From Pseudozobellia thermophila (GTDB taxonomy: Bacteria; Bacteroidota; Bacteroidia; Flavobacteriales; Flavobacteriaceae): a DNA stretch of 64,000 nt. This document shows positions 1-64,000 of this stretch, piece by piece. A model generated the notes under the pieces. That model was not told the DNA's origin. It saw nothing but the letters and a program-made list of their open reading frames with translations, and made no database searches. The position numbers and the translations under genes are program-made. The number at the start of each line of letters is the position of its first letter. The stretch's first letter is position 1. The stretch is taken from NCBI RefSeq assembly GCF_900141855.1, contig NZ_FQYU01000006.1, forward strand, positions 124,001 through 188,000, read 5' to 3'.

Positions 1-485
1 GATGGACGAGTGCCTACATCGTCAGTAGTTCGCGGGAAGACTGGATCAGCGAACTTCAGCTGCCGACCTCCTTCTTTGTCAGCACCGCTGTCATTATTAT
101 AAGTAGTTTCACCTATATCCTGGCCAAGAAATCGATCCGACAAGACAAGGGTAAGATGACGACCAATTGGCTTTTGGTCACTTTGGGGCTGGGCGTGGCC
201 TTTATTCTTTTGCAGTTTAACGGTTTTTCGCAAATGGTGGCCCAAGGCTATTACTTTACGGGGCCGACCAGCAACATAAAACTGTCCTATGTGTTCTTGA
301 TCGCCATGGTGCATATCGTCCACGTTGTGGCGGGAATAATCTCGTTATTGGTGGTTTTATACAATCAATTGAAGTCGAAATACTCGTCGAAGGAGTACTT
401 GGGCCTCTCCCTAGGCGCTACTTTTTGGCATTTTTTAGACCTCTTATGGATTTATTTATTGGGTTTTATGTATTTCGTTGGATAA
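1..485 (+). CDS. Cytochrome c oxidase subunit III, first copy (5' truncated)
   Basis: The reading frame is open from base 3, so the gene begins before the window and only about 160 C-terminal residues are visible. They contain several hydrophobic helices. The last one reads WHFLDLLWIYLLGFMYF, the typical closing helix of COX3 (haem-copper oxidase subunit III, a core membrane subunit without redox centres). The internal ATG at 156 is not a real start, because the frame upstream codes for conserved-looking membrane sequence. A second, longer COX3 follows 96 bases downstream, then COX4. This tandem is usual in flavobacterial caa3-type oxidase loci. Confidence 0.9.
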   Translation, partial: WTSAYIVSSSREDWISELQLPTSFFVSTAVIIISSFTYILAKKSIRQDKGKMTTNWLLVTLGLGVAFILLQFNGFSQMVAQGYYFTGPTSNIKLSYVFLIAMVHIVHVVAGIISLLVVLYNQLKSKYSSKEYLGLSLGATFWHFLDLLWIYLLGFMYFVG

Positions 486-545
486 TAAAATGGAATTATG
501 TCGGTTTTCATTGGCAATCGGCTTTCGTTTCAAGTGAGAAAACTA

Positions 546-553
546 TAAATTTG
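546..553 (+). promoter_or_regulatory. Candidate -7 element (TAAATTTG)
   Basis: TAAATTTG matches the Bacteroidota -7 consensus TAnnTTTG and lies 28 bases before the ATG of the second COX3. No convincing TTG sits at the expected -33 spacing, so this is a weak call. Confidence 0.25.
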
Positions 554-581
554 TGCAAATTTTAACCATACTTTAAATTAA

Positions 582-1571
582 ATGGATACTACGGTAACAA
601 CAGGTACGGCGAAAGAAAGCGTATGGGGAGGCGGTAATCAACCTCTTGGTGCGAGTTATGGCAAAATGATGATGTGGTTTTTCATCGTTTCCGATGCTTT
701 GACTTTTTCTGGCTTTTTGGCCTCTTATGGCTTCTCTAGATTTAAATTCATAGAAACTTGGCCCATAGCGGACGAGGTGTTTACCCACGTTCCGTTTTTT
801 CATGGCAATTATCCCATGATCTATGTGGCCTTTATGACCTTTATCCTTATTATGTCTTCCGTGACCATGGTGTTGGCCGTGGATGCCGGCCATAAGATGA
901 AGCAGAACGCCGTAATCTGGTATATGTTCCTGACCATTATCGGGGGTGCCATATTCCTTGGATCACAGGCTTGGGAATGGGCGACCTTTATCAAGGGCGA
1001 CTATGGGGCTGTCGAGACCAATGGTGGACGAATTTTACAATTCGTAAATGCCGAAACGGGCGAACGCGCGGCATTGGCCGATTTCGCCAAAATATTGCCT
1101 TCCGAAAGGGCACATCACGAACGTAAGAACGGCGTTTGGTTTTACGAGGAAGGATATAAACCGAGCTTTTCGCTGGACGAGGTAAGGGAAGGCTTTTTGG
1201 CCAACCCGAACATCTTGATCAGGACGGAGGCCATTGTGCAAGAAGGTGAACGGGAAGGCCATAAGACCTTGTTGACCCGTGAACAGTCCTTGGAAAAGAT
1301 CAAGGACGCCAAATTGGTGGTCGAAGGCGCCAACCTGATCAGAAACGAGTACGGTAGCCGATTGTTCGCCGATTTCTTCTTCTTTATTACCGGTTTTCAC
1401 GGATTCCACGTATTCTCCGGTGTGGTCATCAATGTGATTATATTTTTCAATGTTATATTGGGTACCTATGAGCGCAGGGGCCATTACGAGATGGTAGAGA
1501 AGGTAGGGCTGTACTGGCACTTTGTAGACTTGGTCTGGGTATTCGTATTTACATTCTTCTATTTGGTATAA
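582..1571 (+). CDS. Cytochrome c oxidase subunit III, long form
   Basis: This 329-residue membrane protein belongs to the COX3 family of haem-copper oxidases. N-terminal helices (for example residues 25-45 and 65-105) and the C-terminal WHFVDLVWVFVFTFFYLV helix are COX3-like. Between the helix ending in LGSQAWEWATF (about residue 133) and FADFFFFITGFHGFHVFSG (about 263) lies a charged, soluble insertion of roughly 120 residues. Canonical COX3 lacks it, and it would face one side of the membrane. The insertion starts near a WEW that is part of the normal fold, so it is a domain insertion and not a frameshift. It probably pairs with the shorter COX3 upstream in one oxidase. Confidence is high for the family, low for the role of the insertion. 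Confidence 0.93.
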   Translation: MDTTVTTGTAKESVWGGGNQPLGASYGKMMMWFFIVSDALTFSGFLASYGFSRFKFIETWPIADEVFTHVPFFHGNYPMIYVAFMTFILIMSSVTMVLAVDAGHKMKQNAVIWYMFLTIIGGAIFLGSQAWEWATFIKGDYGAVETNGGRILQFVNAETGERAALADFAKILPSERAHHERKNGVWFYEEGYKPSFSLDEVREGFLANPNILIRTEAIVQEGEREGHKTLLTREQSLEKIKDAKLVVEGANLIRNEYGSRLFADFFFFITGFHGFHVFSGVVINVIIFFNVILGTYERRGHYEMVEKVGLYWHFVDLVWVFVFTFFYLV

Positions 1572-1603
1572 TTGGTTAACGGTAATTGGAAAAATTGATA
1601 TAA

Positions 1604-1987
1604 ATGGCACACGCACACAAACTTGAAATATTTAGGGGGCTATTGAAATTTAAGAGCAATACCCAAAAAATCTGGGGCGTACTCATATTCTTGTCCATTG
1701 TTACGGCAATCGAGGTGGTATTGGGTATATACAAACCCCGTGTTTTGACACACTCCTATTTTCTGGGCATGAAACTGCTCAACTGGATATTTATTATCTT
1801 GACCTTGGTTAAGGCGTATTACATCGCTTGGGATTTTATGCACTTAAGGGACGAGAAAACCTCTTTGCGTAGGGCCATCGTATGGGTGCCGGTCTTTTTG
1901 GCCTCGTATCTGGTCTTTATCCTATTGTTCGAAGCCGATTACGTCTATACCGTTTATAGGGACGGCTTTATTAAATGGAATTTCTAG
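1604..1987 (+). CDS. Cytochrome c oxidase subunit IV (prokaryotic COX4 type)
   Basis: This is a 127-residue protein with three hydrophobic helices (about 25-42, 53-73 and 95-115). The middle part, YYIAWDFMHLRDEKTSLRRA, matches the (F)MHLRDE signature of bacterial COX4-type subunits. It is a small structural subunit of the oxidase in the inner membrane. It follows the long COX3 by 32 bases and is followed by a clear terminator, so it closes the structural oxidase operon. Confidence 0.9.
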   Translation: MAHAHKLEIFRGLLKFKSNTQKIWGVLIFLSIVTAIEVVLGIYKPRVLTHSYFLGMKLLNWIFIILTLVKAYYIAWDFMHLRDEKTSLRRAIVWVPVFLASYLVFILLFEADYVYTVYRDGFIKWNF

Positions 1988-2018
1988 TACCGGGATGAAC
2001 ATAAATTAACAGCTTGCT

Positions 2019-2050
2019 AAGACGGTTTCATAACCGTCTTTTTTATTTTT
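2019..2050 (+). terminator. Rho-independent terminator after COX4
   Basis: The inverted repeat AAGACGGTT (2019-2027) / AACCGTCTT (2032-2040) has a 4-base loop and is followed by a T-rich run. It ends the COX subunit operon, about 30 bases past the stop. Confidence 0.85.
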
Positions 2051-2051
2051 G
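2044..2051 (+). promoter_or_regulatory. Candidate -7 element (TATTTTTG) overlapping the terminator tail
   Basis: TATTTTTG fits TAnnTTTG and overlaps the T-run of the upstream terminator, 45 bases before the ATG at 2097. Terminator and promoter would share sequence. No TTG at -33 is evident. Confidence 0.35.
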
Positions 2052-2096
2052 TACTCGCCGCGTTGCAACATGCCGCGGTCTCACGCAATTCTCCCT

Positions 2097-2723
2097 ATGA
2101 AAAAGACCATAGTTCTTGTCGTCCTCTTTGTACTTCCCATAGTGGCCTATTTGTTTTTTGCTTCCGGGGTGAACAATTTTGGCAAGCTTCCCGTGCTTAC
2201 CGAAGGTATTTCAGACCTGACGGCGTATAAGGAAGGGGTTTCCTTAAAGGACAAGATTACCGTTTTGGGGTTTTTGGGCTACGACCTTGACGGCAAAAAG
2301 GGAAACAGTTTCAATCTCAACGAAAAGATCTATAAACGGTTCTATGAATTCAAGGATTTTCAATTGGTAATGGTCTTGCCGGAAGGCGAGGAGCAGCGGG
2401 TGCCCGAAATCAGGAAAGAGCTGGGCAAGTACAGCGATATGTCCAAATGGAAGTTCGTCTTTATGGACGAAAGGAGTATTGCAAGCTTCTTTTCATCGCT
2501 GGGTACCAATATCGATTTGGACGAAAACCTAAGTACGCCCTATGTGTTTATAGTGGATAAGGAGATACGCTTGAGGGGAAGGCTCGATGATGAGGACGAG
2601 GGTACCAAGTACGGTTACGACACCAGTTCGGTAGCCGAATTGAACAATAAAATGGTAGATGATACCAAAATTATATTGGCCGAATACCGGATGGCACTCA
2701 AGAAGAACAGTGCCGATCGTTAG
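2097..2723 (+). CDS. Membrane-anchored SCO/thioredoxin-like protein without cysteines
   Basis: The product is about 208 residues. The chosen ATG (2097) begins MKKTIVLVVLFVLPIVAYLF, a signal anchor; an upstream in-frame ATG at 2049 would precede it with a non-signal stretch. The rest is soluble. Its layout resembles a thioredoxin/SCO fold: KITVLGFLG strand, long middle helix region, PYVFIVDKEIRLRGRLDD near the C-terminus (compare the VFLVDKxGxIRG segment of SCO proteins). There is no CxxxC or CxxC, and I find no cysteine in the mature part. It lies directly upstream of a normal SCO protein, between oxidase subunits and assembly factors, which suggests a role in oxidase biogenesis. That role is inferred; formally it is a protein of unknown function. 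Confidence 0.8.
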   Translation: MKKTIVLVVLFVLPIVAYLFFASGVNNFGKLPVLTEGISDLTAYKEGVSLKDKITVLGFLGYDLDGKKGNSFNLNEKIYKRFYEFKDFQLVMVLPEGEEQRVPEIRKELGKYSDMSKWKFVFMDERSIASFFSSLGTNIDLDENLSTPYVFIVDKEIRLRGRLDDEDEGTKYGYDTSSVAELNNKMVDDTKIILAEYRMALKKNSADR

Positions 2724-2770
2724 AAAGGGCAATCGGGGTAAATGGACTTTAATCGAGAAATAAGAATACC

Positions 2771-3499
2771 GTGAACAAAGCGAAGTACACATATGTTTGG
2801 GTCTCTTTGGTTATTTTGGTCTTTGGAATCATATTTGTTCCGAGGATCATCGAAAGGGTAAAAGGGCATTCCATTGTCGAAAATGATCGCATTAGTGTTA
2901 AGGACAACTCCGATCGCTTGGCCTATATCATGCTCGATGGTAAAAAAAGAAGGGTGCCTTCCTTTGAGTTTATCGACCAAGATAGCTTGTTGGTTACCGA
3001 GGCCGACTACAAGGGAAAGGTTTTTGTCGTCGACTTTTTCTTTACCAGTTGCCCGTCCATCTGTCCCCTTATGACCAAAAACCTGGTCGCACTTCAAAAC
3101 GAGTTCAAGGACGAAAGGGATTTTGGGATCGCCTCTTTTACCATTACCCCCAAAACCGATACCCCGTCCGTCTTGAAGGCCTATGCCGAGAAAAACGGGA
3201 TCTCGCATCTCGACTGGCATCTTATGACGGGCGATAGGGAAAAGATTTACGAATTGGCCAACACCGGATTCAATATTTTTGCGGCCGAAATGCCCGATGC
3301 CCCGGGGGGCTTTGAACATTCGGGACTTTTTGCCCTGGTCGACAAGAAGGGCTACCTGAGGTCAAGGGTCGATGAATTCGGTAATCCCATTGTTTACTAC
3401 AGGGGGGCCATAACCGAGGAGCAAGGTCAAAACGACCACGGTGAAACGGAGCAGATTTCGGCCTTGAAGGAAGACATTAAAAAATTATTGGTTGAGTAA
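2771..3499 (+). CDS. SCO1/SenC-family copper chaperone
   Basis: This is a 242-residue protein with a GTG start at 2771. It has an N-terminal membrane anchor (about residues 7-24) and a periplasmic thioredoxin-like domain. The copper-binding CxxxC is FTSCPSICP (Cys94, Cys98) and the conserved distal histidine is in GGFEHSGLF (His183). SCO proteins deliver copper to the CuA site of subunit II of cytochrome c oxidase. The stop overlaps the ATG of the DUF420 gene (TAATG), so the two are translationally coupled. Confidence 0.95.
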   Translation: MNKAKYTYVWVSLVILVFGIIFVPRIIERVKGHSIVENDRISVKDNSDRLAYIMLDGKKRRVPSFEFIDQDSLLVTEADYKGKVFVVDFFFTSCPSICPLMTKNLVALQNEFKDERDFGIASFTITPKTDTPSVLKAYAEKNGISHLDWHLMTGDREKIYELANTGFNIFAAEMPDAPGGFEHSGLFALVDKKGYLRSRVDEFGNPIVYYRGAITEEQGQNDHGETEQISALKEDIKKLLVE

Positions 3500-4032
3500 T
3501 GGAAAGTATTGCTATAAGGGAAAAACGGTTGAACAGATTGATAACGGTCGTATCTATTGTGGTACCGATCGTAGTGGCCCTTTTGTTCGGTGTTAAGATA
3601 CCCAATGTGGAGCGCCTTGGGTTCTTGCCGCCAATCTATGCCGCGATAAACGGTCTAACGGCCTTGTTGCTTTGTGGGGCCGTATGGGCCATACGCCGGG
3701 GAAAACGAAAATGGCATCAAAATTTGGTAAATGCCTGTGTAGGCCTGTCGTTGCTGTTTCTTTTGATGTATATTGCCTATCACATGACCTCGGAGTCTAC
3801 CCCATTCGGGGGCGAGGGCCTGGTGAAATACGTATACTATTTTATTCTGGTCTCGCACATCGTATTGTCGATCGTTATCATTCCCTTGGTGCTCAAAACC
3901 TATACCTTTGCCTATTTGGGCAAATTTAAGGTCCACCGCAAATGGGCCACTATAACATTTCCGATTTGGCTCTATGTGGCCATCACCGGGGTTGTGGTAT
4001 ATTTGATGATATCGCCTTATTATCCTGTTTAG
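3499..4032 (+). CDS. DUF420 integral membrane protein
   Basis: This 177-residue protein has about five hydrophobic helices and almost no soluble part. The pattern (helix, IAYHMTSE with a histidine, helix with SHIVLSIVIIPLVL, FKVHRKWATITFPIWLYVAITGVVVYLM) matches the DUF420 family, which is encoded beside cytochrome oxidase genes in many Bacteroidota and Bacillota. Its histidines lie near the membrane boundary and could bind copper or haem, but this is unproven. The start codon overlaps the SCO stop. It probably acts in oxidase assembly. Confidence 0.88.
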   Translation: MESIAIREKRLNRLITVVSIVVPIVVALLFGVKIPNVERLGFLPPIYAAINGLTALLLCGAVWAIRRGKRKWHQNLVNACVGLSLLFLLMYIAYHMTSESTPFGGEGLVKYVYYFILVSHIVLSIVIIPLVLKTYTFAYLGKFKVHRKWATITFPIWLYVAITGVVVYLMISPYYPV

Positions 4033-4046
4033 AAATACATTGCCGT

Positions 4047-4274
4047 ATGAGACCTGTTACATTTGTTTTCCTGCTTTTTTTTGTTGTGCTGATGCCCGAG
4101 GTGGCCGATGCCCAATGCGCCATGTGCCGGGCAGTGTTGGAGAGTGGTGGCGATACCAAGGCGGCGGAGGGCATTAACAATGGGATAGTTTACCTCATGG
4201 CGGTACCTTATATACTTGTGGCCGGCCTTTTTTACTTTATCTACCGAAAAATGAGGGCCAGGGCCTCCAAGTAA
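4047..4274 (+). CDS. Small CxxC membrane protein next to oxidase assembly genes
   Basis: The product has about 75 residues. The ATG at 4047 is chosen because it starts a signal peptide (MRPVTFVFLLFFVVLMP) ending near ADAQ; the frame upstream reads through the DUF420 gene and is not signal-like. The mature protein starts with QCAMCRAVLESG, a CxxC pair, followed by a single transmembrane helix (about 48-66) and a basic tail (YRKMRARASK). The Cys pair would sit in the periplasm, where it might bind copper or take part in thiol exchange. No named family is recognised with certainty. It begins 14 bases after the DUF420 stop. Confidence 0.75.
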   Translation: MRPVTFVFLLFFVVLMPEVADAQCAMCRAVLESGGDTKAAEGINNGIVYLMAVPYILVAGLFYFIYRKMRARASK

Positions 4275-4307
4275 TTTTAACATTATTTTTAGTTGATTTG
4301 TGTAACA

Positions 4308-4330
4308 ATAAGACTTCACAATAGTCTTAT
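4308..4330 (+). promoter_or_regulatory. Perfect inverted repeat upstream of the first exporter operon
   Basis: ATAAGACT (4308-4315) and AGTCTTAT (4323-4330) form a perfect 8-base inverted repeat with a 7-base spacer, about 50 bases before the first permease ATG. No T-run follows, so an operator is as likely as a terminator for the upstream operon. Confidence 0.4.
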
Positions 4331-4380
4331 GGATGCACGGTTGCCCCCACATCGTGCTCATCAATCAATAAATCAATCAT

Positions 4381-5625
4381 ATGTTCGACATCGAAAGGTG
4401 GCAAGAAATCCTTGACACCATCCGTAAAAATAAATTGCGGACCTTTCTTACGGGACTGTCGGTTGCTTCCGGAATTTTTATTCTCGTTATTTTATTGGGG
4501 TTTGGACAGGGCTTTCGCAATGGTATAGCCCATGAGTTTGCCCAAGATGCCGCCACCAGCGTATGGGTGTGGCCGGGCACGACCACCAAGGAATACAAGG
4601 GGCTGAACCCTGGAAGGAATATAGAACTTCGCAATGCCGATTTTGAATTTTCCGGAGAGCTCCTAAAGGAAGACATCGAGCTGAAATCACCGAGGATCTT
4701 CGTGCGGAATGTTTCCGTCAATTATGGGAACGAGGCCTTGGTCTATTCGGTGCAGGGGGTGTCGTACCAATTTCAACAGATCGAAAACGAGAAAATTTCC
4801 GATGGCCGTTTTATCAGCTATCAAGATGAGGTGAACACGGCCAAGGTGGCCGTAATCGGAAACAAGATCGCAAGGGACGTTTTTCACGACCTCGATACCC
4901 CCGTTGGTGAGTTTATCGATATTTCGGGTATTCCCTTTAAGATTATTGGATCCTTCACCGAAACCGAAGACCGCGAGGAAGAACGGATTTTTATTCCCGT
5001 AACCACGGCCCAAAGGGTTTTTAATGGCGGCGACCGATTGAACAACTTGGCCTATACCCTGCCCATGGCCCAAAGTTTTGACGAAGCCGTGGCCCGTTCG
5101 GTCAAATTTAGAAGCAGGCTGTTGGCCTACCTGCAGCAAGTGCATACGGTACACCCCGACGATTCGAACGCCATTTTTATCTGGAGCGCCCTGGAGGAGG
5201 CCAAACGCTATTACAGCCTTACCGACAACATTAAGCTTTTTTTCTGGTTCGTAGGTATTTGTACCATTATTGCCGGGGTGGTCGGGGTTAGCAACATTAT
5301 GCTGATCGTGGTGCGCGAGCGTACCAAGGAAATCGGTATCCGCAAGGCACTGGGGGCGAGGCCGTGGTCTATTGTGGGCATGATTTTGCACGAATCGATC
5401 TTTATAACGGCCATTTCGGGTTTCGCGGGGCTCATCCTGAGCATGGGGCTCCTGGAAATTTTGGGTCCACATATCGAAGTCGATTATATAATGAACCCCT
5501 CGGTCAACTTTTCGGTTGCCGTTTCCACCGTTTTCGTGTTGGTCTTGGCCGGTGCCGTTGCAGGATTTTTTCCTGCCTGGCGGGCCGCCAACATACATAC
5601 GATAGACGCCCTGAGGGACGAATAG
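4381..5625 (+). CDS. MacB-type ABC transporter permease, module 1 subunit A
   Basis: This 414-residue protein has a MacB-like layout: one N-terminal helix (about 20-42, LRTFLTGLSVASGIFILVIL), a large periplasmic MacB_PCD domain (about 45-275), and three C-terminal helices forming the FtsX domain. The FtsX part contains VGVSNIMLIVVRERTKEIGI and RKALGARPWSIV, the coupling-helix region that contacts the ATPase. It moves substrates by a mechanotransmission mechanism, not by classic transmembrane channelling. It is the first of a pair with the next gene (34 bases downstream). It most resembles the 8896 gene, with which it shares the KNKLRTFL start. Confidence 0.93.
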   Translation: MFDIERWQEILDTIRKNKLRTFLTGLSVASGIFILVILLGFGQGFRNGIAHEFAQDAATSVWVWPGTTTKEYKGLNPGRNIELRNADFEFSGELLKEDIELKSPRIFVRNVSVNYGNEALVYSVQGVSYQFQQIENEKISDGRFISYQDEVNTAKVAVIGNKIARDVFHDLDTPVGEFIDISGIPFKIIGSFTETEDREEERIFIPVTTAQRVFNGGDRLNNLAYTLPMAQSFDEAVARSVKFRSRLLAYLQQVHTVHPDDSNAIFIWSALEEAKRYYSLTDNIKLFFWFVGICTIIAGVVGVSNIMLIVVRERTKEIGIRKALGARPWSIVGMILHESIFITAISGFAGLILSMGLLEILGPHIEVDYIMNPSVNFSVAVSTVFVLVLAGAVAGFFPAWRAANIHTIDALRDE

Positions 5626-5659
5626 GATTTGTGTAGACAAGAAGATAATAGAAAGCCAT

Positions 5660-6919
5660 ATGTTTAACAAAGATCGTTGGAAGGAAATTTTGGAGGTGCT
5701 GACCGGTAATTGGTTCCGGACCGTTCTCACCGCCTTTGGCGTGTTCTGGGGCATCTTTATCCTGATTTTGCTGTTGTCGGCCGGTAAGGGGCTTGAGAAC
5801 GGTATTATGCAAGACTTTGGTGACATTGCCACGAATACCATGTTCATGTGGTCGCGGGCAACCACAAAGGCCTATAAAGGCCTGCCCAAAGGGCGCAGTT
5901 TTCTCTTTAATACAGACGATGTCGAGGCCATTCGCGAAAAGGTGCCCAACCTCCGCTTTATCAGTCCAAGAAACCAATTGGGCGGTTTTGGAGGGGCGAA
6001 CAATGTGGTGCGGGGATTGAAAACCGGGGCATACAATGTCTATGGCGATTATCCGGAAATCATCAGGCAAGACCCCATGAGCATAATCGATGGCCGCTTT
6101 ATCAACTACAGCGACATTAACGAAAGACGAAAGGTGGCCGTAATCGGCGAGGGGGTCAAGACCGGACTCTATGATAACGATGAGCAGGTACTCGGAACCT
6201 ATATCAAGATCCAAGGGGTGAACTTTATGGTGGTTGGGGTATACAAAAAGAAAAGTAACAATGGGGACGGGGAGGAAGGCCAGAAACAGATTTTTGTGCC
6301 CTTTACTTCCTTTTCCCAGGCCTTTAATAGGGGGGACGATGTGGGTTGGATGGCCATAACCGCCAATGATGGTACGTCCATCACAAGTATCAAGAACGAT
6401 ATTATGGCAGTGGTCAAGGAGAACCACAAGGTACATCCCGACGATCAACGCGCAGTGGGCCATTTCGACCTGTACGAACAGTTTCAACGTGTTCAGAGTC
6501 TTTTTACGGCCCTTCGGTTTATCGCCTATTTCGTGGGGATACTCGTATTGCTATCGGGCGTCATCGGCGTAAGCAACATCATGCTTATCGTGGTCAAGGA
6601 ACGTACCAAGGAAATCGGCATCCGCCGGGCGTTGGGCGAAGACCCGTGGTCGATCAAATTGCAGATCTTGATGGAGTCCCTTTTTCTGACCATCATTTCC
6701 GGGATGGCCGGTATTACCTTTGGGGCCCTTTTTATCTATGGTATAAATACCCTGCTCGATATGAACGGTCCCGTCGATATGTTCGCAAACCCCAGTGTCG
6801 GGCTGGGCGTGGTAATGGGGGCACTGGCCATATTGATCGTATCGGGCCTGTTGGCAGGGTTTATTCCCGCACAAAGTGCCATCAAGGTAAAACCCATCGA
6901 TGCACTGCGGACCGAGTAA
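5660..6919 (+). CDS. MacB-type ABC transporter permease, module 1 subunit B
   Basis: This 419-residue protein has the same architecture as its neighbour: N-terminal helix with VFWGIFILILLLSAG, periplasmic domain, then the FtsX domain with GVSNIMLIVVKERTKEIGIRR and ALGEDPWSIK. The FWGIF start is shared with the 10127 permease (LWGIF), which defines this as the B-type subunit of a heterodimer. It sits between subunit A and the adaptor gene. No ATPase gene occurs in this first module; the ATPase at 8202 may serve both. Confidence 0.93.
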   Translation: MFNKDRWKEILEVLTGNWFRTVLTAFGVFWGIFILILLLSAGKGLENGIMQDFGDIATNTMFMWSRATTKAYKGLPKGRSFLFNTDDVEAIREKVPNLRFISPRNQLGGFGGANNVVRGLKTGAYNVYGDYPEIIRQDPMSIIDGRFINYSDINERRKVAVIGEGVKTGLYDNDEQVLGTYIKIQGVNFMVVGVYKKKSNNGDGEEGQKQIFVPFTSFSQAFNRGDDVGWMAITANDGTSITSIKNDIMAVVKENHKVHPDDQRAVGHFDLYEQFQRVQSLFTALRFIAYFVGILVLLSGVIGVSNIMLIVVKERTKEIGIRRALGEDPWSIKLQILMESLFLTIISGMAGITFGALFIYGINTLLDMNGPVDMFANPSVGLGVVMGALAILIVSGLLAGFIPAQSAIKVKPIDALRTE

Positions 6920-6979
6920 GGCTTTATGACGTAAACGACGCTAATCAACAATGGATTTAAGTAATAAACATCAATCGAA

Positions 6980-8089
6980 ATGAAAAAGACCGTAACCCGA
7001 ATCATTCTTCTGCTTATTGTAGCAAGTTTTGGTGCAGCTATGTATTATTTATATCGGAAAAATGCGGAAGATCCGGTTACTTACGAAACCGAGCAGCCTT
7101 CCATAAAGACCATCGTAAAAAAAACGGTGGCCACCGGTAGCATTCTTCCTTTGGAAGAGGTGCTCATCAAACCCAATATCTCGGGGGTAATCGAAGAAAT
7201 TTTTGTCGAAGGGGGCGATTATGTGAAGTCGGGTGACCTGATCTGTCGGATCAAGGTCGTGCCCAACCTCTCGGCACTGAACGACGCCCGCACGGCCATA
7301 GACGAGGCCAAAATAAATCTAGATGACCAGTTGAGAAACCTAGGCCGTCAAAAAGCTCTTTTTGGCAAAGGGGTCATTTCACAGGTCGATTTGGAGCGGG
7401 CCCAGGTGGCCTATGATCAGGCCAAGCAGGCCTATACCGCGGCCAATAAAAGGTTCGAGATAATCAAGACCGGAACGGCAAGGGGTTACGGCGAAGCGGC
7501 CAATACCCAGATCCGGGCCACGGTTAGCGGTATGGTACTCGAGGTGCCCGTTGAGGTGGGCAACCAGGTTATCGAAAGCAACAATTTTAACGAAGGTACG
7601 ACCATCGCCGCCATTGCCGATGTGGATAAAATGATCTTTGAGGGAAAGGTCGACGAAAGCGAGGTGGGCAAGATCAAAGAGAACCTGCCCCTGGAAATTA
7701 CCGTTGGAGCCCTGGAGGACAGGACCTTCGATGCCGTGTTGGATTATATAGCCCCCAAGGGCAAGGAAGAAAACGGGGCCATACAGTTTGAGATAAAGGG
7801 AACCTTAAAAAAACAAGACTCGGTTTTTATACGTGCCGGACTGAGTGCCAATGCCTCGGTCATACTGGCCCGGGCCGATAGCGTCCTGGCCATCAAGGAG
7901 GGCTTGGTGCAATACGACGGTGAAACCAAAAAGCCCTATGTCGAAGTAGAAAACGGAAACGGTCTATTTGAGCGAAGGGATATCGAATTGGGCATTAGCG
8001 ACGGTATTTATGTAGAGGTCAAATCCGGGGTCGGGGAAGAGGATAAAATAAAGGTTTGGAACGCCATTGTCAAAGATGAAACCATGTAA
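6980..8089 (+). CDS. HlyD/RND-type periplasmic adaptor protein, module 1
   Basis: This 369-residue protein has an N-terminal membrane anchor (about 5-25). A lipoyl/barrel-sandwich half follows (LIKPNISGVIEEIFVEGG), then a coiled-coil hairpin (about 95-165) and the returning half (about 175-200, ATVSGMVLEVPVEVGNQV). A beta-barrel and membrane-proximal domain complete it. Such adaptors join an inner-membrane MacB-like permease to an outer-membrane TolC channel. It is closely similar to the 11448 protein. The gene begins about 60 bases after the permease stop and ends module 1. Confidence 0.93.
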   Translation: MKKTVTRIILLLIVASFGAAMYYLYRKNAEDPVTYETEQPSIKTIVKKTVATGSILPLEEVLIKPNISGVIEEIFVEGGDYVKSGDLICRIKVVPNLSALNDARTAIDEAKINLDDQLRNLGRQKALFGKGVISQVDLERAQVAYDQAKQAYTAANKRFEIIKTGTARGYGEAANTQIRATVSGMVLEVPVEVGNQVIESNNFNEGTTIAAIADVDKMIFEGKVDESEVGKIKENLPLEITVGALEDRTFDAVLDYIAPKGKEENGAIQFEIKGTLKKQDSVFIRAGLSANASVILARADSVLAIKEGLVQYDGETKKPYVEVENGNGLFERRDIELGISDGIYVEVKSGVGEEDKIKVWNAIVKDETM

Positions 8090-8201
8090 CGTCCATTATT
8101 TAACACAAAATTTGGACAATGTGTTGTAACAATTCAACAACTTGAAGGTCAAATTGCTGAATTGGTATTCAAATCCAAAAAAATAACTAACAAAACTTCA
8201 G

Positions 8202-8903
8202 ATGATCGAAATTAAAGAGCTTCACAAGTCGTATAAGATGGGAGCCAATTCGCTGCATGTCCTTAAAGGTTTGAACTTTAGCATAAAGGAAGGTGAGCTC
8301 GTAGCCATCATGGGGTCTTCCGGTTCGGGAAAATCAACCTTGTTGAATATTCTCGGAATGCTCGATGAGGCCGATTCAGGTGAGTATACGTTGGATGGGG
8401 TGCCCATTAAAAACCTAAACGAAACCAAGGCGGCCAAGTACAGGAACAAATTTTTGGGCTTTGTATTTCAGTCGTTCAACCTCATTAACTATAAAAGTGC
8501 CCTTGAAAATGTGGCGCTTCCGCTTTACTACCAGAAAGTCCCAAGAAAACAGCGCGAAGAAAAGGCCCTGAAATATTTGGAGCAGGTGGGGTTAAAAGAG
8601 TGGGCCGAACATCTGCCCAACGAGCTTTCGGGGGGACAAAAACAACGTGTGGCAATTGCCAGGGCCATGGCTGCGGAACCCAAGGTGCTTTTGGCCGATG
8701 AGCCGACCGGGGCATTGGATAGCAAGACTTCCTATGAAGTAATGGACCTGATCCAAAAAATTAACGACCAAGGCAACACCATTCTCGTGGTTACCCACGA
8801 AGAGGATATTGCCCATATGTGCAAGCGCATTGTTCATCTAAAAGACGGTGTTATTGTCGAAGACAAGAAAGTAGAACAAGTTAGGGCCTCACAGTATGTT
8901 TAG
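8202..8903 (+). CDS. ABC transporter ATP-binding protein (MacB/LolD type)
   Basis: This 233-residue ATPase has every expected motif: Walker A GSSGSGKST (residues 38-46), Q-loop FVFQSFNLI, signature LSGGQKQRVAIARA, Walker B VLLADEPTGALD and the H-loop VVTHE. The length and the ADEPTGALD pattern place it in the MacB/LolD/FtsE branch that drives FtsX-type permeases. It starts module 2; its last codons overlap the start of the next permease by 8 bases. It is the only ATPase in the two exporter modules. Confidence 0.96.
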   Translation: MIEIKELHKSYKMGANSLHVLKGLNFSIKEGELVAIMGSSGSGKSTLLNILGMLDEADSGEYTLDGVPIKNLNETKAAKYRNKFLGFVFQSFNLINYKSALENVALPLYYQKVPRKQREEKALKYLEQVGLKEWAEHLPNELSGGQKQRVAIARAMAAEPKVLLADEPTGALDSKTSYEVMDLIQKINDQGNTILVVTHEEDIAHMCKRIVHLKDGVIVEDKKVEQVRASQYV

Positions 8904-10125
8904 TAGGGACAACTGGAAAGAAATCTTCGAGACGATTCAAAAGAATAAGCTCCGTACCTTTTTGTCGGGTTTCACGGTGGCCCTGGGTATCCTGATCTTC
9001 GTCGTTCTCTTTGGGTTCGGCAATGGGCTTATCAATACCTTCGACGATTTCTTTTCCGACGACGCTACCAATGTTTTTATGGTTTTTACGGGCCGTACCA
9101 CCATGCCCTACAAAGGCTACAAGGCCAATCGGAACATCGAGTTCGACAACAGCGATATCGCGGATATCGAGAAGAATTTTCCCCTGTTTCTCGAATACAT
9201 CAGTCCTAGGATCGTCAGGCAAGATACGGTGGCCTATAAAAACGAGTCGAACAATTATTCCATATATGCCGTGGCACCATCGCATCAGTTTAGCGAAATG
9301 ACGATAATGATGAAGGGGCGCTACCTTGATGTACTTGATATCAAGAACAAGACCAAGAATGCCGTCATAGGCAGGCTTGTGGAACAGGATTTGTTCGGGG
9401 GCAGAAACGCCGTGGGCAAATACATAGACATTGGGGGGAGCTCCTTTAAGGTAATCGGGGTCTTTCAGGATGACGGGGGCGACCGCGAGGAAAGAAATAT
9501 TTTTATACCCTATACCACCCGGCAACTGATCGAAAGGAATACCGACAAAATCGATGCCATCGTTATCGGCTTTAAACCACAGATAGGCTACGCCGGGGCC
9601 ATGGCCTTTGAGAAGAGCCTCGATAAGTTTATCCGCGAAAAAAAGTACATCAACCCACAAGACCAAAACGGCATTTTTATCCGAAATGTGGCCGACCAGT
9701 TGAGGCAGAACCAACAGTTCGCGCGCGTACTTCAGATCATAGTCGCCTTTGTGGCCTTTGGTACCATCATCGCAGGGATCATCGGGATAAGCAATATTAT
9801 GGTCTTCGTGGTGAAAGAGCGTACCAAAGAACTCGGTATCCGAAAGGCCTTGGGGGCCACTCCCCGTGCCGTAATCGGTACGATTTTGTTGGAATCGGTT
9901 TTTATTACTACCGTTTCGGGCTTTGTAGGGATGCTGATCGGTATTGTGATCTTGGGCTCTATAGATGAAAAACTCGAGGACTTTTTCATTACCAACCCGT
10001 ATATCGATATACCTATGGCAATTTTTGCCACCATTGTACTTATAATTTTCGGGGCCATAGCGGGGTACGTACCCGCCAGACGGGCGGCACGGATAAAGCC
10101 CATTGTGGCCTTAAGAGACGAATAA
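8896..10125 (+). CDS. MacB-type ABC transporter permease, module 2 subunit A
   Basis: This 409-residue protein has an N-terminal helix (LRTFLSGFTVALGILIFVV), a periplasmic domain, and a C-terminal FtsX domain carrying GISNIMVFVVKERTKELGIRK and ALGATPRAVIG. It resembles the 4381 permease in its N-terminus (KNKLRTFL). The ATG overlaps the ATPase stop region, which implies translational coupling. It should pair with the 10127 permease to form a heterodimer driven by the 8202 ATPase. Confidence 0.94.
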   Translation: MFSRDNWKEIFETIQKNKLRTFLSGFTVALGILIFVVLFGFGNGLINTFDDFFSDDATNVFMVFTGRTTMPYKGYKANRNIEFDNSDIADIEKNFPLFLEYISPRIVRQDTVAYKNESNNYSIYAVAPSHQFSEMTIMMKGRYLDVLDIKNKTKNAVIGRLVEQDLFGGRNAVGKYIDIGGSSFKVIGVFQDDGGDREERNIFIPYTTRQLIERNTDKIDAIVIGFKPQIGYAGAMAFEKSLDKFIREKKYINPQDQNGIFIRNVADQLRQNQQFARVLQIIVAFVAFGTIIAGIIGISNIMVFVVKERTKELGIRKALGATPRAVIGTILLESVFITTVSGFVGMLIGIVILGSIDEKLEDFFITNPYIDIPMAIFATIVLIIFGAIAGYVPARRAARIKPIVALRDE

Positions 10126-10126
10126 T

Positions 10127-11389
10127 ATGCGATTTATACTCGATAGAAATACATGGCAAGAGATTTTCGGATCGATCAGTAAAAACAAGGTCCGGACGGT
10201 TATTACGGTAATCGGGGTCCTTTGGGGCATCTTTATTTATATCGCCCTTTCGGGTGCGGCCAAGGGCATGGACAATGGTTTCGAGAGCATGTTCGAGCAA
10301 ATCGCCAAGAACAGTTTGTTCGTCTGGGCACAGAATACCAGCATGCCCTATGAGGGATATAAGACCGGGCGGCCCATGCAGCTCAAACTGGAAGACGCTA
10401 CCATGATAGAAAACCGTATCCCCGAAGTGGAGTACATCGCACCTAGGAACGTAAGGGGCTTCTTTGGGTCTACCCCACCCAGTATAGGCCGGGGCAATAA
10501 AATGGGTAGTTACCCCCTGTTCGGCGACTTTCCGGCATTCACCAAGATCGCTCCCAAAAAGATATATGACGGTGGCCGGTTTATCAACGACGAAGACATC
10601 GCCCAGGCCCGAAAGGTGGCCGTGATCGGCGAGCGGACCCAAAAGGAACTGTTCGACAAAGGGGAAAACCCCATAGGCGGTTTTATTAAGATCGACGACG
10701 TATACTTTCAGGTGGTAGGTGTCCATAAATTCGACCAAAGCGGTGGTTTTGGGGGCGATGGCGATATCTTTATTCCCTTTACCACATTTAGGAGATTGTA
10801 CAATACCGGGGAAAACGTAGGTTGGTTTTCCATTGCGGCCTATGACGATGCCGATGTGGTTCAGGTCGAAGAGAACATCATCGACCTGTTGAAGAATATA
10901 CATCAGGTGCACCCCGATGACGAAAGGGCCTTTGGCTCGTTTAACTTGGGTGAGCAGTTCAATAAAATAGTGGGCTTTGCCAATGGCATTACCTTTCTCT
11001 CCCTGGTCGTGGGGATCGCCACCATCTTGGCAGGGGTTATTGGCATAGGCAACATACTCTTGATCTCCGTAAAGGAACGCACCAAGGAACTCGGGGTGCG
11101 CCGGGCATTGGGGGCCACTCCCGCCGAAGTGCGCAACCAGATCATTCTCGAATCGGTCTTTTTGACCGTCGTGGCCGGGGTCATGGGGATTATTCTGGGG
11201 GCCATGACGCTTGCGGGAATCAATAACCTGACACAAGACATCGATTTTCCATATACCAATCCCACCGTTCCCATCCCCTATGTATTGGGGGCCTTGGTCA
11301 TAATGGTGGTCTTGGGTACGCTCATCGGCCTTATACCGGCCCAAAGGGCTGTAAGCATAAAACCCATCGATGCCCTGAGGGAAGAATAA
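10127..11389 (+). CDS. MacB-type ABC transporter permease, module 2 subunit B
   Basis: This 420-residue protein has the MacB layout, with the N-terminal helix VIGVLWGIFIYIALSGAA and the FtsX domain GIGNILLISVKERTKELGVRR and ALGATPAEVRN. It starts one base after the stop of subunit A. It is the counterpart of the 5660 permease. Together with its partner, adaptor and TolC it should form a tripartite exporter; the substrate cannot be read from the sequence. Confidence 0.94.
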   Translation: MRFILDRNTWQEIFGSISKNKVRTVITVIGVLWGIFIYIALSGAAKGMDNGFESMFEQIAKNSLFVWAQNTSMPYEGYKTGRPMQLKLEDATMIENRIPEVEYIAPRNVRGFFGSTPPSIGRGNKMGSYPLFGDFPAFTKIAPKKIYDGGRFINDEDIAQARKVAVIGERTQKELFDKGENPIGGFIKIDDVYFQVVGVHKFDQSGGFGGDGDIFIPFTTFRRLYNTGENVGWFSIAAYDDADVVQVEENIIDLLKNIHQVHPDDERAFGSFNLGEQFNKIVGFANGITFLSLVVGIATILAGVIGIGNILLISVKERTKELGVRRALGATPAEVRNQIILESVFLTVVAGVMGIILGAMTLAGINNLTQDIDFPYTNPTVPIPYVLGALVIMVVLGTLIGLIPAQRAVSIKPIDALREE

Positions 11390-11447
11390 GGAAATTAAGG
11401 TAACAAAAGCAGAAACAACTATACCAATAGACAAACACAACTTAGAA

Positions 11448-12587
11448 ATGAACAAGATCGTAAAGTATATTTTAATCGGATTGTTAATACTAGGGGCCCT
11501 TTGGGCGGCCGTTTTTTTTATCAAGTCGAACAGTAAGGAGGCCATTACCTACGAAACCATGAAGCCGTTTATATCGAATATCGAGAAAAAGACGGTGGCC
11601 ACCGGCAAGGTGATACCTGAAGATGAAATAGAGATCAAGCCCCAGATTTCGGGAATCATAAGTAAAATCTTTCTGGAGGAAGGGCAAAAGGTAAAATCGG
11701 GAGACCTGATCGCCACGATCAAGGTGGTACCGAACGAACAGTCGCTCAACCAAGCCCGGGGCCGGGTAAGGAACGCCGAGTTGGCCCTGAACAATACCAA
11801 GATCGAGTACAATAGAAACAAGGCGCTTTTCGATAAAGGGGTAATTTCAAGCCAAGATTTCAACAACCTTCAATTGCAGTACGACCAGGCCATACAAGAA
11901 TTGGAAAACGCCAGGGCCGATTACCAGATCATCCGCCTCGGGTCGGCCGGAGGGTCTACCAGCGCCAATACCAATATCCGGGCCACGGTCGATGGTACCA
12001 TCTTGGAAATTCCCGTAGAGGAAGGAGACCAGGTAATCCAAAGCAACAACTTCAACGACGGTACCACGATCGCCACCATAGCCGACTTGGGCAAAATGAT
12101 CTTCGAGGGGATGGTCGATGAGGGCGAAGTGGCCAAGCTTAAGGTCGGTACCCCGTTAAAAATCAGTTTGGGCGCCGTGGAAGGGGTAGAATTGGATGCC
12201 AAATTGCGCTTTATCGCGCCCAAGGGCATCGAGGAAACCGGTGCCGTACAGTTCAAGATCGAAGGTGATGTCGATATTAAGGACGATGTCTTCGTCAGGG
12301 CCGGTTATAGTGCGAACGCCTCTCTCGTTCTTGAAAGGAAGGATGATATTCTGGTGCTGCCCGAAGCCTTGCTGCAATTCGATAGAAAGACCGACAAGCC
12401 CTATGTAGAGGTGGCTACGGGCGATCAGAAATTTGAGCGCAGGGATATCGAGATAGGGATTTCCGATGGGGTGAACGTCGAAATCGTCTCAGGACTCAGC
12501 GAATCGGACGAAGTCAAGGTCTGGAACAAGACCGAGCCGATCAAACGCGGGGAGGAAGACGAGGCATCCGGGGAAAGCGAAGAATAA
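11448..12587 (+). CDS. HlyD/RND-type periplasmic adaptor protein, module 2
   Basis: This 379-residue protein has an N-terminal anchor (about 5-24), a lipoyl half (EIKPQISGIISKIFLEEGQ), a coiled-coil hairpin (about 100-165) and the second lipoyl half (ATVDGTILEIPVEEGDQV). A beta-barrel, a membrane-proximal domain and a very acidic tail (RGEEDEASGESEE) complete it. It parallels the module 1 adaptor nearly domain for domain. It lies between the permeases and the TolC gene of module 2. Confidence 0.94.
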   Translation: MNKIVKYILIGLLILGALWAAVFFIKSNSKEAITYETMKPFISNIEKKTVATGKVIPEDEIEIKPQISGIISKIFLEEGQKVKSGDLIATIKVVPNEQSLNQARGRVRNAELALNNTKIEYNRNKALFDKGVISSQDFNNLQLQYDQAIQELENARADYQIIRLGSAGGSTSANTNIRATVDGTILEIPVEEGDQVIQSNNFNDGTTIATIADLGKMIFEGMVDEGEVAKLKVGTPLKISLGAVEGVELDAKLRFIAPKGIEETGAVQFKIEGDVDIKDDVFVRAGYSANASLVLERKDDILVLPEALLQFDRKTDKPYVEVATGDQKFERRDIEIGISDGVNVEIVSGLSESDEVKVWNKTEPIKRGEEDEASGESEE

Positions 12588-12618
12588 CAATCATCAATCA
12601 TAATCAAAAAAACGAAAA

Positions 12619-13971
12619 ATGAACTTAAAACTAATGGTTTTACTCCTCCTCTGTGGGGTTGGGAGTCTCTCTGCACAGAACAAAAAATGGACGCTCGAAG
12701 AGTGTGTCGAGTATGCGGTGGAGAACAACCTTACCGTAGAGCAATACGAACTCGATCTTGAAAATGCCCTGATCGACCGTTCCGATGCCCTGGGGGGCTT
12801 GTTGCCGAGTGTTAACAGTACCCTCAGTACCTCCGGTAATACCGGACTGTCGTTCGACCCGACGACCAACCAACCCGTCACTACGACCATTCTAACCGCA
12901 AGCGGGGGCGTTACCTCCTCCTTGACCCTTTTTGACGGTCTCAGGAATATCCATCGCCTCAACCGGGCCAAGTTGAACGAAATGGCGAACCGGTACCGCC
13001 TCGATGACCTGAAGGACGATATACGGTTGAGCGTGGCCAACGCTTACCTGCAGATCTTGTCGAACAAGGAAACCCTAAAGGTTTACAAGGCCCAATACGC
13101 CGTTACCGAACAAGATCTGAAACGCACCAAGGAACTGGTGGCGGCAGGGGTCCTGCCCCAAGGCGACCTATTGGAAATAGAGGCAACCGCGGCAGGACTT
13201 GAACAGCAGATCGTAAACAGTGAAAACCAGGTGCTGATATCGAGAATTGGCCTGGCCCAACTTTTACAGATCACCGATTATGAAAATTTCGATGTTTCCG
13301 ACGTCGATTACGAGGTGCCCCCATCCGATGTCCTCAACAGGTCGCCCAAGGAGATATTCGCCGAGGCCGTTACCTTTCGCAACGACATCAAGTTTTCCCA
13401 GTCGAATATCGACCTGGCCAAGGAAGACCTTAAGATTTCCAAAGGGGCCCTTTATCCGACCCTAGGAGCGTTCTTCAACTACAATACCCGGTATTCCGAC
13501 CAAGGGGGCTTCGATAGCGGTACCGGAAACTTTGTGCCGGCCGAGAGCTTTGGCAACCAGTTGTGGATCAACGACGGTATTTCGTACGGTGCCCAATTGA
13601 ACATACCCGTTTTTAACGGTTTTAGCGTAAGAAACAACATTAAGCGGTCACAGATTACCTTGGAGAAGGCAAAACTTCAATTGGAGCAGGATAAGTTGGA
13701 TCTGGAGACCAATATCAATCAGGCCTATGTCGATGTCAAAAGTGCCTCGAAGGCGTATGAGGCGGCCCTAAAGACCTTGGAGGCAAGACAACTGGCCTAC
13801 GACTACTCCAAAGAGCGGTATGAGGTAGGGCTCATGAACGCCTTCGATTTCAGCCAGGCACAGGCAAGGGTAGACGACGCCGCGGCCGAGGTGGTACGGA
13901 CCAAGTACGACTACATTTTTAGATTAAAGGTCTTGGAGTTTTATTTCGGACTTCCATTGCAATTGAAATAG
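12619..13971 (+). CDS. TolC-family outer membrane efflux protein
   Basis: The 450-residue product has a signal peptide (MNLKLMVLLLLCGVGSLSAQ) followed by the TolC start WTLEECVEYAVENN. Two outer-membrane factor repeats of long alpha-helices follow; the second ends with YEVGLMNAFDFSQAQARV. TolC-type trimers form the outer-membrane duct for tripartite exporters. It is the last gene of module 2, 32 bases after the adaptor, and is followed at once by a strong terminator. It may serve module 1 too, since that module lacks its own. Confidence 0.95.
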   Translation: MNLKLMVLLLLCGVGSLSAQNKKWTLEECVEYAVENNLTVEQYELDLENALIDRSDALGGLLPSVNSTLSTSGNTGLSFDPTTNQPVTTTILTASGGVTSSLTLFDGLRNIHRLNRAKLNEMANRYRLDDLKDDIRLSVANAYLQILSNKETLKVYKAQYAVTEQDLKRTKELVAAGVLPQGDLLEIEATAAGLEQQIVNSENQVLISRIGLAQLLQITDYENFDVSDVDYEVPPSDVLNRSPKEIFAEAVTFRNDIKFSQSNIDLAKEDLKISKGALYPTLGAFFNYNTRYSDQGGFDSGTGNFVPAESFGNQLWINDGISYGAQLNIPVFNGFSVRNNIKRSQITLEKAKLQLEQDKLDLETNINQAYVDVKSASKAYEAALKTLEARQLAYDYSKERYEVGLMNAFDFSQAQARVDDAAAEVVRTKYDYIFRLKVLEFYFGLPLQLK

Positions 13972-13994
13972 GTTGATGACGGCCTATTGGAGGG

Positions 13995-14030
13995 GCCTGT
14001 TCCGCCAAGTGGGGGAACAGGCTTTTTTTT
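13995..14030 (+). terminator. Strong rho-independent terminator after the tolC-like gene
   Basis: GCCTGTTCC (13995-14003) pairs perfectly with GGAACAGGC (14014-14022) and is followed by eight T. It closes the exporter operon and insulates tsaB. Confidence 0.93.
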
Positions 14031-14043
14031 ATGGATTAAGGAT

Positions 14044-14051
14044 TATCTTTG
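14044..14051 (+). promoter_or_regulatory. tsaB promoter -7 element (TATCTTTG)
   Basis: TATCTTTG matches TAnnTTTG exactly. Its end is only 7 bases from the ATG at 14059, so the transcript would have a leader of only a few bases or none. It lies just past the terminator T-run. Confidence 0.5.
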
Positions 14052-14058
14052 CAGCCGT

Positions 14059-14733
14059 ATGGCCACACTATTGAACTTAGAGACTGCGACGACCAATTGC
14101 TCGGTCAGCGTAGCAAGGGACGGGGAGCTTCTAGCGATCAAAGAACACGATACTCCCAACTATTCGCATTCCGAACAGCTTCACATTTTTATCGAAGACG
14201 TTATTGAAGAGGCCGGGATGTCCTTGGCCGAATTGGATGCCATCGCCGTAAGTAAGGGCCCGGGCTCCTATACGGGACTGCGTATCGGAGTGTCGGCAGC
14301 CAAGGGACTTTGTTTCTCCTTGGACGTCCCCCTCATTTCGGTGGCTACCTTGACAAGTATGGCCCATCAGGCAAAAAGGCAGGGCATCGACTACATTATC
14401 CCCCTTCTCGACGCCCGTCGTATGGAAGTGTATTCGGCGGTTTTCGATAAAAATTACCGGCAAATCAGGGCTACCGAAGCCGAAATTATCGATGAAAACT
14501 CTTTTTGCGAATACTTTAAAGACGGACGGGTGCTATTGGGCGGCCCGGGAGCTGAAAAATGCAAGGGGGTATTGAAAACCGACCAGGTCGAATTCGCCGT
14601 CTCAATGGTGCCCTCGGCACGGGAAATGGCCCAATTGTCGTATGCGAAGTTCAGGGAGCGCGATTTTGAGGACGTGGCCTACTTCGAACCCTATTACCTA
14701 AAGGATTTTATTCTCCAACAAGGGAAAAAATAA
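14059..14733 (+). CDS. tsaB: tRNA threonylcarbamoyladenosine biosynthesis protein TsaB
   Basis: This 224-residue protein starts MATLLNLETATTNCSVSVA, the ASKHA-fold start of TsaB, and contains VSKGPGSYTGLRIGVSAAKGL, the family signature (about residues 66-86). TsaB is a non-catalytic partner that stabilises TsaD in making t6A at position 37 of ANN-decoding tRNAs. An in-frame ATG at 13987 was rejected because it lies inside the upstream terminator; the 14059 ATG follows a good -7 element. The gene is monocistronic, with the next gene convergent. Confidence 0.95.
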   Translation: MATLLNLETATTNCSVSVARDGELLAIKEHDTPNYSHSEQLHIFIEDVIEEAGMSLAELDAIAVSKGPGSYTGLRIGVSAAKGLCFSLDVPLISVATLTSMAHQAKRQGIDYIIPLLDARRMEVYSAVFDKNYRQIRATEAEIIDENSFCEYFKDGRVLLGGPGAEKCKGVLKTDQVEFAVSMVPSAREMAQLSYAKFRERDFEDVAYFEPYYLKDFILQQGKK

Positions 14734-14778
14734 GCCGACCAAGCATTTTTCGGCCTTCCCTTGGGCGGGGAGACCCAT

Positions 14779-14811
14779 AAAAAAAGGGGTGCCCTATAAA
14801 CGGACAACCCC
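14779..14811 (-). terminator. Terminator for the MscS-type gene (minus strand)
   Basis: Read on the minus strand, GGGGTTGTCC and GGGCACCCC form a stem with one bulged T and a 7-base loop, followed by a run of seven T. It lies about 30 bases past the stop of the minus-strand channel gene. Confidence 0.7.
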
Positions 14812-14838
14812 CGATATGAGGTTCGTGTAGTTTCGCCC

Positions 14839-15678
14839 TTACTCGCTTTGGACTTGCTGTGGAATACCATGTACCACCCTTTGCGGAAAAGGGATTTCAA
14901 TGCCCGCCTCGTCGAAGCGTTTTTTCGTTTCTTCGATGACATGAAAATGCGCGGCCCAAAAGACACTGTTTTCGGCCCAGAACCTAAGGCTTAGATTGAC
15001 CGAGCTATCCGCTAGGGCATCTACGTAGACTTCCGGGGCCGGGTCTTTCAGTATGTCCTTGTTTTCGGCACAGATTTGTAGCATGATCTCCTTGGCCAAT
15101 TTGATGTCCGAACTGTAGCCGATACCCACTTTAATATTGTCTCTTCGGGTGGGCATGGCGTTGTAGTTGATTACATTGTTGTTCGAGAGCTGTCCGTTGG
15201 GTATTACGGCGACTTGATTGCCGAAGGTGTTCAGTTTGGTATAGAAAATGGTGATTTCCTTTACCGAGCCGTCGACCCCTTGGGCCGAAATCCAATCCCC
15301 GACCTTAAAGGGCTTGAAAAGCAGTATCAGTACCCCACCGGCAAAATTCGACAGCGAGCCCTGTAGGGCCAGGCCGATGGCCAGACCGGCCGCACCGATC
15401 ATGGCTATCAGGGACGACGACTGCACTCCCAGCTGGGTGATTACCAATACAAAGAGAACGATCTTTAGGGCGATGCTGATAAAGCTTTGCAAAAAGCTTT
15501 CCAAGGCCAGGTCATAATCGCGATGTTCAAAGAACTTTCGGACCATCCGGTTAAGGAAGCGGATGATATAAAGACCGAGCACCAGTATAATCAAGGCCAA
15601 AATAAGATTGGGTAAAATTCTCCAAGCGAAATCTATCGCTTTGTCAACATGTTCTTCAAGATTTGTGAATTCTATCAT
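14839..15678 (-). CDS. Small-conductance mechanosensitive channel (MscS family)
   Basis: This 279-residue protein has three transmembrane helices. The third, pore-lining helix is glycine/alanine-rich (MIGAAGLAIGLALQGSLSN, about 93-111) as in MscS. After it comes the beta domain (FKVGDWISAQGVDGSVKEI, then VIPNGQLSNNNVINY), and an alpha/beta C-terminal domain. It is an inner-membrane channel that releases solutes on hypo-osmotic shock. It is close to the minimal MscS length and has no extra domains. It is transcribed alone, convergent with tsaB. Confidence 0.95.
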   Translation of the reverse strand: MIEFTNLEEHVDKAIDFAWRILPNLILALIILVLGLYIIRFLNRMVRKFFEHRDYDLALESFLQSFISIALKIVLFVLVITQLGVQSSSLIAMIGAAGLAIGLALQGSLSNFAGGVLILLFKPFKVGDWISAQGVDGSVKEITIFYTKLNTFGNQVAVIPNGQLSNNNVINYNAMPTRRDNIKVGIGYSSDIKLAKEIMLQICAENKDILKDPAPEVYVDALADSSVNLSLRFWAENSVFWAAHFHVIEETKKRFDEAGIEIPFPQRVVHGIPQQVQSE

Positions 15679-15751
15679 ACTTCTAAAGTTTTTAAGCCCG
15701 CAACTTATTAAAAATCGTATCCTCTGTCAAAGGATGAAAACTAAACTATTG

Positions 15752-17803
15752 TTAATGCGTGTCGGATGGAAGCAATTGCGTCAAAACTTCTTCCGTTCGG
15801 GTCAGTGGCAGCTGACACCTTCCTTTTTCGCAGAGGTGGAACTGGGTCGTATTGCCCGTTGACCTATCTTGGAGAATGGGTAGCCCGGTGTCGTGACCGC
15901 CGCCCGCAAAAAGGCAATGGGGGAGGTAGTGGGGCAAGAGGGCTTCTGCCTGGCCCCTGTAGTCCTCGCCTGCAATGACCACTTCGTAGAACGGAAGGTT
16001 GGCATACAGGGCCAATTGCATCCAATTGGCATAGCTCTGGCCGTTTTGCTTGATCTGCCCTTGTACGTTTCTCAGTTGTTGAAGGGCCAGATCCTCAAAT
16101 TCGGATATTGAAAAATACCGCGAAAGCTTGAACAGGTTTTTGGCCATTATCGAGTTCGAGGCCGGTACTACGTTGTCGGTGGTCTCGATCGTTCTCCTGA
16201 TTACATAGCTGTCGGCGACCGAGGTAAAAAAGAACATCTTGCTTTCTTCGTCATAAAAATGGGCCAGGCAGTATTCGGTAAGCTCCTTGGAGCGCCTTAG
16301 CCACTTTTCGTCGAAGGTGGCTTCATAAAGGGCGATAAAGGCCTCGATTACCGAGGCATAGTCCTCCAGGTAGCCGTTTAACGTACTTTTGCCCTCCTTG
16401 TGGTTGTGGTAAAGCCCTCCGTCGGGCTTGCTGAGGTTCTCGTTTATAAACGTGGCGTTCTTCAAGGCCAGGTCTAAAAACCGGGTATCCTTCAGGTATC
16501 GGTAGGCATCGGCAAGGCCTTTGAGCATCAACCCGTTCCACGAGGTGAGTATCTTGTCGTCCAGTCGTGGTCTCGGCCTTTGGTCCCTTTCCCCTTTAAG
16601 GATCTCGAGCATGCCCTTTATCGAACGATCCAATTGGTCGGCTTCGATGTCGTATTTCTTACAGAGGGCCTCGGTAGGGGCGTTTCGGATAAGGACATAG
16701 TTCCCCTCTTCCCAATGGCCGTACTCGTTAATGTTGAAATAGTCTCTGAAAAGGCTGAAATCAGCCCCCAAAAGTTTTCTTAGGTCGTCTTCCTTCCAGA
16801 CGTAGAAAGCACCTTCTTGAAGTGTTCCGTTTTCGTTTATGCTGTCGGCATCCAACGAAGAATAAAACCCGAACCCGCTGTTCATCAGTTCGCTCCCTAT
16901 GAAGTCGACCGTACGTTCGACTACCTTTCTGTAAAGCCCATTTTGTGTCGCTGCGTAGGCTTGGGCGTAAAGGCTTACCAATTGGCCGTTGTCGTAGAGC
17001 ATTTTTTCAAAGTGGGGTACGTGCCATTTGGTATCGACCGAGTATCTCGAAAACCCTCCGCCCACATGGTCGAAAATGCCGCCCCAGGCCATTTTGGTGA
17101 GGGTCGTATCGACGTAATCGAGAATGTCTTTTTTCTTTGTTACGGTGCCGTAGTGCAGTAGAAAGTTGAGGTTGACCGGCATCATAAATTTCGGGGCACG
17201 TCTGTACCCGCCCATGGACAGGTCGAAGTGCCTGGATAGGTTGTTTACCGAGGTTTCGATATCGGAAAGGGTTATGGGAGGGTCGACTTCGTTGTTTTCG
17301 ACAAGGTTGATGGCCTGAATGCCCTCGGCCATGTTCCGGGCATAGCCCAAGACCTTGTCAGGGTCTTTTTTATAAAGGTCGGCCAATTGTAAAAGCACTT
17401 TTTTCCAGTCCTCCTTCCTTACGTAGGTGGCTCCCCAAAAAGGTCTCCCGTCGGGTAGGGCCACAATGTTCAGGGGCCAGCCTCCGCTACCGGTCATCAT
17501 TTGAAGGGCATCCATGTAAATGTGGTCGACATCGGGGCGTTCTTCGCGGTCGACCTTTATGTTGACAAAGTTTGCGTTCATTACTTGGGCTACCTCGAGG
17601 TCTTCGAAGCACTCGTGTTCCATAACATGGCACCAATGGCAGGCAGCATAGCCTATACTTATCAAAAGAAGTTGGTTTTTTTCTTGTGCCCTTTCTAGAA
17701 TTTCGTCACTCCAAGCTTTCCAGTCTACCGGGTTGTGGGCATGCTGAAGTAGGTACGGACTGCTCTCGTGGATCAGGTCGTTGGTGTAGGTGGTGTTGTT
17801 CAT
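15752..17803 (-). CDS. DUF255 thioredoxin-domain protein (YyaL/SPATA20 family)
   Basis: This is a 683-residue protein without a signal peptide. The N-terminal thioredoxin-like DUF255 domain (about 5-165) contains SSPYLLQHAHNPVDW, the CHWC motif (Cys55, Cys58) and DREERPD. The rest is an alpha/alpha-barrel similar to N-acylglucosamine 2-epimerase/glycosidase folds, with WNGLMLKGLADAYRYL and VPASNSIMAKNLF. The family (SPATA20 in animals) is widespread, but its reaction is not established. Length and order of domains are normal. It appears monocistronic. Confidence 0.93.
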   Translation of the reverse strand: MNNTTYTNDLIHESSPYLLQHAHNPVDWKAWSDEILERAQEKNQLLLISIGYAACHWCHVMEHECFEDLEVAQVMNANFVNIKVDREERPDVDHIYMDALQMMTGSGGWPLNIVALPDGRPFWGATYVRKEDWKKVLLQLADLYKKDPDKVLGYARNMAEGIQAINLVENNEVDPPITLSDIETSVNNLSRHFDLSMGGYRRAPKFMMPVNLNFLLHYGTVTKKKDILDYVDTTLTKMAWGGIFDHVGGGFSRYSVDTKWHVPHFEKMLYDNGQLVSLYAQAYAATQNGLYRKVVERTVDFIGSELMNSGFGFYSSLDADSINENGTLQEGAFYVWKEDDLRKLLGADFSLFRDYFNINEYGHWEEGNYVLIRNAPTEALCKKYDIEADQLDRSIKGMLEILKGERDQRPRPRLDDKILTSWNGLMLKGLADAYRYLKDTRFLDLALKNATFINENLSKPDGGLYHNHKEGKSTLNGYLEDYASVIEAFIALYEATFDEKWLRRSKELTEYCLAHFYDEESKMFFFTSVADSYVIRRTIETTDNVVPASNSIMAKNLFKLSRYFSISEFEDLALQQLRNVQGQIKQNGQSYANWMQLALYANLPFYEVVIAGEDYRGQAEALLPHYLPHCLFAGGGHDTGLPILQDRSTGNTTQFHLCEKGRCQLPLTRTEEVLTQLLPSDTH

Positions 17804-17858
17804 TGATGTGGCGTTTGAGGTTGAAAGTACAAAACATCCTTCGGAAAAAAAGCTAAAA

Positions 17859-17886
17859 AAAAGCGCCCCGAAACGAGGGCGCTTTT
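17859..17886 (-). terminator. Dodecin gene terminator (minus strand)
   Basis: AAGCGCCC (17861-17868) and GGGCGCTT (17877-17884) form a perfect stem. On the minus strand it is followed by a run of about eight T. It lies between the dodecin stop and the start of the next minus-strand gene. Confidence 0.85.
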
Positions 17887-17905
17887 TGCTGTTCGTCGAA
17901 GTGGA

Positions 17906-18106
17906 TTACTTTACTTCGAACGTGATTTTTACGTTGACGCGAAAATTGTCCATTTTTCCATCCTTGACGGTGGCGCTCTGCTCGTTGATGTAGACCGACT
18001 TGATGTTCTTTACCGATTTCGAGGCTTCCTTTACCGCGTTGTTGGCGGCATCCTCCCAACTCTTGTCGGAGTTCGCCAGTATTTCTATAACTTTTAAAAC
18101 TGCCAT
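17906..18106 (-). CDS. Dodecin family flavin-binding protein
   Basis: This 66-residue protein matches dodecin along its full length: MAVLKVIEILANSDKSWEDA, then ASKSVKNIKSVYINEQSATV and a closing strand NFRVNVKITFEV. The tryptophan in KSWEDA is the residue that stacks on the flavin in the family. Dodecins form hollow dodecamers that store or buffer flavins in the cytoplasm. A strong terminator follows, so it is expressed alone. Confidence 0.95.
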   Translation of the reverse strand: MAVLKVIEILANSDKSWEDAANNAVKEASKSVKNIKSVYINEQSATVKDGKMDNFRVNVKITFEVK

Positions 18107-18186
18107 AATATTTTGATTTTTAGATTCTTATCAAGATACAAAATATGGCAGTGATTATTGACGGAAACCTTTAAAATGTGTGCTCT

Positions 18187-19095
18187 TTAGCCATTTAGGG
18201 CTATTACCTCGTTCACTTTGTCGCCCATCATGTTTTTGAGCATGGTCTCGATTCCGTTCTTTAAGGTAAAGGTCGACGACGGGCAACCGCTGCAGGCCCC
18301 TTGTAAGATGACGTTTACCGTTTTGCTTTCCTTTTCGTAAGACTGAAACAAGATATTGCCCCCGTCACTTGCAACGGCCGGTTTGACATATTCTTCGAGT
18401 ATGTCTACGATCTGTTGTGAGGTGTCGTCTAGATCGGATTCGGCCTTAGTGGTATCGGGGGTACTGTTTCCGGGCGCATCCTGGGATACGGCATTTTCGG
18501 AGACCACTTCCTTTCCGTCGGCCAAATGATCGCGTACCAATTCGCGTAAGGTCATCGTGATGTCGTCCCATTCGGCTACATCGTATTTGGTAACCGAGAC
18601 ATAATTGAGGTCAAAAAACACCTCTTTTACGTACGGGAACTGAAAAAGGGCCTTGGCCAATTCCGAATCCTTGGCTTCGTCAATGTTTTTATACTCAAAG
18701 GTACCGGGTACGATACGCTTGTTGGCGACGAACTTCATTACCGATGGGTTGGGGGTAACCTCGGCATAAACGGTAACGGCCACCTTCTGCTTGGTTTCTT
18801 CTTCGTGTACGATGGGTTCGCCGGCGTTGAGGTATTCTACCAATTGCTGGGCCACCTCGTCTTTTACATCGTCCCACTCCACAATATCAAAACGTTCGAG
18901 GCCGATAAAGTTTCCCGATATATATACGGTTTTTATAAAGGGAAGGTAAAAAAGCTGTTGGGCCAAAGGTGAGATTTTGGCATCGTCGATATTCTTAAAC
19001 TCATAGTTGACGCCCTTGGTGAGCAAATGATTGGTCTCGAATTTAAGTATTTTGGGGTTGTGGGTCTTGACGACCGTTATGTGGTATTCCTTCAT
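18187..19095 (-). CDS. Nfu-type Fe-S scaffold/carrier with two N-terminal Nfu_N domains
   Basis: This 302-residue protein has two tandem Nfu N-terminal domains (about 1-92 and 105-195; each has a FxxNxxxxxGxxEYKNIDEAK-like block and a V(F/Y)ISGNFIG or VFFDLNYVS strand). An acidic linker follows, then the NifU-like C-terminal domain (about 222-302) with GACSGCPSSTFTLKNGIE carrying the CxxC (Cys about 268 and 271) that binds a [4Fe-4S] cluster. It works as a carrier in iron-sulfur cluster delivery in the cytoplasm. The duplicated N-domain is usual for Bacteroidota Nfu proteins. A good promoter precedes it. Confidence 0.94.
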   Translation of the reverse strand: MKEYHITVVKTHNPKILKFETNHLLTKGVNYEFKNIDDAKISPLAQQLFYLPFIKTVYISGNFIGLERFDIVEWDDVKDEVAQQLVEYLNAGEPIVHEEETKQKVAVTVYAEVTPNPSVMKFVANKRIVPGTFEYKNIDEAKDSELAKALFQFPYVKEVFFDLNYVSVTKYDVAEWDDITMTLRELVRDHLADGKEVVSENAVSQDAPGNSTPDTTKAESDLDDTSQQIVDILEEYVKPAVASDGGNILFQSYEKESKTVNVILQGACSGCPSSTFTLKNGIETMLKNMMGDKVNEVIALNG

Positions 19096-19111
19096 CGCTG
19101 TTTATTTGGTG

Positions 19112-19142
19112 CAAAAATACGATAATTAAAGTTGAGGTTCAA
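19112..19142 (-). promoter_or_regulatory. nfu promoter (TTG-N20-TATTTTTG)
   Basis: On the minus strand, TTG (plus 19140-19142) is followed by 20 bases and TATTTTTG (plus 19112-19119), 16 bases before the ATG. Both boxes and their spacing fit the Bacteroidota consensus; this is the best promoter match in the window. Confidence 0.65.
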
Positions 19143-19300
19143 TTCAGAATCGCTTATGAAATACGATTTTATGGGGATGGGGCTGCCATTTTGGTCTGTT
19201 TCGGCGCAGGGGCATATCGCATTGGTACATAATATTGTGGTATTTCATCCGTTATACCATATGTTTAGTCGATACTTTGTACCCAGCCATACGTTATATA

Positions 19301-20314
19301 ATGAAACATCGGTTTTTTTTGTTGCTCCTTTCCTTGTTTTACGGATTTCAAGCCCATGCACAGGAAGGCATTCCCGTTTATTTTGATTATTTGGCAGACA
19401 ATTACTACCTGGTCTACCCATCGATGGCTGGTATTAGTGAAGGTGGGAAAATCAGGGCCACGGCCCGAATGCAATGGTTCAGTGTAGAGGATGCACCGAA
19501 CATGCAGACCTTGAATGCCAATTTTAGATTGGGGGACAGCAATAGCGGGGTCGGTGCCATTTTCTTCAACGATGCCAATGGTTACCATGCCCAAACGGGG
19601 ATCAAATTGACCTATGCCCATCACCTGAAGCTCGGCGGCGATGCGCGATACCTGAACCAGGTTTCCTTCGGTCTGAGTCCGACCTACCTGCAGAGCAGTT
19701 TGGATGAGACCGAATTTCAGTCGGTATTGCCCGATGATGCCATAACCGGAACCAAATTGAGCGAAAGTTATTTTAACGTAGATCTCGGGATCTCGTACAG
19801 CCTTATGGAGTTTTATGCCCATTTTGCCATTAACAACCTGTTGGCAAGTGAGCGGAACCTTTACCGTTACGGTAAGGGCAACGACAATATTCCCGTTATC
19901 GATAACCTTAGGCGTTATCTGATATCGGCCGGGTATATCTTCGGAAAACAGGAATGGCAGTTCGAACCTTCGGTGCTTTTTCAAATGACGGACTTTACCA
20001 GCGAGAAGACCATCGACCTGAACGCCAAGGTGTACAGGGACGTCGACTTTGGCCGGATCTGGGGAGGTATCTCGTACCGAAGAAGTATGGACGGCACCCC
20101 TTTTGTTACCGACGATAGTTTCGGCGAACAACGTCTCCAGCTCTTTACGCCGATCGTCGGGGCCAATATCAATAACTTTATGGTTTCGTATAATTATTCG
20201 TACCAGTCGGGCGACATCCGTTTCGACAGCGGTGGTTTTCACCAAATAACCATTGGTTACGACTTTGGGCAATCGGAGAGAAAATACGACTGTTACTGTC
20301 CCGCAGCGCAATAA
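19301..20314 (+). CDS. PorP/SprF family T9SS membrane protein (stand-alone)
   Basis: The 337-residue product has a signal peptide (MKHRFFLLLLSLFYGFQAHA), which decides the start at 19301 over an upstream in-frame ATG at 19235. The mature part has the PorP/SprF pattern: YLVYPSMAGISEGGKIRATA near the N-terminus, repeated amphipathic beta-strands and SYNYSYQSGDIRFDSGGFHQ near the end, consistent with an outer-membrane barrel. PorP/SprF proteins attach type B T9SS substrates to the surface. Unlike the one at 29861, this gene has no substrate gene beside it. Confidence 0.9.
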   Translation: MKHRFFLLLLSLFYGFQAHAQEGIPVYFDYLADNYYLVYPSMAGISEGGKIRATARMQWFSVEDAPNMQTLNANFRLGDSNSGVGAIFFNDANGYHAQTGIKLTYAHHLKLGGDARYLNQVSFGLSPTYLQSSLDETEFQSVLPDDAITGTKLSESYFNVDLGISYSLMEFYAHFAINNLLASERNLYRYGKGNDNIPVIDNLRRYLISAGYIFGKQEWQFEPSVLFQMTDFTSEKTIDLNAKVYRDVDFGRIWGGISYRRSMDGTPFVTDDSFGEQRLQLFTPIVGANINNFMVSYNYSYQSGDIRFDSGGFHQITIGYDFGQSERKYDCYCPAAQ

Positions 20315-20324
20315 AAAACAAAAA

Positions 20325-20362
20325 GAAAAAAGCCCCGGCCGTTCAACGGCCGGGGCTTTTTT
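20325..20362. terminator. Bidirectional terminator between convergent genes
   Basis: AGCCCCGGCCGTT (20331-20343) and AACGGCCGGGGCT (20345-20357) form a long GC-rich stem with an A-run on the left and a T-run on the right. It can stop both the PorP/SprF gene and the convergent VWA gene. Confidence 0.93.
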
Positions 20363-20371
20363 ATGTCATCT

Positions 20372-21556
20372 TCACTCCCAACGGTAATCCTTTTGGGCGG
20401 CTTGTTTTTTAATGGCATTGATCATGGCACTCTCCAGTTCGCCCGTTTCGTCCTGGCCTTGGTTTTGGGCGATGAACATTTCGCGTTTCCTGTTGAGCTC
20501 TTGGATCTCTTTTTGAATTTGAATCCGTTCCTTTTTCTTTTGGGCGATATATAGTTCGATTTCTTTTGCCGTTTTTTCCCGAAGTTCTTGGGGAAGGTCT
20601 TTTTGTTCGATCGAGGAAAGGTCAAATTCTTCTTCGTCAGAGGCATCTACCAAATCCCAATCTTGGTTTTTGTACAAACGCGAGCTTTTGCTTACGGCCC
20701 GTTTTACCACGACCACCTCCTCAAGTTCTTGGGCGTTGTAATCCTGTGCGGCCTGTTTTTCTTTTTTCGACCTTCCCATACTGCCATAGGAAACATAGGT
20801 AGTGTTCAGTTTTGAGTTTAGATCGATAATGGCGTCGTCGTAGGGCGTATCGATATGTACCACTTGGCGGTTGTGGTCAATGGCCATGTAGTCGCCTCCC
20901 GTAAGGAGTGCCCCTTCCTTCCATTTGCCATAGATTCCCTGGTCATAGTTTCCGCAGAACACGGTGTTGACGATTACCCCTTTCTCCTTGGCGTCGATTG
21001 CGGCATTTTTGTAGTGCGTCCTGCCCTGGTCGAAAGGCTCGTTTCCTGCAATGAGGATGATTTTTAAGTGATCGGGGTTTTTGCCCCAATCCAATTGTTT
21101 AAGGGAGCGCTGTATTACCGTGCCGCAGAATTCTTCCCCGCCGTTCGTAGTGAGCGAGAACAGTTTTTCGGATATTTCATCGAGGTCGCTCGTAAAGTTC
21201 AGCACTTGCTGAACGTAGCCCTCACGCGACGAAAGGCCGTCGTTTCCGTATTGGTAGAGGGCAATTTGCAGTTCGGGTTGCGTACCGTTGCCGCATTTGG
21301 CACGGGTGAATTTGTTAACTACGTCCCAAAGTTGGGCCTTTGCTTGGTTGATAAGTCCGTCCATGCTATTGCTGGTGTCGAGCAACAGGGCGATCTTGAC
21401 CGTGTTCCTTTCGGGTTCGGTATCCTTTTTTTTCTGGGGCACCACTTGTGCAATTAACGCGCCGGAGGTACTTTTTTTGGGTGCCGGGTCGCAGCCGGGG
21501 GAGCTTAGGGCAACTGCCGACATAAGGCCTGTAAAGATCAATTGTATAGCTTTCAT
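20372..21556 (-). CDS. VWA-domain lipoprotein with C-terminal coiled coil
   Basis: The 394-residue product has a lipoprotein-like signal peptide ending at Cys22 (ALSSPGC; a loose lipobox). A von Willebrand factor A domain (about 52-265) contains the MIDAS residues in LLLDTSNSMDG (Asp60, Ser62, Ser64), so metal binding is likely intact. The C-terminal part is charged and helical (about 310-390), with a predicted coiled coil rich in Lys, Glu and Gln. It is probably anchored in the periplasm or on the surface; partner and function are unknown. It is divergent from the TPR kinase gene, with a 254-base shared upstream region in which I see no clear operator. Confidence 0.88.
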   Translation of the reverse strand: MKAIQLIFTGLMSAVALSSPGCDPAPKKSTSGALIAQVVPQKKKDTEPERNTVKIALLLDTSNSMDGLINQAKAQLWDVVNKFTRAKCGNGTQPELQIALYQYGNDGLSSREGYVQQVLNFTSDLDEISEKLFSLTTNGGEEFCGTVIQRSLKQLDWGKNPDHLKIILIAGNEPFDQGRTHYKNAAIDAKEKGVIVNTVFCGNYDQGIYGKWKEGALLTGGDYMAIDHNRQVVHIDTPYDDAIIDLNSKLNTTYVSYGSMGRSKKEKQAAQDYNAQELEEVVVVKRAVSKSSRLYKNQDWDLVDASDEEEFDLSSIEQKDLPQELREKTAKEIELYIAQKKKERIQIQKEIQELNRKREMFIAQNQGQDETGELESAMINAIKKQAAQKDYRWE

Positions 21557-21810
21557 CTTATTGGGTTTTGTTTTCCTGACCGTCCCAAATTTTTTCGGAC
21601 GGTTTGCGGAAAGGGTTATGCTTAGGGTGTGAAATTAGTTCCGTCTTTTTTATGCTAAAAGGGGGAATGAGCGAAGCGGCGGTTCGGGTTAGTTAACGGG
21701 CCAAATGGTTTCGTAAAGTGGTCGAAATGCCATGTTTGGGGTGGTTTTTGGGGCGATATCCATTTTTTTTGACCGCATAGATCCACTAAGTTTACGTTAT
21801 AATCGTCCCT

Positions 21811-23739
21811 ATGCAAATGTCGCGTTACGTATTGTTTTTGTTTTTGGCAACAGGCTCCCTCGCTTTTGCGCAAACGCGCGATAACCGGTTGTTGATGCAT
21901 AGGGCCTATCTCGATTCGGCCAATACCTACAAGCAAACCGATTTGGAAAAAAGCATCGATTTTATCGCCCAATCGATTGCCGAACTCGGCAAAGGGGCTG
22001 GCACCAAGGAATTGGCCGAGTCGCTTACCGCCTTGGGCGAAGTCTATCAATACCACCATCAGTACGACCTGGCCATTACCAATTACGAAGATGCCCTTGA
22101 AGCCAACAAAACCTCGAGGACCACCTTGCTGCTTGGGGATGCCTTTGTGCAGAACGGGCAGTTCGACAAAGCCCGCGATCTGTTGTCGCCCCTATTGGAA
22201 ATAAGGGGCCTGGTGCCGTACCAAAAGGTGATGCTTTACGAAACCTTGGGCGATGCGAACAAAGGTCTGGGGCACATCGATCAGGCGGTGGCCTTCTACG
22301 AAGAAGGGGCGAAGGTGGCACAAATGAACCAGATTACCCCCAAGCTGGCGGATCTGAACTCCAAGATTGCCGACGCCTACGCCCAAGAAAATATGTTGAT
22401 CGAAGCCGATGCCTATTACAAGAGCGCTTTAAAACTGTCAAAGAGCCTGCCTCCGGAAAGGGCCTTGCAGGAAAAGGAGAAGGTGGCCGACTATTATAAT
22501 AAGAAAAGCCAGTACGGGGCAGAGATCGAGCTGCGCAAGGAAAGCCTTGGCGATCTGGTGCAATTGCCGAAAAACGAGACCCCACGTCAACGGAGTTCCG
22601 TTAAGGCCGATTCGATAACGGCCCAACGCATCAATTATAAGATTGCGAATGCCTATATAGCCCAAGACAAGTACGATGAGGCCATTCCCTATCTTAAGGA
22701 GAGTATCGAGCAGGCGGGTTCCGACGACGATATAGTCGTTCAAAAGGATGCCACCCGAAAACTTTCGGAAGTATTTGAATACAAGGGCGACTATACCAAG
22801 GCCTTTGAAACCTATCGCAATTACGTGGCATTGGTCGATACGTTGTATGCAAGAAAAGAGCAGGAAATTTCGAGGGCGGCACGGCTTAATCGGGAGATTG
22901 CGGCCAAGCAGAGCCGAATTTCGGGCCTGGAACAGGAAAGGGAACTCTCACAGAGCAAGTATGCCCTGGCCCGCACCGAACGAGAACTGGCACAAGAGAC
23001 CAATAAAAGGCAAAGATGGGTAATCTATTCGCTTTTGGTGGGGATATTGCTTTTGGGCGTGGCTACCTTCTTTTTCTATAGGAGCAACCAACAACAAAAA
23101 TTGGCCAATAACCTGCTGGCCTTAAAGTCGTTGCGCTCCCAAATGAATCCGCATTTTATATTTAACGCCTTGAACTCGGTCAACAATTACATCGCCAAAA
23201 ACGACGAAAGAAGCGCCAATAGGTACCTTAGCGAGTTTTCTACTTTGATGCGTTCGGTACTCGAAAATTCGGAGGAAGACTTTATACCCTTGGCCAAGGA
23301 ACTGGAACTGCTGCGGCTCTACTTAAAACTTGAGCATTCCCGTTTTCCGGAAAAATTCGATTATGAGATCGATACGGGCCAGGCAACGGATATCGAGGCC
23401 TTTGAGATTCCGCCGATGCTGTTGCAGCCCTATATCGAGAATGCGATTTGGCACGGACTTAGATACAAAGGTGAAAAAGGGTTCTTACATATCGGTTTAA
23501 GGCAGGGCGACAAGAACGTTTTGGTGATAACCATTACCGACAATGGTATAGGCAGAACGAAATCGGCCGAGCTAAAGACGGACAATCAGAAGAAACGGAA
23601 GTCAAAGGGCATGGGCAATATAAAAAAGAGGATCGCCATTTTAAACGATATGTACAAAAACAAGCTGGACGTTCGGATCTTTGACCTCGAAGCGGACGGG
23701 TCGGGAACCAAGGTGGTCTTTACGCTACGAAAGGATTAA
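21811..23739 (+). CDS. TPR-containing LytS-type sensor histidine kinase
   Basis: This 642-residue protein has a signal peptide (about 1-22, ending at FAQ), periplasmic TPR repeats (about 25-345), a coiled coil (about 345-400) and one transmembrane helix (about 402-425). The His_kinase domain of the LytS/YehU type follows. The phosphoacceptor is in SQMNPHFIFNALNS (His about 447). The ATP-binding part has IPPMLLQPYIENAIWHGL and ITDNGIG. A second in-frame ATG at 21817 is an equally good start. It should phosphorylate the LytTR regulator encoded 20 bases downstream. It is a paralogue of the 37603 kinase. The signal is unknown. Confidence 0.93.
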   Translation: MQMSRYVLFLFLATGSLAFAQTRDNRLLMHRAYLDSANTYKQTDLEKSIDFIAQSIAELGKGAGTKELAESLTALGEVYQYHHQYDLAITNYEDALEANKTSRTTLLLGDAFVQNGQFDKARDLLSPLLEIRGLVPYQKVMLYETLGDANKGLGHIDQAVAFYEEGAKVAQMNQITPKLADLNSKIADAYAQENMLIEADAYYKSALKLSKSLPPERALQEKEKVADYYNKKSQYGAEIELRKESLGDLVQLPKNETPRQRSSVKADSITAQRINYKIANAYIAQDKYDEAIPYLKESIEQAGSDDDIVVQKDATRKLSEVFEYKGDYTKAFETYRNYVALVDTLYARKEQEISRAARLNREIAAKQSRISGLEQERELSQSKYALARTERELAQETNKRQRWVIYSLLVGILLLGVATFFFYRSNQQQKLANNLLALKSLRSQMNPHFIFNALNSVNNYIAKNDERSANRYLSEFSTLMRSVLENSEEDFIPLAKELELLRLYLKLEHSRFPEKFDYEIDTGQATDIEAFEIPPMLLQPYIENAIWHGLRYKGEKGFLHIGLRQGDKNVLVITITDNGIGRTKSAELKTDNQKKRKSKGMGNIKKRIAILNDMYKNKLDVRIFDLEADGSGTKVVFTLRKD

Positions 23740-23759
23740 GGCCAATAAAAGGAACAAGG

Positions 23760-24488
23760 ATGAAACTAAACGCAATATTGATAGAGGACGAAAGCAACAG
23801 CCGGGAGATTTTACGCAATTATCTGGCGAAGTACTGCCCGAACGTACAGTTGGTGGGAGAGGCCGATTCGATCGGCAAGGGACTTGACCTGATCGAGGCC
23901 CAGCCCCTAGATCTGGTTTTTTTGGATGTCGAAATGCCCTTTGGCAACGCCTTCGACCTCTTGGACCAACTTCCCGAACGTACCTTCGAGACCGTTTTTG
24001 TTACGGCCTACGACCACTATGCCAAAGACGCCCTTAACCACCATGCGGCCTATTACCTGACGAAGCCCATCAATATCGATGAACTGGTCAAGGCGGTCGA
24101 ATATGTCGTTGAGGTAAGACAGAGGGAAAATGCCTTGGGGAACGAGGTACTGCAATCGAAGGCAAAACCCGCCAACGGAAAGATCACCCTGCCGCAGCAA
24201 GACGGGTTTCAGGTGTTGGACGTATCCGATATTATCTATTGCAAGGCCGACGACAATTATACCGAAATCTTTTTGGAACGTAAGAAAATAGTGGTCAGCA
24301 AGACCTTGAAATATTTTGAGGAAGCCTTATCGGGCTATGCTTTTGCACGCATCCACAAGTCGTACTTGGTAAACATCAACGAGGTCGTTAAATACCGAAA
24401 AGGAAAAGGGGGTAGCGTTATCGTCTCCAATGGAAAGGAACTTTTGGTTTCGGCATCAAGGAAAAAGGAACTTTTGTCCTATTTTTAG
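23760..24488 (+). CDS. LytTR-family response regulator
   Basis: This 242-residue protein has an N-terminal receiver domain (about 1-125) with the acidic pocket IEDE and the phosphoacceptor in VFLDVEMP (Asp56). A C-terminal LytTR DNA-binding domain follows (about 140-242, IIYCKADDNYTEIFL, then FARIHKSYLVNINEV). LytTR proteins bind short direct repeats as dimers. It is the cognate partner of the upstream kinase by adjacency. The overall design matches the 36842 regulator. Confidence 0.95.
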   Translation: MKLNAILIEDESNSREILRNYLAKYCPNVQLVGEADSIGKGLDLIEAQPLDLVFLDVEMPFGNAFDLLDQLPERTFETVFVTAYDHYAKDALNHHAAYYLTKPINIDELVKAVEYVVEVRQRENALGNEVLQSKAKPANGKITLPQQDGFQVLDVSDIIYCKADDNYTEIFLERKKIVVSKTLKYFEEALSGYAFARIHKSYLVNINEVVKYRKGKGGSVIVSNGKELLVSASRKKELLSYF

Positions 24489-24514
24489 GCCCAATCAATA
24501 CTAAACCAGTTGCT

Positions 24515-25024
24515 ATGATTAAATCGGTAAGGGGGAAGAGTCCCAAGATGGGAAAAGACTGTTTTGTTGCCGAAAATGCCACCATCGTGGGCGAGGTGGA
24601 GATGGGCGACCAATGCAGTGTATGGTTCAATGCCGTGATCCGGGGCGACGTACATTTTATCCGGATGGGGAACAAGGTCAATGTGCAGGACGGGGCCGTG
24701 ATCCATTGTACCTATCAAAAATCGCCGACCACCATCGGTAACCGTGTTTCGATCGGGCACAATGCCATCGTCCACGGTTGTACCATCAAAGACAATGTGC
24801 TTATCGGTATGGGGAGCATCGTGATGGACGATTGCCTAGTGGAAAGCAATAGCATCATTGCGGCCGGGGCCGTGGTGACCAAGGGCACCCATGTACCCTC
24901 GGGAAGCGTTTTTGCCGGTACGCCGGCCCGAAAGATCAAGGATATCGATACGGAATTGAGCTCGGGCGAGATAGACCGTATAGCCGAAAACTATGTGCTA
25001 TACTCGTCGTGGTTCAAGGAGTAG
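24515..25024 (+). CDS. Gamma-class carbonic anhydrase-like hexapeptide protein
   Basis: This 169-residue protein has a left-handed beta-helix made of hexapeptide repeats. NAVIRGDVHFIRMG and the zinc-type histidines in AVIHCTY, IGHNAIVHGC fit the YrdA/gamma carbonic anhydrase family. The Arg-Asp pair (IRGD) and three histidines are present, so a metal site is plausible. Many members have no measured carbonic anhydrase activity, so the reaction is uncertain. It starts 27 bases after the regulator gene. Confidence 0.92.
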   Translation: MIKSVRGKSPKMGKDCFVAENATIVGEVEMGDQCSVWFNAVIRGDVHFIRMGNKVNVQDGAVIHCTYQKSPTTIGNRVSIGHNAIVHGCTIKDNVLIGMGSIVMDDCLVESNSIIAAGAVVTKGTHVPSGSVFAGTPARKIKDIDTELSSGEIDRIAENYVLYSSWFKE

Positions 25025-25094
25025 GCGCCGAGGGCGTTTGGTAGGGACTGTGCTTTTAGTTTTGATAGCGTCATGGCCCTGATCACTATTTTTA

Positions 25095-25102
25095 TATTTT
25101 TG
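25095..25102 (+). promoter_or_regulatory. fabD promoter -7 element (TATTTTTG)
   Basis: TATTTTTG fits TAnnTTTG and lies 23 bases before the fabD ATG. The nearest upstream TTG is about 30 bases away, longer than usual. Confidence 0.4.
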
Positions 25103-25125
25103 TCGCACTTTAAAGACAAGCAAAG

Positions 25126-26013
25126 ATGAAAGCATATATATTTCCCGGTCAGGGTGCCCAGTTTGTGGGCATGGGCCTAGACCTTTATGAAAACTACCCC
25201 ATAGCAAAGGAATTGTTCGAGCAGGCCAATGCCATTCTCGGGTTCCCGATAACCGACATCATGTTCGAAGGGGCCGCCGAAGACCTCAAGCAGACGAAAG
25301 TCACACAACCGGCCATTTTTCTGCACTCGGTAATCTTGAGCAAGGTATTGGGCGATAGTTTTAAGCCCGATATGGTGGCGGGCCATTCCTTGGGCGAGTT
25401 TTCGGCCTTGGTGGCCAACGGGACCTTGAATTTTGAGGATGGCCTGAAATTGGTTTCGAAACGGGCCTTGGCCATGCAGAAGGCCTGTGAATTGCAACCG
25501 AGTACCATGGCGGCCGTTTTGGGACTGGATGATGCCGTGGTGGAAAAAATATGTGAAGAAACCCCGGGGACCGTGGTCGCCGCCAATTATAATTGTCCGG
25601 GCCAATTGGTGATTTCGGGCGAAGTGGCCGCCGTGGAGGCCGCCTGTGAAAAGATGAAGGAAGCCGGGGCGAGAAGGGCCCTCGTGCTTCCGGTGGGCGG
25701 GGCCTTCCATTCCCCGTTGATGGAGCCCGCGCGCGAAGAACTGGCCGAGGCCATAGAGCATACCGTTTTCAGTGCGCCGCAGTGTCCGGTGTACCAAAAT
25801 GTGACGACGGTGGCCGTTAGCGACGCTACCGAGGTAAAGAAAAACCTGATCTTGCAGTTGACCGCTCCCGTAAAATGGACACAAAGTGTCGAAAACATGG
25901 TAAAGGACGGGGCGAGGGAGTTTATCGAGGTAGGCCCGGGCAAGGTCTTGCAAGGCTTGGTAAGAAAAATTGCAAAAGACGTAGAAAGTCGTTCTGCAGA
26001 TATCCCAAAGTAG
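25126..26013 (+). CDS. fabD: Malonyl-CoA:ACP transacylase FabD
   Basis: This 295-residue enzyme transfers malonyl from CoA to acyl carrier protein, the step that supplies the extender unit for fatty acid synthesis. It starts MKAYIFPGQGAQFVGMG and has the nucleophile elbow VAGHSLGEFSAL (Ser88) and the catalytic histidine in GGAFHSPLM (His195), plus a conserved EVGPGKVL near the end. Length is normal. It lies alone after the carbonic anhydrase-like gene, with its own -7 element. Confidence 0.97.
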   Translation: MKAYIFPGQGAQFVGMGLDLYENYPIAKELFEQANAILGFPITDIMFEGAAEDLKQTKVTQPAIFLHSVILSKVLGDSFKPDMVAGHSLGEFSALVANGTLNFEDGLKLVSKRALAMQKACELQPSTMAAVLGLDDAVVEKICEETPGTVVAANYNCPGQLVISGEVAAVEAACEKMKEAGARRALVLPVGGAFHSPLMEPAREELAEAIEHTVFSAPQCPVYQNVTTVAVSDATEVKKNLILQLTAPVKWTQSVENMVKDGAREFIEVGPGKVLQGLVRKIAKDVESRSADIPK

Positions 26014-26168
26014 GGTTTTTTACGTATAAATTGTATTTAATCTAGACAAAACCCGATTTAACCCCATATTTACGGGCATAGATTATTTTTTTAGTAATAT
26101 TGAGGCCCATTTTGCAAGAACCTACTTGTTTGCTGTGTATTGAATTTTATTGAATTCAAAGGCAGTTT

Positions 26169-29100
26169 ATGAAAATGAAAAAGAAAATACATCGTTTTGC
26201 CAATGACCTGAGAACCATTGGCAAAATATTTTTATGGTCGGTCTTGCTTTGTTTCGGCCCTTCTTTGATGGCCCAGACCATTTCCATTACTTCGTCGGAT
26301 GACCAGGCGGCCGAGACCGACGGGGCTCCCAATGGGGCGAGTTTTACCATCTCAAGAAGCCCTAACCCTTTTGGGGTTGTTAATCAGGTGACTTATAGTG
26401 TAGTAGGTAGTACGGCCACAGCGGGCGACGATTATCAGGTCCTATCGGGAAGTGTAACCTTAAACGCCTTGAACTCCTCGGAAACCGTTGATGTCAATAT
26501 CGCCGACGATGACTTGATCGAGGGCACCGAAACCCTTGTGGTTACCCTTACCAATGGGGGAGGAGGTACCATTGATCCGAACAATAATTCCGTTACCATC
26601 AACATTGCCGATAATGATGATGCGATTTTTACCTTGGAGACCTTGGACGCCAATGCCGCGGAAGTGGAAGCTCCGGCGACGGGCAATCCGGGCCAATATG
26701 TACTTAAGTTAAATTATAACAATGGGACCGGTACGCCCATTACGGTGCCCTATTCCTTTGCTGCGTCCAGTACCGCTACCCGTAATACGGATTACTCGGT
26801 TCGCCCGGTGACGAATCTAACCCAAGGCCAATTTTCGTTTCCCGCTGGGGCAACCCAGGTCAACCTTTTTATCGACGTAATCGACGATACGGAAGCCGAG
26901 GATAACGAAACCGTGATCCTTCAATTGGGTACGCCTATTTTCAATAGAGATGTGTCGTATACAATTAATCAGCCCGATGTCGCGGGGAGAACGGTGACCA
27001 TAGCCGACAATGACTGTAATGCCGGTTCCACGGCTCCCGTGATCAACGGCAATGCTAAAAGCTTTTGTACCGATGACAACCCCTCGGTGGCCCTGAACAC
27101 CTTTGTTAACGGCAACCCTCCGGCAGGGGCGCAATTGAGATGGAGCATCAACGCCAACCCTACGGCCCAAGGCCAGCTGTTGGCCAACAACTATTCGGCA
27201 TCGGCATCGGGTACCTTTTATGCCGTTTATTGGGACAATATCAATAAATGCGCAAGTCCCCCTTCCACCGCCCTGCAAATTACCTTTAACGATGCTCCGA
27301 ATGCGGGTACCGCCCAAAATGCTGCCAGTTGCAACGATTCTTCGGTATCCAGTACGGTAGTCGATTTGGACGATAGGCTGACCGGGGCCGATGCCAACGG
27401 TTCGTGGCAATTGCTTAGCGGGCCTAGTGGTAACGGGATAAACATTCCGGCCAACGGGAGTGTCAATTTTGATGGTGAACCGATAGGCAACTATGTCTTT
27501 CGGTATACGGTAACCGGCAATGGTGCTTGCGATGACGATACGGTCGACGTTACCATTGATGTAAGCACGTGCTGCGATGCCAATGAGGCGCCCGTCTGGG
27601 ATACCAATGTACCCACCATCTTTTGTGATGAGATTACGACCTCGCTGAACGATTATGCCCCGAACGACGACGGCAATGGCCATGAGCTGCGATGGGCAAG
27701 TAGTGCCAGTGACCCCCTTAATACGGAAGTCCCCTCCAATAGGATAGCCAACCCCTTGCCGGGTACGTATTACGGGTATTATTACGATGCCGCCAATGAT
27801 TGTGCAGGGCCGGTAACGCCCTTGACCTTGATATTGCACGAGACTCCTGAAGTCTTAAGTGTAGAAGGGGCCCAACAGTGCGGATCCGGAAAATTGACCT
27901 TGAAGGCCACTGTCACCCAAGATGCCACTGTTAGGTGGTATACCCAGCCTACGGGAGGCAGTTCTGTCGGAACGGGTTCCAGTTATACGACCCCCAGCCT
28001 CAACCAATCCAGGACCTATTATGTAGAGGCGACCTCCAACAATTGTACTTCGGAAAGGGTGGCCGTCGAGGCTATCATCTCAATAGAGCCAACCACCGGG
28101 TCTCCACAAGACGCCTCGTCATGTAACGACTCTCGGTATGGCACGACCTTTCTCGATCTTGACGACCTGTTTACCGCGGCCGCAAGTGAAGGGGTGTGGG
28201 CCTTTGTCGACGGGCCGGCCAATGTCGCACCCAATTCAAGCAATATCATAGATTTTGAGGGACTGCCCGATGGCGATTACCTATTTTCATATACCACCAC
28301 CGGGGCGGAACAACCTTGCGAGAACAGTTCGGATCAAATAACCGTTTCGGTCAGCAGTTGCGATACCGACGACGATGGCGATGGCCTGTTGGGCGGTACC
28401 GAGGCCGCTTTGGGCACCGACCCCGACAACCCCGATAGCGATGGCGACGGTATAAATGATGGGGAAGAAGTGGGGGACGACCCCAATAATCCCATCGATA
28501 CCGATGGCGATGGTATTATTGATGCCCTGGAATCCAATATCGACGATGCGGATAACGACGGTACCGTCGATCAATTGGATCCGGGGAACACCAACCCATG
28601 TGTGCCCGATAATTCCATTGGGCTTTGCGATACCGATGAAGACGGTATTTCCGATGGGGACGAAGAGGTGGCAGGTAGCGACCCCTTCGATGCCTGTGAC
28701 CCCAACATCAACCACGAAAATTGTGATCCGACCCCTATTGACCTAGAGGTGGTCAAAACCCTTGATAAGCCCGATGCCGTTGTGGGCGATGAGGTGGTCT
28801 TTACCGTGGATATAAACAACTTATCGGCCCGAAAGGCCAGGAATATTATCGTGGGCGATTTGCTCGAGGCCGGCTTTGCCTATAAGAGGCATACGACCTC
28901 GCTCGGAACCTATAACCTGGAAGACGGTATGTGGACGATCTTTGAAATTCCCGCCGAAGGTACGGCAACCATGACCATTACCGTCGATGTGCTCGAAGGA
29001 GGGCCTTACACGAACAAGGCCGAACTTTTGCAGTCTTTTCCCAATGACGAGACCCTGGTCAACAATGTTGCGGAAGTGGCCCTAGACGTGGATCTGCCCG

Positions 29101-29861
29101 AAGGGATCGATCTGGAGCTGGAAAAATGGGCCCGGATCGTCGATGCCAACGATACCTTGAATAGTTTGTCGAACAGAAACCTGTCGGAGGTCAACCCCTT
29201 AGTGGGGCAGGAAGTGGTCTTTACCCTAAGGCTTACCAATGCATCGGAACAAGACGCGGTCTCCAACATTCAAGTGTTGGATACCATCCCAGAGGGCTTT
29301 GAATACCTTTCGCATGAGACAATAACGGGCGAGTACAATGTACAGACCGGATTATGGGTGGTTCCCGAACTTCTGCGAAACGAGGTGGCGGAACTGCAAA
29401 TACGGGTTTCCGTTCCCGAGGAGGGCACTTTTGTCAACAGGGCCGAAATTGTACGTTCGTCCCCCTTGGACAGCGAGGGCAAATACGACAACAACTCCGA
29501 CGAGGTAACCGTCAACGTTTCGATGCGTACCCAGGCCGATTTCGGTATTATCTTCAACCAGTTCTCGCCCAATAACGACGGGGTGAACGATTATTTAAAA
29601 ATCAACAGGATCCTGACCGATGAAAATGGGGACGAACGTGAAATAGATATGCTATACGATATAAAGATTTTTAATAGATACGGTAGCTTGGTGTTCGAAG
29701 GAAACGATATGACCGACGAAATTATTTGGGACGGAAGCTGGGAAGGCAAGGATGCACCGGACGGAACCTATTTTTATGTTCTGAACCTTGCCTTGCAGGA
29801 AGAGGTGGATGGAGTTGATACGAACACGACCAAAAAAGGATGGATCCAGCTCATAAGATAA
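26169..29861 (+). CDS. Large surface protein with Calx-beta, TSP3 and DUF11 domains and a T9SS type B C-terminal domain
   Basis: The 1230-residue product has a signal peptide (about 1-36, ending LMAQ), two Calx-beta domains (about 37-141 and 142-278, each ending with an IADND-type strand) and Ig-like, Cys-containing repeats (about 280-735, with SCNDS motifs). TSP type 3-like calcium-binding repeats follow (about 735-855; DTDGDGIIDALE, DSDGDGINDGEE). Then come two DUF11 domains (about 860-975 and 977-1120) and a gliding-motility C-terminal domain (about 1135-1230; FSPNNDGVNDYL, YDIKIFNRYGSLVFEG, DGTYFYVLNL). This ending is the type B sorting signal, so the protein is exported by the type IX system and attached through the PorP/SprF protein encoded next. 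Many Asp-rich loops imply calcium. The stop overlaps the next start (TAATG). Confidence 0.93.
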   Translation: MKMKKKIHRFANDLRTIGKIFLWSVLLCFGPSLMAQTISITSSDDQAAETDGAPNGASFTISRSPNPFGVVNQVTYSVVGSTATAGDDYQVLSGSVTLNALNSSETVDVNIADDDLIEGTETLVVTLTNGGGGTIDPNNNSVTINIADNDDAIFTLETLDANAAEVEAPATGNPGQYVLKLNYNNGTGTPITVPYSFAASSTATRNTDYSVRPVTNLTQGQFSFPAGATQVNLFIDVIDDTEAEDNETVILQLGTPIFNRDVSYTINQPDVAGRTVTIADNDCNAGSTAPVINGNAKSFCTDDNPSVALNTFVNGNPPAGAQLRWSINANPTAQGQLLANNYSASASGTFYAVYWDNINKCASPPSTALQITFNDAPNAGTAQNAASCNDSSVSSTVVDLDDRLTGADANGSWQLLSGPSGNGINIPANGSVNFDGEPIGNYVFRYTVTGNGACDDDTVDVTIDVSTCCDANEAPVWDTNVPTIFCDEITTSLNDYAPNDDGNGHELRWASSASDPLNTEVPSNRIANPLPGTYYGYYYDAANDCAGPVTPLTLILHETPEVLSVEGAQQCGSGKLTLKATVTQDATVRWYTQPTGGSSVGTGSSYTTPSLNQSRTYYVEATSNNCTSERVAVEAIISIEPTTGSPQDASSCNDSRYGTTFLDLDDLFTAAASEGVWAFVDGPANVAPNSSNIIDFEGLPDGDYLFSYTTTGAEQPCENSSDQITVSVSSCDTDDDGDGLLGGTEAALGTDPDNPDSDGDGINDGEEVGDDPNNPIDTDGDGIIDALESNIDDADNDGTVDQLDPGNTNPCVPDNSIGLCDTDEDGISDGDEEVAGSDPFDACDPNINHENCDPTPIDLEVVKTLDKPDAVVGDEVVFTVDINNLSARKARNIIVGDLLEAGFAYKRHTTSLGTYNLEDGMWTIFEIPAEGTATMTITVDVLEGGPYTNKAELLQSFPNDETLVNNVAEVALDVDLPEGIDLELEKWARIVDANDTLNSLSNRNLSEVNPLVGQEVVFTLRLTNASEQDAVSNIQVLDTIPEGFEYLSHETITGEYNVQTGLWVVPELLRNEVAELQIRVSVPEEGTFVNRAEIVRSSPLDSEGKYDNNSDEVTVNVSMRTQADFGIIFNQFSPNNDGVNDYLKINRILTDENGDEREIDMLYDIKIFNRYGSLVFEGNDMTDEIIWDGSWEGKDAPDGTYFYVLNLALQEEVDGVDTNTTKKGWIQLIR

Positions 29862-30853
29862 TGCTCAGAATGAGATACAGAACACTGAAATACACATATA
29901 TCCATTCCATTGTATGGATTGGCTTTTTACTACTGGCCGTGGGGCTGCAGGCACAAAAAGAACCGCATTACACCCAGTACATGTATAATATCGGAAGTTT
30001 TAACCCGGCCTATGTAGGCTCGGTGCAGACTCCCGAAATAGCCGGCTTATATCGGGCCCAGTGGCTGGACGTTACCGGGGCGCCCCGAACGATCCGATTG
30101 GGTACGAACATTCCCTTTGCGAACGAGAAAATGGGTATGGGACTCAATATCATAAACGATGAGATCGGCCCGTCGACCCAAACCTATGTCGAGTTGGCCT
30201 ACTCGTACCAGTTCAACGTGTCGGAAAATGCCAAACTTTCCTTTGGTATGGATCTGGGCGGGTCGTTCTTGAACGTAGATTTTTCGAAGGGTACCTTTGA
30301 AAATCCGGGCGAACCGATCTTGGACAGGGAAACCATCAAAAAATTCTATCCTACCTTGGGGGCCGGACTCTTTTTGTACGAGGATGAGATTTGGTATTTG
30401 GGGGTCTCGATTCCCAATTTTTTGACCGACGGTATCTACAACGACGATGTGGCCACCATTATTGAGGACAAGATGCAGCTTAACTTTATCGGCGGCTACG
30501 TGTTCGACCTTTCGGAAACCCTTAAGTTCAAACCGGCGTTTTTGCTGAATTACATCAATGGGGCACCGATCAGTACCAATCTTTCGACCAATTTTCTGTT
30601 CAATGATCGTTTTACCTTGGGTGCGGGCTACCGTTTCGGTAACTCGTTGAGCGCCTTGGCCGGTTTTCAGATCAGCAGCAGCACCTATATCGGGTATAGC
30701 TATGATTACAACACCCAGCCCTTGGGGGAGTTCAGCAGCGGTTCGCACGAGGTCATACTTAAATTCTACCTGGGCAAGGGAGACGGTTCCAACGGCAATA
30801 ACAAAAACCTAAGAGGAAAACCCAAGCAAATCGACACGCCAAGATTTTTCTAA
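29861..30853 (+). CDS. PorP/SprF family T9SS membrane protein, partner of the upstream surface protein
   Basis: The product is about 330 residues. The start at 29861 overlaps the previous stop; a second ATG at 29870 is also possible. A signal peptide ends near GLQAQKEPHYTQYMYN. QKEPHYTQYMYNIGSFNPAYVGS is the recognisable opening of PorP/SprF proteins (quoted here in overlapping parts: QKEPHYTQYMYN, then FNPAYVGS). The rest alternates as an outer-membrane barrel and ends with a basic tail. In Flavobacterium SprF is needed to localise the SprB adhesin. The order substrate, SprF, OmpA protein is the standard type B cluster. Confidence 0.94.
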   Translation: MLRMRYRTLKYTYIHSIVWIGFLLLAVGLQAQKEPHYTQYMYNIGSFNPAYVGSVQTPEIAGLYRAQWLDVTGAPRTIRLGTNIPFANEKMGMGLNIINDEIGPSTQTYVELAYSYQFNVSENAKLSFGMDLGGSFLNVDFSKGTFENPGEPILDRETIKKFYPTLGAGLFLYEDEIWYLGVSIPNFLTDGIYNDDVATIIEDKMQLNFIGGYVFDLSETLKFKPAFLLNYINGAPISTNLSTNFLFNDRFTLGAGYRFGNSLSALAGFQISSSTYIGYSYDYNTQPLGEFSSGSHEVILKFYLGKGDGSNGNNKNLRGKPKQIDTPRFF

Positions 30854-30863
30854 CAGCTATCGT

Positions 30864-32801
30864 ATGAAACTTAAATTATTCATATCATTTTTCATTTTAA
30901 CGGCTACGGTGTCTCTGGCTCAGGAATTTGCATCCAAAGGCGATCAGTACTTTTATAGCTACGCCTATGAAGATGCCATTAGGGAATATCACAAGCAAAT
31001 GGCCGAGGGCAAGTTGATGAGCAACCACCAGTTGCTCAATTTGGCCGATTCGTATTTTAAGACCCGTCAGTACGACAAGGCCGCCAAGCTTTATGTCGAT
31101 ATTAATAAGAACGACACGATCATGTCGAACCATCGCTTCAACAAGATGTTGCAGAGCTTGGCCAAGACCTCCGAGAAAGAGCGGGTCAAGGCCTTTTTGA
31201 GGTCGAAGGGCGACAAGTTGGCCAATGAACTGATCGAAAACGCGGAATTCAATTACCAATTGTTGGAATCCCCTGCAGAGGCCGCGGCCGGCTTTTTTAT
31301 CTTTACGGTCAATGCGAACAGCGAGCACGCCGATTTTTCACCATCCTTCTATAAGGACAAGGTACTCTTCAGCAGCAGCCGAAAATCGAAGGCAAAGAAG
31401 GTATATGGGCCCTCGGGCGAGTCGTATCTCGACATTTATGTGGCCGACCGTGATAAAAGTGACAACTTGAACAACGTATCCCTTTTCAAGGGCATACCCA
31501 ATTCACCTTTTCACAAATCGACCCCTTATTATGTGGCGAATGCAGGGAGTATCTATTACGTGCTTTCGAATAGCGACGGAAAAAACCTGGTCTTTGACGA
31601 CAAGGGCAAAAATGCCTTGGCCATCGGTATGGCCTACGACAACGGTTATTTCCGATTTTTGCTCAAAGACCTAAGCACCTCGTTTTACTATCCTTTTTAC
31701 GACGAGAAGTCCGAACGCCTATATTTTTCGGCTAATTTTGAGGACAGTTACGGGGGTACCGATATTTACTACGTGGTGACGAATAACGGTCAGGTGATGT
31801 CGCAGCCCATCAACTTGGGACCAAGGATCAATACCCCGGGCAATGAAATAGCCCCATACGTCTACGATAACAGTCTTTACTTTTCTTCCGACGTTTTTTA
31901 TGGCCTGGGGGGTATGGATGTTTATCGCAGCAATATCCTCTCCGACGACACCTTTAGCATTCCCGTTAATCTGGGTGCGGGCATCAATACAAAATACGAC
32001 GAATTCGGTTTTATCATTGAGGAAAGCGAACATGGCGGCCTGGCCGGATATTTTTCATCGAACCGTCCCGGAGGTAAGGGCGGCGATGATATCTATGGAT
32101 TCAAGGTAGGTGAAAAACCGGGTCCCCGTACCTTGGTTTTTAGGGGCAAGGTGGTCAAGCCCCAGTACGATGTGCCCATTGCCGATGTTGATGTAAGTCT
32201 GGTCGATGCCGAGGGCAAGGTGTTGACACAATCGGTTACGGACAAGAATGGCGACTACCATATGGAAATACCCTATACCGATAGGGTAAGCTTGAAAATC
32301 GCGAAGAAGGCCTATGCCTCGTTTGAGGAAACCTATAATCCGAAGAGTTTGGCCGAAATACAAAAGGCCCCGCTACTGGTTAGACTGGAGGCCATAGAGG
32401 ATGTCTTACGGGAACGGGAAGGTAAAACGGTTCTCGATATCAACGATTTCTATTTTGCAAGTGGCAGAAGCGAGATTACGCCCGAAATAGGCCTGGCCTT
32501 GGACGAAGTGGTCAAGATTGTTACCATGTTCCCCGAGATACGCTTGTCCATCGAGACCCATACCGATAGTAGGGGAGGAAGGTATTCGAACAAGAGGATA
32601 TCCGAAAAAAGGTCGGAGGCCATCAAGAAGTACCTGCTCGAACACGGGGTGGCGGATAGCAATATTACAAAGGTAGTGGGCTATGGCGAAGAGAAAATTT
32701 TGAACAACTGTACAGATGGCGTGTATTGCCTTGACTTCCTGCACCGACAGAATTTGCGAACCCTTTTCGTTGTCGAAAACTACGAAGAATTAACTCAATA
32801 A
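30864..32801 (+). CDS. OmpA-family protein with TPR, PD40 and carboxypeptidase-regulatory-like domains
   Basis: The 645-residue product has a signal peptide (about 1-20, ending LAQ), an N-terminal TPR-like part (about 20-130) and PD40/WD40-like beta-propeller repeats (about 150-415, with SSRKSKAKKVYG and FSSNRPGGKGGDDIYGF). Next is a CarboxypepD_reg-like fold (about 420-505, GKVVKPQYDVPIADVDVSL). A C-terminal OmpA peptidoglycan-binding domain (about 520-640) carries THTDSRGG, KRISEKRSEAIKKYLLEHG and KVVGYGEE. It probably links the PorP/SprF complex to peptidoglycan. It starts 10 bases after the PorP/SprF stop and ends the cluster. Confidence 0.94.
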   Translation: MKLKLFISFFILTATVSLAQEFASKGDQYFYSYAYEDAIREYHKQMAEGKLMSNHQLLNLADSYFKTRQYDKAAKLYVDINKNDTIMSNHRFNKMLQSLAKTSEKERVKAFLRSKGDKLANELIENAEFNYQLLESPAEAAAGFFIFTVNANSEHADFSPSFYKDKVLFSSSRKSKAKKVYGPSGESYLDIYVADRDKSDNLNNVSLFKGIPNSPFHKSTPYYVANAGSIYYVLSNSDGKNLVFDDKGKNALAIGMAYDNGYFRFLLKDLSTSFYYPFYDEKSERLYFSANFEDSYGGTDIYYVVTNNGQVMSQPINLGPRINTPGNEIAPYVYDNSLYFSSDVFYGLGGMDVYRSNILSDDTFSIPVNLGAGINTKYDEFGFIIEESEHGGLAGYFSSNRPGGKGGDDIYGFKVGEKPGPRTLVFRGKVVKPQYDVPIADVDVSLVDAEGKVLTQSVTDKNGDYHMEIPYTDRVSLKIAKKAYASFEETYNPKSLAEIQKAPLLVRLEAIEDVLREREGKTVLDINDFYFASGRSEITPEIGLALDEVVKIVTMFPEIRLSIETHTDSRGGRYSNKRISEKRSEAIKKYLLEHGVADSNITKVVGYGEEKILNNCTDGVYCLDFLHRQNLRTLFVVENYEELTQ

Positions 32802-32925
32802 GGGGCCGTTTTAGGTGTGGAAAACTTCTTTTAGGACAAACGGGCTTGGTCTTAAATTCGAAAACACGGTAAGGAGGGTAAGCCCGTAATCGGTGACTGT
32901 GCTCTGCAGTGAGGCGCATGTAGGC

Positions 32926-34179
32926 CTAAAATACCATGATCCAAAAGTAATACAGGGAAAAGCAGGTTAAGAATACGATGCCGGCGTATGTGAGGTATTG
33001 TAACCAAATATGGGGCCGGTGCTGTAATGGGATCTCTTCGCTCATGACGTTTTTGAGGTTCATGTACCCGACTATCGGCGCGACTACAAACGATACAAAG
33101 GTGGCCAAGGCTACGAGCTGGCCCATGTTGGCGCTGAATACCGATACCACGGTGTAGTTGATCAGGGCAAGCAGTACAATGGCCAGGGCAAAATAAGCCT
33201 TGTTTCCGGTGATCCGCACCTTGGGCAACAAGAGGTCGAGGGTATCAAGACTTACCCGGGCCACCGCATCGTGGGCCGTCATACAGGTACTGAACATGGT
33301 GGCGAAAGCCGATACGGCGATGAAGATGTAAGCCCAAGGGCCTATGTGGGTAGTGAACAATTGTACCACTTGATCGGCAAAGGTGACCGCGTTTCCGCTC
33401 AGTTCGGTCTGGGTGCCGTAGAGGGTGGCCCATCCTATCACAAGAAAGAAAACGGCCAAGAGGGCCGTCATGATATAGCCCGTGTTAAATTCCGTAAGGG
33501 ATTCGCGCAAGGAAGGTTTCTGTTTTTCACTTTTCCATTTTTCGATGCTCCACAAACTTACCCAGCTCGAGGCCTCTACCGTGGTCGGCATCCAGCCCAT
33601 AAGACTGATCAAAAAGAGAATCCCGGCATCGTTGAAAACAGAAGGCGGGGTAAAATCCGCTGCCGCTGCGACATTTCCTTTTACAAGCACCATTACCGTT
33701 GTGATTAGCAGTGCCAGAAACAGGATCGAAACCAGGTATTTTAAGGAAACCTCCATGAATTTGTAGCGGCCAATGATCAGTACAAGGCTAATGAATACGA
33801 ACAGACCCAGGGCTACATGGGCAATGGCTATGTCGGTCACCTTAAAAAGGTTGATAAAAAGGCCTGCCGTTACCGTATACAGGGCCGCCAATATGGTAAA
33901 GGTGGAAATTAGGGTGATAAGGGCGTAAAACCACAGGTAGGCCTTACCTCGGTCGAGATAGCCCTCAATCAGCGTTTTTTCGGTGATGTTGGTATAACGC
34001 ACGCCGAACTCGAAAAAGGGATATTTGAACAGGTTGGCCAGTATTATCGGAACGACCATGATCCAACCATACTGGGCACCGGCCTTTGTCGACAGCACCA
34101 GATGCGATGTGCCAATGGCCATACCGGCAAACAACAGGCCCGGGCCCAAGTTTTTTAAAAGCGACTTTAGGGAAGACAT
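32926..34179 (-). CDS. Nramp-like membrane transporter lacking canonical metal ligands
   Basis: This 417-residue protein has about 11 transmembrane helices. The start GPGLLFAGMAIGTSHLVLSTKAGAQYG aligns with Nramp helix 1 (quoted in parts: GPGLLFAGMAIG, TSHLVLSTKAG). Where typical Nramp proteins have DPGN, this has IGTS. The helix 6 MPH-type motif is also replaced, by LMGWMPTTVEASSW. It therefore belongs to an Nramp-like branch whose substrate is not the usual Mn/Fe, or is unknown. It is followed downstream on its strand by a short convergent gap toward the OmpA gene. Family call good, substrate unknown. Confidence 0.87.
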   Translation of the reverse strand: MSSLKSLLKNLGPGLLFAGMAIGTSHLVLSTKAGAQYGWIMVVPIILANLFKYPFFEFGVRYTNITEKTLIEGYLDRGKAYLWFYALITLISTFTILAALYTVTAGLFINLFKVTDIAIAHVALGLFVFISLVLIIGRYKFMEVSLKYLVSILFLALLITTVMVLVKGNVAAAADFTPPSVFNDAGILFLISLMGWMPTTVEASSWVSLWSIEKWKSEKQKPSLRESLTEFNTGYIMTALLAVFFLVIGWATLYGTQTELSGNAVTFADQVVQLFTTHIGPWAYIFIAVSAFATMFSTCMTAHDAVARVSLDTLDLLLPKVRITGNKAYFALAIVLLALINYTVVSVFSANMGQLVALATFVSFVVAPIVGYMNLKNVMSEEIPLQHRPHIWLQYLTYAGIVFLTCFSLYYFWIMVF

Positions 34180-34186
34180 GTCGGTT

Positions 34187-34204
34187 ATTTTAGCCTTCTA
34201 AAAT
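34187..34204 (-). repeat. Short inverted repeat between sanA-like and Nramp-like genes
   Basis: ATTTTAG and CTAAAAT flank a 4-base centre in the upstream region of the Nramp-like gene. A good T-run does not follow, so it may be an operator for the transporter gene or a weak hairpin. Confidence 0.3.
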
Positions 34205-34231
34205 AAGGTATTTTATGGGATGAAGCGGATC

Positions 34232-34867
34232 TTATTTTATTTCGATGCGTTCTCCAAAGAATTTGGGTTGGGTGTTGAACAGTAGGTCTATAAACACCTT
34301 TACCCGTGCCAGATACTCCCGAAATTGTACTTTTAGGCCTTGGTTGCCAGCCACGGTTCGGGCATTGAAACCGATGGCCGAAAGTCCTTTTTTTTCGGCC
34401 AGGTAGATGGCCCGTTGGTTGTGGAATTCCTGTGAAATGACCGTAACACTGTCCAAACCGAAGATTTCCTTGGCCCTGACCATTGAGTCGAGGGTGCGGA
34501 AACCGGCAAAGTCCAAAAAGATCTTTTCCGCGGGAATCCCACCTGCGATCAAATCTTTCTTAATGGTATTGGGTTCGTTATAGTAGCGTGTGCCATTGTC
34601 ACCACTTACGAGGACAAATTCTATTTTTCCGGCCTTGTACAGCTTTATGGTCGCTTCGATGCGATAGGAGTAATAAGGGTTGGGAAGTCCGCCAATCAGT
34701 TTTTTCGATGTACCCAATACCAAGCCTACCCTGTTTTTTTCAATGTCTTGCGGACTGGTAAATGTTTTTCCTTCCGCGGCATTGGTAATGGTCAGATTGC
34801 AGAGAAAGATGACCATAGCCAGCGCAGCGCAAAGCAGTGCGATAATCTTAATACCCTTCATTTTCAT
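34232..34867 (-). CDS. SanA/YdcF/ElyC-family (DUF218) membrane-anchored protein
   Basis: This 211-residue protein has one N-terminal transmembrane helix (about 7-27) and a soluble DUF218 domain in the periplasm. VGLVLGTSKKL, YRIEATIKLYKAGKIEFVLVSGDNG and VISQEFHNQRAIYLAEKKG are characteristic of the SanA subfamily, which is linked to envelope integrity and vancomycin resistance at high temperature in E. coli. The biochemical activity is not known. The upstream Nramp-like gene is on the same strand, 52 bases away. Confidence 0.9.
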   Translation of the reverse strand: MKMKGIKIIALLCAALAMVIFLCNLTITNAAEGKTFTSPQDIEKNRVGLVLGTSKKLIGGLPNPYYSYRIEATIKLYKAGKIEFVLVSGDNGTRYYNEPNTIKKDLIAGGIPAEKIFLDFAGFRTLDSMVRAKEIFGLDSVTVISQEFHNQRAIYLAEKKGLSAIGFNARTVAGNQGLKVQFREYLARVKVFIDLLFNTQPKFFGERIEIK

Positions 34868-34920
34868 TCGGTTCGGTATAGGTAGTGTAAAGATAGATAA
34901 AAGAATATCTTCGTCCCGGT

Positions 34921-35226
34921 CTATGAGATTAAGATGCCCAGTTGTTCTTCAAGTTGGTCGATTTGTTTTTTTATGCGTTCCCGATTGTTGCTAGGTCCTT
35001 GAAAATGGGTCCCTTGTAAATGGCGTAGCCTGTTGACCTCGAACAAGGTGGCGGCCAGGTCGATGTTAAAGCTTCTGGCCATTTCGTATTTGTCATAACC
35101 CGATATGCGGTAGTATTTGTTCTCAAATTTTTCCTTTAGGCGGTACAGTTTGTCCACAAATTTTTTAAGACCGTATTCTTGGGGCGTTTCCATGTTGGTA
35201 GCTTGTTGGGTTTCAGTTGAGTGCAT
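34921..35226 (-). CDS. Small charged protein of unknown function
   Basis: This 101-residue protein is not recognised. It is hydrophilic and mostly helical, with KKFVDKLYRLKEKFENKYY in the middle and a heptad-like C-terminus (RERIKKQIDQLEEQLGILI) that could form a short coiled coil. There is no signal peptide or membrane helix, so it is probably cytoplasmic. An internal ATG at 35193 (METPQEYG) is an alternative start. It lies upstream of the SanA-like gene on the same strand. Confidence 0.6.
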   Translation of the reverse strand: MHSTETQQATNMETPQEYGLKKFVDKLYRLKEKFENKYYRISGYDKYEMARSFNIDLAATLFEVNRLRHLQGTHFQGPSNNRERIKKQIDQLEEQLGILIS

Positions 35227-35489
35227 TTTTCTGCTTTTTATCCCTTAAGTTCGTCATTTGTTGAGAGGGGACGCTTTATTTTCGATAAAGGGTAGAAACA
35301 AATTGCCTAGAGGTAGGGACGCCAATAGGGCGGTGGAAGCGGTGGGTACGACCTTGTGGCCTTTTGGGGAGGATGCCGCACTACATTTTGGATAAACTTC
35401 CTTGGTCTTCAGTTCTTTCTTGGGCCCCTCTTTTAGCCGGCTTGTCCCATTTGCCCTTTAAAGCCACCAATAATGTACCGGTCTTGGGA

Positions 35490-36704
35490 TCAGTCGTACC
35501 ATTTTAGTGTATTGGTGCGTCTTTCGTATATTCGCTCGAGCGTAGCATCGACACTTCGGGTTTCTTTTAAGAAATGCGGACTTAAAAATTCGTACTGCGA
35601 AGCAGGACTGGTTCCGACATATACTGGCCGTGGAACATCTGCGATAAAGTCTCCATTGGGAGCGTAAATGGCGTCGGTAAGTCCCTCGATTGAATCAATG
35701 GTGAGTGAACAGTCGGGGTTAAAAGTATACTTTCCGTTATAAATGTTATACGTATTGCGTCTCATGTATCCCGCATTGCCACCGCAAAAATCGGTATTGC
35801 CTACATCCAGGTTTTGGGTATACTGAAAGAGCTCCCCACCAAGATGGCCATGGGAATAAAATTTCAGGTATTCCAATTCTACCGTAAAAATGGTTTCATA
35901 ATCAACCGACCGTTGTGATGATGTTTTACAATTGACCGTGTAGGAGCTTATTCCATTCTCACAGCAACCCAATACTGAACCCGATGTTATTTGGGGATAC
36001 ATGGGGGCCAAGTAAAACGTTTTATCCTGTATGGTGGCTATCCATTCCCACAATACCGAATCATCGGGTTTAAAATTGCAGTTACCGTTGGTGTCTTCAA
36101 TTCCTACATCAATAGAAGTTGTGTCCACCACTGTTCCCTCGGAATCTTGGGGTAAAATTTCTAGGTCGAAGTTTAGCGGGAGTTCCAAATCCGTGGTCTC
36201 GAGGCCGAAGTTCAAAATGGCCAAGGTGTCTTCCTCCTCTTCCTTTTGTTGCTTCCCTGCTTCTTGAAAGGAACCCTGTATATAAAAATCGCTCCCTACG
36301 ACACGGGCCAAGAAGGTTGGTAGGGAACGGTTTGGCGATTTTCTGACCCTTACACGTTTTGTAAGCCCGTCTATATAGAAAAGTGTGTCGGTATCGAATT
36401 TTAGGTCTTCTAGGATGCTTTCCCCATTCTTGATGTTGTTGGGCAAATCGCCCGGTAAGATGACCTTATCGTCAATGACTAGGTTTTCGGTAATCTTGTT
36501 GGCCGTTTCCGCGTCGAGCACCGTGTTCGTAGCCTTCGAGTCATCCGCCTCTTCATCGGACGAATCGGGAACGGAGTCCAAAACATCTTCTTGTTCATCG
36601 GTCTGTTCCTCGATGGGGGCTTCCATATCGTCGGGGGTTTCGGAACATAGGGATAATCCCGTCATCAGTACTAAGGCAAGGAATAATTGAATCCATTTTT
36701 TCAT
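35490..36704 (-). CDS. Secreted acidic, cysteine-containing protein of unknown function (probable lipoprotein)
   Basis: The product is about 404 residues. The ATG at 36704 is chosen because MKKWIQLFLALVLMTGLSLC is a signal peptide ending at a cysteine (loose lipobox LSLC); a longer frame begins at 36752. It is followed by a very acidic, low-complexity linker (about 23-65, rich in Asp, Glu, Ser). The rest looks beta-rich with several cysteines (NGNCNF, LGCCENG, VNCKT, DFCGG, PDCSL) that may form disulfides. No family recognised. It lies between the 263-base gap toward the small gene and the LytTR regulator, all on the minus strand. Confidence 0.75.
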   Translation of the reverse strand: MKKWIQLFLALVLMTGLSLCSETPDDMEAPIEEQTDEQEDVLDSVPDSSDEEADDSKATNTVLDAETANKITENLVIDDKVILPGDLPNNIKNGESILEDLKFDTDTLFYIDGLTKRVRVRKSPNRSLPTFLARVVGSDFYIQGSFQEAGKQQKEEEEDTLAILNFGLETTDLELPLNFDLEILPQDSEGTVVDTTSIDVGIEDTNGNCNFKPDDSVLWEWIATIQDKTFYLAPMYPQITSGSVLGCCENGISSYTVNCKTSSQRSVDYETIFTVELEYLKFYSHGHLGGELFQYTQNLDVGNTDFCGGNAGYMRRNTYNIYNGKYTFNPDCSLTIDSIEGLTDAIYAPNGDFIADVPRPVYVGTSPASQYEFLSPHFLKETRSVDATLERIYERRTNTLKWYD

Positions 36705-36841
36705 TGTTGTCTTTGTCATGGCCGTGCAATGAATTGGTTTATAATGTGCCAATCTACACTGTGCCCCTTTGGAAAAAAAACAACAATTGGTATGTGGTAG
36801 CTTTAGGTTTGTAAATGGTTGAAGCGGATCGGTAGCTGGAA

Positions 36842-37591
36842 TTAAAATTTATGCAGTAGTTTGATGAAGTGCTCTTTTTTTCGTCGGGAAACATCGAGAT
36901 GACCTCCCCCCGTAATCACCACATAACCTCCATCCCCCTTCACATATCTTGTGACATGGTCCATGTTTACCAGGGTGGCGTGATGAATACGGCAAAATTG
37001 GTCGGCCGGGAGTAGTTTTTCGTATTCTTTAAGGGTTTTGGCTACGGTAATCTTTTTTTTATCGGTGAGATGTATAACGGTATAGCCTCCATCGGCCTCC
37101 ATAAAAACAATTTCATTTAATTCCTTCAGAATAATTTCCTTGTCGGAATGAATGGCCAATCGCGTAAGTCGTTCCCGGTTGTATCGGATGTTTCTTATCT
37201 GGGCCTGGTAGGCCCCGTTGTCCATTTTTAGACTTATATGCGCCTTAACTTTTTGCACGGCGCTAACCAGGTCGTCTATATCCACTGGTTTTAGCAAGTA
37301 GTCCAAGGCACTGAACCGGATGGCCTTTATGGCATACCGGTCGAAGGCAGTTACAAAGATGACCTTGAAATCGATTTTTTCCACTCTATCGAGCAAATCA
37401 AAACCCGACATTTGGGGCATTTGAACATCGAGAAAAATAAGGTCGGGCCCAAGTTCATCGATTTTTTTCAATCCGATCAACGGACTTTCGCATAGCGCCA
37501 AGACTTCCACATCTGGGCAAAATCTAGCGAGGGCGATACTGAGGGCTACCCGTGAATCTTCTTCGTCGTCGATAATAAGGGTTCTGATCAT
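36842..37591 (-). CDS. LytTR-family response regulator, second system
   Basis: This 249-residue protein has a receiver domain (about 1-120) beginning MIRTLIIDDEEDSRVALSIA with the phosphoacceptor in IFLDVQMPQMSGFDLL (Asp55). The LytTR DNA-binding domain follows (about 145-249; IVFMEADGGYTVIHL, FCRIHHATLVNMDHV). It begins 11 bases after the kinase stop on the minus strand, so the pair is one operon. It is a paralogue of the 23760 regulator with the same domain order. Confidence 0.95.
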   Translation of the reverse strand: MIRTLIIDDEEDSRVALSIALARFCPDVEVLALCESPLIGLKKIDELGPDLIFLDVQMPQMSGFDLLDRVEKIDFKVIFVTAFDRYAIKAIRFSALDYLLKPVDIDDLVSAVQKVKAHISLKMDNGAYQAQIRNIRYNRERLTRLAIHSDKEIILKELNEIVFMEADGGYTVIHLTDKKKITVAKTLKEYEKLLPADQFCRIHHATLVNMDHVTRYVKGDGGYVVITGGGHLDVSRRKKEHFIKLLHKF

Positions 37592-37602
37592 AGGTAAAAG
37601 GC

Positions 37603-39591
37603 TTATATGGGAATCAAAATATCTACTTGTGTGCCCAAGGCCCTGTTTTTGTTTTTGAGGTCCTTGATTGTTATAAGATTGACCATTTTCGACTTTGACA
37701 ATAGATGCAATCGCTTTTCGGTGATTTTAATTCCCATTGGTTTTTTCTTGACAAGGTAATGGGATTGGAGTTTCAGGGAAGCTTCGCGCCCTATGCCATT
37801 GTCGATAATATGGCAGTGTAGAAACCGGTCTTTTTCGAGAACCTCGATGATAAGTCGGCCATCTTTTTCGAGATGCGATAATCCATGCCAGATGGCATTT
37901 TCTACAAAAGGTTGCAAGATCATCGAAGGAATTAGTGTCGCCTCTTGGTCGACCGACTCGTCTACGCTTATATCGCAAATGATTCTTCCCTTAAGTCGGA
38001 GTGATTCCATTTCGATGTACGCTTCAAGCATTTCCAGTTCTTCTTTCAGGCTAACCTTGGGATTTTCGGAGTTCTCTAGCATCAAACGGACCAATTTTGA
38101 GAATTTGGCAAGGTAACGGCTGGCATTTTCATTGTCGGAGGAAAGGATCATTCGGTTGATGGAGTTCATACAGTTAAAAAGAAAGTGCGGATTCATTTGT
38201 GCCCTTAAGGCCTTTAGCTCCAATGTGCTGAGTTCTTCCCTCAGTTCGGTAAGTTTGATTTCCTCGTTTTTGGCAGCTATCAGCTTTTGGTTTTTTAGGC
38301 GCTGTCTGAGCGAATTTATTATCAACCAGGCTATCAGGGAACTTAGTAAAAAGATGCCTATCAGAAAGTTGCGAATAAGGACCTGGCGGCGGTTTTTGGT
38401 TTCCTGAAGTTCTTTGTCGCGGTTCAAAAGCTCAATTTTATGGTCTTTTTGTTCCGTTTCGTAGCGGGTTTCCAGTTCGTGGAGTTGCTTTAGGGTCTGG
38501 GCGTTCAAAATCGAGTCTTTTGTAACCATATAGCGCCTTTGGTACTCGTATGCCCTTTTGTAATTCCCCTTACGCTCGTTCAGGGCCATCAGTGCTTCAT
38601 AGTTGTTCAAAAGTATGGTTTTGGCGTCAATGGTCTCGGCAAGGGCCAAGCTTTTGGCGAGGTAAGGCTCGGCCTTGGTGGTGTTTTGCAATTTTAGATA
38701 TGTGGAGCCTACTTTGTTTAGACTTAGTGCACGATCTTTCTTTGAAGGCAATCCGTTTCTAATGTTCAAGGCGTCTAAATGATAATTAAGCGCCTTTTGG
38801 AAATTTCCTTTGTCTTCGAAGAGGTTGCCTAGGTTTTCGGTAACCGAGGCAATCCCATAGTCCCGATTTTCATCCCGTGCATAATCCAGGGCACGTTGCA
38901 GATGAATTTCCGCTTTGTCGTATTGTCCCATTTCCCGGTAGGTGTTGCCCAAGCTTTCGTAATTCATGGAGAGCCCCGTTATATTATTGATTTTTTCATT
39001 GATGCCGATGGATTCCATATAGGTTTTGAGGGCCTCCCGGGGTTTGCCGAGCTTTCGTTGGATATGTCCGATGGAATGGAGCGTGGTGGCCGTGCTTTCG
39101 TCCATGTTCAGGGACCTGTAGATTTTGAGAATACGAAGGTAATTGGTGAGGCTGGCCGACCAGTCGCCCATGTTATTTTGGATGGTGGCGATCTGGAAGA
39201 GGCCGGCGGTCATTTTCAGGCTGTCGCCCTTTTTTTCGTGAAATGCCACATAGCGGTCAAGATGTTTCAAGCCTTCTGAAAATTCACCTTTAAAACGTTC
39301 GATGACCCCATAGTAGAAGGCCGCCAAATTTTCTGCTTCCCTATCCTTGTTGATGCTTGCCAAGTAGCTAATGCTATCGGCATACATTTGGGCGGTATCC
39401 AGTTTGGAGCGGGTAATGGCATATTCCCATGTGAGGTTGGCGTAGGCCCGTATTCTGGTCGAATCGTCCAGGGCGGCCCTAAGCTGCTGTTTGAGGCTGT
39501 CGATGACCTGCGGGTTTTGGGCGGCTGCCAACCGATGACCGAGAATGTATGCGGCCAAGCATAGCAGGACAATATGAGAACTGAATTTCAT
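37603..39591 (-). CDS. TPR-containing LytS-type sensor histidine kinase, second system
   Basis: This 662-residue protein has a signal peptide (about 1-25, ending AAAQ), a series of TPR repeats (about 30-375) and a transmembrane helix (about 400-420). After it come a short coiled coil and the LytS-type kinase domain with LRAQMNPHFLFNCMNS (His about 466), LIPSMILQPFVENAIWHGL and IIDNGIG. TPRs outside the membrane suggest that it senses a protein or peptide. It is the first gene of the kinase-regulator operon and is preceded by an inverted repeat near 39639. Confidence 0.94.
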   Translation of the reverse strand: MKFSSHIVLLCLAAYILGHRLAAAQNPQVIDSLKQQLRAALDDSTRIRAYANLTWEYAITRSKLDTAQMYADSISYLASINKDREAENLAAFYYGVIERFKGEFSEGLKHLDRYVAFHEKKGDSLKMTAGLFQIATIQNNMGDWSASLTNYLRILKIYRSLNMDESTATTLHSIGHIQRKLGKPREALKTYMESIGINEKINNITGLSMNYESLGNTYREMGQYDKAEIHLQRALDYARDENRDYGIASVTENLGNLFEDKGNFQKALNYHLDALNIRNGLPSKKDRALSLNKVGSTYLKLQNTTKAEPYLAKSLALAETIDAKTILLNNYEALMALNERKGNYKRAYEYQRRYMVTKDSILNAQTLKQLHELETRYETEQKDHKIELLNRDKELQETKNRRQVLIRNFLIGIFLLSSLIAWLIINSLRQRLKNQKLIAAKNEEIKLTELREELSTLELKALRAQMNPHFLFNCMNSINRMILSSDNENASRYLAKFSKLVRLMLENSENPKVSLKEELEMLEAYIEMESLRLKGRIICDISVDESVDQEATLIPSMILQPFVENAIWHGLSHLEKDGRLIIEVLEKDRFLHCHIIDNGIGREASLKLQSHYLVKKKPMGIKITEKRLHLLSKSKMVNLITIKDLKNKNRALGTQVDILIPI

Positions 39592-39638
39592 TAAAGGTCA
39601 CCTTTTTATGAATTGAGCTTCTCGACACGGTCTTTGTT

Positions 39639-39653
39639 ACCTTTTAAAGGTCA
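39639..39653 (-). promoter_or_regulatory. Inverted repeat with a matching direct repeat upstream of the second kinase operon
   Basis: ACCTTT-T-AAAGGT (39639-39651) is a perfect inverted repeat. TTAAAGGTCA from this site recurs at 39591-39600, overlapping the kinase start, 53 bases away. The pair of sites could bind the LytTR regulator or another repressor; this is inference. Confidence 0.35.
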
Positions 39654-39774
39654 TTGTTATGCTTAAGTTACAATAAACATGGATTATACGCAATTTTTTT
39701 GTGGGAGTTAACGATGGTAATAGGGAGGTTGGAGCCGTTGTCCCGGATGTTCTGCTTTTAGTCTGTCCGGTTTA

Positions 39775-39848
39775 ACAGGTGGAGTTCAGGCACAGGCGTT
39801 GGTCCTGACTTTAGTCGGGATGCTCTATCCAGCTTGTGCGGCCTTGGT
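39775..39848 (-). pseudogene. Degenerate tRNA-Arg-like relic
   Basis: Sixteen bases (39819-39834) are identical to the D-arm region of the intact tRNA-Arg (40291-40306). The adjoining anticodon-arm part still pairs (CCTGAC/GTCGGG) but with a changed loop. The acceptor and T-arm cannot be aligned well. It reads as a decayed tRNA copy on the minus strand; the outer limits are approximate. Confidence 0.4.
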
Positions 39849-39875
39849 CTGTCCTGTTACGCTTTTTCCAAAAAC

Positions 39876-39905
39876 AAAAAACCACGCTCTTGCGGGCATG
39901 GTTTT
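39876..39905 (-). terminator. tRNA terminator hairpin, copy A
   Basis: This is the outermost of three copies of the hairpin that follows tRNA-Arg. It has base changes in the stem, and the loop-side bases differ from copies B and C. Confidence 0.5.
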
Positions 39906-40040
39906 CTGAGTGTCGTGATCGCGGAAGGATTACCTGCGGTGTTCCTTTTTTATCAATGGTGCAAATAGAAAACCACGGGCTGCCGCCCTGGTCCCTTGTT
40001 TTTTCCAAAATCCAAAACTTCGTTTCGCTTTTCCAAAAAC

Positions 40041-40070
40041 AAAAAACCACGCCTTTGCGGGCATGGTTTT
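40041..40070 (-). terminator. tRNA terminator hairpin, copy B
   Basis: This is the middle copy, exactly 165 bases from the active copy, with the stem kept and T-rich sequence after it on the minus strand. Confidence 0.55.
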
Positions 40071-40205
40071 CTGAGTGTCGTGATCGCGGAAGGATTACCT
40101 GCGGTGTTCCTTTTTTATCAATGGTGCAAATAGAAAACCACGGGCTGCCGCCCTGGTCCCTTGTTTTTTCCAAAATCCAAAACTTCGTTTCGCTTTTCCA
40201 AAAAC

Positions 40206-40235
40206 AAAAAACCACGCCCTTGCGGACATGGTTTT
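40206..40235 (-). terminator. tRNA-Arg terminator, copy C (adjacent to the tRNA)
   Basis: Minus strand: AAAACCATGTCC and GGGCGTGGTTTT pair around a GCAA loop and are followed by T-rich sequence, 11 bases past the tRNA 3' end. Confidence 0.75.
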
Positions 40236-40245
40236 CTGAGTGTCG

Positions 40246-40319
40246 TGATCGCGGAAGGATTCGAACCTTCGACCGTCTGCTTAGAAGGCAGATGCTCTAT
40301 CCAGCTGAGCTACGCGACC
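40246..40319 (-). tRNA. tRNA-Arg (anticodon TCT)
   Basis: This is a 74-base cloverleaf on the minus strand. The acceptor stem is GGTCGCG/CGCGATC with one G-U pair and discriminator A. The D-arm is GCTC...GAGC, the anticodon stem TCTGC/GCAGA with loop CTTCTAA giving TCT (reads AGA/AGG), and the T-arm GAAGG/CCTTC with TTCGAAT. CCA is not encoded. Its 3' 16 bases are repeated twice downstream. Confidence 0.97.
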
Positions 40320-40509
40320 ATTCCCTTACAAACATCGAAATCCACGATAATCACGGGGTTCCGAAGCCATAAAAAGCCTCTGGGAACAAGGCTTTTTTAT
40401 TTGTGCGTGCAAACTTACTAAAAAATATAGATTTGGAAAGGGTAAAAAAGCCCAAACTTTGGATTTTAATCGGGAGCTTGGAGTGCGTACGGACCTGTCT
40501 GGGCGGTCC

Positions 40510-42624
40510 TTAATCCAACAATACCTCCAAAACTTGGATGGCGGCGTCGGCGATCTTGGTGCCCGGTCCGAAGATGGCCACGGTTCCCGCGTCAAAAAGG
40601 AAGGGGTAATCCTGCTTGGGGATAACCCCGCCAACGACGACCATAATATCTTCCCTGCCGTAGGCCTTGAGTTCCTCAATGACCTGGGGCACCAAGGTCT
40701 TGTGCCCCCCTGCCAAGGAAGAAATGCCCAAAATATGTACATCGTTCTCAACGGCCTGTTTGGCCACTTCCTTGGGCGTCTGGAAGAGCGGGGCGATATC
40801 GACGTCGAAACCCAGGTCGGCATAACCTGTGGCCACCACCCTGGCTCCCCGGTCATGTCCGTCCTGGCCCATTTTGGCAATCAAGATCCGGGGTCTTCTT
40901 CCGTCCTGTTCCGCGAAACAGTCGGACAGTTCGAGCGCCCTTTTAAAACTTTTGTCGTTTTTGATTTCTCTTGAATACACGCCGGTTACCGATTGAACGT
41001 TGGCCTTATGCCGACCAAAGGCAGCTTCGAGGGCTCCGCTGATTTCTCCTAGGGTCGCCCTGACCCTGGCGGCTTTTATCGATAAAGCTAACAAATTTTC
41101 CGCATCGTCGGTATTCTGGTTTTTGTGGCCGGGGGCCATTCTTTCTTTCGCAACGGCGGTTATCTTCTGCAACACGCCTTCCACGGCTCGGGGGTCGCGT
41201 TTTTCCCTTATGTCCCTCAGTCTCGAAACCTGACGTCTTCGCACTTCGTTATTGTCAACTTCCAGGAGTGGCAGTTCACCTTCATCGTCGACCTGGTACT
41301 TGTTGACACCCACGATGATATCCCTGCCGGTATCTATACGGGCCTGTTTTTGGGCGGCTGCCTCCTCGATCCGCATTTTGGGAATACCGGCGCCAATGGC
41401 CTTGGTCATTCCTCCCAAATTCTCAATTTCTTCGATGAGCTCCCAGGCCTTACGGGCCAAGTCGTGGGTGCGTTTTTCTACATAATGGCTTCCGCCCCAA
41501 GGGTCTACGGTCTTGGTAATTTTGGTCTCTTCCCTGAGAAAGAGTTGGGTGTCGCGGGCAATACGCGCCGAAAAATCGGTAGGCAGGGCAATGGCTTCGT
41601 CCAAGGCGTTGGTGTGTAGGCTTTGGGTCCCTCCAAAGACCGCCGCTGCCGCCTCGATGGTGGTGCGGGTAACGTTGTTATAGGGGTCTTGTTCGGTAAG
41701 GCTCCAGCCGCTGGTCTGGCAGTGGGTGCGCAAGGCCATCGATTTTTGGTTTTTGGGTCTAAACGATTTTACGATTTTGGCCCATAGCATACGTGCGGCC
41801 CGTAGTTTGGCAATTTCGATAAAATGGTCCATGCCGATTCCCCAGAAGAACGACAACCTCGGGGCAAAGTCGTCGATATCCAATCCGGCGTTGAGTCCTG
41901 TTCGAATGTATTCCCATCCGTCGGCCAGCGTATAGGCCAATTCGATTTCGGCCGTGGCCCCGGCTTCGTGCATGTGGTATCCCGAAATACTGATACTGTT
42001 GAACTTGGGCATGTGCTTGCTGGTATACCGAAAAATATCGGAAACGATTTGCATGGAAGGTTCCGGCGGATAGATATAGGTATTCCGGACCATAAATTCT
42101 TTAAGAATGTCGTTTTGGATGGTTCCGGTAAGCTTGTCTGGGGAAACGCCCTGTTCTTCGGCCGCCACGATATAAAAGGCCATAATGGGCAGAACGGCCC
42201 CGTTCATGGTCATCGACACCGACATTTTGTCGAGGGGAATTTCATCGAACAGCACCTTCATGTCTTCGACGCTGTCTATGGCCACCCCGGCCTTGCCGAC
42301 ATCACCTGCCACCCGCTCGTGGTCGCTATCATAGCCTCGGTGCGTGGCCAGGTCAAAGGCGATCGACAAACCTTTTTGGCCGGCCTTTAGGTTGCGTTTG
42401 TAAAAGGCATTGCTTTCTTCCGCCGTCGAAAAGCCCGCATATTGCCTAATGGTCCAAGGCTTTCGGATGTACATGGTACTATAGGGGCCACGTAGGTACG
42501 GCGGAAAGCCCGCGGCAAAGTGGAGGTGTTCCCATTCAGGGTCGTTTGAACGGGCTAAGGGGTCACGTGGGCTTGCATCGTTTTGCCCCAAACTAAGGTG
42601 CTGTATGTCTTTTCGATTTTTCAA
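40510..42624 (-). CDS. mutB: Methylmalonyl-CoA mutase large (catalytic) subunit
   Basis: This 704-residue enzyme interconverts (R)-methylmalonyl-CoA and succinyl-CoA using adenosylcobalamin. The N-terminal TIM-barrel part (about 1-550) contains [20 protein letters not shown] and [20 protein letters not shown] (both typical). The C-terminal cobalamin domain (about 570-704) has the base-on motif GQDGHDRGA (His about 588), then [16 protein letters not shown] and GGVIPKQDY. It is complete. The small subunit is encoded just upstream on the same strand, so they form one operon. No epimerase or MeaB chaperone gene is visible here. Confidence 0.97.
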
Positions 42625-42649
42625 TGTTGCTGTATAATTGGTGTTGGGG

Positions 42650-44014
42650 TCAACCTTCCTTTTTCAATCTATCGATTTCCGATTTTTCGGCCAAACGTTT
42701 GGCGATCAGGGGTTCGATACGTGTTTTTTTCCTATTCTGTTTGGCAAAGGGGCCCGTCTTTGGGTCGCACTTTATTTTGTCTTTGGTATTGCGATAGGCA
42801 TTGATGCCCACGAGCACCTCTTCGCCCTTGTCGAAGCGTTGTTGTTCCTTTTGGGCGCTTTCCCTGATTTTTTTCTGGATGGTACCGGCTTTGAGCTGTT
42901 TTAGAAATCCGCCCGAGGCCTCAATTTGCTTGAACAACGCTAGGGCCTTTTGCGCCAATTGTTCCGTGAGCGATTCGATGTAATAAGACCCTGTGGCGGG
43001 GTTTTCGCAAGTATCAAAGTGGCTTTCATTTTTCAATAGCAGCAATTGGTTCAGGGCGATCCGGTCAGAGAAATTATCCGTTTGGTCGTACACCGAATCG
43101 TAGGGCTGTGGACAGAGGGTGTCGGCACCTCCCAATATGGCCGCCATATACTCGGTCGTGGTGCGCAAGATATTGGTTTTGGGGGCATATAGCGTCTTGT
43201 TTCTTAAAGTAGGGCCTGCGATGATATGGCACTGATCGGGTATGCCGTACGCTTCGGTAAGTACCTTCCATAATTTTCGAAGGGCCTTTAATTTGGAAAT
43301 CTCAAAAAAATAGTTGCCGCCCACGGCTACTTTAAAAATTGCCTTTTCCACCGATTTTCCCTCTGCCAAGTTGAGGTATTCGTTGGCGTGGGCCAGGGCA
43401 TAGGCCAATTGTTGTACCATATGTGCCCCGGCATTCTGGTAGCGGGTAGAATCGATGCAGAGGTTGGAGGTAAGGCTTAAACACGAATCGAATTCTGCCA
43501 AGTCTTCCTTTTGGGAAGCGTACCAGTTGCCCGTTTGGGACAGATGTGCGATCGGGTCAAAATGGATGTGGTACGATGCGCCGTGGCCCTGCAGATGCTT
43601 CCTTAAGCTGTTAATGTGGCCCGATGGCGGAACGGTGAGGTTAAAATGCAGGACGACCTTGTTGAAATCGAGGTCGGCCAAAAGCTTTTTGAGGTCTATA
43701 TTATTGGCGGATAGGTCGAAAATGAGGCTTTCGGCCCCCATGGCAATATACCGATGGGCCCTGGTGTTCATTTCCTTCTCGTTGCCGTCCCCGACTAGTT
43801 GCGCGATTTTCCAGGCTAAGGGGGAGGCCGCTGCGGAGGCTTGTCGGTCCGCCAAATAGTCCTCAGGGGTATAGAAGGGCTTTACCTTGATTCCCTCAGG
43901 TGATTCCCATACCATTTTTGCATTATAGTCCGCTCCCTTCAATTCGTATTGAATCTTTTGCTTCCATTCCTTTGCGGAAACCGGGGAAAAGTCGTCGAAC
44001 AGCCTTTTTTGCAT
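42650..44014 (-). CDS. mutA: Methylmalonyl-CoA mutase small subunit (lacks the B12 domain)
   Basis: The product is about 454 residues, with the start at 44014 ([21 protein letters not shown]); an upstream ATG at 44050 gives a non-conserved extension. It aligns with the barrel domain of the mutase (for example [52 protein letters not shown]). It ends before the cobalamin domain that large subunits carry, and it lacks DxHxxG. It is therefore the non-catalytic half of the heterodimer in a short form common in Bacteroidota. It is the first gene of the operon, 25 bases before mutB. Confidence 0.93.
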
Positions 44015-44661
44015 TTTTCGAATTTTAACTAAAGGTAAAATTAATATCACTAATTATCTAAATCGATGACAGAAGCTTCTTGGTTTGTAGTAAAGCTATG
44101 TTGTCCATCGAACAATTATACGGTTTGGTCTAAAATGTCAAGGTTTACTTGCCTATCGCGGTCGATAAGATATATATTTGGGTTCAAATTGTTTTTGATT
44201 ACCTTGTAAATGACCTATTGTGTTGTAAGTCAATGGTTTTTAAGATCAATTGTTTATTTGGTTTTAAAATATTTAAACATGCAAACGGCAACTAGGTTCA
44301 TTCGATCCACACCTTCTTTTTGACTAAAATAGCCCCCGATTTTTTTAGTAAGGAAAGGGCAAAATTGAGAGAAGCCTATGTGCAATTTTGAAAGAATTCA
44401 AAAGCTTGTCCGATATGTTGGGGGGGTGTGTGCCGGGTGTGGAACCCTATGTTTTTGGAATAATAAAGGAATGTTAAATTTTCCGGCCTAAAAGCTACAG
44501 TATGAATAAAATATTGAAGGTTTTTTTAAAGATTTAGATCGCGATATTTTCGATATCCTCTATATCTTGCGGATTTAAGTGCCGCCATGCAGTTGTTGAA
44601 TGCTTGAAGCCGAAATGGGCAGTATATTTTGAACCACCAACCAATTTGAAGTCAAACACCA
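44015..44661. other. 647-base intergenic region between mutA and the polysaccharide locus
   Basis: This is an AT-rich divergent spacer with no open frame that resembles a protein and no tRNA or obvious RNA gene. It contains one good -7 element near 44171 and a G-rich stretch near 44420. It probably holds the promoter and a long leader for the polysaccharide operon, and the promoter of mutA. No cobalamin riboswitch was recognised. Confidence 0.5.
44149..44180 (+). promoter_or_regulatory. Candidate promoter toward the polysaccharide locus (TTG-N21-TATATTTG)
   Basis: TTG followed by 21 bases and TATATTTG fits the Bacteroidota consensus. It would give a leader of about 480 bases before the sugar-transferase gene, so it is tentative. 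Confidence 0.35.
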
Positions 44662-46053
44662 ATGAATTTCAAGAATAGATATATACTCATCAATTTACTG
44701 GCGTTCGAGTTCGTACTTCTGAATTTGGTTTTGTTGATATATCTCTATTTGACGCATACCGACTTTTCGATATTCGACTTGTTTTTCTTGAAGAAAGTAG
44801 CTGCACTCGCGGTGATTTACAACCTCAGTTGGCTGTTCATAATTTTATATATCAGGGGCGAAGAGTTCTACTTTACGGTCAATAAGATCTATCTTAAGAG
44901 TTTGGTGACCTCCACCTTCTTTTTTGTCGGCTTTGTTACGGTGTTGATCGTTGTTTTGAAAATCAATTTTTTCAGACCTTCCGCCTTTATTGTTCCGATA
45001 TTTATCTTCTCGTATTTGAACCTGATCAGCCACAAGTACTTGCTGAGGTTCTTACGTAAAAGGGCCTCCCACCTATTTTCGAATACCCTATTGATCGGTT
45101 CGGGTCACGAACGGACCGATATCAAGAGTTTCGTTAATGCCATGACCCAATATGGGTACAATATCGTGGGGTACTTGGAAGAGGGTGAGGAAAACCCTGC
45201 CAATACCATGGGCCTTGCGGTCACGGGGTCGGTCAGGGAACTGAGAAATGTTTTGGCGTCCCATTCGATTGACGAGATTTTTATCGATACCTGCGATTTT
45301 GAGAGGGAGGCCATTTTGGATGCCATCAAGATAGCCGATAGTTTTGGTACTCGGGTGAAGCTCATTCCTGAGAATCCCTATCTGTTGGCCAAGAATTATA
45401 AGGCGGTAACTATCGGTGACTTGGCCATTTTTAAGTTACGCCAGTCCCCATTGGACAATTTTAGCAAGACCATTTTAAAAAGGCTGTTCGATTTTTGCTT
45501 TGCCTTGGTGGTCTTGGTCTTGTTGTCACCGCTATTCCTTTTATTGGCGCTGTTGATCGTTATCGATTCCAAAGGCCCGGTATTTTATACGCCGTACAGA
45601 AAGGGCGAGGCAGGGAAGACATTTAAGTGCTATAAGTTTAGGACTATGTCGGTCTGTGAAGATCCTCTGAACGGGACTAAGTCTACAGTTGTAAACGACC
45701 CAAGGATTACCCGTGTGGGCAAAATTCTCAGAAAGGCCGATCTGGATGAGCTGCCCCAGTTTTTTAATGTCTTGAAAGGTGAGATGAGTGTCATCGGCCC
45801 TAGGCCGCATCGCATTACCCTGCAGGACGATTTGAGAAAAAGTGTAAACGATTATATGGTTCGCAGTTATGTAAAGCCCGGTATATCGGGATGGGCCCAA
45901 GTCAACGGATGGCGGGGTCCCACCCAGACCAAGGAGCAAAAGACGGAACGGATCAAACACGACCTGTGGTACATCGAAAATTGGAGTTTTTGGCTCGATA
46001 TTAAAATTATATTTATGACCGTTTTCGGGAACCACCATAAAAAAGCCTTCTGA
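44662..46053 (+). CDS. Polyprenyl glycosylphosphotransferase (initiating sugar transferase)
   Basis: This 463-residue membrane protein has four N-terminal helices (about 5-125), a cytosolic Rossmann-like CoA-binding-type domain (about 135-260, LLIGSGHERTDIKSF), a fifth hydrophobic segment (about 275-305) and the bacterial sugar-transferase domain. The last contains KGPVFYTPYRKGEAGKTFKCYKFRTM, LRKADLDELPQFFNVLKGEMS and GPRPHR (quoted in parts). It transfers a sugar-1-phosphate from a nucleotide sugar to undecaprenyl phosphate, the first step of the repeat unit. WbaP/WcaJ type. It is first in the operon. Confidence 0.95.
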   Translation: MNFKNRYILINLLAFEFVLLNLVLLIYLYLTHTDFSIFDLFFLKKVAALAVIYNLSWLFIILYIRGEEFYFTVNKIYLKSLVTSTFFFVGFVTVLIVVLKINFFRPSAFIVPIFIFSYLNLISHKYLLRFLRKRASHLFSNTLLIGSGHERTDIKSFVNAMTQYGYNIVGYLEEGEENPANTMGLAVTGSVRELRNVLASHSIDEIFIDTCDFEREAILDAIKIADSFGTRVKLIPENPYLLAKNYKAVTIGDLAIFKLRQSPLDNFSKTILKRLFDFCFALVVLVLLSPLFLLLALLIVIDSKGPVFYTPYRKGEAGKTFKCYKFRTMSVCEDPLNGTKSTVVNDPRITRVGKILRKADLDELPQFFNVLKGEMSVIGPRPHRITLQDDLRKSVNDYMVRSYVKPGISGWAQVNGWRGPTQTKEQKTERIKHDLWYIENWSFWLDIKIIFMTVFGNHHKKAF

Positions 46054-46109
46054 AACCAAAATACCCCGAGAGCTATTTACCTTTTTAAAAACCAATAATA
46101 ACCAAGTTT

Positions 46110-46931
46110 ATGAATATAACGAACCTAAAGGACATCTATGGAACCGAGCTTTGGCCTAGGGCATTACGAGCCAGGTCGATGTCCGCTTTTTACGTTCTGG
46201 TCCTAAGCCTTTTGTTGTCATCGTGTTACTCCTCGAAAAACATCGATTATTTGCAGAGTGAAAGCCAGGAAATGTTGGTGAATCTGAGCAAGTCGGAGTA
46301 TTTGGTACAACCCAATGACGTATTGAGTGTCAAGGTGCAAAGCCGGGATCCCGACCAAGCCGCATTTTTTAACATCACCACGGTCGAGAACCGAAATTTA
46401 CAGGCCAATCCGGCCTCCCTGTTTCTCAATGGGTATACGGTAGACTCGCAGGGGACGATCAACTTGGCCATTGTCGGTGAGTTAAAGGTGGCCAACAAAA
46501 CCGTTGAGGAAATCAGGAACATGGTACAGCAAGAAATAGACAAGTACCTATTGAATGCCTTGGTGACCGTTAAACTGACCAGTTTTAAGGTGTCGGTGCT
46601 CGGGGATGTGAAAAATCCGGGAACCAACTATATCTACAACACCCAGGCTACGATTTTTGAGGCCTTGAGTGCGGCGGGCGACTTGAATATCTCGGCAAAG
46701 CGGAAGAAGGTAAAACTGATCCGCCAATTGGGGGAGAAGTCCATCGTCGTCAATCTCGACCTTACCGATCCGGCCATTATCAATTCGCCGTACTACTTTT
46801 TGCACCCTAACGACGTATTGTATGTAGAAACGTCAAAGGCCAATGTTTTTCAGAGCAACTTAGGGGTGTTCAGCCTAATTTTGTCGGCTATTTCAACCAC
46901 TATTTTGGTATTGAGCTTTAATTCGAACTAA
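46110..46931 (+). CDS. Wza-like polysaccharide export lipoprotein
   Basis: This 273-residue protein has a signal peptide ending in LLLSSC (Cys39, lipobox LSSC); an in-frame ATG at 46179 is an alternative start. A Poly_export domain (about 60-150, YLVQPNDVLSVKVQSRDPDQ) and SLBB-type domain (about 155-235, FKVSVLGDVKNPGTNYIY) follow. The C-terminal hydrophobic helix (about 252-270) fits a membrane anchor. It should form the outer-membrane export channel with the Wzc-like protein encoded 80 bases downstream. Confidence 0.95.
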   Translation: MNITNLKDIYGTELWPRALRARSMSAFYVLVLSLLLSSCYSSKNIDYLQSESQEMLVNLSKSEYLVQPNDVLSVKVQSRDPDQAAFFNITTVENRNLQANPASLFLNGYTVDSQGTINLAIVGELKVANKTVEEIRNMVQQEIDKYLLNALVTVKLTSFKVSVLGDVKNPGTNYIYNTQATIFEALSAAGDLNISAKRKKVKLIRQLGEKSIVVNLDLTDPAIINSPYYFLHPNDVLYVETSKANVFQSNLGVFSLILSAISTTILVLSFNSN

Positions 46932-47010
46932 ATTCGGTTCGGTCAGCAAATGAATGAGGTAAGGTAAAACAAGTATTTCGATGGGACACCGTTGATCGGT
47001 ATTATTTTGA

Positions 47011-49434
47011 ATGAAGCAAATAATTAAAATGAAAGAGAATAGATACAATATAGCCGAAGGGCAGCAAGAACTTAACCTTAAGGCACTTTTGAGCAGGGTC
47101 TATAAGTTTAAATTTCTTTTTTTAATCAGTATAGGTGCCTTTGTGGCCATCGCGGTACTTTATTTATTGTTCGTAACACCTATCTACGAAGCATCTACCT
47201 CGATACTCATAGATTCGAAGGGAAGAAACCGGGTGTTGGGTGACAGCGAGTATGTCGAAGGCGGGGTAAGCCTTATCGAAATGGAAAAAAACCTCTTTAA
47301 CGAAATTGGCATCATAAAATCCTTTAGTTTGATAAGGCAGACTGTTGAGGATTTGAATTTCAACGTAACATACCACACTGAAAACGTCCTGAAAAGAAAG
47401 GAACACTATGGGTATTTTCCATTTGAAGTGACATTGGACAAGGGTTCTGCCCAAATGTACGAAGTGCCGTTCGAGGTGACCGTACTTTCCGATTCGACCT
47501 ATCGGCTGTCCGTGGAAAGTGATGAGTTTACCGTGTCGAATCCCTCCAAATCGTACAGTACGACCATCGATTCGAAGTTCAGTTTCAACAAGGAGTATGC
47601 CTTTGGGGAGCCTGTTGAGCACGATTTTTTCTCCTTTACCCTCAACAAGCCGTCCTATGAGGTGAACGCCGATAGTTTTAATGACACGCAGTTGAGCTTT
47701 GTCGTACATGATATAGACGCCATCGCCAATAATTTCATGACCGACATTTCCGTTAGCAATATCGACGTACAGGCCAGTATTTTTAAAATAACCTCCTCAG
47801 GCCCCATCGTTGGCAAGCTGGTCGATTTTTTGAATAAGTTGACCGAGAATTACATGAAGAACGAGTTGGGGTCGCGTATGGAAATAGCTTCGGGCAAGGA
47901 AGAATTTATAAGGAATCAATTAAGGGTCATATCCGACTCTTTGTCCAAATTCGAGTTTGAACTGGAGAATTTTAAGAAGGACAAAAAAGCCGTGAACCTT
48001 GGGGCCACCGCTTCCAACGCCCTTAGCCAAACCAGCGATCTGCAGGTGCAGGCGGCCAAATTGAGAATGGATATCAATTACTACAATTCGGTCATCAATA
48101 CCGTGGAAAGCAACAGAAACAGCGATGAATTTATCATGCCATCTGGAGTCGGTATCGACGACCCCTTGATCAACCAGAATATTCTTGATCTTAAGGCTCT
48201 GTATGCCGAACGATCCAAAAAGAAGTTTTACGTCACCGCCAACAACCAGGAGATGGCGATCTTGAACAAACAGGTGCAGGAAGCCACGGAAGTGTTGTTG
48301 AGCAACTTGCGCAGCGCCGTGCGTTCTTCGCAGATCGCCCTGGGAGGAATCAGCTCCCGAATGTCGAGTATCGATAGCGAGATCAGTTCCCTGCCGACCA
48401 CCGAAATCGAATTGCTCAACATACAGCGGCAGAGTACCCTTTACGAGAACCTTTTTAAGTATTTGAGCGAAGAATTGGCCAAAACGGGTATTGCCCGAGC
48501 AGAAAGCACCTCGGATACCCGAGTCATAGATGAGGCTAGAATGGAGGGTAACGGTCCGGTCTCTCCGATAAAGAAGCTCTATTTAGGTCTGGCTGTTATA
48601 ATTGGCTTTTTGTTACCTCTAGTATGGGTCGCATTTTTTTCCAATTCGGATACAATTGAAAGTGTTCAACAAATTGTGTCCAACACCGAAATTCCTGTTA
48701 TTGCCAGTGTTGTTAATTACGATGAAAAGAAAAAGAATGGAGGAGGCGAAGTCGGGCTTTGGAAATTAAAGGAGTCGTTCCGCGACCTAGTCGCCAAATT
48801 AAAGCTGGTCAACGCCAGTGGAAAAGGGGTAATTGGTATAACCTCGATTATGCCCGAGGAAGGCAAGACCTACAATGCCATCAACTTGGGCATAACGCTT
48901 GCCGAGGCAGGTAAAAAGACCATTATTGTCGATGCCGACCTGAGAAACCCCAGTTTGGTGGGGCGGGTAAACGAAATCAAGGGAAAAGGCCTGGCCAGTT
49001 ATTTGAACGGTGAATTGAAATCGCATAAGGAAATTACCTATGCGCACGATAAAGTGGCCAATTTAAAATTTATACCCACATCGGTAATAGACGGCAATGT
49101 GCACGAACTGCTTTCGAACAACCGAATAAACACCTTGATAGAAGACCTAAGGCAAGAGTACGACTATGTCATCCTCGATACCCCGGCCGTGGGTCTGGTC
49201 TCCGACTTTTTATTGCTGTTGGATGCCATAGACATCAACCTATTTGTGGTTCGAAGGAACATCTCCAAGGTTCATTTTTTAAATGATTTGGAGAATTTAG
49301 TCCCAAAAAACAAAAAGAAGAAGAGCTATATCATATTCAACGATGCTCTTGCAAATAATCATAAATATGGTTATGGTTCTAAATATGGTGTAAACGAAGA
49401 AAAACAATTGGTTGACAAGACATTGTCGATTTGA
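47011..49434 (+). CDS. Wzc-like polysaccharide co-polymerase / tyrosine autokinase
   Basis: This is an 807-residue inner-membrane protein. The Wzz domain starts near the first helix (about 36-56) and is followed by a long periplasmic coiled-coil part (about 60-515) and a second helix (about 522-545). The cytosolic BY-kinase domain (about 580-780) has the Walker A variant MPEEGKTY (about 614-621), Walker A' IIVDADLRNPSL and Walker B YVILDTPAV. A C-terminal tyrosine group (HKYGYGSKYG) is the likely autophosphorylation site; it is shorter than in E. coli Wzc. An internal ATG at 47029 is a possible alternative start. It controls chain length and export of the polymer. Confidence 0.95.
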   Translation: MKQIIKMKENRYNIAEGQQELNLKALLSRVYKFKFLFLISIGAFVAIAVLYLLFVTPIYEASTSILIDSKGRNRVLGDSEYVEGGVSLIEMEKNLFNEIGIIKSFSLIRQTVEDLNFNVTYHTENVLKRKEHYGYFPFEVTLDKGSAQMYEVPFEVTVLSDSTYRLSVESDEFTVSNPSKSYSTTIDSKFSFNKEYAFGEPVEHDFFSFTLNKPSYEVNADSFNDTQLSFVVHDIDAIANNFMTDISVSNIDVQASIFKITSSGPIVGKLVDFLNKLTENYMKNELGSRMEIASGKEEFIRNQLRVISDSLSKFEFELENFKKDKKAVNLGATASNALSQTSDLQVQAAKLRMDINYYNSVINTVESNRNSDEFIMPSGVGIDDPLINQNILDLKALYAERSKKKFYVTANNQEMAILNKQVQEATEVLLSNLRSAVRSSQIALGGISSRMSSIDSEISSLPTTEIELLNIQRQSTLYENLFKYLSEELAKTGIARAESTSDTRVIDEARMEGNGPVSPIKKLYLGLAVIIGFLLPLVWVAFFSNSDTIESVQQIVSNTEIPVIASVVNYDEKKKNGGGEVGLWKLKESFRDLVAKLKLVNASGKGVIGITSIMPEEGKTYNAINLGITLAEAGKKTIIVDADLRNPSLVGRVNEIKGKGLASYLNGELKSHKEITYAHDKVANLKFIPTSVIDGNVHELLSNNRINTLIEDLRQEYDYVILDTPAVGLVSDFLLLLDAIDINLFVVRRNISKVHFLNDLENLVPKNKKKKSYIIFNDALANNHKYGYGSKYGVNEEKQLVDKTLSI

Positions 49435-49480
49435 TGACATATATCTTTTACTTCTCTAAGTATTCAATTCAATAAAAAGA

Positions 49481-50848
49481 ATGATAAGTAGGCTAATATT
49501 TGATTCAGACTTAAGAAAGTTTCCTGAATATCTGTTTTTATTCATTTTGTTGAGTTATCCCCTATTTTCATTCTTCTCATGGGAATTTTTAGAACTGGAT
49601 ACTATGAAAGCATTGGGTTTGGTATGTGTATCCCTCGTATCTATTAAACTAATATTGATTTATAAATCCAATGAAACCTTGTCGGTACCATATTATCTTA
49701 TCTTCTTTGGTCTTTTTACAGGTTATACGATTATTTGTGATATGTTCAAAACACAAATTTTTGAAGGCCGGGAGTTAAAATATTTTTATTCGGAACCTAT
49801 ATGGTTAACCTTTATTGCTTTAATTATTGTTGAAAATGTAAGCTATCCCCATAAACTAATGGTGATTGCAAAACACGTTCTAGGTTTCACGCTGGTGATT
49901 GCTGCAATTGTTTCCGTTATACAAGTATCCAACCCGCTATTCTTAATTAATAATGATGTATTGATAGATGGTCTTCCTTTTGAGAGGATCAAGCAATACT
50001 ACGAGAATGCTACTGTAAGCGATGTTGGGTCAAGGGCGAATTTAAGCAAGGTCAATAGGTTTTTGGATGGTTATAGGTTATCTATTTTTTCGTATATAAG
50101 TGAACTTTCAGTGGGGATTGATACAGTGGCCATTTGTAGTATTTTAATCTCATGGAAACCTATAAAAGTAGTCAATACGGGTGTGGCGGCTTTATCAACA
50201 ACCATCATTAGTTTCTTATCTAGCTCGAGGTGGATCATGTTAAATTGTGTCATCTGTATTAGTCAAATAATTTGGTCCAGTAAGAATAGGCTTCTAAGTC
50301 TTTTTTATTTTTTTATTTCCCTTGTCTTCTTGATTTTATTTTCGATAGCTGTGGCTTCTTATATGGGGATGGATGTTGAAAAGTATTTTTCTGAAAGATT
50401 GATGTCGGATAGCGCATTGACTAGATTGCTTGCTTTTGAGGTTTTTTTTAAAGTGTTTCCCGATAACCCCATTTTTGGGACAGGTGGAGTGGATACCGAA
50501 AAAATGATACGTCTAATAGGGGGTAGGAGTTCTCAAATACATGTAGGGTTTTTGAAGCTCTTATACTACTATGGTTTATTTGGTGGTACGCTTTATTTAA
50601 GTTTTATGGTTTCATTGTTAACGAGGCTTTATAAAAGGGCAAAATTCTCAGGTTTTTGGGGTGGTTTCTATGCCCTTTTAACGTTTTTTGTCGCCAATCT
50701 TACCCTTGTTGAATTTAGTCTTTTTTATTACGGGCCTCTACTGGCTATAATTTTTTCCAATCATTTTTATCGGAGAAAGAAGTTATGTGAGGGTGGGGAG
50801 AGCTTTGGTTTAAGAGAAAGTATTGACAACTTATCGATATCAGGATGA
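49481..50848 (+). CDS. O-antigen/capsule polymerase (Wzy-like)
   Basis: This 455-residue, highly hydrophobic protein has about ten transmembrane helices and a large loop. GTGGVDTEKMIRLIGGRSS followed by IHVGFLKLLYYYGLFGG matches the O-antigen ligase/polymerase (WzyC-like) pattern. It polymerises repeat units on the periplasmic side. Codon use is strongly AT-rich (TTA, ATA, TTT, AAT frequent), unlike the genes before 49440. The stop overlaps the next start (ATGA). Confidence 0.85.
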   Translation: MISRLIFDSDLRKFPEYLFLFILLSYPLFSFFSWEFLELDTMKALGLVCVSLVSIKLILIYKSNETLSVPYYLIFFGLFTGYTIICDMFKTQIFEGRELKYFYSEPIWLTFIALIIVENVSYPHKLMVIAKHVLGFTLVIAAIVSVIQVSNPLFLINNDVLIDGLPFERIKQYYENATVSDVGSRANLSKVNRFLDGYRLSIFSYISELSVGIDTVAICSILISWKPIKVVNTGVAALSTTIISFLSSSRWIMLNCVICISQIIWSSKNRLLSLFYFFISLVFLILFSIAVASYMGMDVEKYFSERLMSDSALTRLLAFEVFFKVFPDNPIFGTGGVDTEKMIRLIGGRSSQIHVGFLKLLYYYGLFGGTLYLSFMVSLLTRLYKRAKFSGFWGGFYALLTFFVANLTLVEFSLFYYGPLLAIIFSNHFYRRKKLCEGGESFGLRESIDNLSISG

Positions 50849-52218
50849 CTGGATTTGTTTCTAAAGTTTTTAGTAAAATTCTACGCTTTATTAATCGAGG
50901 TCATCAGAGATCGGTTAAGGCCAAAAAGAATATTATTGCATCCTTTCTTATTAAGGGAATCAGTATTCTTATTGGCTTTTATATGGTTCCTTTGACCATA
51001 GGTTACGTGCAGAAAGAACAATACGGAATATGGTTGACGATTTCGTCTGTGGTTGCTTGGTTTGCTTTCTTGGATATAGGCCTTGGCCATGGCCTTCGTA
51101 ATAAATTGTCCGAGGCTATAGCCAAAGGCGAATGGAAAAAAGCCAAAATTTATGTTAGCACCACATATGTCATTTTGGGGATTATTTTTCTTTTGATTTT
51201 TGCACTTTTTTTTGTCGTTGAGCCATGGTTGAATTGGCAAACAATATTAAATACCCAATCTGTTGAACAGGGAGAGTTGAGGTTAGTGGCTATAACTACA
51301 TTTTTGTTTTTCTGTGTGAACTTTGTTTTACGACTTATTGATTCTATTTTCTACGCTTTTCAAAGGCCGGCTTTTAAGGGGTTTATTAATTTAATGAGCA
51401 ACGTTCTAACGCTTTCAATAATAATAATCCTTACTCATACGACTGAAGGTAACTTACTTTACTTGGCACTCACCTTAGGAATATCTCCTATGGTTGTCTT
51501 GTTTGCAGTAAGCCTTTTTATGTTTAATAGTGAGTTTAAGTCGATTGCCCCATCCATAAAATACGTTAAGAGAAGTTATTTTAATGATCTTATTTCATTA
51601 GGCGTTCGTTTTTTCTTGGTCAACATATCGGTGGTGATAATTTTTGCTACTGACAATATGATTATAACCCAGTTGTTTGGTCCGTCCGAAGTACCTGCCT
51701 ATTCTATTGCTCATAAATATTTTGGCTTAATAACAGTGGGCTTTTCGTTTATTTTGGTACCCATGTGGTCGGCTTATACCGAGGCATATGTGAAAAATGA
51801 TATTGATTGGGTACTCTCTGTGGTTAATAAGTTGAAAAAGGCATGGATGGTATTAGTGGTCATAGCTATAATTCTATTGGCTATTTCTAAGCCTTTTTTT
51901 AAGTTATGGGTGCCGGAGATAGATGTGCCTTGGCTCTTGAGCGTAATGATGTGTATATACGTAATCGTATTGTCATGGGGTAATATTTTTGTGAACTTTG
52001 TGAATGGTGTAGGTAAAATCAGGCTTCAAATGATAGTTGGTATTATCGGCACCATAGTCAATATACCTCTTTCGTATTTTTTTGGTGAAATCTTGGGTTT
52101 GGGATCTGCGGGTGTAATTGGTGCCAGTATTGTAAGTATTGCTTACGGACCGGTATTGGCTCCTATCCAGTTCAAAAAAATTATTAAAGGAACAGCGTCT
52201 GGGATTTGGAATAGTTAG
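50845..52218 (+). CDS. Wzx-type flippase (MATE/polysaccharide exporter fold)
   Basis: This 457-residue protein has about 12-14 transmembrane helices. Near the N-terminus are GFYMVPLTIGYVQKEQYGIWL and DIGLGHGLRNKLSEAIAKGEW (in parts), the typical start of lipid-linked oligosaccharide flippases of the Wzx/RfbX group. It moves undecaprenyl-linked repeat units across the inner membrane. Its ATG overlaps the Wzy stop, so the two are coupled. Composition is AT-rich like its neighbours. Confidence 0.92.
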   Translation: MTGFVSKVFSKILRFINRGHQRSVKAKKNIIASFLIKGISILIGFYMVPLTIGYVQKEQYGIWLTISSVVAWFAFLDIGLGHGLRNKLSEAIAKGEWKKAKIYVSTTYVILGIIFLLIFALFFVVEPWLNWQTILNTQSVEQGELRLVAITTFLFFCVNFVLRLIDSIFYAFQRPAFKGFINLMSNVLTLSIIIILTHTTEGNLLYLALTLGISPMVVLFAVSLFMFNSEFKSIAPSIKYVKRSYFNDLISLGVRFFLVNISVVIIFATDNMIITQLFGPSEVPAYSIAHKYFGLITVGFSFILVPMWSAYTEAYVKNDIDWVLSVVNKLKKAWMVLVVIAIILLAISKPFFKLWVPEIDVPWLLSVMMCIYVIVLSWGNIFVNFVNGVGKIRLQMIVGIIGTIVNIPLSYFFGEILGLGSAGVIGASIVSIAYGPVLAPIQFKKIIKGTASGIWNS

Positions 52219-52246
52219 AAGAAAACAGGTTTAAATAATTTAGGAT

Positions 52247-53515
52247 ATGCGCATATTATGGTTTTCAAATACACCTTCTCTTGCAGCTAAAAAAGTTTCA
52301 AAAAATACAGATGGAGGAAGTTGGATAGAATCTTTGGAGAAAGAGCTTGCTTCGTTTCCAGATATTGAATTAGGCATTGCTTTTAAAAGGCAGGTAAGTT
52401 CCCTTGAAGAAATTAGGGTAGAAGGGTCGAGAACAAGGTATTTTATGGTGCCACAGTATCCAATAGGTAAATTTAAACAGTGGGTTGACCGTTTTCTGAT
52501 AAGGCCTCCGTCGCGTAAATCACTTCCTCATTACTTAAAGGTCGTCGAGGATTTTAACCCTGATCTTATACTCTTTTTCGGAACAGAGTTTGATTATCCG
52601 CTTATTATCCCCAAATTAAAAGTACCGTCTATAATATGGTTTCAGGGTAACTTGACCGTTTATAATGAGATGTACGAAAATGGAATTAGAATTAAGGATA
52701 CATTTACTTCTGAGACAATTAAGCGGTTATTAAAGTGTCATACTATTTATCACGAACATAAGCTGTTTGTTCGTAGAGTAGAGAGAGAAAAGGAAATTTT
52801 TTCGATTGCTGAGAATTTTATTGGTAGAACTGATTGGGATAGGAGACTTGTACGGGTTATGGCCCCAAAGGCAAACTATTATCATAGTGAAGAAGCTCTA
52901 CGGGAATCATTTTGGAAATACCAATGGAAGCTTCATGAAGGACGAGAAAAATTCGTTGTTTCGACAGTAATAAGAGGCCAATTGTATAAAGGCCTTGAAA
53001 CTGTTTTTAAAAGTGCAATTTTATTGGAGAACCTTTTGCCCAAGAGAATAGAATGGAATGTTATTGGTATAAAAGATGGTGTCCCTTATGCTAAAGCGGC
53101 CAAAAAGAAGGCAGGATATACCAAAAAAAATACGAGCGTAAAATTATTGGGGCCTAAGTTTGGGGATGAACTGGTACGACAGTTAATCGCCACGGATGTT
53201 TATGTCCATCCATCGCATATCGAAAACAGTTCAAATGCTATTCAGGAAGCCATGCTTTTAGGAATGCCTGTAGTAGCTACCAATACAGGGGGTACGCAAA
53301 GTATAATGGACGATAATAAAGAAGGTCTTTTGGTTCAAAGCAAAGATTCTTATGCTTTGGCAGGAGCCATCCTTGAATTGTTCGAATCTCCTTCTAGAGC
53401 TGTTGAATTAGGGAAAAATGCTCGTTCAGTTGCGTTAAAACGTAATGATAACAAGAAAATATGTAAAGAACTTATAGCAACATTCAATGAAGTCATTGCC
53501 CAATACGGACAATAG
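52247..53515 (+). CDS. Glycosyltransferase family 4-like protein
   Basis: This 422-residue soluble protein has a GT-B fold. The C-terminal donor-binding domain has VYVHPSHIENSSNAIQEAML and the GT4-type GMPVVATNTGG with the acidic residue of the EAML motif. The N-terminus begins MRILWFSNTPSL and lacks a signal peptide. It should add a sugar to the repeat unit at the cytosolic face; donor and linkage cannot be read. It starts 29 bases after the flippase. Confidence 0.9.
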   Translation: MRILWFSNTPSLAAKKVSKNTDGGSWIESLEKELASFPDIELGIAFKRQVSSLEEIRVEGSRTRYFMVPQYPIGKFKQWVDRFLIRPPSRKSLPHYLKVVEDFNPDLILFFGTEFDYPLIIPKLKVPSIIWFQGNLTVYNEMYENGIRIKDTFTSETIKRLLKCHTIYHEHKLFVRRVEREKEIFSIAENFIGRTDWDRRLVRVMAPKANYYHSEEALRESFWKYQWKLHEGREKFVVSTVIRGQLYKGLETVFKSAILLENLLPKRIEWNVIGIKDGVPYAKAAKKKAGYTKKNTSVKLLGPKFGDELVRQLIATDVYVHPSHIENSSNAIQEAMLLGMPVVATNTGGTQSIMDDNKEGLLVQSKDSYALAGAILELFESPSRAVELGKNARSVALKRNDNKKICKELIATFNEVIAQYGQ

Positions 53516-53629
53516 GATTTCGAAGTTTCACTCGGAATAATATAGCTTTAGCCCATAACCTCTGGGGACGTCGGGGATTGTAAAAAGAAGTATTTGTTCG
53601 GTAATTATTAGAACAACCGAATATATTAA

Positions 53630-54856
53630 ATGTTAATAAAAAAGGAAATGAGTGGAAAAGGAAATGCGAAGGGTAATTCAATTGTTTTTTTGGGGGATAC
53701 GGGTTTTCCAAATGGATGGGCTGCGGTCCAACGCGTTACCTTGTTGGGAAGGTCACTAATTAATGTAGGATGTGAGGTAAGGGTGGTATGTCGGCTTGGG
53801 GTGTGGAAGAAAGATTTGAAGACAGATTATGGTAAAGAAGGCGTTCATGAGGGTATCCCCTATAAATATACGGTCGATAGTCCTTTTAGGCCTGATAATT
53901 CCTTCGTGCGGAAATATCAAAAAGCAAAAGGTTTGGTTGGTGAGTTTTTCTATCTAGTTGAATTGAAGAGAAAGGGAAAACTGGACGCCGTTATTCTATC
54001 TACACTAAACTTCAATGACTCCCTTAGATATAAAATATACTCCATTATAATGGGCTTTCCAATTGTTTTTAATTTTGTGGAAATGTCTTCTGCACTCAAA
54101 AGAAGGTCTTCATTATCAATGAGAATCTCTGATTGGTTAATGGAAAATTGGCTAATCAAGAGATTTGATGGTGTAATGCCAATTAGCGATAAACTTTACG
54201 ATTTTTATTCGGATTTGGCGCCGACTAAACCAATATTGAAGGTGCCGGTTATTTGCGACTACAATAAGTTTTCTGGAATAGATAAATCTGGTTCGGAGCC
54301 GTATTTTTTATACTGTGCAAGCATTCAATTTAAGGAAGTTGCGGAATTTGTCTTGAACGCTTATCAATCGTCGAAAAGTTTGGAAAAGGTTAAATTATAC
54401 CTTTTGATTAGCGGAAAGCAAATAGAAGAAATCTCGGCTTTTCAGAAAGATATTATTAAAAGATTTCCCCTAGGTAACGTAAAACTATTTTCCAATATCC
54501 CTTATCAAGAATTAGTACAGCTTTTTATTGATGCGCAAGGCCTTCTTATCCCCTTAAGGCCCAATGAAGAAGATGCAGCAAGGTTTCCTCATAAAATAGG
54601 GGAGTACCTGGCAACTGGTAATCCTGTGGTGACAACAAGTGTGGGGGAAATTAATACGTATTTTAAAGATGGGGTCAATGCTTTGGTTTCCAAGAATTAT
54701 GATGTCAAGGAATTTGCCTCCAGGATGGATTATATACTTGATAATCCGAAAGAAGCTAAAATTATTGGAAAACGGGGAAAAGAATTAGGATTGAAAACAT
54801 TTCATTTTGACAATTATGGTGAAAGCATTAAAAATTTCATTCGTGATTTGTTATAG
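53630..54856 (+). CDS. Glycosyltransferase (GT-B), paralogue of the 58799 gene
   Basis: The product is about 408 residues. A second ATG at 53648 (MSGKGNAKGN) is also possible. It begins VFLGDTGFPNGWAAVQRV and has a GT4-type C-terminal domain with RFPHKIGEYLATGNPVVTTS. It is clearly related to the 58799 protein (EMSSALKRRSSLSMR / EMASAMDGRSTLTKI; FDGVMPISDKLYDFYS / FDGAMPISDKLVSYYS). It belongs to the AT-rich block. A 114-base spacer precedes it. Confidence 0.88.
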   Translation: MLIKKEMSGKGNAKGNSIVFLGDTGFPNGWAAVQRVTLLGRSLINVGCEVRVVCRLGVWKKDLKTDYGKEGVHEGIPYKYTVDSPFRPDNSFVRKYQKAKGLVGEFFYLVELKRKGKLDAVILSTLNFNDSLRYKIYSIIMGFPIVFNFVEMSSALKRRSSLSMRISDWLMENWLIKRFDGVMPISDKLYDFYSDLAPTKPILKVPVICDYNKFSGIDKSGSEPYFLYCASIQFKEVAEFVLNAYQSSKSLEKVKLYLLISGKQIEEISAFQKDIIKRFPLGNVKLFSNIPYQELVQLFIDAQGLLIPLRPNEEDAARFPHKIGEYLATGNPVVTTSVGEINTYFKDGVNALVSKNYDVKEFASRMDYILDNPKEAKIIGKRGKELGLKTFHFDNYGESIKNFIRDLL

Positions 54857-55028
54857 CTAAGTTTCTGATTTTGGGTGTTGTGTTACTTTAACATAAGTTC
54901 CAAGGCATGGGTAATCATTGTTTGATTGGTTTTAAAACATGATTTATGAGGGGGGTAATTGTTCTCGAAGGGTGTCGTTCTTGCAAATGACATTAATTAT
55001 AGTGTTTTTATAAAATGTAAAGTAGCAT

Positions 55029-56033
55029 ATGAAAAAAGTTCTAATCGATATTTATCACCTGCCCCAATACAATATGTTCCGGAACACGATCAGGAACTTT
55101 GACCCTTCGGAGGTCGATATCTACTGCGTCAACCGGGGAAAGCTCTTGCCCGTAATCCAGTACGAACTTCCCGAATACAACATCATCTGCATCGGGGATT
55201 ACAAACACAATAAGGGCATGTTCTCCATGGTCTTTAAGATCATCCTGCCCCGCTTGCTAAAGTTGTTCAAATTGATCAGGCCTTCCAAATACAGGTACGT
55301 GATCACCGCCCACTACCAGGCCAATTTTATTGCAAAACTAAAGGGCATACCCAATGTGGCCTTTATCGACGATCCCAGGCGCTTTGTATTTCCGCTTTTA
55401 AAATTCTCGGCAGACGAGGTCTACCTGCCCCCATTTGAAAAGAAGTTCGAAGGGGTAAAGTATTTCAATGCATTGAAAGAGTGGTCGTATTTATCGCCCA
55501 GGTATCTGAAACCCGAGGCCTCCGCCTTGGACGAGTACGGTCTGGAACCCAAAAACTATATCTTCATCAGGGAGGTATCCACCGAAACTTCCAACTACCT
55601 GTCACAAGATCAAGGCGCTATTCTGTCCGTGGCGGATCAATTCCCAAAAGACCTAAAAGTGGTCCTTTCCTTGGAGAACAAGGAATTGGTCGACCGGTTT
55701 CCGAAAAACTGGATCATTTTGAAGGAACCGGTTAAGGATATCCATTCGCTGATGTATTACAGCCAGGTGGTCATCTCTTCGGGGGATAGTATGGCCCGGG
55801 AAGGGGCCATGTTGGGCGTACCTTCCATCTATGCGGGTATTAGGGACATGCCCGCCAATGTGATCATGATCAAAAAGGGGATGCTCTTTAAACTCGAGCC
55901 CCCCGAAATTGTGGAAACCGTAGCGAAAATCAGGAATGGGGAAATGGCATTTCCCGAGCCCGATGTCTTTAGGCAAGGACTTTTGGAGGAATGGGACGAT
56001 GTGACCACCCTTCTGTTGGATAAATTAAAATAA
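55029..56033 (+). CDS. DUF354 family protein (putative glycosyltransferase-like)
   Basis: This 334-residue protein begins MKKVLIDIYHLPQYNMFRNT and has the DUF354 layout: two Rossmann-like halves. VISSGDSMAREGAMLGVPSI near residue 245 resembles the donor-site motif of UDP-GlcNAc-type epimerases and transferases. No transmembrane segment. DUF354 proteins are often encoded in polysaccharide loci, but no reaction is established. Composition returns to the GC-richer style of the flanking genes. It precedes the dehydrogenase gene by 25 bases. Confidence 0.82.
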   Translation: MKKVLIDIYHLPQYNMFRNTIRNFDPSEVDIYCVNRGKLLPVIQYELPEYNIICIGDYKHNKGMFSMVFKIILPRLLKLFKLIRPSKYRYVITAHYQANFIAKLKGIPNVAFIDDPRRFVFPLLKFSADEVYLPPFEKKFEGVKYFNALKEWSYLSPRYLKPEASALDEYGLEPKNYIFIREVSTETSNYLSQDQGAILSVADQFPKDLKVVLSLENKELVDRFPKNWIILKEPVKDIHSLMYYSQVVISSGDSMAREGAMLGVPSIYAGIRDMPANVIMIKKGMLFKLEPPEIVETVAKIRNGEMAFPEPDVFRQGLLEEWDDVTTLLLDKLK

Positions 56034-56058
56034 AGGAAATCAATCAAAAAGAAACAAT

Positions 56059-57363
56059 ATGGATATATCAATTTTTGGATTAGGGTACGTAGGATGTGTT
56101 AGCTTGGCCTGTTTGGCCGAAAACGGCCATCAGGTAATGGGGGTGGATGTGGTACCCCATAAGATCGACTTGATAAACAAGGGGAAGGCGACGATCATTG
56201 AAAAGGATATCGACGAAATACTTAAGTCCAACTGGGAAAAGGGCAGGATCTCGGCCACGCAGAACTTCAAGGAAGCCGTTTTAAAAACGGAAGTCTCCAT
56301 TATTTGCGTAGGAACGCCCTCGGATGTACACGGGCATTTGAACCTGAACGCCATCTATGAGACGGCCGAGCAGATTGGCGAGGCCCTTAAGGAAAAGGAG
56401 GGCTTTCATATTGCGGTCATCCGAAGTACCGTATTGCCCGGGACCAACAAAAAAATCGGCGAAATTATTGCCGAACGTTCGGGCAAGGAGCGCAATGTGC
56501 ATTTTGCGGTGGTCTCGAATCCGGAATTCCTAAGGGAGGGTTCCGCGGTCAAGGATTACTACAATCCCCCGGTAACCGTCGTTGGAACCGATAGCGAACA
56601 GGCCTCCAAAAAAATAGCCGAGATGTACCAGGGGATCAATGCCCCTATCAAGGAGACCAACATCGAAATCGCCGAACTGATCAAATACGTGAACAATTCC
56701 TTTCACGCCCTTAAGGTGTCCTTTGCCAATGAAGTGGGCAATATCTGCAAAAAGATGAACATTGATTCGCATGAGTTGATGTCGCTTTTCTGCATGGATA
56801 CCCAGTTGAACCTGTCGCCCTATTACCTAAAACCGGGTTTTGCGTTCGGAGGTTCGTGCCTGCCCAAGGATTTGAAGGCCTTTAAGACCATGGCCCACGA
56901 TTTTTATTTGGAAAGTCCCGTGCTCAACTCCATCCTAGATTCCAATGAAAACCAAAAGAACCAGGCCCTGGACCTGGTGCTTAACAGAAACAAGAAGAAA
57001 ATTGGTATTTTGGGACTGAGCTTTAAAAAAGGCACCGACGACCTGCGCTACAGCCCTGTAGTCGAATTGGCCGAAAGCCTTTTGGGCAAGGGCTTTTCCA
57101 TTGCCATCTACGACAAGAACGTAAACGTTTCGATGCTTTCGGGAACCAACAAGGCCTATATCGATAAGCACATCCCCCATTTATCGGACCTTATTTCCGA
57201 TAACCTCGATGAAGTGCTGGAAGCTTCGGAAACGGTAATCATTTCGCACAACGAGCCGGAGTTCAAGGACATCAACCTTAAATATGCCGACAAGCATTTT
57301 ATCGACCTTGTCAAGATCAAGGACAATACCCCAAGTGCCAACTACGAGGGTATTTGTTGGTAA
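56059..57363 (+). CDS. UDP-glucose/GDP-mannose 6-dehydrogenase (AlgD-like)
   Basis: This 434-residue enzyme has an N-terminal NAD-binding Rossmann domain (FGLGYVGCVSLACLAENGH, residues 5-23), ICVGTPSDVHGHLNL and the catalytic cysteine in FAFGGSCLPKDLKAF (Cys267). The C-terminal domain has GILGLSFKKGTDDLRYSP. It oxidises a nucleotide-hexose to a nucleotide-uronic acid. GVDVVPHKIDLINKGKATIIE resembles AlgD (GDP-mannose dehydrogenase) more than Ugd, but substrate choice is an inference. It supplies uronic acid to the polysaccharide. Confidence 0.93.
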   Translation: MDISIFGLGYVGCVSLACLAENGHQVMGVDVVPHKIDLINKGKATIIEKDIDEILKSNWEKGRISATQNFKEAVLKTEVSIICVGTPSDVHGHLNLNAIYETAEQIGEALKEKEGFHIAVIRSTVLPGTNKKIGEIIAERSGKERNVHFAVVSNPEFLREGSAVKDYYNPPVTVVGTDSEQASKKIAEMYQGINAPIKETNIEIAELIKYVNNSFHALKVSFANEVGNICKKMNIDSHELMSLFCMDTQLNLSPYYLKPGFAFGGSCLPKDLKAFKTMAHDFYLESPVLNSILDSNENQKNQALDLVLNRNKKKIGILGLSFKKGTDDLRYSPVVELAESLLGKGFSIAIYDKNVNVSMLSGTNKAYIDKHIPHLSDLISDNLDEVLEASETVIISHNEPEFKDINLKYADKHFIDLVKIKDNTPSANYEGICW

Positions 57364-57371
57364 ATTGATTT

Positions 57372-57400
57372 GCCGCCCTTAATCTTGGGGGCGGCCCCGT
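57372..57400. terminator. GC-rich hairpin between convergent genes
   Basis: GCCGCCC (57372-57378) and GGGCGGC (57389-57395) form a stem just after the dehydrogenase stop. There is no clear T-run, so termination is uncertain. Confidence 0.35.
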
Positions 57401-57460
57401 TTATAGGTTCTAGTATCACCGTCCCACGAAAGGGAAGGGTGTTCGGTCCTATTAGAAAGG

Positions 57461-58555
57461 TCAAAGTTTGTTGTAGACCTCGAGGTACTGATGGGTCATA
57501 TGTTCAAGGTTGAAATGTGTCTTTATTCTTGATTTGCCCTTTTGCCCCATTTCCGATGATTTTTTAGGGTCGTCTATCAATTCGAGTATTTTATCGGCCA
57601 AGATCTGGGGCGATTTTGGGGGGATCAAATAGCCTGTTTCATTGTTGATGACTATCTCGTCGGTGCCCCCTCCTCTTGTGGCAATTACAGGTTTGCCGAG
57701 GGCCATATATTCTAATATTGAATTGGAAATACCTTCTCCGTGCAATGTACTATTGGTGCAAAGTACCCCAATGTCGATAGTGTTTACGACAGATTCAATA
57801 TCCTGTATGGCACCGGTAAAAATCACCTTGTCTTCGATTGCTTTGGGCACAAGCTTTTTGATTTGCTCGAGGTTGGTCCCGCTTCCTATGGCCAGAAAAG
57901 TAATGTCTTCACGCTTTGCCAGAACGATTTTTGCCGCCAATATATAGGTTTCGTAATCCTTTCGGTTCGCAAAGGCCGCTATTTTAGCAACAACCTTTTT
58001 GGTCTTTATATTGTATTTTTCCTTTATAGCCCGGGTTTCTTCAAGCCCTTGGGTACGTCTGAAGTCAAAACCGTTCTTAATGGCGGTGCTTTTTGATATC
58101 GGGGCCCTGTAGGCCTTTAGGCCTGCAGATGAATTGCCGATGATCAAATCGGAAAACACAAACGACAACTTGGCCAAAAGGAGTTCCTTTTTCCAAATGC
58201 TACTGTAGTTGGGGGCTTTGGCAATGTTTCCGTTAACAAGTTTTGTTCTGCGGAGTTTGCAAACGGGTATGGCATATAAAGAACACATGGTAGACCAGGA
58301 ATGGATGATATCCGGACCAAATTCTCTGCAAATTCGGAACAACTTGAAAAAAGGGGTAGGGGCGTATTTGGGCTTCCTCTCGATTACATGAACTTTTACG
58401 GCCAATTCACCAATAATCGCATACTCTATTTGGTTCTTGAAGATTACTATTTCAACGGCTATGTCTTTTTCATGTAAAAGTCCTTTGACCAACTCCAGCA
58501 TTCGCCGCTCCTTACCACCTTTTCTAAGATTGTCGATTAAAAAAAGTATTCTCAT
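57461..58555 (-). CDS. Glycosyltransferase family 4-like protein
   Basis: The product is about 364 residues. The start is taken at 58555 (MRILFLIDNLRKGGKERRML), the usual GT4 opening; a longer frame starts at 58627. The C-terminal donor site has GEGISNSILEYMALGKPVIA and TRGGGTDEIV with the expected Glu. It is cytosolic. It is convergent with the dehydrogenase and divergent from the 58799 gene, separating it from the main operon. Confidence 0.92.
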   Translation of the reverse strand: MRILFLIDNLRKGGKERRMLELVKGLLHEKDIAVEIVIFKNQIEYAIIGELAVKVHVIERKPKYAPTPFFKLFRICREFGPDIIHSWSTMCSLYAIPVCKLRRTKLVNGNIAKAPNYSSIWKKELLLAKLSFVFSDLIIGNSSAGLKAYRAPISKSTAIKNGFDFRRTQGLEETRAIKEKYNIKTKKVVAKIAAFANRKDYETYILAAKIVLAKREDITFLAIGSGTNLEQIKKLVPKAIEDKVIFTGAIQDIESVVNTIDIGVLCTNSTLHGEGISNSILEYMALGKPVIATRGGGTDEIVINNETGYLIPPKSPQILADKILELIDDPKKSSEMGQKGKSRIKTHFNLEHMTHQYLEVYNKL

Positions 58556-58787
58556 TTCAGGTCTTCCAATTAATTGGTTAAAAGTGGTAAATAGTCGGTT
58601 CTGGCAGAAAAAAGGGAAATATAGCAATCTCTTTGGTTAAAATCATGCTATCCCACATTATAATTGTGCAAAATATAGAGCTGTTTTTTGCCTTTATTAC
58701 AAAGACGCCAAAAGCTATGCATTAATATGGGTAATTGCGCTAATTATTTAGATTAACCAAAGTCTAAACGCTATTTTAGTAACAAAT

Positions 58788-58795
58788 TATTTTTG
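58788..58795 (+). promoter_or_regulatory. Candidate -7 element abutting the 58799 start (TATTTTTG)
   Basis: TATTTTTG matches TAnnTTTG but ends only 3 bases before the ATG, so transcription would start inside the first codons. Either the transcript is leaderless and translation starts further in, or this is a chance match. Confidence 0.3.
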
Positions 58796-58798
58796 TTC

Positions 58799-59995
58799 AT
58801 GAAAGAAGGAGTAAAGCATGTCGTTTTTCTTGGGGAAACCAGGTTCCCTTACGGTTTGGCATCTGTTCAGAGATTGATTTTAATGAGTAAGGCTTTGCTC
58901 TATGCCGGCGCCAAGGTCACTGTGATATGTAGAAAGGGCGGGTGGAATGAGAATCAATACCCTGAAATAGATTACAAGGGGGTATACGAAGGAATAAACT
59001 ATATCTACACTTCAAAAAGTGTTTTGAAACCAAAGGGTTTTCTGAAAAGAAATATTAACAAGCTTAAGGGGATTTACGGGGAGTATAAATACATCAAAAA
59101 CTTACGGGCGCGTAACGATATCAGCGTTGCTATAGTTTCCAATAGAAAGTTGGTACATGTGCTTCGATTTTTGTTGTACTCCAAAATTTTCGATTTTCCT
59201 GTGGTAACCAATTTGGTGGAAATGGCCTCTGCCATGGATGGGAGATCGACGCTTACCAAAATTAACGACTTTTTTCTCGATAAATGGGTTTATAGGTTTT
59301 TTGATGGAGCAATGCCTATTAGCGACAAACTGGTGTCTTACTATAGTAAAACTGCTCCCCGAAAGCCATATTTGAAGCTCCCGATACTATGCGACTATGA
59401 GAAGTTCGACTTGCCAAAAACAAGCGAGGCCCCATATTTTCTTTACTGCGGAAGTATTAATTACATGGAGGTAATCGAATTTATCTTGGAATGCTATAAG
59501 GCCCTGGACAGTACCGAAGCAAAGATGTATATGATCGTAAGTGGTGGTACGGAACGGGAAACCCGCGAATTGCAGGATAAAATTAATTCCCGGTTTAAAG
59601 ACGAACCTGTTCAACTCTATACCAATATTCCTTATGGGAAACTAGTGTATCTATATAACCACGCCATCGCCTTGCTTATTCCTCTAAGGCCTACCTTACA
59701 GGATACTTCTAGGTTTCCACATAAGATTGGTGAATATTTGGCTTCGGGTAATCCCGTAATTACCACAAATGTAGGAGAGATCAAGAATTATTTTCAAGAC
59801 AAGGAAACGGCTTTAGTGGCAAATGCCTTTGATATTGCGGATTTTACGGAGCAAATGAAATTTGTGCTTAAGGAGCCTAGAAGGGCTAAGGAAATAGGTA
59901 AGAACGGGAAGAAGCTAGGGCTTAGTAATTTCGATTATCACATCCATGGTTCGAGAATGATGGAATTCATCGATAAATTACCAGTAAGCAAATGA
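58799..59995 (+). CDS. Glycosyltransferase (GT-B), paralogue of the 53630 gene
   Basis: The product is about 398 residues. The ATG at 58799 (MKEGVKHVVFLGETRF) is preferred to a TTG at 58793. It is similar to the 53630 protein along its length: VFLGETRFPYGLASVQRL, EMASAMDGRSTLTK, PISDKLVSYYSKTAPRKPYL, SRFPHKIGEYLASGNPVITT. It is therefore a duplicated or independently acquired sister enzyme with a possibly different acceptor. Composition is intermediate. It is isolated between two minus-strand genes. Confidence 0.88.
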   Translation: MKEGVKHVVFLGETRFPYGLASVQRLILMSKALLYAGAKVTVICRKGGWNENQYPEIDYKGVYEGINYIYTSKSVLKPKGFLKRNINKLKGIYGEYKYIKNLRARNDISVAIVSNRKLVHVLRFLLYSKIFDFPVVTNLVEMASAMDGRSTLTKINDFFLDKWVYRFFDGAMPISDKLVSYYSKTAPRKPYLKLPILCDYEKFDLPKTSEAPYFLYCGSINYMEVIEFILECYKALDSTEAKMYMIVSGGTERETRELQDKINSRFKDEPVQLYTNIPYGKLVYLYNHAIALLIPLRPTLQDTSRFPHKIGEYLASGNPVITTNVGEIKNYFQDKETALVANAFDIADFTEQMKFVLKEPRRAKEIGKNGKKLGLSNFDYHIHGSRMMEFIDKLPVSK

Positions 59996-60006
59996 CGGGA
60001 TCAGCG

Positions 60007-61101
60007 TCAGACCGATATGGATTCTGAATAAATTCTTTCCAATTCCGCACTTACTTTTTCCGGGGTAAATCGGTTATGGGCGTAATGAATATTGTACTGC
60101 CCCATGGTTCTTATACGCTCTTGGTCGTTTACCAGTAAGCTGACTTTTTCCGTAATCTGTTGCGGGTTTTTCATTTCGACAAAATAGCCCATTTGCCCAT
60201 CTTCAAAGAAATCTTTGATTCCACCTACGTCGGTAGAGATGACGGGCAAGCCTGTGGCCATGGCCTCCAATATGGAGCAGGGAAGCCCTTCACCGTGATA
60301 AGAAGGCAATAGGTAAATGTCCGACTCATAAAAAACGTCGGCTTTGTCTTTTCCGGTTATCCAGCCCAATAATTCCACTCCTTTCATTTTGCGCGATTGA
60401 ACGTATTCCGTTACCGCAGGCAGTTCCCCTCCGGTACCCGCAATTTTTAATTTTAATTGGGGAAACCTTTTTTGAAGGACCTCAAAACTCTCCAAGGCTT
60501 CATAGATACCTTTGACCCGTTCGATACGGGAAAGGAATAAGAGGGTGATCCCGTCATTTTCATGGTTCGATGTTTCGGCCTTCTCAAACTTGTTTTCCAT
60601 CTGAAAAAAGATGGGGTCGGCGACGGTGGTTATGGGGTAAATGGGCTTCTTATACCCGTATTTTCCCAATTGATCGGCAAATTCCTTTCCTAGAACGATC
60701 ATAGAATCGGCTTTGCCAAAAGTGGCACGAAACCAAGGTAGGATCTTTTGCGTTGTTTTTTTCTCGAATTCCCACTGCCAACCGTGCCAAAATACGGTCA
60801 TTCGCGTACCGGTCAGCCGACATATTAATGCAAAGACACTATCCCTAAAGAACGACTTCATGTTCATGGAGGGGTTGAGGTGCACCAAATCGTATTTGTT
60901 TTTTTTGAGTTTTCGATAGAATTTCCAAAAATCGGAAACTAGTCTAGTTATGACCCGTAGCTTTCCCTCTTTTTTACCTTGTGCCCCGTAGAAGAAAAAG
61001 TCTATATCGCTCGTGAAGTGATTTAGCAATGAGGCGAAATAGGTTTGCTTTCCCCCTGGGGTCGAAAGATTGGGCGAATGTATAAGTATCTTATTTTTCA
61101 T
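60007..61101 (-). CDS. Glycosyltransferase family 4-like protein, coupled to the heparinase-like gene
   Basis: This 364-residue protein starts MKNKILIHSPNLSTPGGKQT. Its C-terminal domain has LPSYHGEGLPCSILEAMATG and LPVISTDVGGIKDFFEDG, the GT4 donor-binding site with its Glu. The start overlaps the stop of the heparinase-family gene by 11 bases (61091-61101), which implies coupled translation. Cytosolic; sugar specificity unknown. Confidence 0.93.
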   Translation of the reverse strand: MKNKILIHSPNLSTPGGKQTYFASLLNHFTSDIDFFFYGAQGKKEGKLRVITRLVSDFWKFYRKLKKNKYDLVHLNPSMNMKSFFRDSVFALICRLTGTRMTVFWHGWQWEFEKKTTQKILPWFRATFGKADSMIVLGKEFADQLGKYGYKKPIYPITTVADPIFFQMENKFEKAETSNHENDGITLLFLSRIERVKGIYEALESFEVLQKRFPQLKLKIAGTGGELPAVTEYVQSRKMKGVELLGWITGKDKADVFYESDIYLLPSYHGEGLPCSILEAMATGLPVISTDVGGIKDFFEDGQMGYFVEMKNPQQITEKVSLLVNDQERIRTMGQYNIHYAHNRFTPEKVSAELERIYSESISV

Positions 61102-63067
61102 GGCTCACTTTTATCTTGGTGGTCAGTTGAAGGTTTCCGGTCAGTTCAATTTTGCTATAAATGACCGAAGTAGGTTGTTTTTGTAAAAAGGAAGGGGAGA
61201 ACCAGCCCAGGAGAGGACTTTCCGAGCCCCTCAGGACCTCGGTCTTTAGGCGTTCGTCCAAAAGTATGCTTACCGTCCGTTCGCCGGGATGCGCTATCGT
61301 AAATCGGTCGGGAGCCTCCTGTTGCACCGTAACATCGGGGTGCAGGTGCAGCGGATATTCATAGACATGGGTTTCGTCGTTCGCTACCTTTAGGTCGTCG
61401 ATGATCGTAATGCTATCGTTTTTTTTGTCGAATATATAGGTCCTCGTATGCTTGACACCCTGTTGATCGTACCCGTTGTGGCTTCCCTTTAACACGATTT
61501 CTTCTGGGCTATCCTTAATTTCCAATACCTCGGCCTGGTAGTGGTTGAGCCACAGGCAGGGACCTCCATTGACCGATTGGTCCAAACCGTCAACGCGAAT
61601 GGTGTTGTGGGCCAGGGTTCCCTTAAAATAGGCCCTCCATTCGGGAAAGGAATGGTAGGTATAGGTGCCGGGGTCTACGATGTAGGGTTTTCCGTCGATG
61701 TTGAGAAAGAAAGACAGGGCGTCGGCGTGGCCATGGGCGGCAATGGAGAGGTAGCCCAAGGGGGCGATGTCGACGTGCAAGTATACCTCGCGGGCATCGC
61801 CTCCCTTTTTTATAAGAAAATGCCCCTCGTTTTTGTACAGCCGTGTTTCCGGTTCCGTTTTTTCGGGAAGGGCAAGGCTGTCGAATACACCCTGTCCCTC
61901 CTCGCCGAACAACACCTGGTTCTTCAGGTCGAATACCCGTCCCTTGGCCTTGAATTTGGGGTCGTTGAATACGATGGCCGCCGAGGTGAGCAAAGACCTG
62001 AAATTGTTGAAATGGGTTTCGTCGGTGGGGAGTGAAATCACTTTGCCGTCGTCGTCGTCACCGTAGTAAGGTACGTTGCCGCCCATGTCCATCAAATGGT
62101 AGATGTAGTCGAAAATGGATTGAAGCGTTTGCCTATATGCTTCACTGAAGCCGTGTCCCGATCGTTCCCCGATCAAAAAGGCAATGAGGAAGAAGTCGGT
62201 AATAAACTGGATGTATTCGGAGGCCTCTTCCTTGTTGATCCCATTGGCCGAATGTTGTTTTACGATTTCCTCTTCCAAAATGGCCTGGCCTTTTTTGATG
62301 TGCCGATCACTGTCTTTGAACGACCAATAGCAGCCGGCAATAAAGAGTCCGCTGGCCTCGGCTATCAAATGGTTGTTCGACGAGGAGTATTTCGATTCGT
62401 AGCGGTAGGCGTGCCGGGCATGCAGTTCGATCAGGGGAAGCCAAGTCGTTTCTACAAATTTCTTGAATTCGGAATCGCTTGCCATCAATTCGTTGGCCTC
62501 GATCATTTCCCAGCAGAAGACCCAGTTGATGATCCTGATGTTAACTTCGATGTTCGAATACCAGTTTACCCCGTTCAAATAGGGGTTGGCTTCCTTCCAT
62601 TCCTCTATATGCCTAACGAAGAGGTCGAGGTATTTTTTTTCCTTGCTTTGTTGGTACTTAAGGCAGATGTGCAGGAGGTATTGCAGGCGGTTGACTTCCC
62701 AAACGACCTTTACATTGCCGTTTTTTCCGCTTCGGGTATCGATGTCAAAGGAAAATTTTCGGGGAAACTCCTTTCGAGTTGTCAAGTCCCTGTGCCAGTC
62801 AATGGACTTTCGGTAGTTTAATCCGTGCCCGAAAATGGAATAGTCGCGAAGCGTAATTTCCCGCTCCGTCTTGGGTAGAAAGAAAAGCGTGCCGGGCAAA
62901 CGGTCTATGCTGCCCTTGGGCAAATGGCTCATTTTAGACCGTTGGTCCCATTTCTTTTTTAGGGCGGTCCGTACCCGGTAAACGATCTCGGGCGGCGACA
63001 TGGTCCGTATTCTGCTCAAATACCAATCAAGACGGCTTTTCTTCTGTTTAATTCTGGCTTTTGGCAA
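61091..63067 (-). CDS. Heparinase II/III-family protein without a visible signal peptide
   Basis: This 658-residue protein has an N-terminal helical alpha/alpha-toroid part (about 120-330) with SSNNHLIAEASGLFIAG (about 228-244). The central and C-terminal beta-sandwich has AAHGHADALSFFLNIDG (about 442-458) and FKGTLAHNTIRVDGLDQS, the conserved core of heparinase II/III and alginate lyase-related proteins. The N-terminus (MPKARIKQKKSRLDWYLSRI) is basic and not a signal peptide. It is translationally coupled to a glycosyltransferase. Members in capsule loci are thought to trim or process polymer, but this one would be cytoplasmic unless exported another way. Confidence 0.9.
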   Translation of the reverse strand: MPKARIKQKKSRLDWYLSRIRTMSPPEIVYRVRTALKKKWDQRSKMSHLPKGSIDRLPGTLFFLPKTEREITLRDYSIFGHGLNYRKSIDWHRDLTTRKEFPRKFSFDIDTRSGKNGNVKVVWEVNRLQYLLHICLKYQQSKEKKYLDLFVRHIEEWKEANPYLNGVNWYSNIEVNIRIINWVFCWEMIEANELMASDSEFKKFVETTWLPLIELHARHAYRYESKYSSSNNHLIAEASGLFIAGCYWSFKDSDRHIKKGQAILEEEIVKQHSANGINKEEASEYIQFITDFFLIAFLIGERSGHGFSEAYRQTLQSIFDYIYHLMDMGGNVPYYGDDDDGKVISLPTDETHFNNFRSLLTSAAIVFNDPKFKAKGRVFDLKNQVLFGEEGQGVFDSLALPEKTEPETRLYKNEGHFLIKKGGDAREVYLHVDIAPLGYLSIAAHGHADALSFFLNIDGKPYIVDPGTYTYHSFPEWRAYFKGTLAHNTIRVDGLDQSVNGGPCLWLNHYQAEVLEIKDSPEEIVLKGSHNGYDQQGVKHTRTYIFDKKNDSITIIDDLKVANDETHVYEYPLHLHPDVTVQQEAPDRFTIAHPGERTVSILLDERLKTEVLRGSESPLLGWFSPSFLQKQPTSVIYSKIELTGNLQLTTKIKVSHEK

Positions 63068-63590
63068 TTTTTTTGTTTTGTAGGTTAAAGATTGTAAGGG
63101 GCAAGAATATCTGCCTCTTCACGTTTTTCATTTCAGATGGCTAATTTAAAGGTGATTAATGGAATGGGACATGCTTTTTTAATATATACTATTAAATTTA
63201 TGTTATTAGGGGTAAATGGTATCCAATTATGAAAATTTGGAAGGGGATGGAAACTTTTCGAACCGGAAATATAAAATTGGTGAAGGGAAATAAGGCATTT
63301 AATCCAAATGTTGCAACAAAAATCATGTGATTTTTTTGTTCAGGGAGTTTTACATTTGATGAAGAAGGTCCTATGACCAAGGATGATCGATTTAGGTTTG
63401 AAGGCTTTGGTGTAGGCTAACATTGTCAATTATTGGCTTAAGATTCTAAAGAGGTAATTCCGTTCGTCGATAAAACCATAAGCCTTGCGGCTTTTTTTTG
63501 GGGTTTTTTATGCCTTTCGTCGAAAATAGTAAACATCTCGACGTTTTTACCGTTAAGATTGGGAATCCTGTTGTCTCCAAATCTTACATT
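63068..63590. other. 523-base intergenic region
   Basis: The region is AT-rich and shows no protein-like frame. It holds a TACATTTG element (63351-63358) without a well-placed TTG, a low-GC inverted repeat near 63314-63340, and a small terminator at 63475-63500. It separates the polysaccharide locus from the next gene. Confidence 0.45.
63475..63500 (+). terminator. Short terminator-like hairpin
   Basis: AAGCC and GGCTT flank a TTGC loop and are followed by eight T. The stem is short, and no plus-strand gene ends nearby, so its use is unclear. Confidence 0.4.
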
Positions 63591-64000
63591 ATGGAAAACG
63601 TATGCGTTAGGTGTTATAAAATTCAAATGGTAGTAGTATTGGCTCTTTTCTTTGCGCTTTCATTTTCATGTTCCGATGAGGACGTGCAGCAAGATGCGAT
63701 TGTAACGTCCGATGATCCTGTAAGCGTATCGTCAATAAATATACCTGCCACGGAAACCGATTCCGTGGATCAAGAGCGGGACGATACCTCCCGGCTTCCG
63801 GATATTCCCAACCTTCCGTGTTCCACGGGTAGTAAGGCGGCCGATGAAAGTGGGGCCAAGGTATGGTGTTGGGACGATGTTTCCGTGCCCGACGAGGGTT
63901 TTTTCGACGACCATAAATTGTTTATAAGCAATCATTGCAGCCCTGGTATGGTCAAGGCGACCGATGGGCGACTTTACTTTAAGGTGAACCCGACCACCCC
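63591..64000 (+). CDS. Secreted lipoprotein (3' truncated, unknown function)
   Basis: The open frame runs past the window end. The chosen ATG at 63591 (MENVCVRCYKIQMVVVLALF) gives a signal peptide ending FALSFSC with a lipobox-like LSFSC; an upstream ATG at 63510 is in frame but extends it with non-signal sequence. The visible mature part (about 110 residues) is Asp- and Pro-rich at first, then has WCWDDVSVP and LYFKVNPTTP. This could be the start of a polysaccharide lyase or other surface enzyme, but too little is visible to name a family. Confidence 0.7.
   Translation, partial: MENVCVRCYKIQMVVVLALFFALSFSCSDEDVQQDAIVTSDDPVSVSSINIPATETDSVDQERDDTSRLPDIPNLPCSTGSKAADESGAKVWCWDDVSVPDEGFFDDHKLFISNHCSPGMVKATDGRLYFKVNPTT

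Follow-up and report, generated by a model that had tools for sequence, protein, structure and literature searches.

The window, a 64,000-nucleotide stretch of the Pseudozobellia thermophila genome, holds a single tRNA gene according to ARAGORN, a minus-strand tRNA-Arg(TCT) flanked upstream by a methylmalonyl-CoA mutase gene and downstream by a TPR/histidine-kinase gene. Elsewhere in the genome, the remaining matches to this tRNA stretch are at most 81% identical. Table 1 presents an overview of the features at the locus. The 165-base tandem repeat reported behind the tRNA in a preliminary description was recovered by TRF as the only array in the window (39856-40261; period 165, 2.5 copies, 97% matches). 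The 17-mer AATCCTTCCGCGATCAC, which runs from the T-loop of the tRNA to its 3' end, has three minus-strand occurrences, one inside the tRNA itself (40261-40245) and two within the array. A tail had been proposed for every copy, and every copy does carry one, but at a length of at least 17 nt rather than 16, continuous with the repeated trailer. Two of the 165 positions distinguish unit 1 from unit 2, and the third copy tracks unit 2 over approximately 68 nt (to 39864, with two differences) before diverging. The tails enclose non-coding units only, and no integrase is found among the genes adjoining the array (the mutase and the TPR/histidine-kinase gene).

Two further features of the preliminary description were also borne out. 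The three terminators in series correspond to three terminator-like hairpins on the minus strand, and the surrounding region (39580-40520, both strands) contains 5 terminator-like sites compared with 1.6 in shuffled sequence. The suspected degenerate tRNA copy is an exact 16-mer of the tRNA-Arg D arm, with a local alignment score against the tRNA of 36 where the maximum in 1000 shuffles was 32. The array is also spanned by open reading frames of 178 amino acids (39836-40372, plus strand) and 134 amino acids (39811-40215, minus strand), which are built of in-frame repeats and might be mistaken for proteins in annotation. A coding reading of the repeats was rejected, as these long ORFs merely retranslate the repeat. 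Similarly, the conserved GAACACCGNAGG was considered as a peptide, E-H-R-R, and set aside because covariation within a hairpin (CC/GG, AC/GT, GC/GC) accounts for it better.

Table 1. Features of the tRNA-Arg(TCT) locus and its tandem units, in coordinates of the window.
Feature	Position	Strand	Basis
Intact tRNA-Arg(TCT)	40245..40319	-	ARAGORN; Rfam RF00005, 72.2 bits
Unit 1, 165 bp, counted from the tRNA T-loop (AATCC...)	40097..40261	-	Repeat comparison, TRF
Unit 2, 165 bp, begins with tail copy; 2 differences from unit 1	39932..40096	-	Unit comparison
Partial third unit: tail copy, terminator, divergence	39864..39931	-	Unit comparison
tRNA 3' tail, first copy, 17 nt	40080..40096	-	Match to AATCCTTCCGCGATCAC
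tRNA 3' tail, second copy, 17 nt	39915..39931	-	Match to AATCCTTCCGCGATCAC
Intrinsic terminator 1	40205..40238	-	Terminator scan
Intrinsic terminator 2	40040..40073	-	Terminator scan
Intrinsic terminator 3	39875..39908	-	Terminator scan
Unit 1 outer long-range helix, 5' strand AGAAAACCAT; same as 5' arm of terminator 1; partner at 40132-40142	40228..40237	-	
Unit 1 outer long-range helix, 3' strand CGTGGTTTTCT; abuts ATTTGCA box (40131-40125)	40132..40142	-	
Unit 1 right-end domain: ATTTGCA box, spacer, T-arm-like hairpin (40111-40091)	40091..40135	-	Model R1, 60.7 bits (sequence included in the training set)
Unit 2 right-end domain (hairpin 39946-39926)	39926..39970	-	Model R1, 60.7 bits
Relic, exact tRNA-Arg D-arm 16-mer	39819..39834	-	Identity and shuffle test

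A unit typically starts immediately behind a tRNA or behind a tail copy and is organized into a terminator, a long-range helix that closes just before a conserved ATTTGCA-like box, and a terminal hairpin. The second hairpin described earlier is present, as one part of this larger fold. For the outer helix, 46 tRNA-proximal units of 100-213 nt were extracted by pattern, with the box misplaced in a few (e.g. L032, L122 and L126), and the first 34 nt behind the tRNA were paired with the 17 nt that surround the beginning of the box. The mean energy was -13.67 kcal/mol for cognate partners and -6.52 kcal/mol for swapped ones, with none of 5000 permutations as low. Excluding the short class, the 40 long-class units gave -13.27 versus -6.64 (0 of 5000), and 24 non-redundant units (less than 72% identity) gave -12.65 versus -6.77 (0 of 5000), the true partner ranking first in 11 of the 24. 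When the windows were shifted by +20, -25 and -35 nt, the values were -6.85, -5.13 and -5.32. Over the full set of 46, 22 units rank their true partner first and five rank it 19th or lower, in some because the box pattern was set early; the long helix is part of the minimum-energy fold in 27 units. One segment serves two structures in the window and in the other units read, being both the 5' strand of the long helix and the 5' arm of the terminator, and the two structures are therefore mutually exclusive. G-T and A-C combinations are about equally frequent in the outer helix (6 versus 4), and this helix therefore does not settle which strand is folded.

The right-end hairpin mimics a T arm, with GG...CC in the stem and a closing pair that tracks the host tRNA (AU, GC, GU or UA). 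An alignment of 102 distinct right ends has 96.6% of its cells paired, with 74 double-sided changes against 15.2 in shuffles and, for the pair formed by columns 35 and 73, CG in 60, AU in 22, GC in 6 and UA in 2; G-U pairs (20) outnumber A-C (4), which fits the tRNA-sense strand, although both the covariation and the G-U counts come from an alignment fitted to the model and are biased towards structure and G-U. When the inner stem was located by regular expression instead, 75 of the 102 sequences were captured, with 1.68 of 2 pairs formed (shuffled mean 1.14, maximum 1.37).

The tail itself is more variable. In about one third of units, the right-end hairpin runs into the acceptor tail of the host tRNA. 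With a full tail defined as at least 13 of 15 positions matching the host, 14 of 46 units carry one, plus two units offset by one base, and a full tail is therefore not essential everywhere. Frequently, the tail is reduced to little beyond AATCC while the hairpin persists. Tail identity nevertheless averages 0.62 to the host and 0.44 to other tRNA kinds, the host value being the higher in 38 of 46 units.

The module is not confined to this locus. Behind the tmRNA gene of the same genome lies a unit that shares 74.5% identity with that of the window and ends in the tail of the tmRNA, so that two units similar in kind each carry the tail of their own host; the assembly contigs break at the tmRNA repeats. 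Common to both units is the pre-tail sequence GAACACCGCAGGT, followed by AATCC. An 18-mer taken from this junction was found with at most one mismatch in 22 of 397 family genomes and its reversed control in 0 of 397, and an exact scan of named genomes returned 12 stretches, including Zobellia, Maribacter, Pricia, Subsaximicrobium and Flavobacterium. Within the fetched stretches, a tRNA-Arg, tRNA-Ser, tRNA-Pro or tmRNA gene lies upstream on the same strand at 25 of 31 places from the one-mismatch scan and in 8 of 12 stretches from the exact scan, with the first copy usually 84-158 bp behind the gene and frequently in tandem. The six places whose fetched stretch has no upstream tRNA comprise two in the own genome (G000 C26) together with L019, L020, L022 and L038, and the four stretches are L047, L048, L051 and L053. 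L038, L047, L051 and L053 look like chance matches; the other rows of this kind carry tRNA or tmRNA tails, except L048, which repeats a unit found behind tRNA-Ser in the same MAG.

A broader view is given by a covariance model of the right end, R1, built from 25 sequences. At E<=0.01, where E-values are rough, R1 matches 118 of 299 sampled Flavobacteriaceae genomes and 103 of 236 genera. The genomic context was examined for 93 of 115 matches; the 22 not included are a row of 30.9 bits and 21 rows from among the lowest scores, and L157, which overlaps L154, was left out. For 59 sources drawn from the better-scoring matches, the fetched sequence shows a same-strand gene for tmRNA or for a tRNA (Arg, Val, Ser, Phe, Leu, Tyr or Ala) upstream in 51, with the nearest right-end copy ending no more than 489 nt behind it; the other eight are L146, L147, L148, L159, L174, L182, L185 and L189. 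In a sample of the order, 15 of 296 genomes matched, 11 of them from the same family. The four matches from outside include L203 with an upstream tRNA-Met, L205 with an upstream tRNA-Arg, and L206 and L207, for which the fetched stretch shows no tRNA and a chance match is possible. In a sample of the phylum, whose share outside the family is not given, 6 of 296 genomes matched, all from the same family. When units are compared with one another, the closest relative lies at the same tRNA amino-acid kind or tmRNA in 38 of 46 cases, and inheritance therefore looks vertical. Subfamilies also cross between genes, as with four short-class units that are 78-88% identical behind tRNA-Arg genes with anticodons acg, tcg and tct. 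Judged from these sequence comparisons, structured non-coding modules of one family are widespread in Flavobacteriaceae at the 3' ends of tRNA and tmRNA genes, and the window unit is one of them.

Some arrays are long. Behind tRNA-Val(gac), L138 (G189) has eight model matches spaced 114-124 bp apart, and L139 (G077) has nine with a 69-bp period. The tmRNA-linked array of the own genome (L098 and L097; start of C18 and end of C26) and that of Zobellia (L099) combine the unit, a short non-coding module and a gene for a collagen-repeat protein in differing order, and a second type of right end, AACGCTCGGGCGTC, precedes the tmRNA tail.

One syntenic relative, Zobellia, was examined at the tRNA-Arg locus. 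Its genome (G001) has a tmRNA stretch that is letter-identical to Zobellia uliginosa. The gene order is that of the window (mutase, tRNA-Arg, units, histidine kinase, response regulator), and by tblastn the order and strand are conserved with identities of 75% for the mutase, 26% for the histidine kinase and 33% for the response regulator; additional DNA separates the mutase from the tRNA in Zobellia. The first Zobellia unit is of a different subtype, 71% identical to unit 1 of the window, and the second is of the window type. Three copies of AATCCTTCCGCGATCAC in the window correspond to three copies of AATCCTGGCGCGATCAC in Zobellia, whereas the units are 87.5% alike. Since the tails are uniform within each genome yet different between genomes, they appear to recombine. 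Given the order of subtypes in Zobellia, the window array could derive from a Zobellia-like state by loss of the first unit and duplication of the second. Relatives vary in unit number and order. The preliminary description had set the opposite outcome, an invariant arrangement in relatives, against both of its readings, collapse of a tRNA-Arg array and scars of repeated integration.

The second of those readings is partly supported. Tail copies act like recombination sites, and integrases or cargo are present at sites of this kind in relatives. The unit itself is not the leftover of one element: it folds as a module, its helices covary, and it recurs behind eight tRNA amino-acid kinds and the tmRNA. 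Integrase genes adjoin a tail or unit at L019 and L152 (tRNA-Arg(TCT)-type), at L102 (tmRNA-type tail) and at L182 (tRNA-Arg-type tail). In L152 (G017:C3:628500-637175), two very similar copies of the unit, one with tRNA-Arg(TCT) and the other with a displaced 3' half of a tRNA, enclose approximately 7.7 kb that includes integrase domains. At L174, an N-terminal ORF has no Pfam match and by eye resembles the L102 integrase. Two copies of tRNA tail plus unit flank a cargo-like gene in G235 (L153; Fic/DUF4172) and in G119 (L150; KAP NTPase). At the tmRNA locus of Zobellia (L099), the order is tmRNA, a gene for a 183-aa collagen-repeat protein, and unit. In the own genome, the tmRNA and unit come first, and another contig that ends in the same repeats has a unit followed by a similar collagen-repeat gene; these two contigs probably join. 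Judged by gene content and order, the tail-unit sites of tRNA and tmRNA genes are hot spots of integration, as suspected in the preliminary description.

The closest known counterpart is the tyrT locus of E. coli, whose repeats, to our knowledge, have been treated so far as a local curiosity with unclear function. In MG1655, three repeats with a spacing of 178 bp (165 bp in the window) lie behind tyrV, a related sequence lies between tyrT and tyrV, and an RNA named RttR is annotated. As a control, the Rfam RtT model (RF00391) matches the E. coli locus 4 times. Each repeat ends in ...TAATCCTTCCCCCACCACCA, the tail of tRNA-Tyr; the one unit that was folded has a 10-bp closing stem, and the annotated 3' end of RttR coincides with the CCA in the first of the tail copies. 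Of 50 records sampled evenly from the 5391 E. coli records with a match, 43 show 1-4 RtT and 1 or 2 tRNA-Tyr features within the matched segment, the remaining 7 matching the tRNA alone. In both systems, therefore, tandem non-coding repeats of variable copy number follow directly on a tRNA, and each repeat has the 3' tail of that tRNA, a TAATCC junction and a stem that pairs with the tail. They differ in that the right end of the E. coli unit holds a large branched insert and an annotated small ORF (tpr), whereas the flavobacterial family occurs behind many tRNA kinds as well as the tmRNA. Sequence homology to RtT was looked for and not found: RF00391 is absent from the window (39500-40500, E<=1) and from ten related loci (E<=0.5), R1 has no match at the E. 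coli locus (L215) at E<=1, and a position-weight scan of E. coli scores 10.5 at the correct place against a maximum of 19.7 in 50 kb of background. By analogy, then, the flavobacterial units may work like RtT, and they are filed outside its membership. No paper on such units was found in the open-access full-text literature, a body that mostly excludes subscription journals.

Two other known systems share part of the layout. At attachment sites of tyrosine integrases, the tRNA 3' tail is duplicated with the tRNA left intact, and integrases do occur at such sites in relatives; in contrast to those elements, the 165-bp unit lacks an integrase, is a conserved folded module and often has a reduced tail. 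GIY-YIG tRNA cassettes are likewise tandem; besides a body, they have a terminator or a fragment of a tRNA, and a tRNA copy that is partial or altered. These cassettes, however, are protein-coding, copy the tRNA from the D/anticodon region onward or its 5' part, and have no T-arm-like end. Tandem cassettes of GIY-YIG ORFs beside tRNAs were observed at L091 (G000:C18:140300-142200), L090 (G000:C19), L087 (G197), L092 (G113) and L089 (G395). Those in the loci read include partial or altered tRNA copies, and ARAGORN calls tRNA-SeC and tRNA-Stop in L090 and L092. A search for such cassettes beside tRNAs in open-access full-text literature returned nothing from the part of the literature that it covers.

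The interpretation favored here, in which confidence and doubt are about evenly balanced, is that the repeats form a structured, tRNA-linked RNA module resembling RtT and amplified by recombination between tails, with its function suggested by structure and analogy. Transcripts that pass terminator 1 would fold into the unit structure, and the T-arm-like end plus tail would be handled like the 3' end of a tRNA, so that each unit could be released as a discrete RNA of approximately 165 nt. The serial terminators may at the same time dampen read-through. Recombination between the tRNA tail and a tail copy would allow copies to be gained or lost and tails to be homogenised, and would always leave the tRNA intact. 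This proposed sequence of read-through RNA, tRNA-like 3' end and copy number set via tails draws on the predicted structure and on the E. coli annotation.

A different possibility, which we consider doubtful but worth keeping in mind, is that the module acts as DNA, either as a small non-autonomous integrative element or as a portable attachment site. In that case, the tail would be the recombination core, the terminator would restore termination of the tRNA, and the folded right end would be the site of a recombinase on duplex or single-stranded DNA. The integrase domains that adjoin tails or units in four loci, the Fic, KAP NTPase and collagen-repeat genes that copies of the unit or tail enclose in G235, G119 and Zobellia, the order of tmRNA unit and cargo, which differs between Zobellia and what the broken contigs reveal of the own genome, and the similar subfamilies behind different tRNAs are all consistent with it. 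Against it, each of the 46 units is too short for a recombinase gene, the hairpin persists where the tail is often missing, helix pairing is conserved and sequence is not, which is unlike a sequence-specific recombinase site, and the predominance of closest relatives at the same kind of gene looks vertical. The integrases and cargo at relatives' sites leave a DNA-level role for the units open. It is unlikely that the array is a neutral tandem duplication of tRNA trailer and terminators with tighter termination as its sole effect. The three serial terminators and the near identity of units 1 and 2 would suit such an origin, but a terminator has no need of the long-range and right-end helices that covary throughout the family.

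Homing-type repair would offer another route of spread, with the units as non-autonomous companions of GIY-YIG tRNA cassettes. Similarly laid-out cassettes, with a terminator, an ORF, an altered tRNA arm and a tail, do occur in the family and in the own genome, where the eight PF01541 matches are all on contigs other than that of the window array. Nonetheless, the idea is very unlikely: no GIY-YIG match lies between the tRNA and the right end in the loci examined, and where both share a tRNA (G197, L087; G354, L082) the cassettes are 5' and the motif 3' of it. A GIY-YIG origin of the units themselves was discarded, as no GIY-YIG ORF lies within any unit in the loci read. Least credible of all is the collapse of a tRNA-Arg array, in which the tRNA bodies were lost and the tails, terminators and relic remained. 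The D-arm relic is real, and since E. coli has an RtT match between its two tRNA-Tyr genes as well as repeats behind them, such a collapse is possible in principle. Yet the syntenic Zobellia locus has one tRNA-Arg with a similar unit, no tRNA array, and no relic visible in the stretch read, and on this locus the collapse was rejected as the main reading. In addition, the right end, which is found behind many tRNAs, is no remnant of a tRNA: it imitates a T arm into which a hairpin is inserted.

Returning to the RtT-like RNA module, a more speculative extension is that the units represent a large, unnamed class of tRNA-linked structured RNAs that combine an imitation T arm with the tail of their host. 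Members of such a class might be released by tRNA-processing enzymes and spread between tRNA genes through tail recombination, with E. coli RtT as a distant or convergent case. At a practical level, the units may explain why spurious ORFs are called, and why some assemblies break, at tRNA and tmRNA loci. A strongly covarying family behind many tRNA and tmRNA genes across an entire bacterial family makes repeats of the tyrT type a testable question, namely whether small RNAs use tRNA tails as portable 3' ends or mobile cargo uses them as recombination ports.
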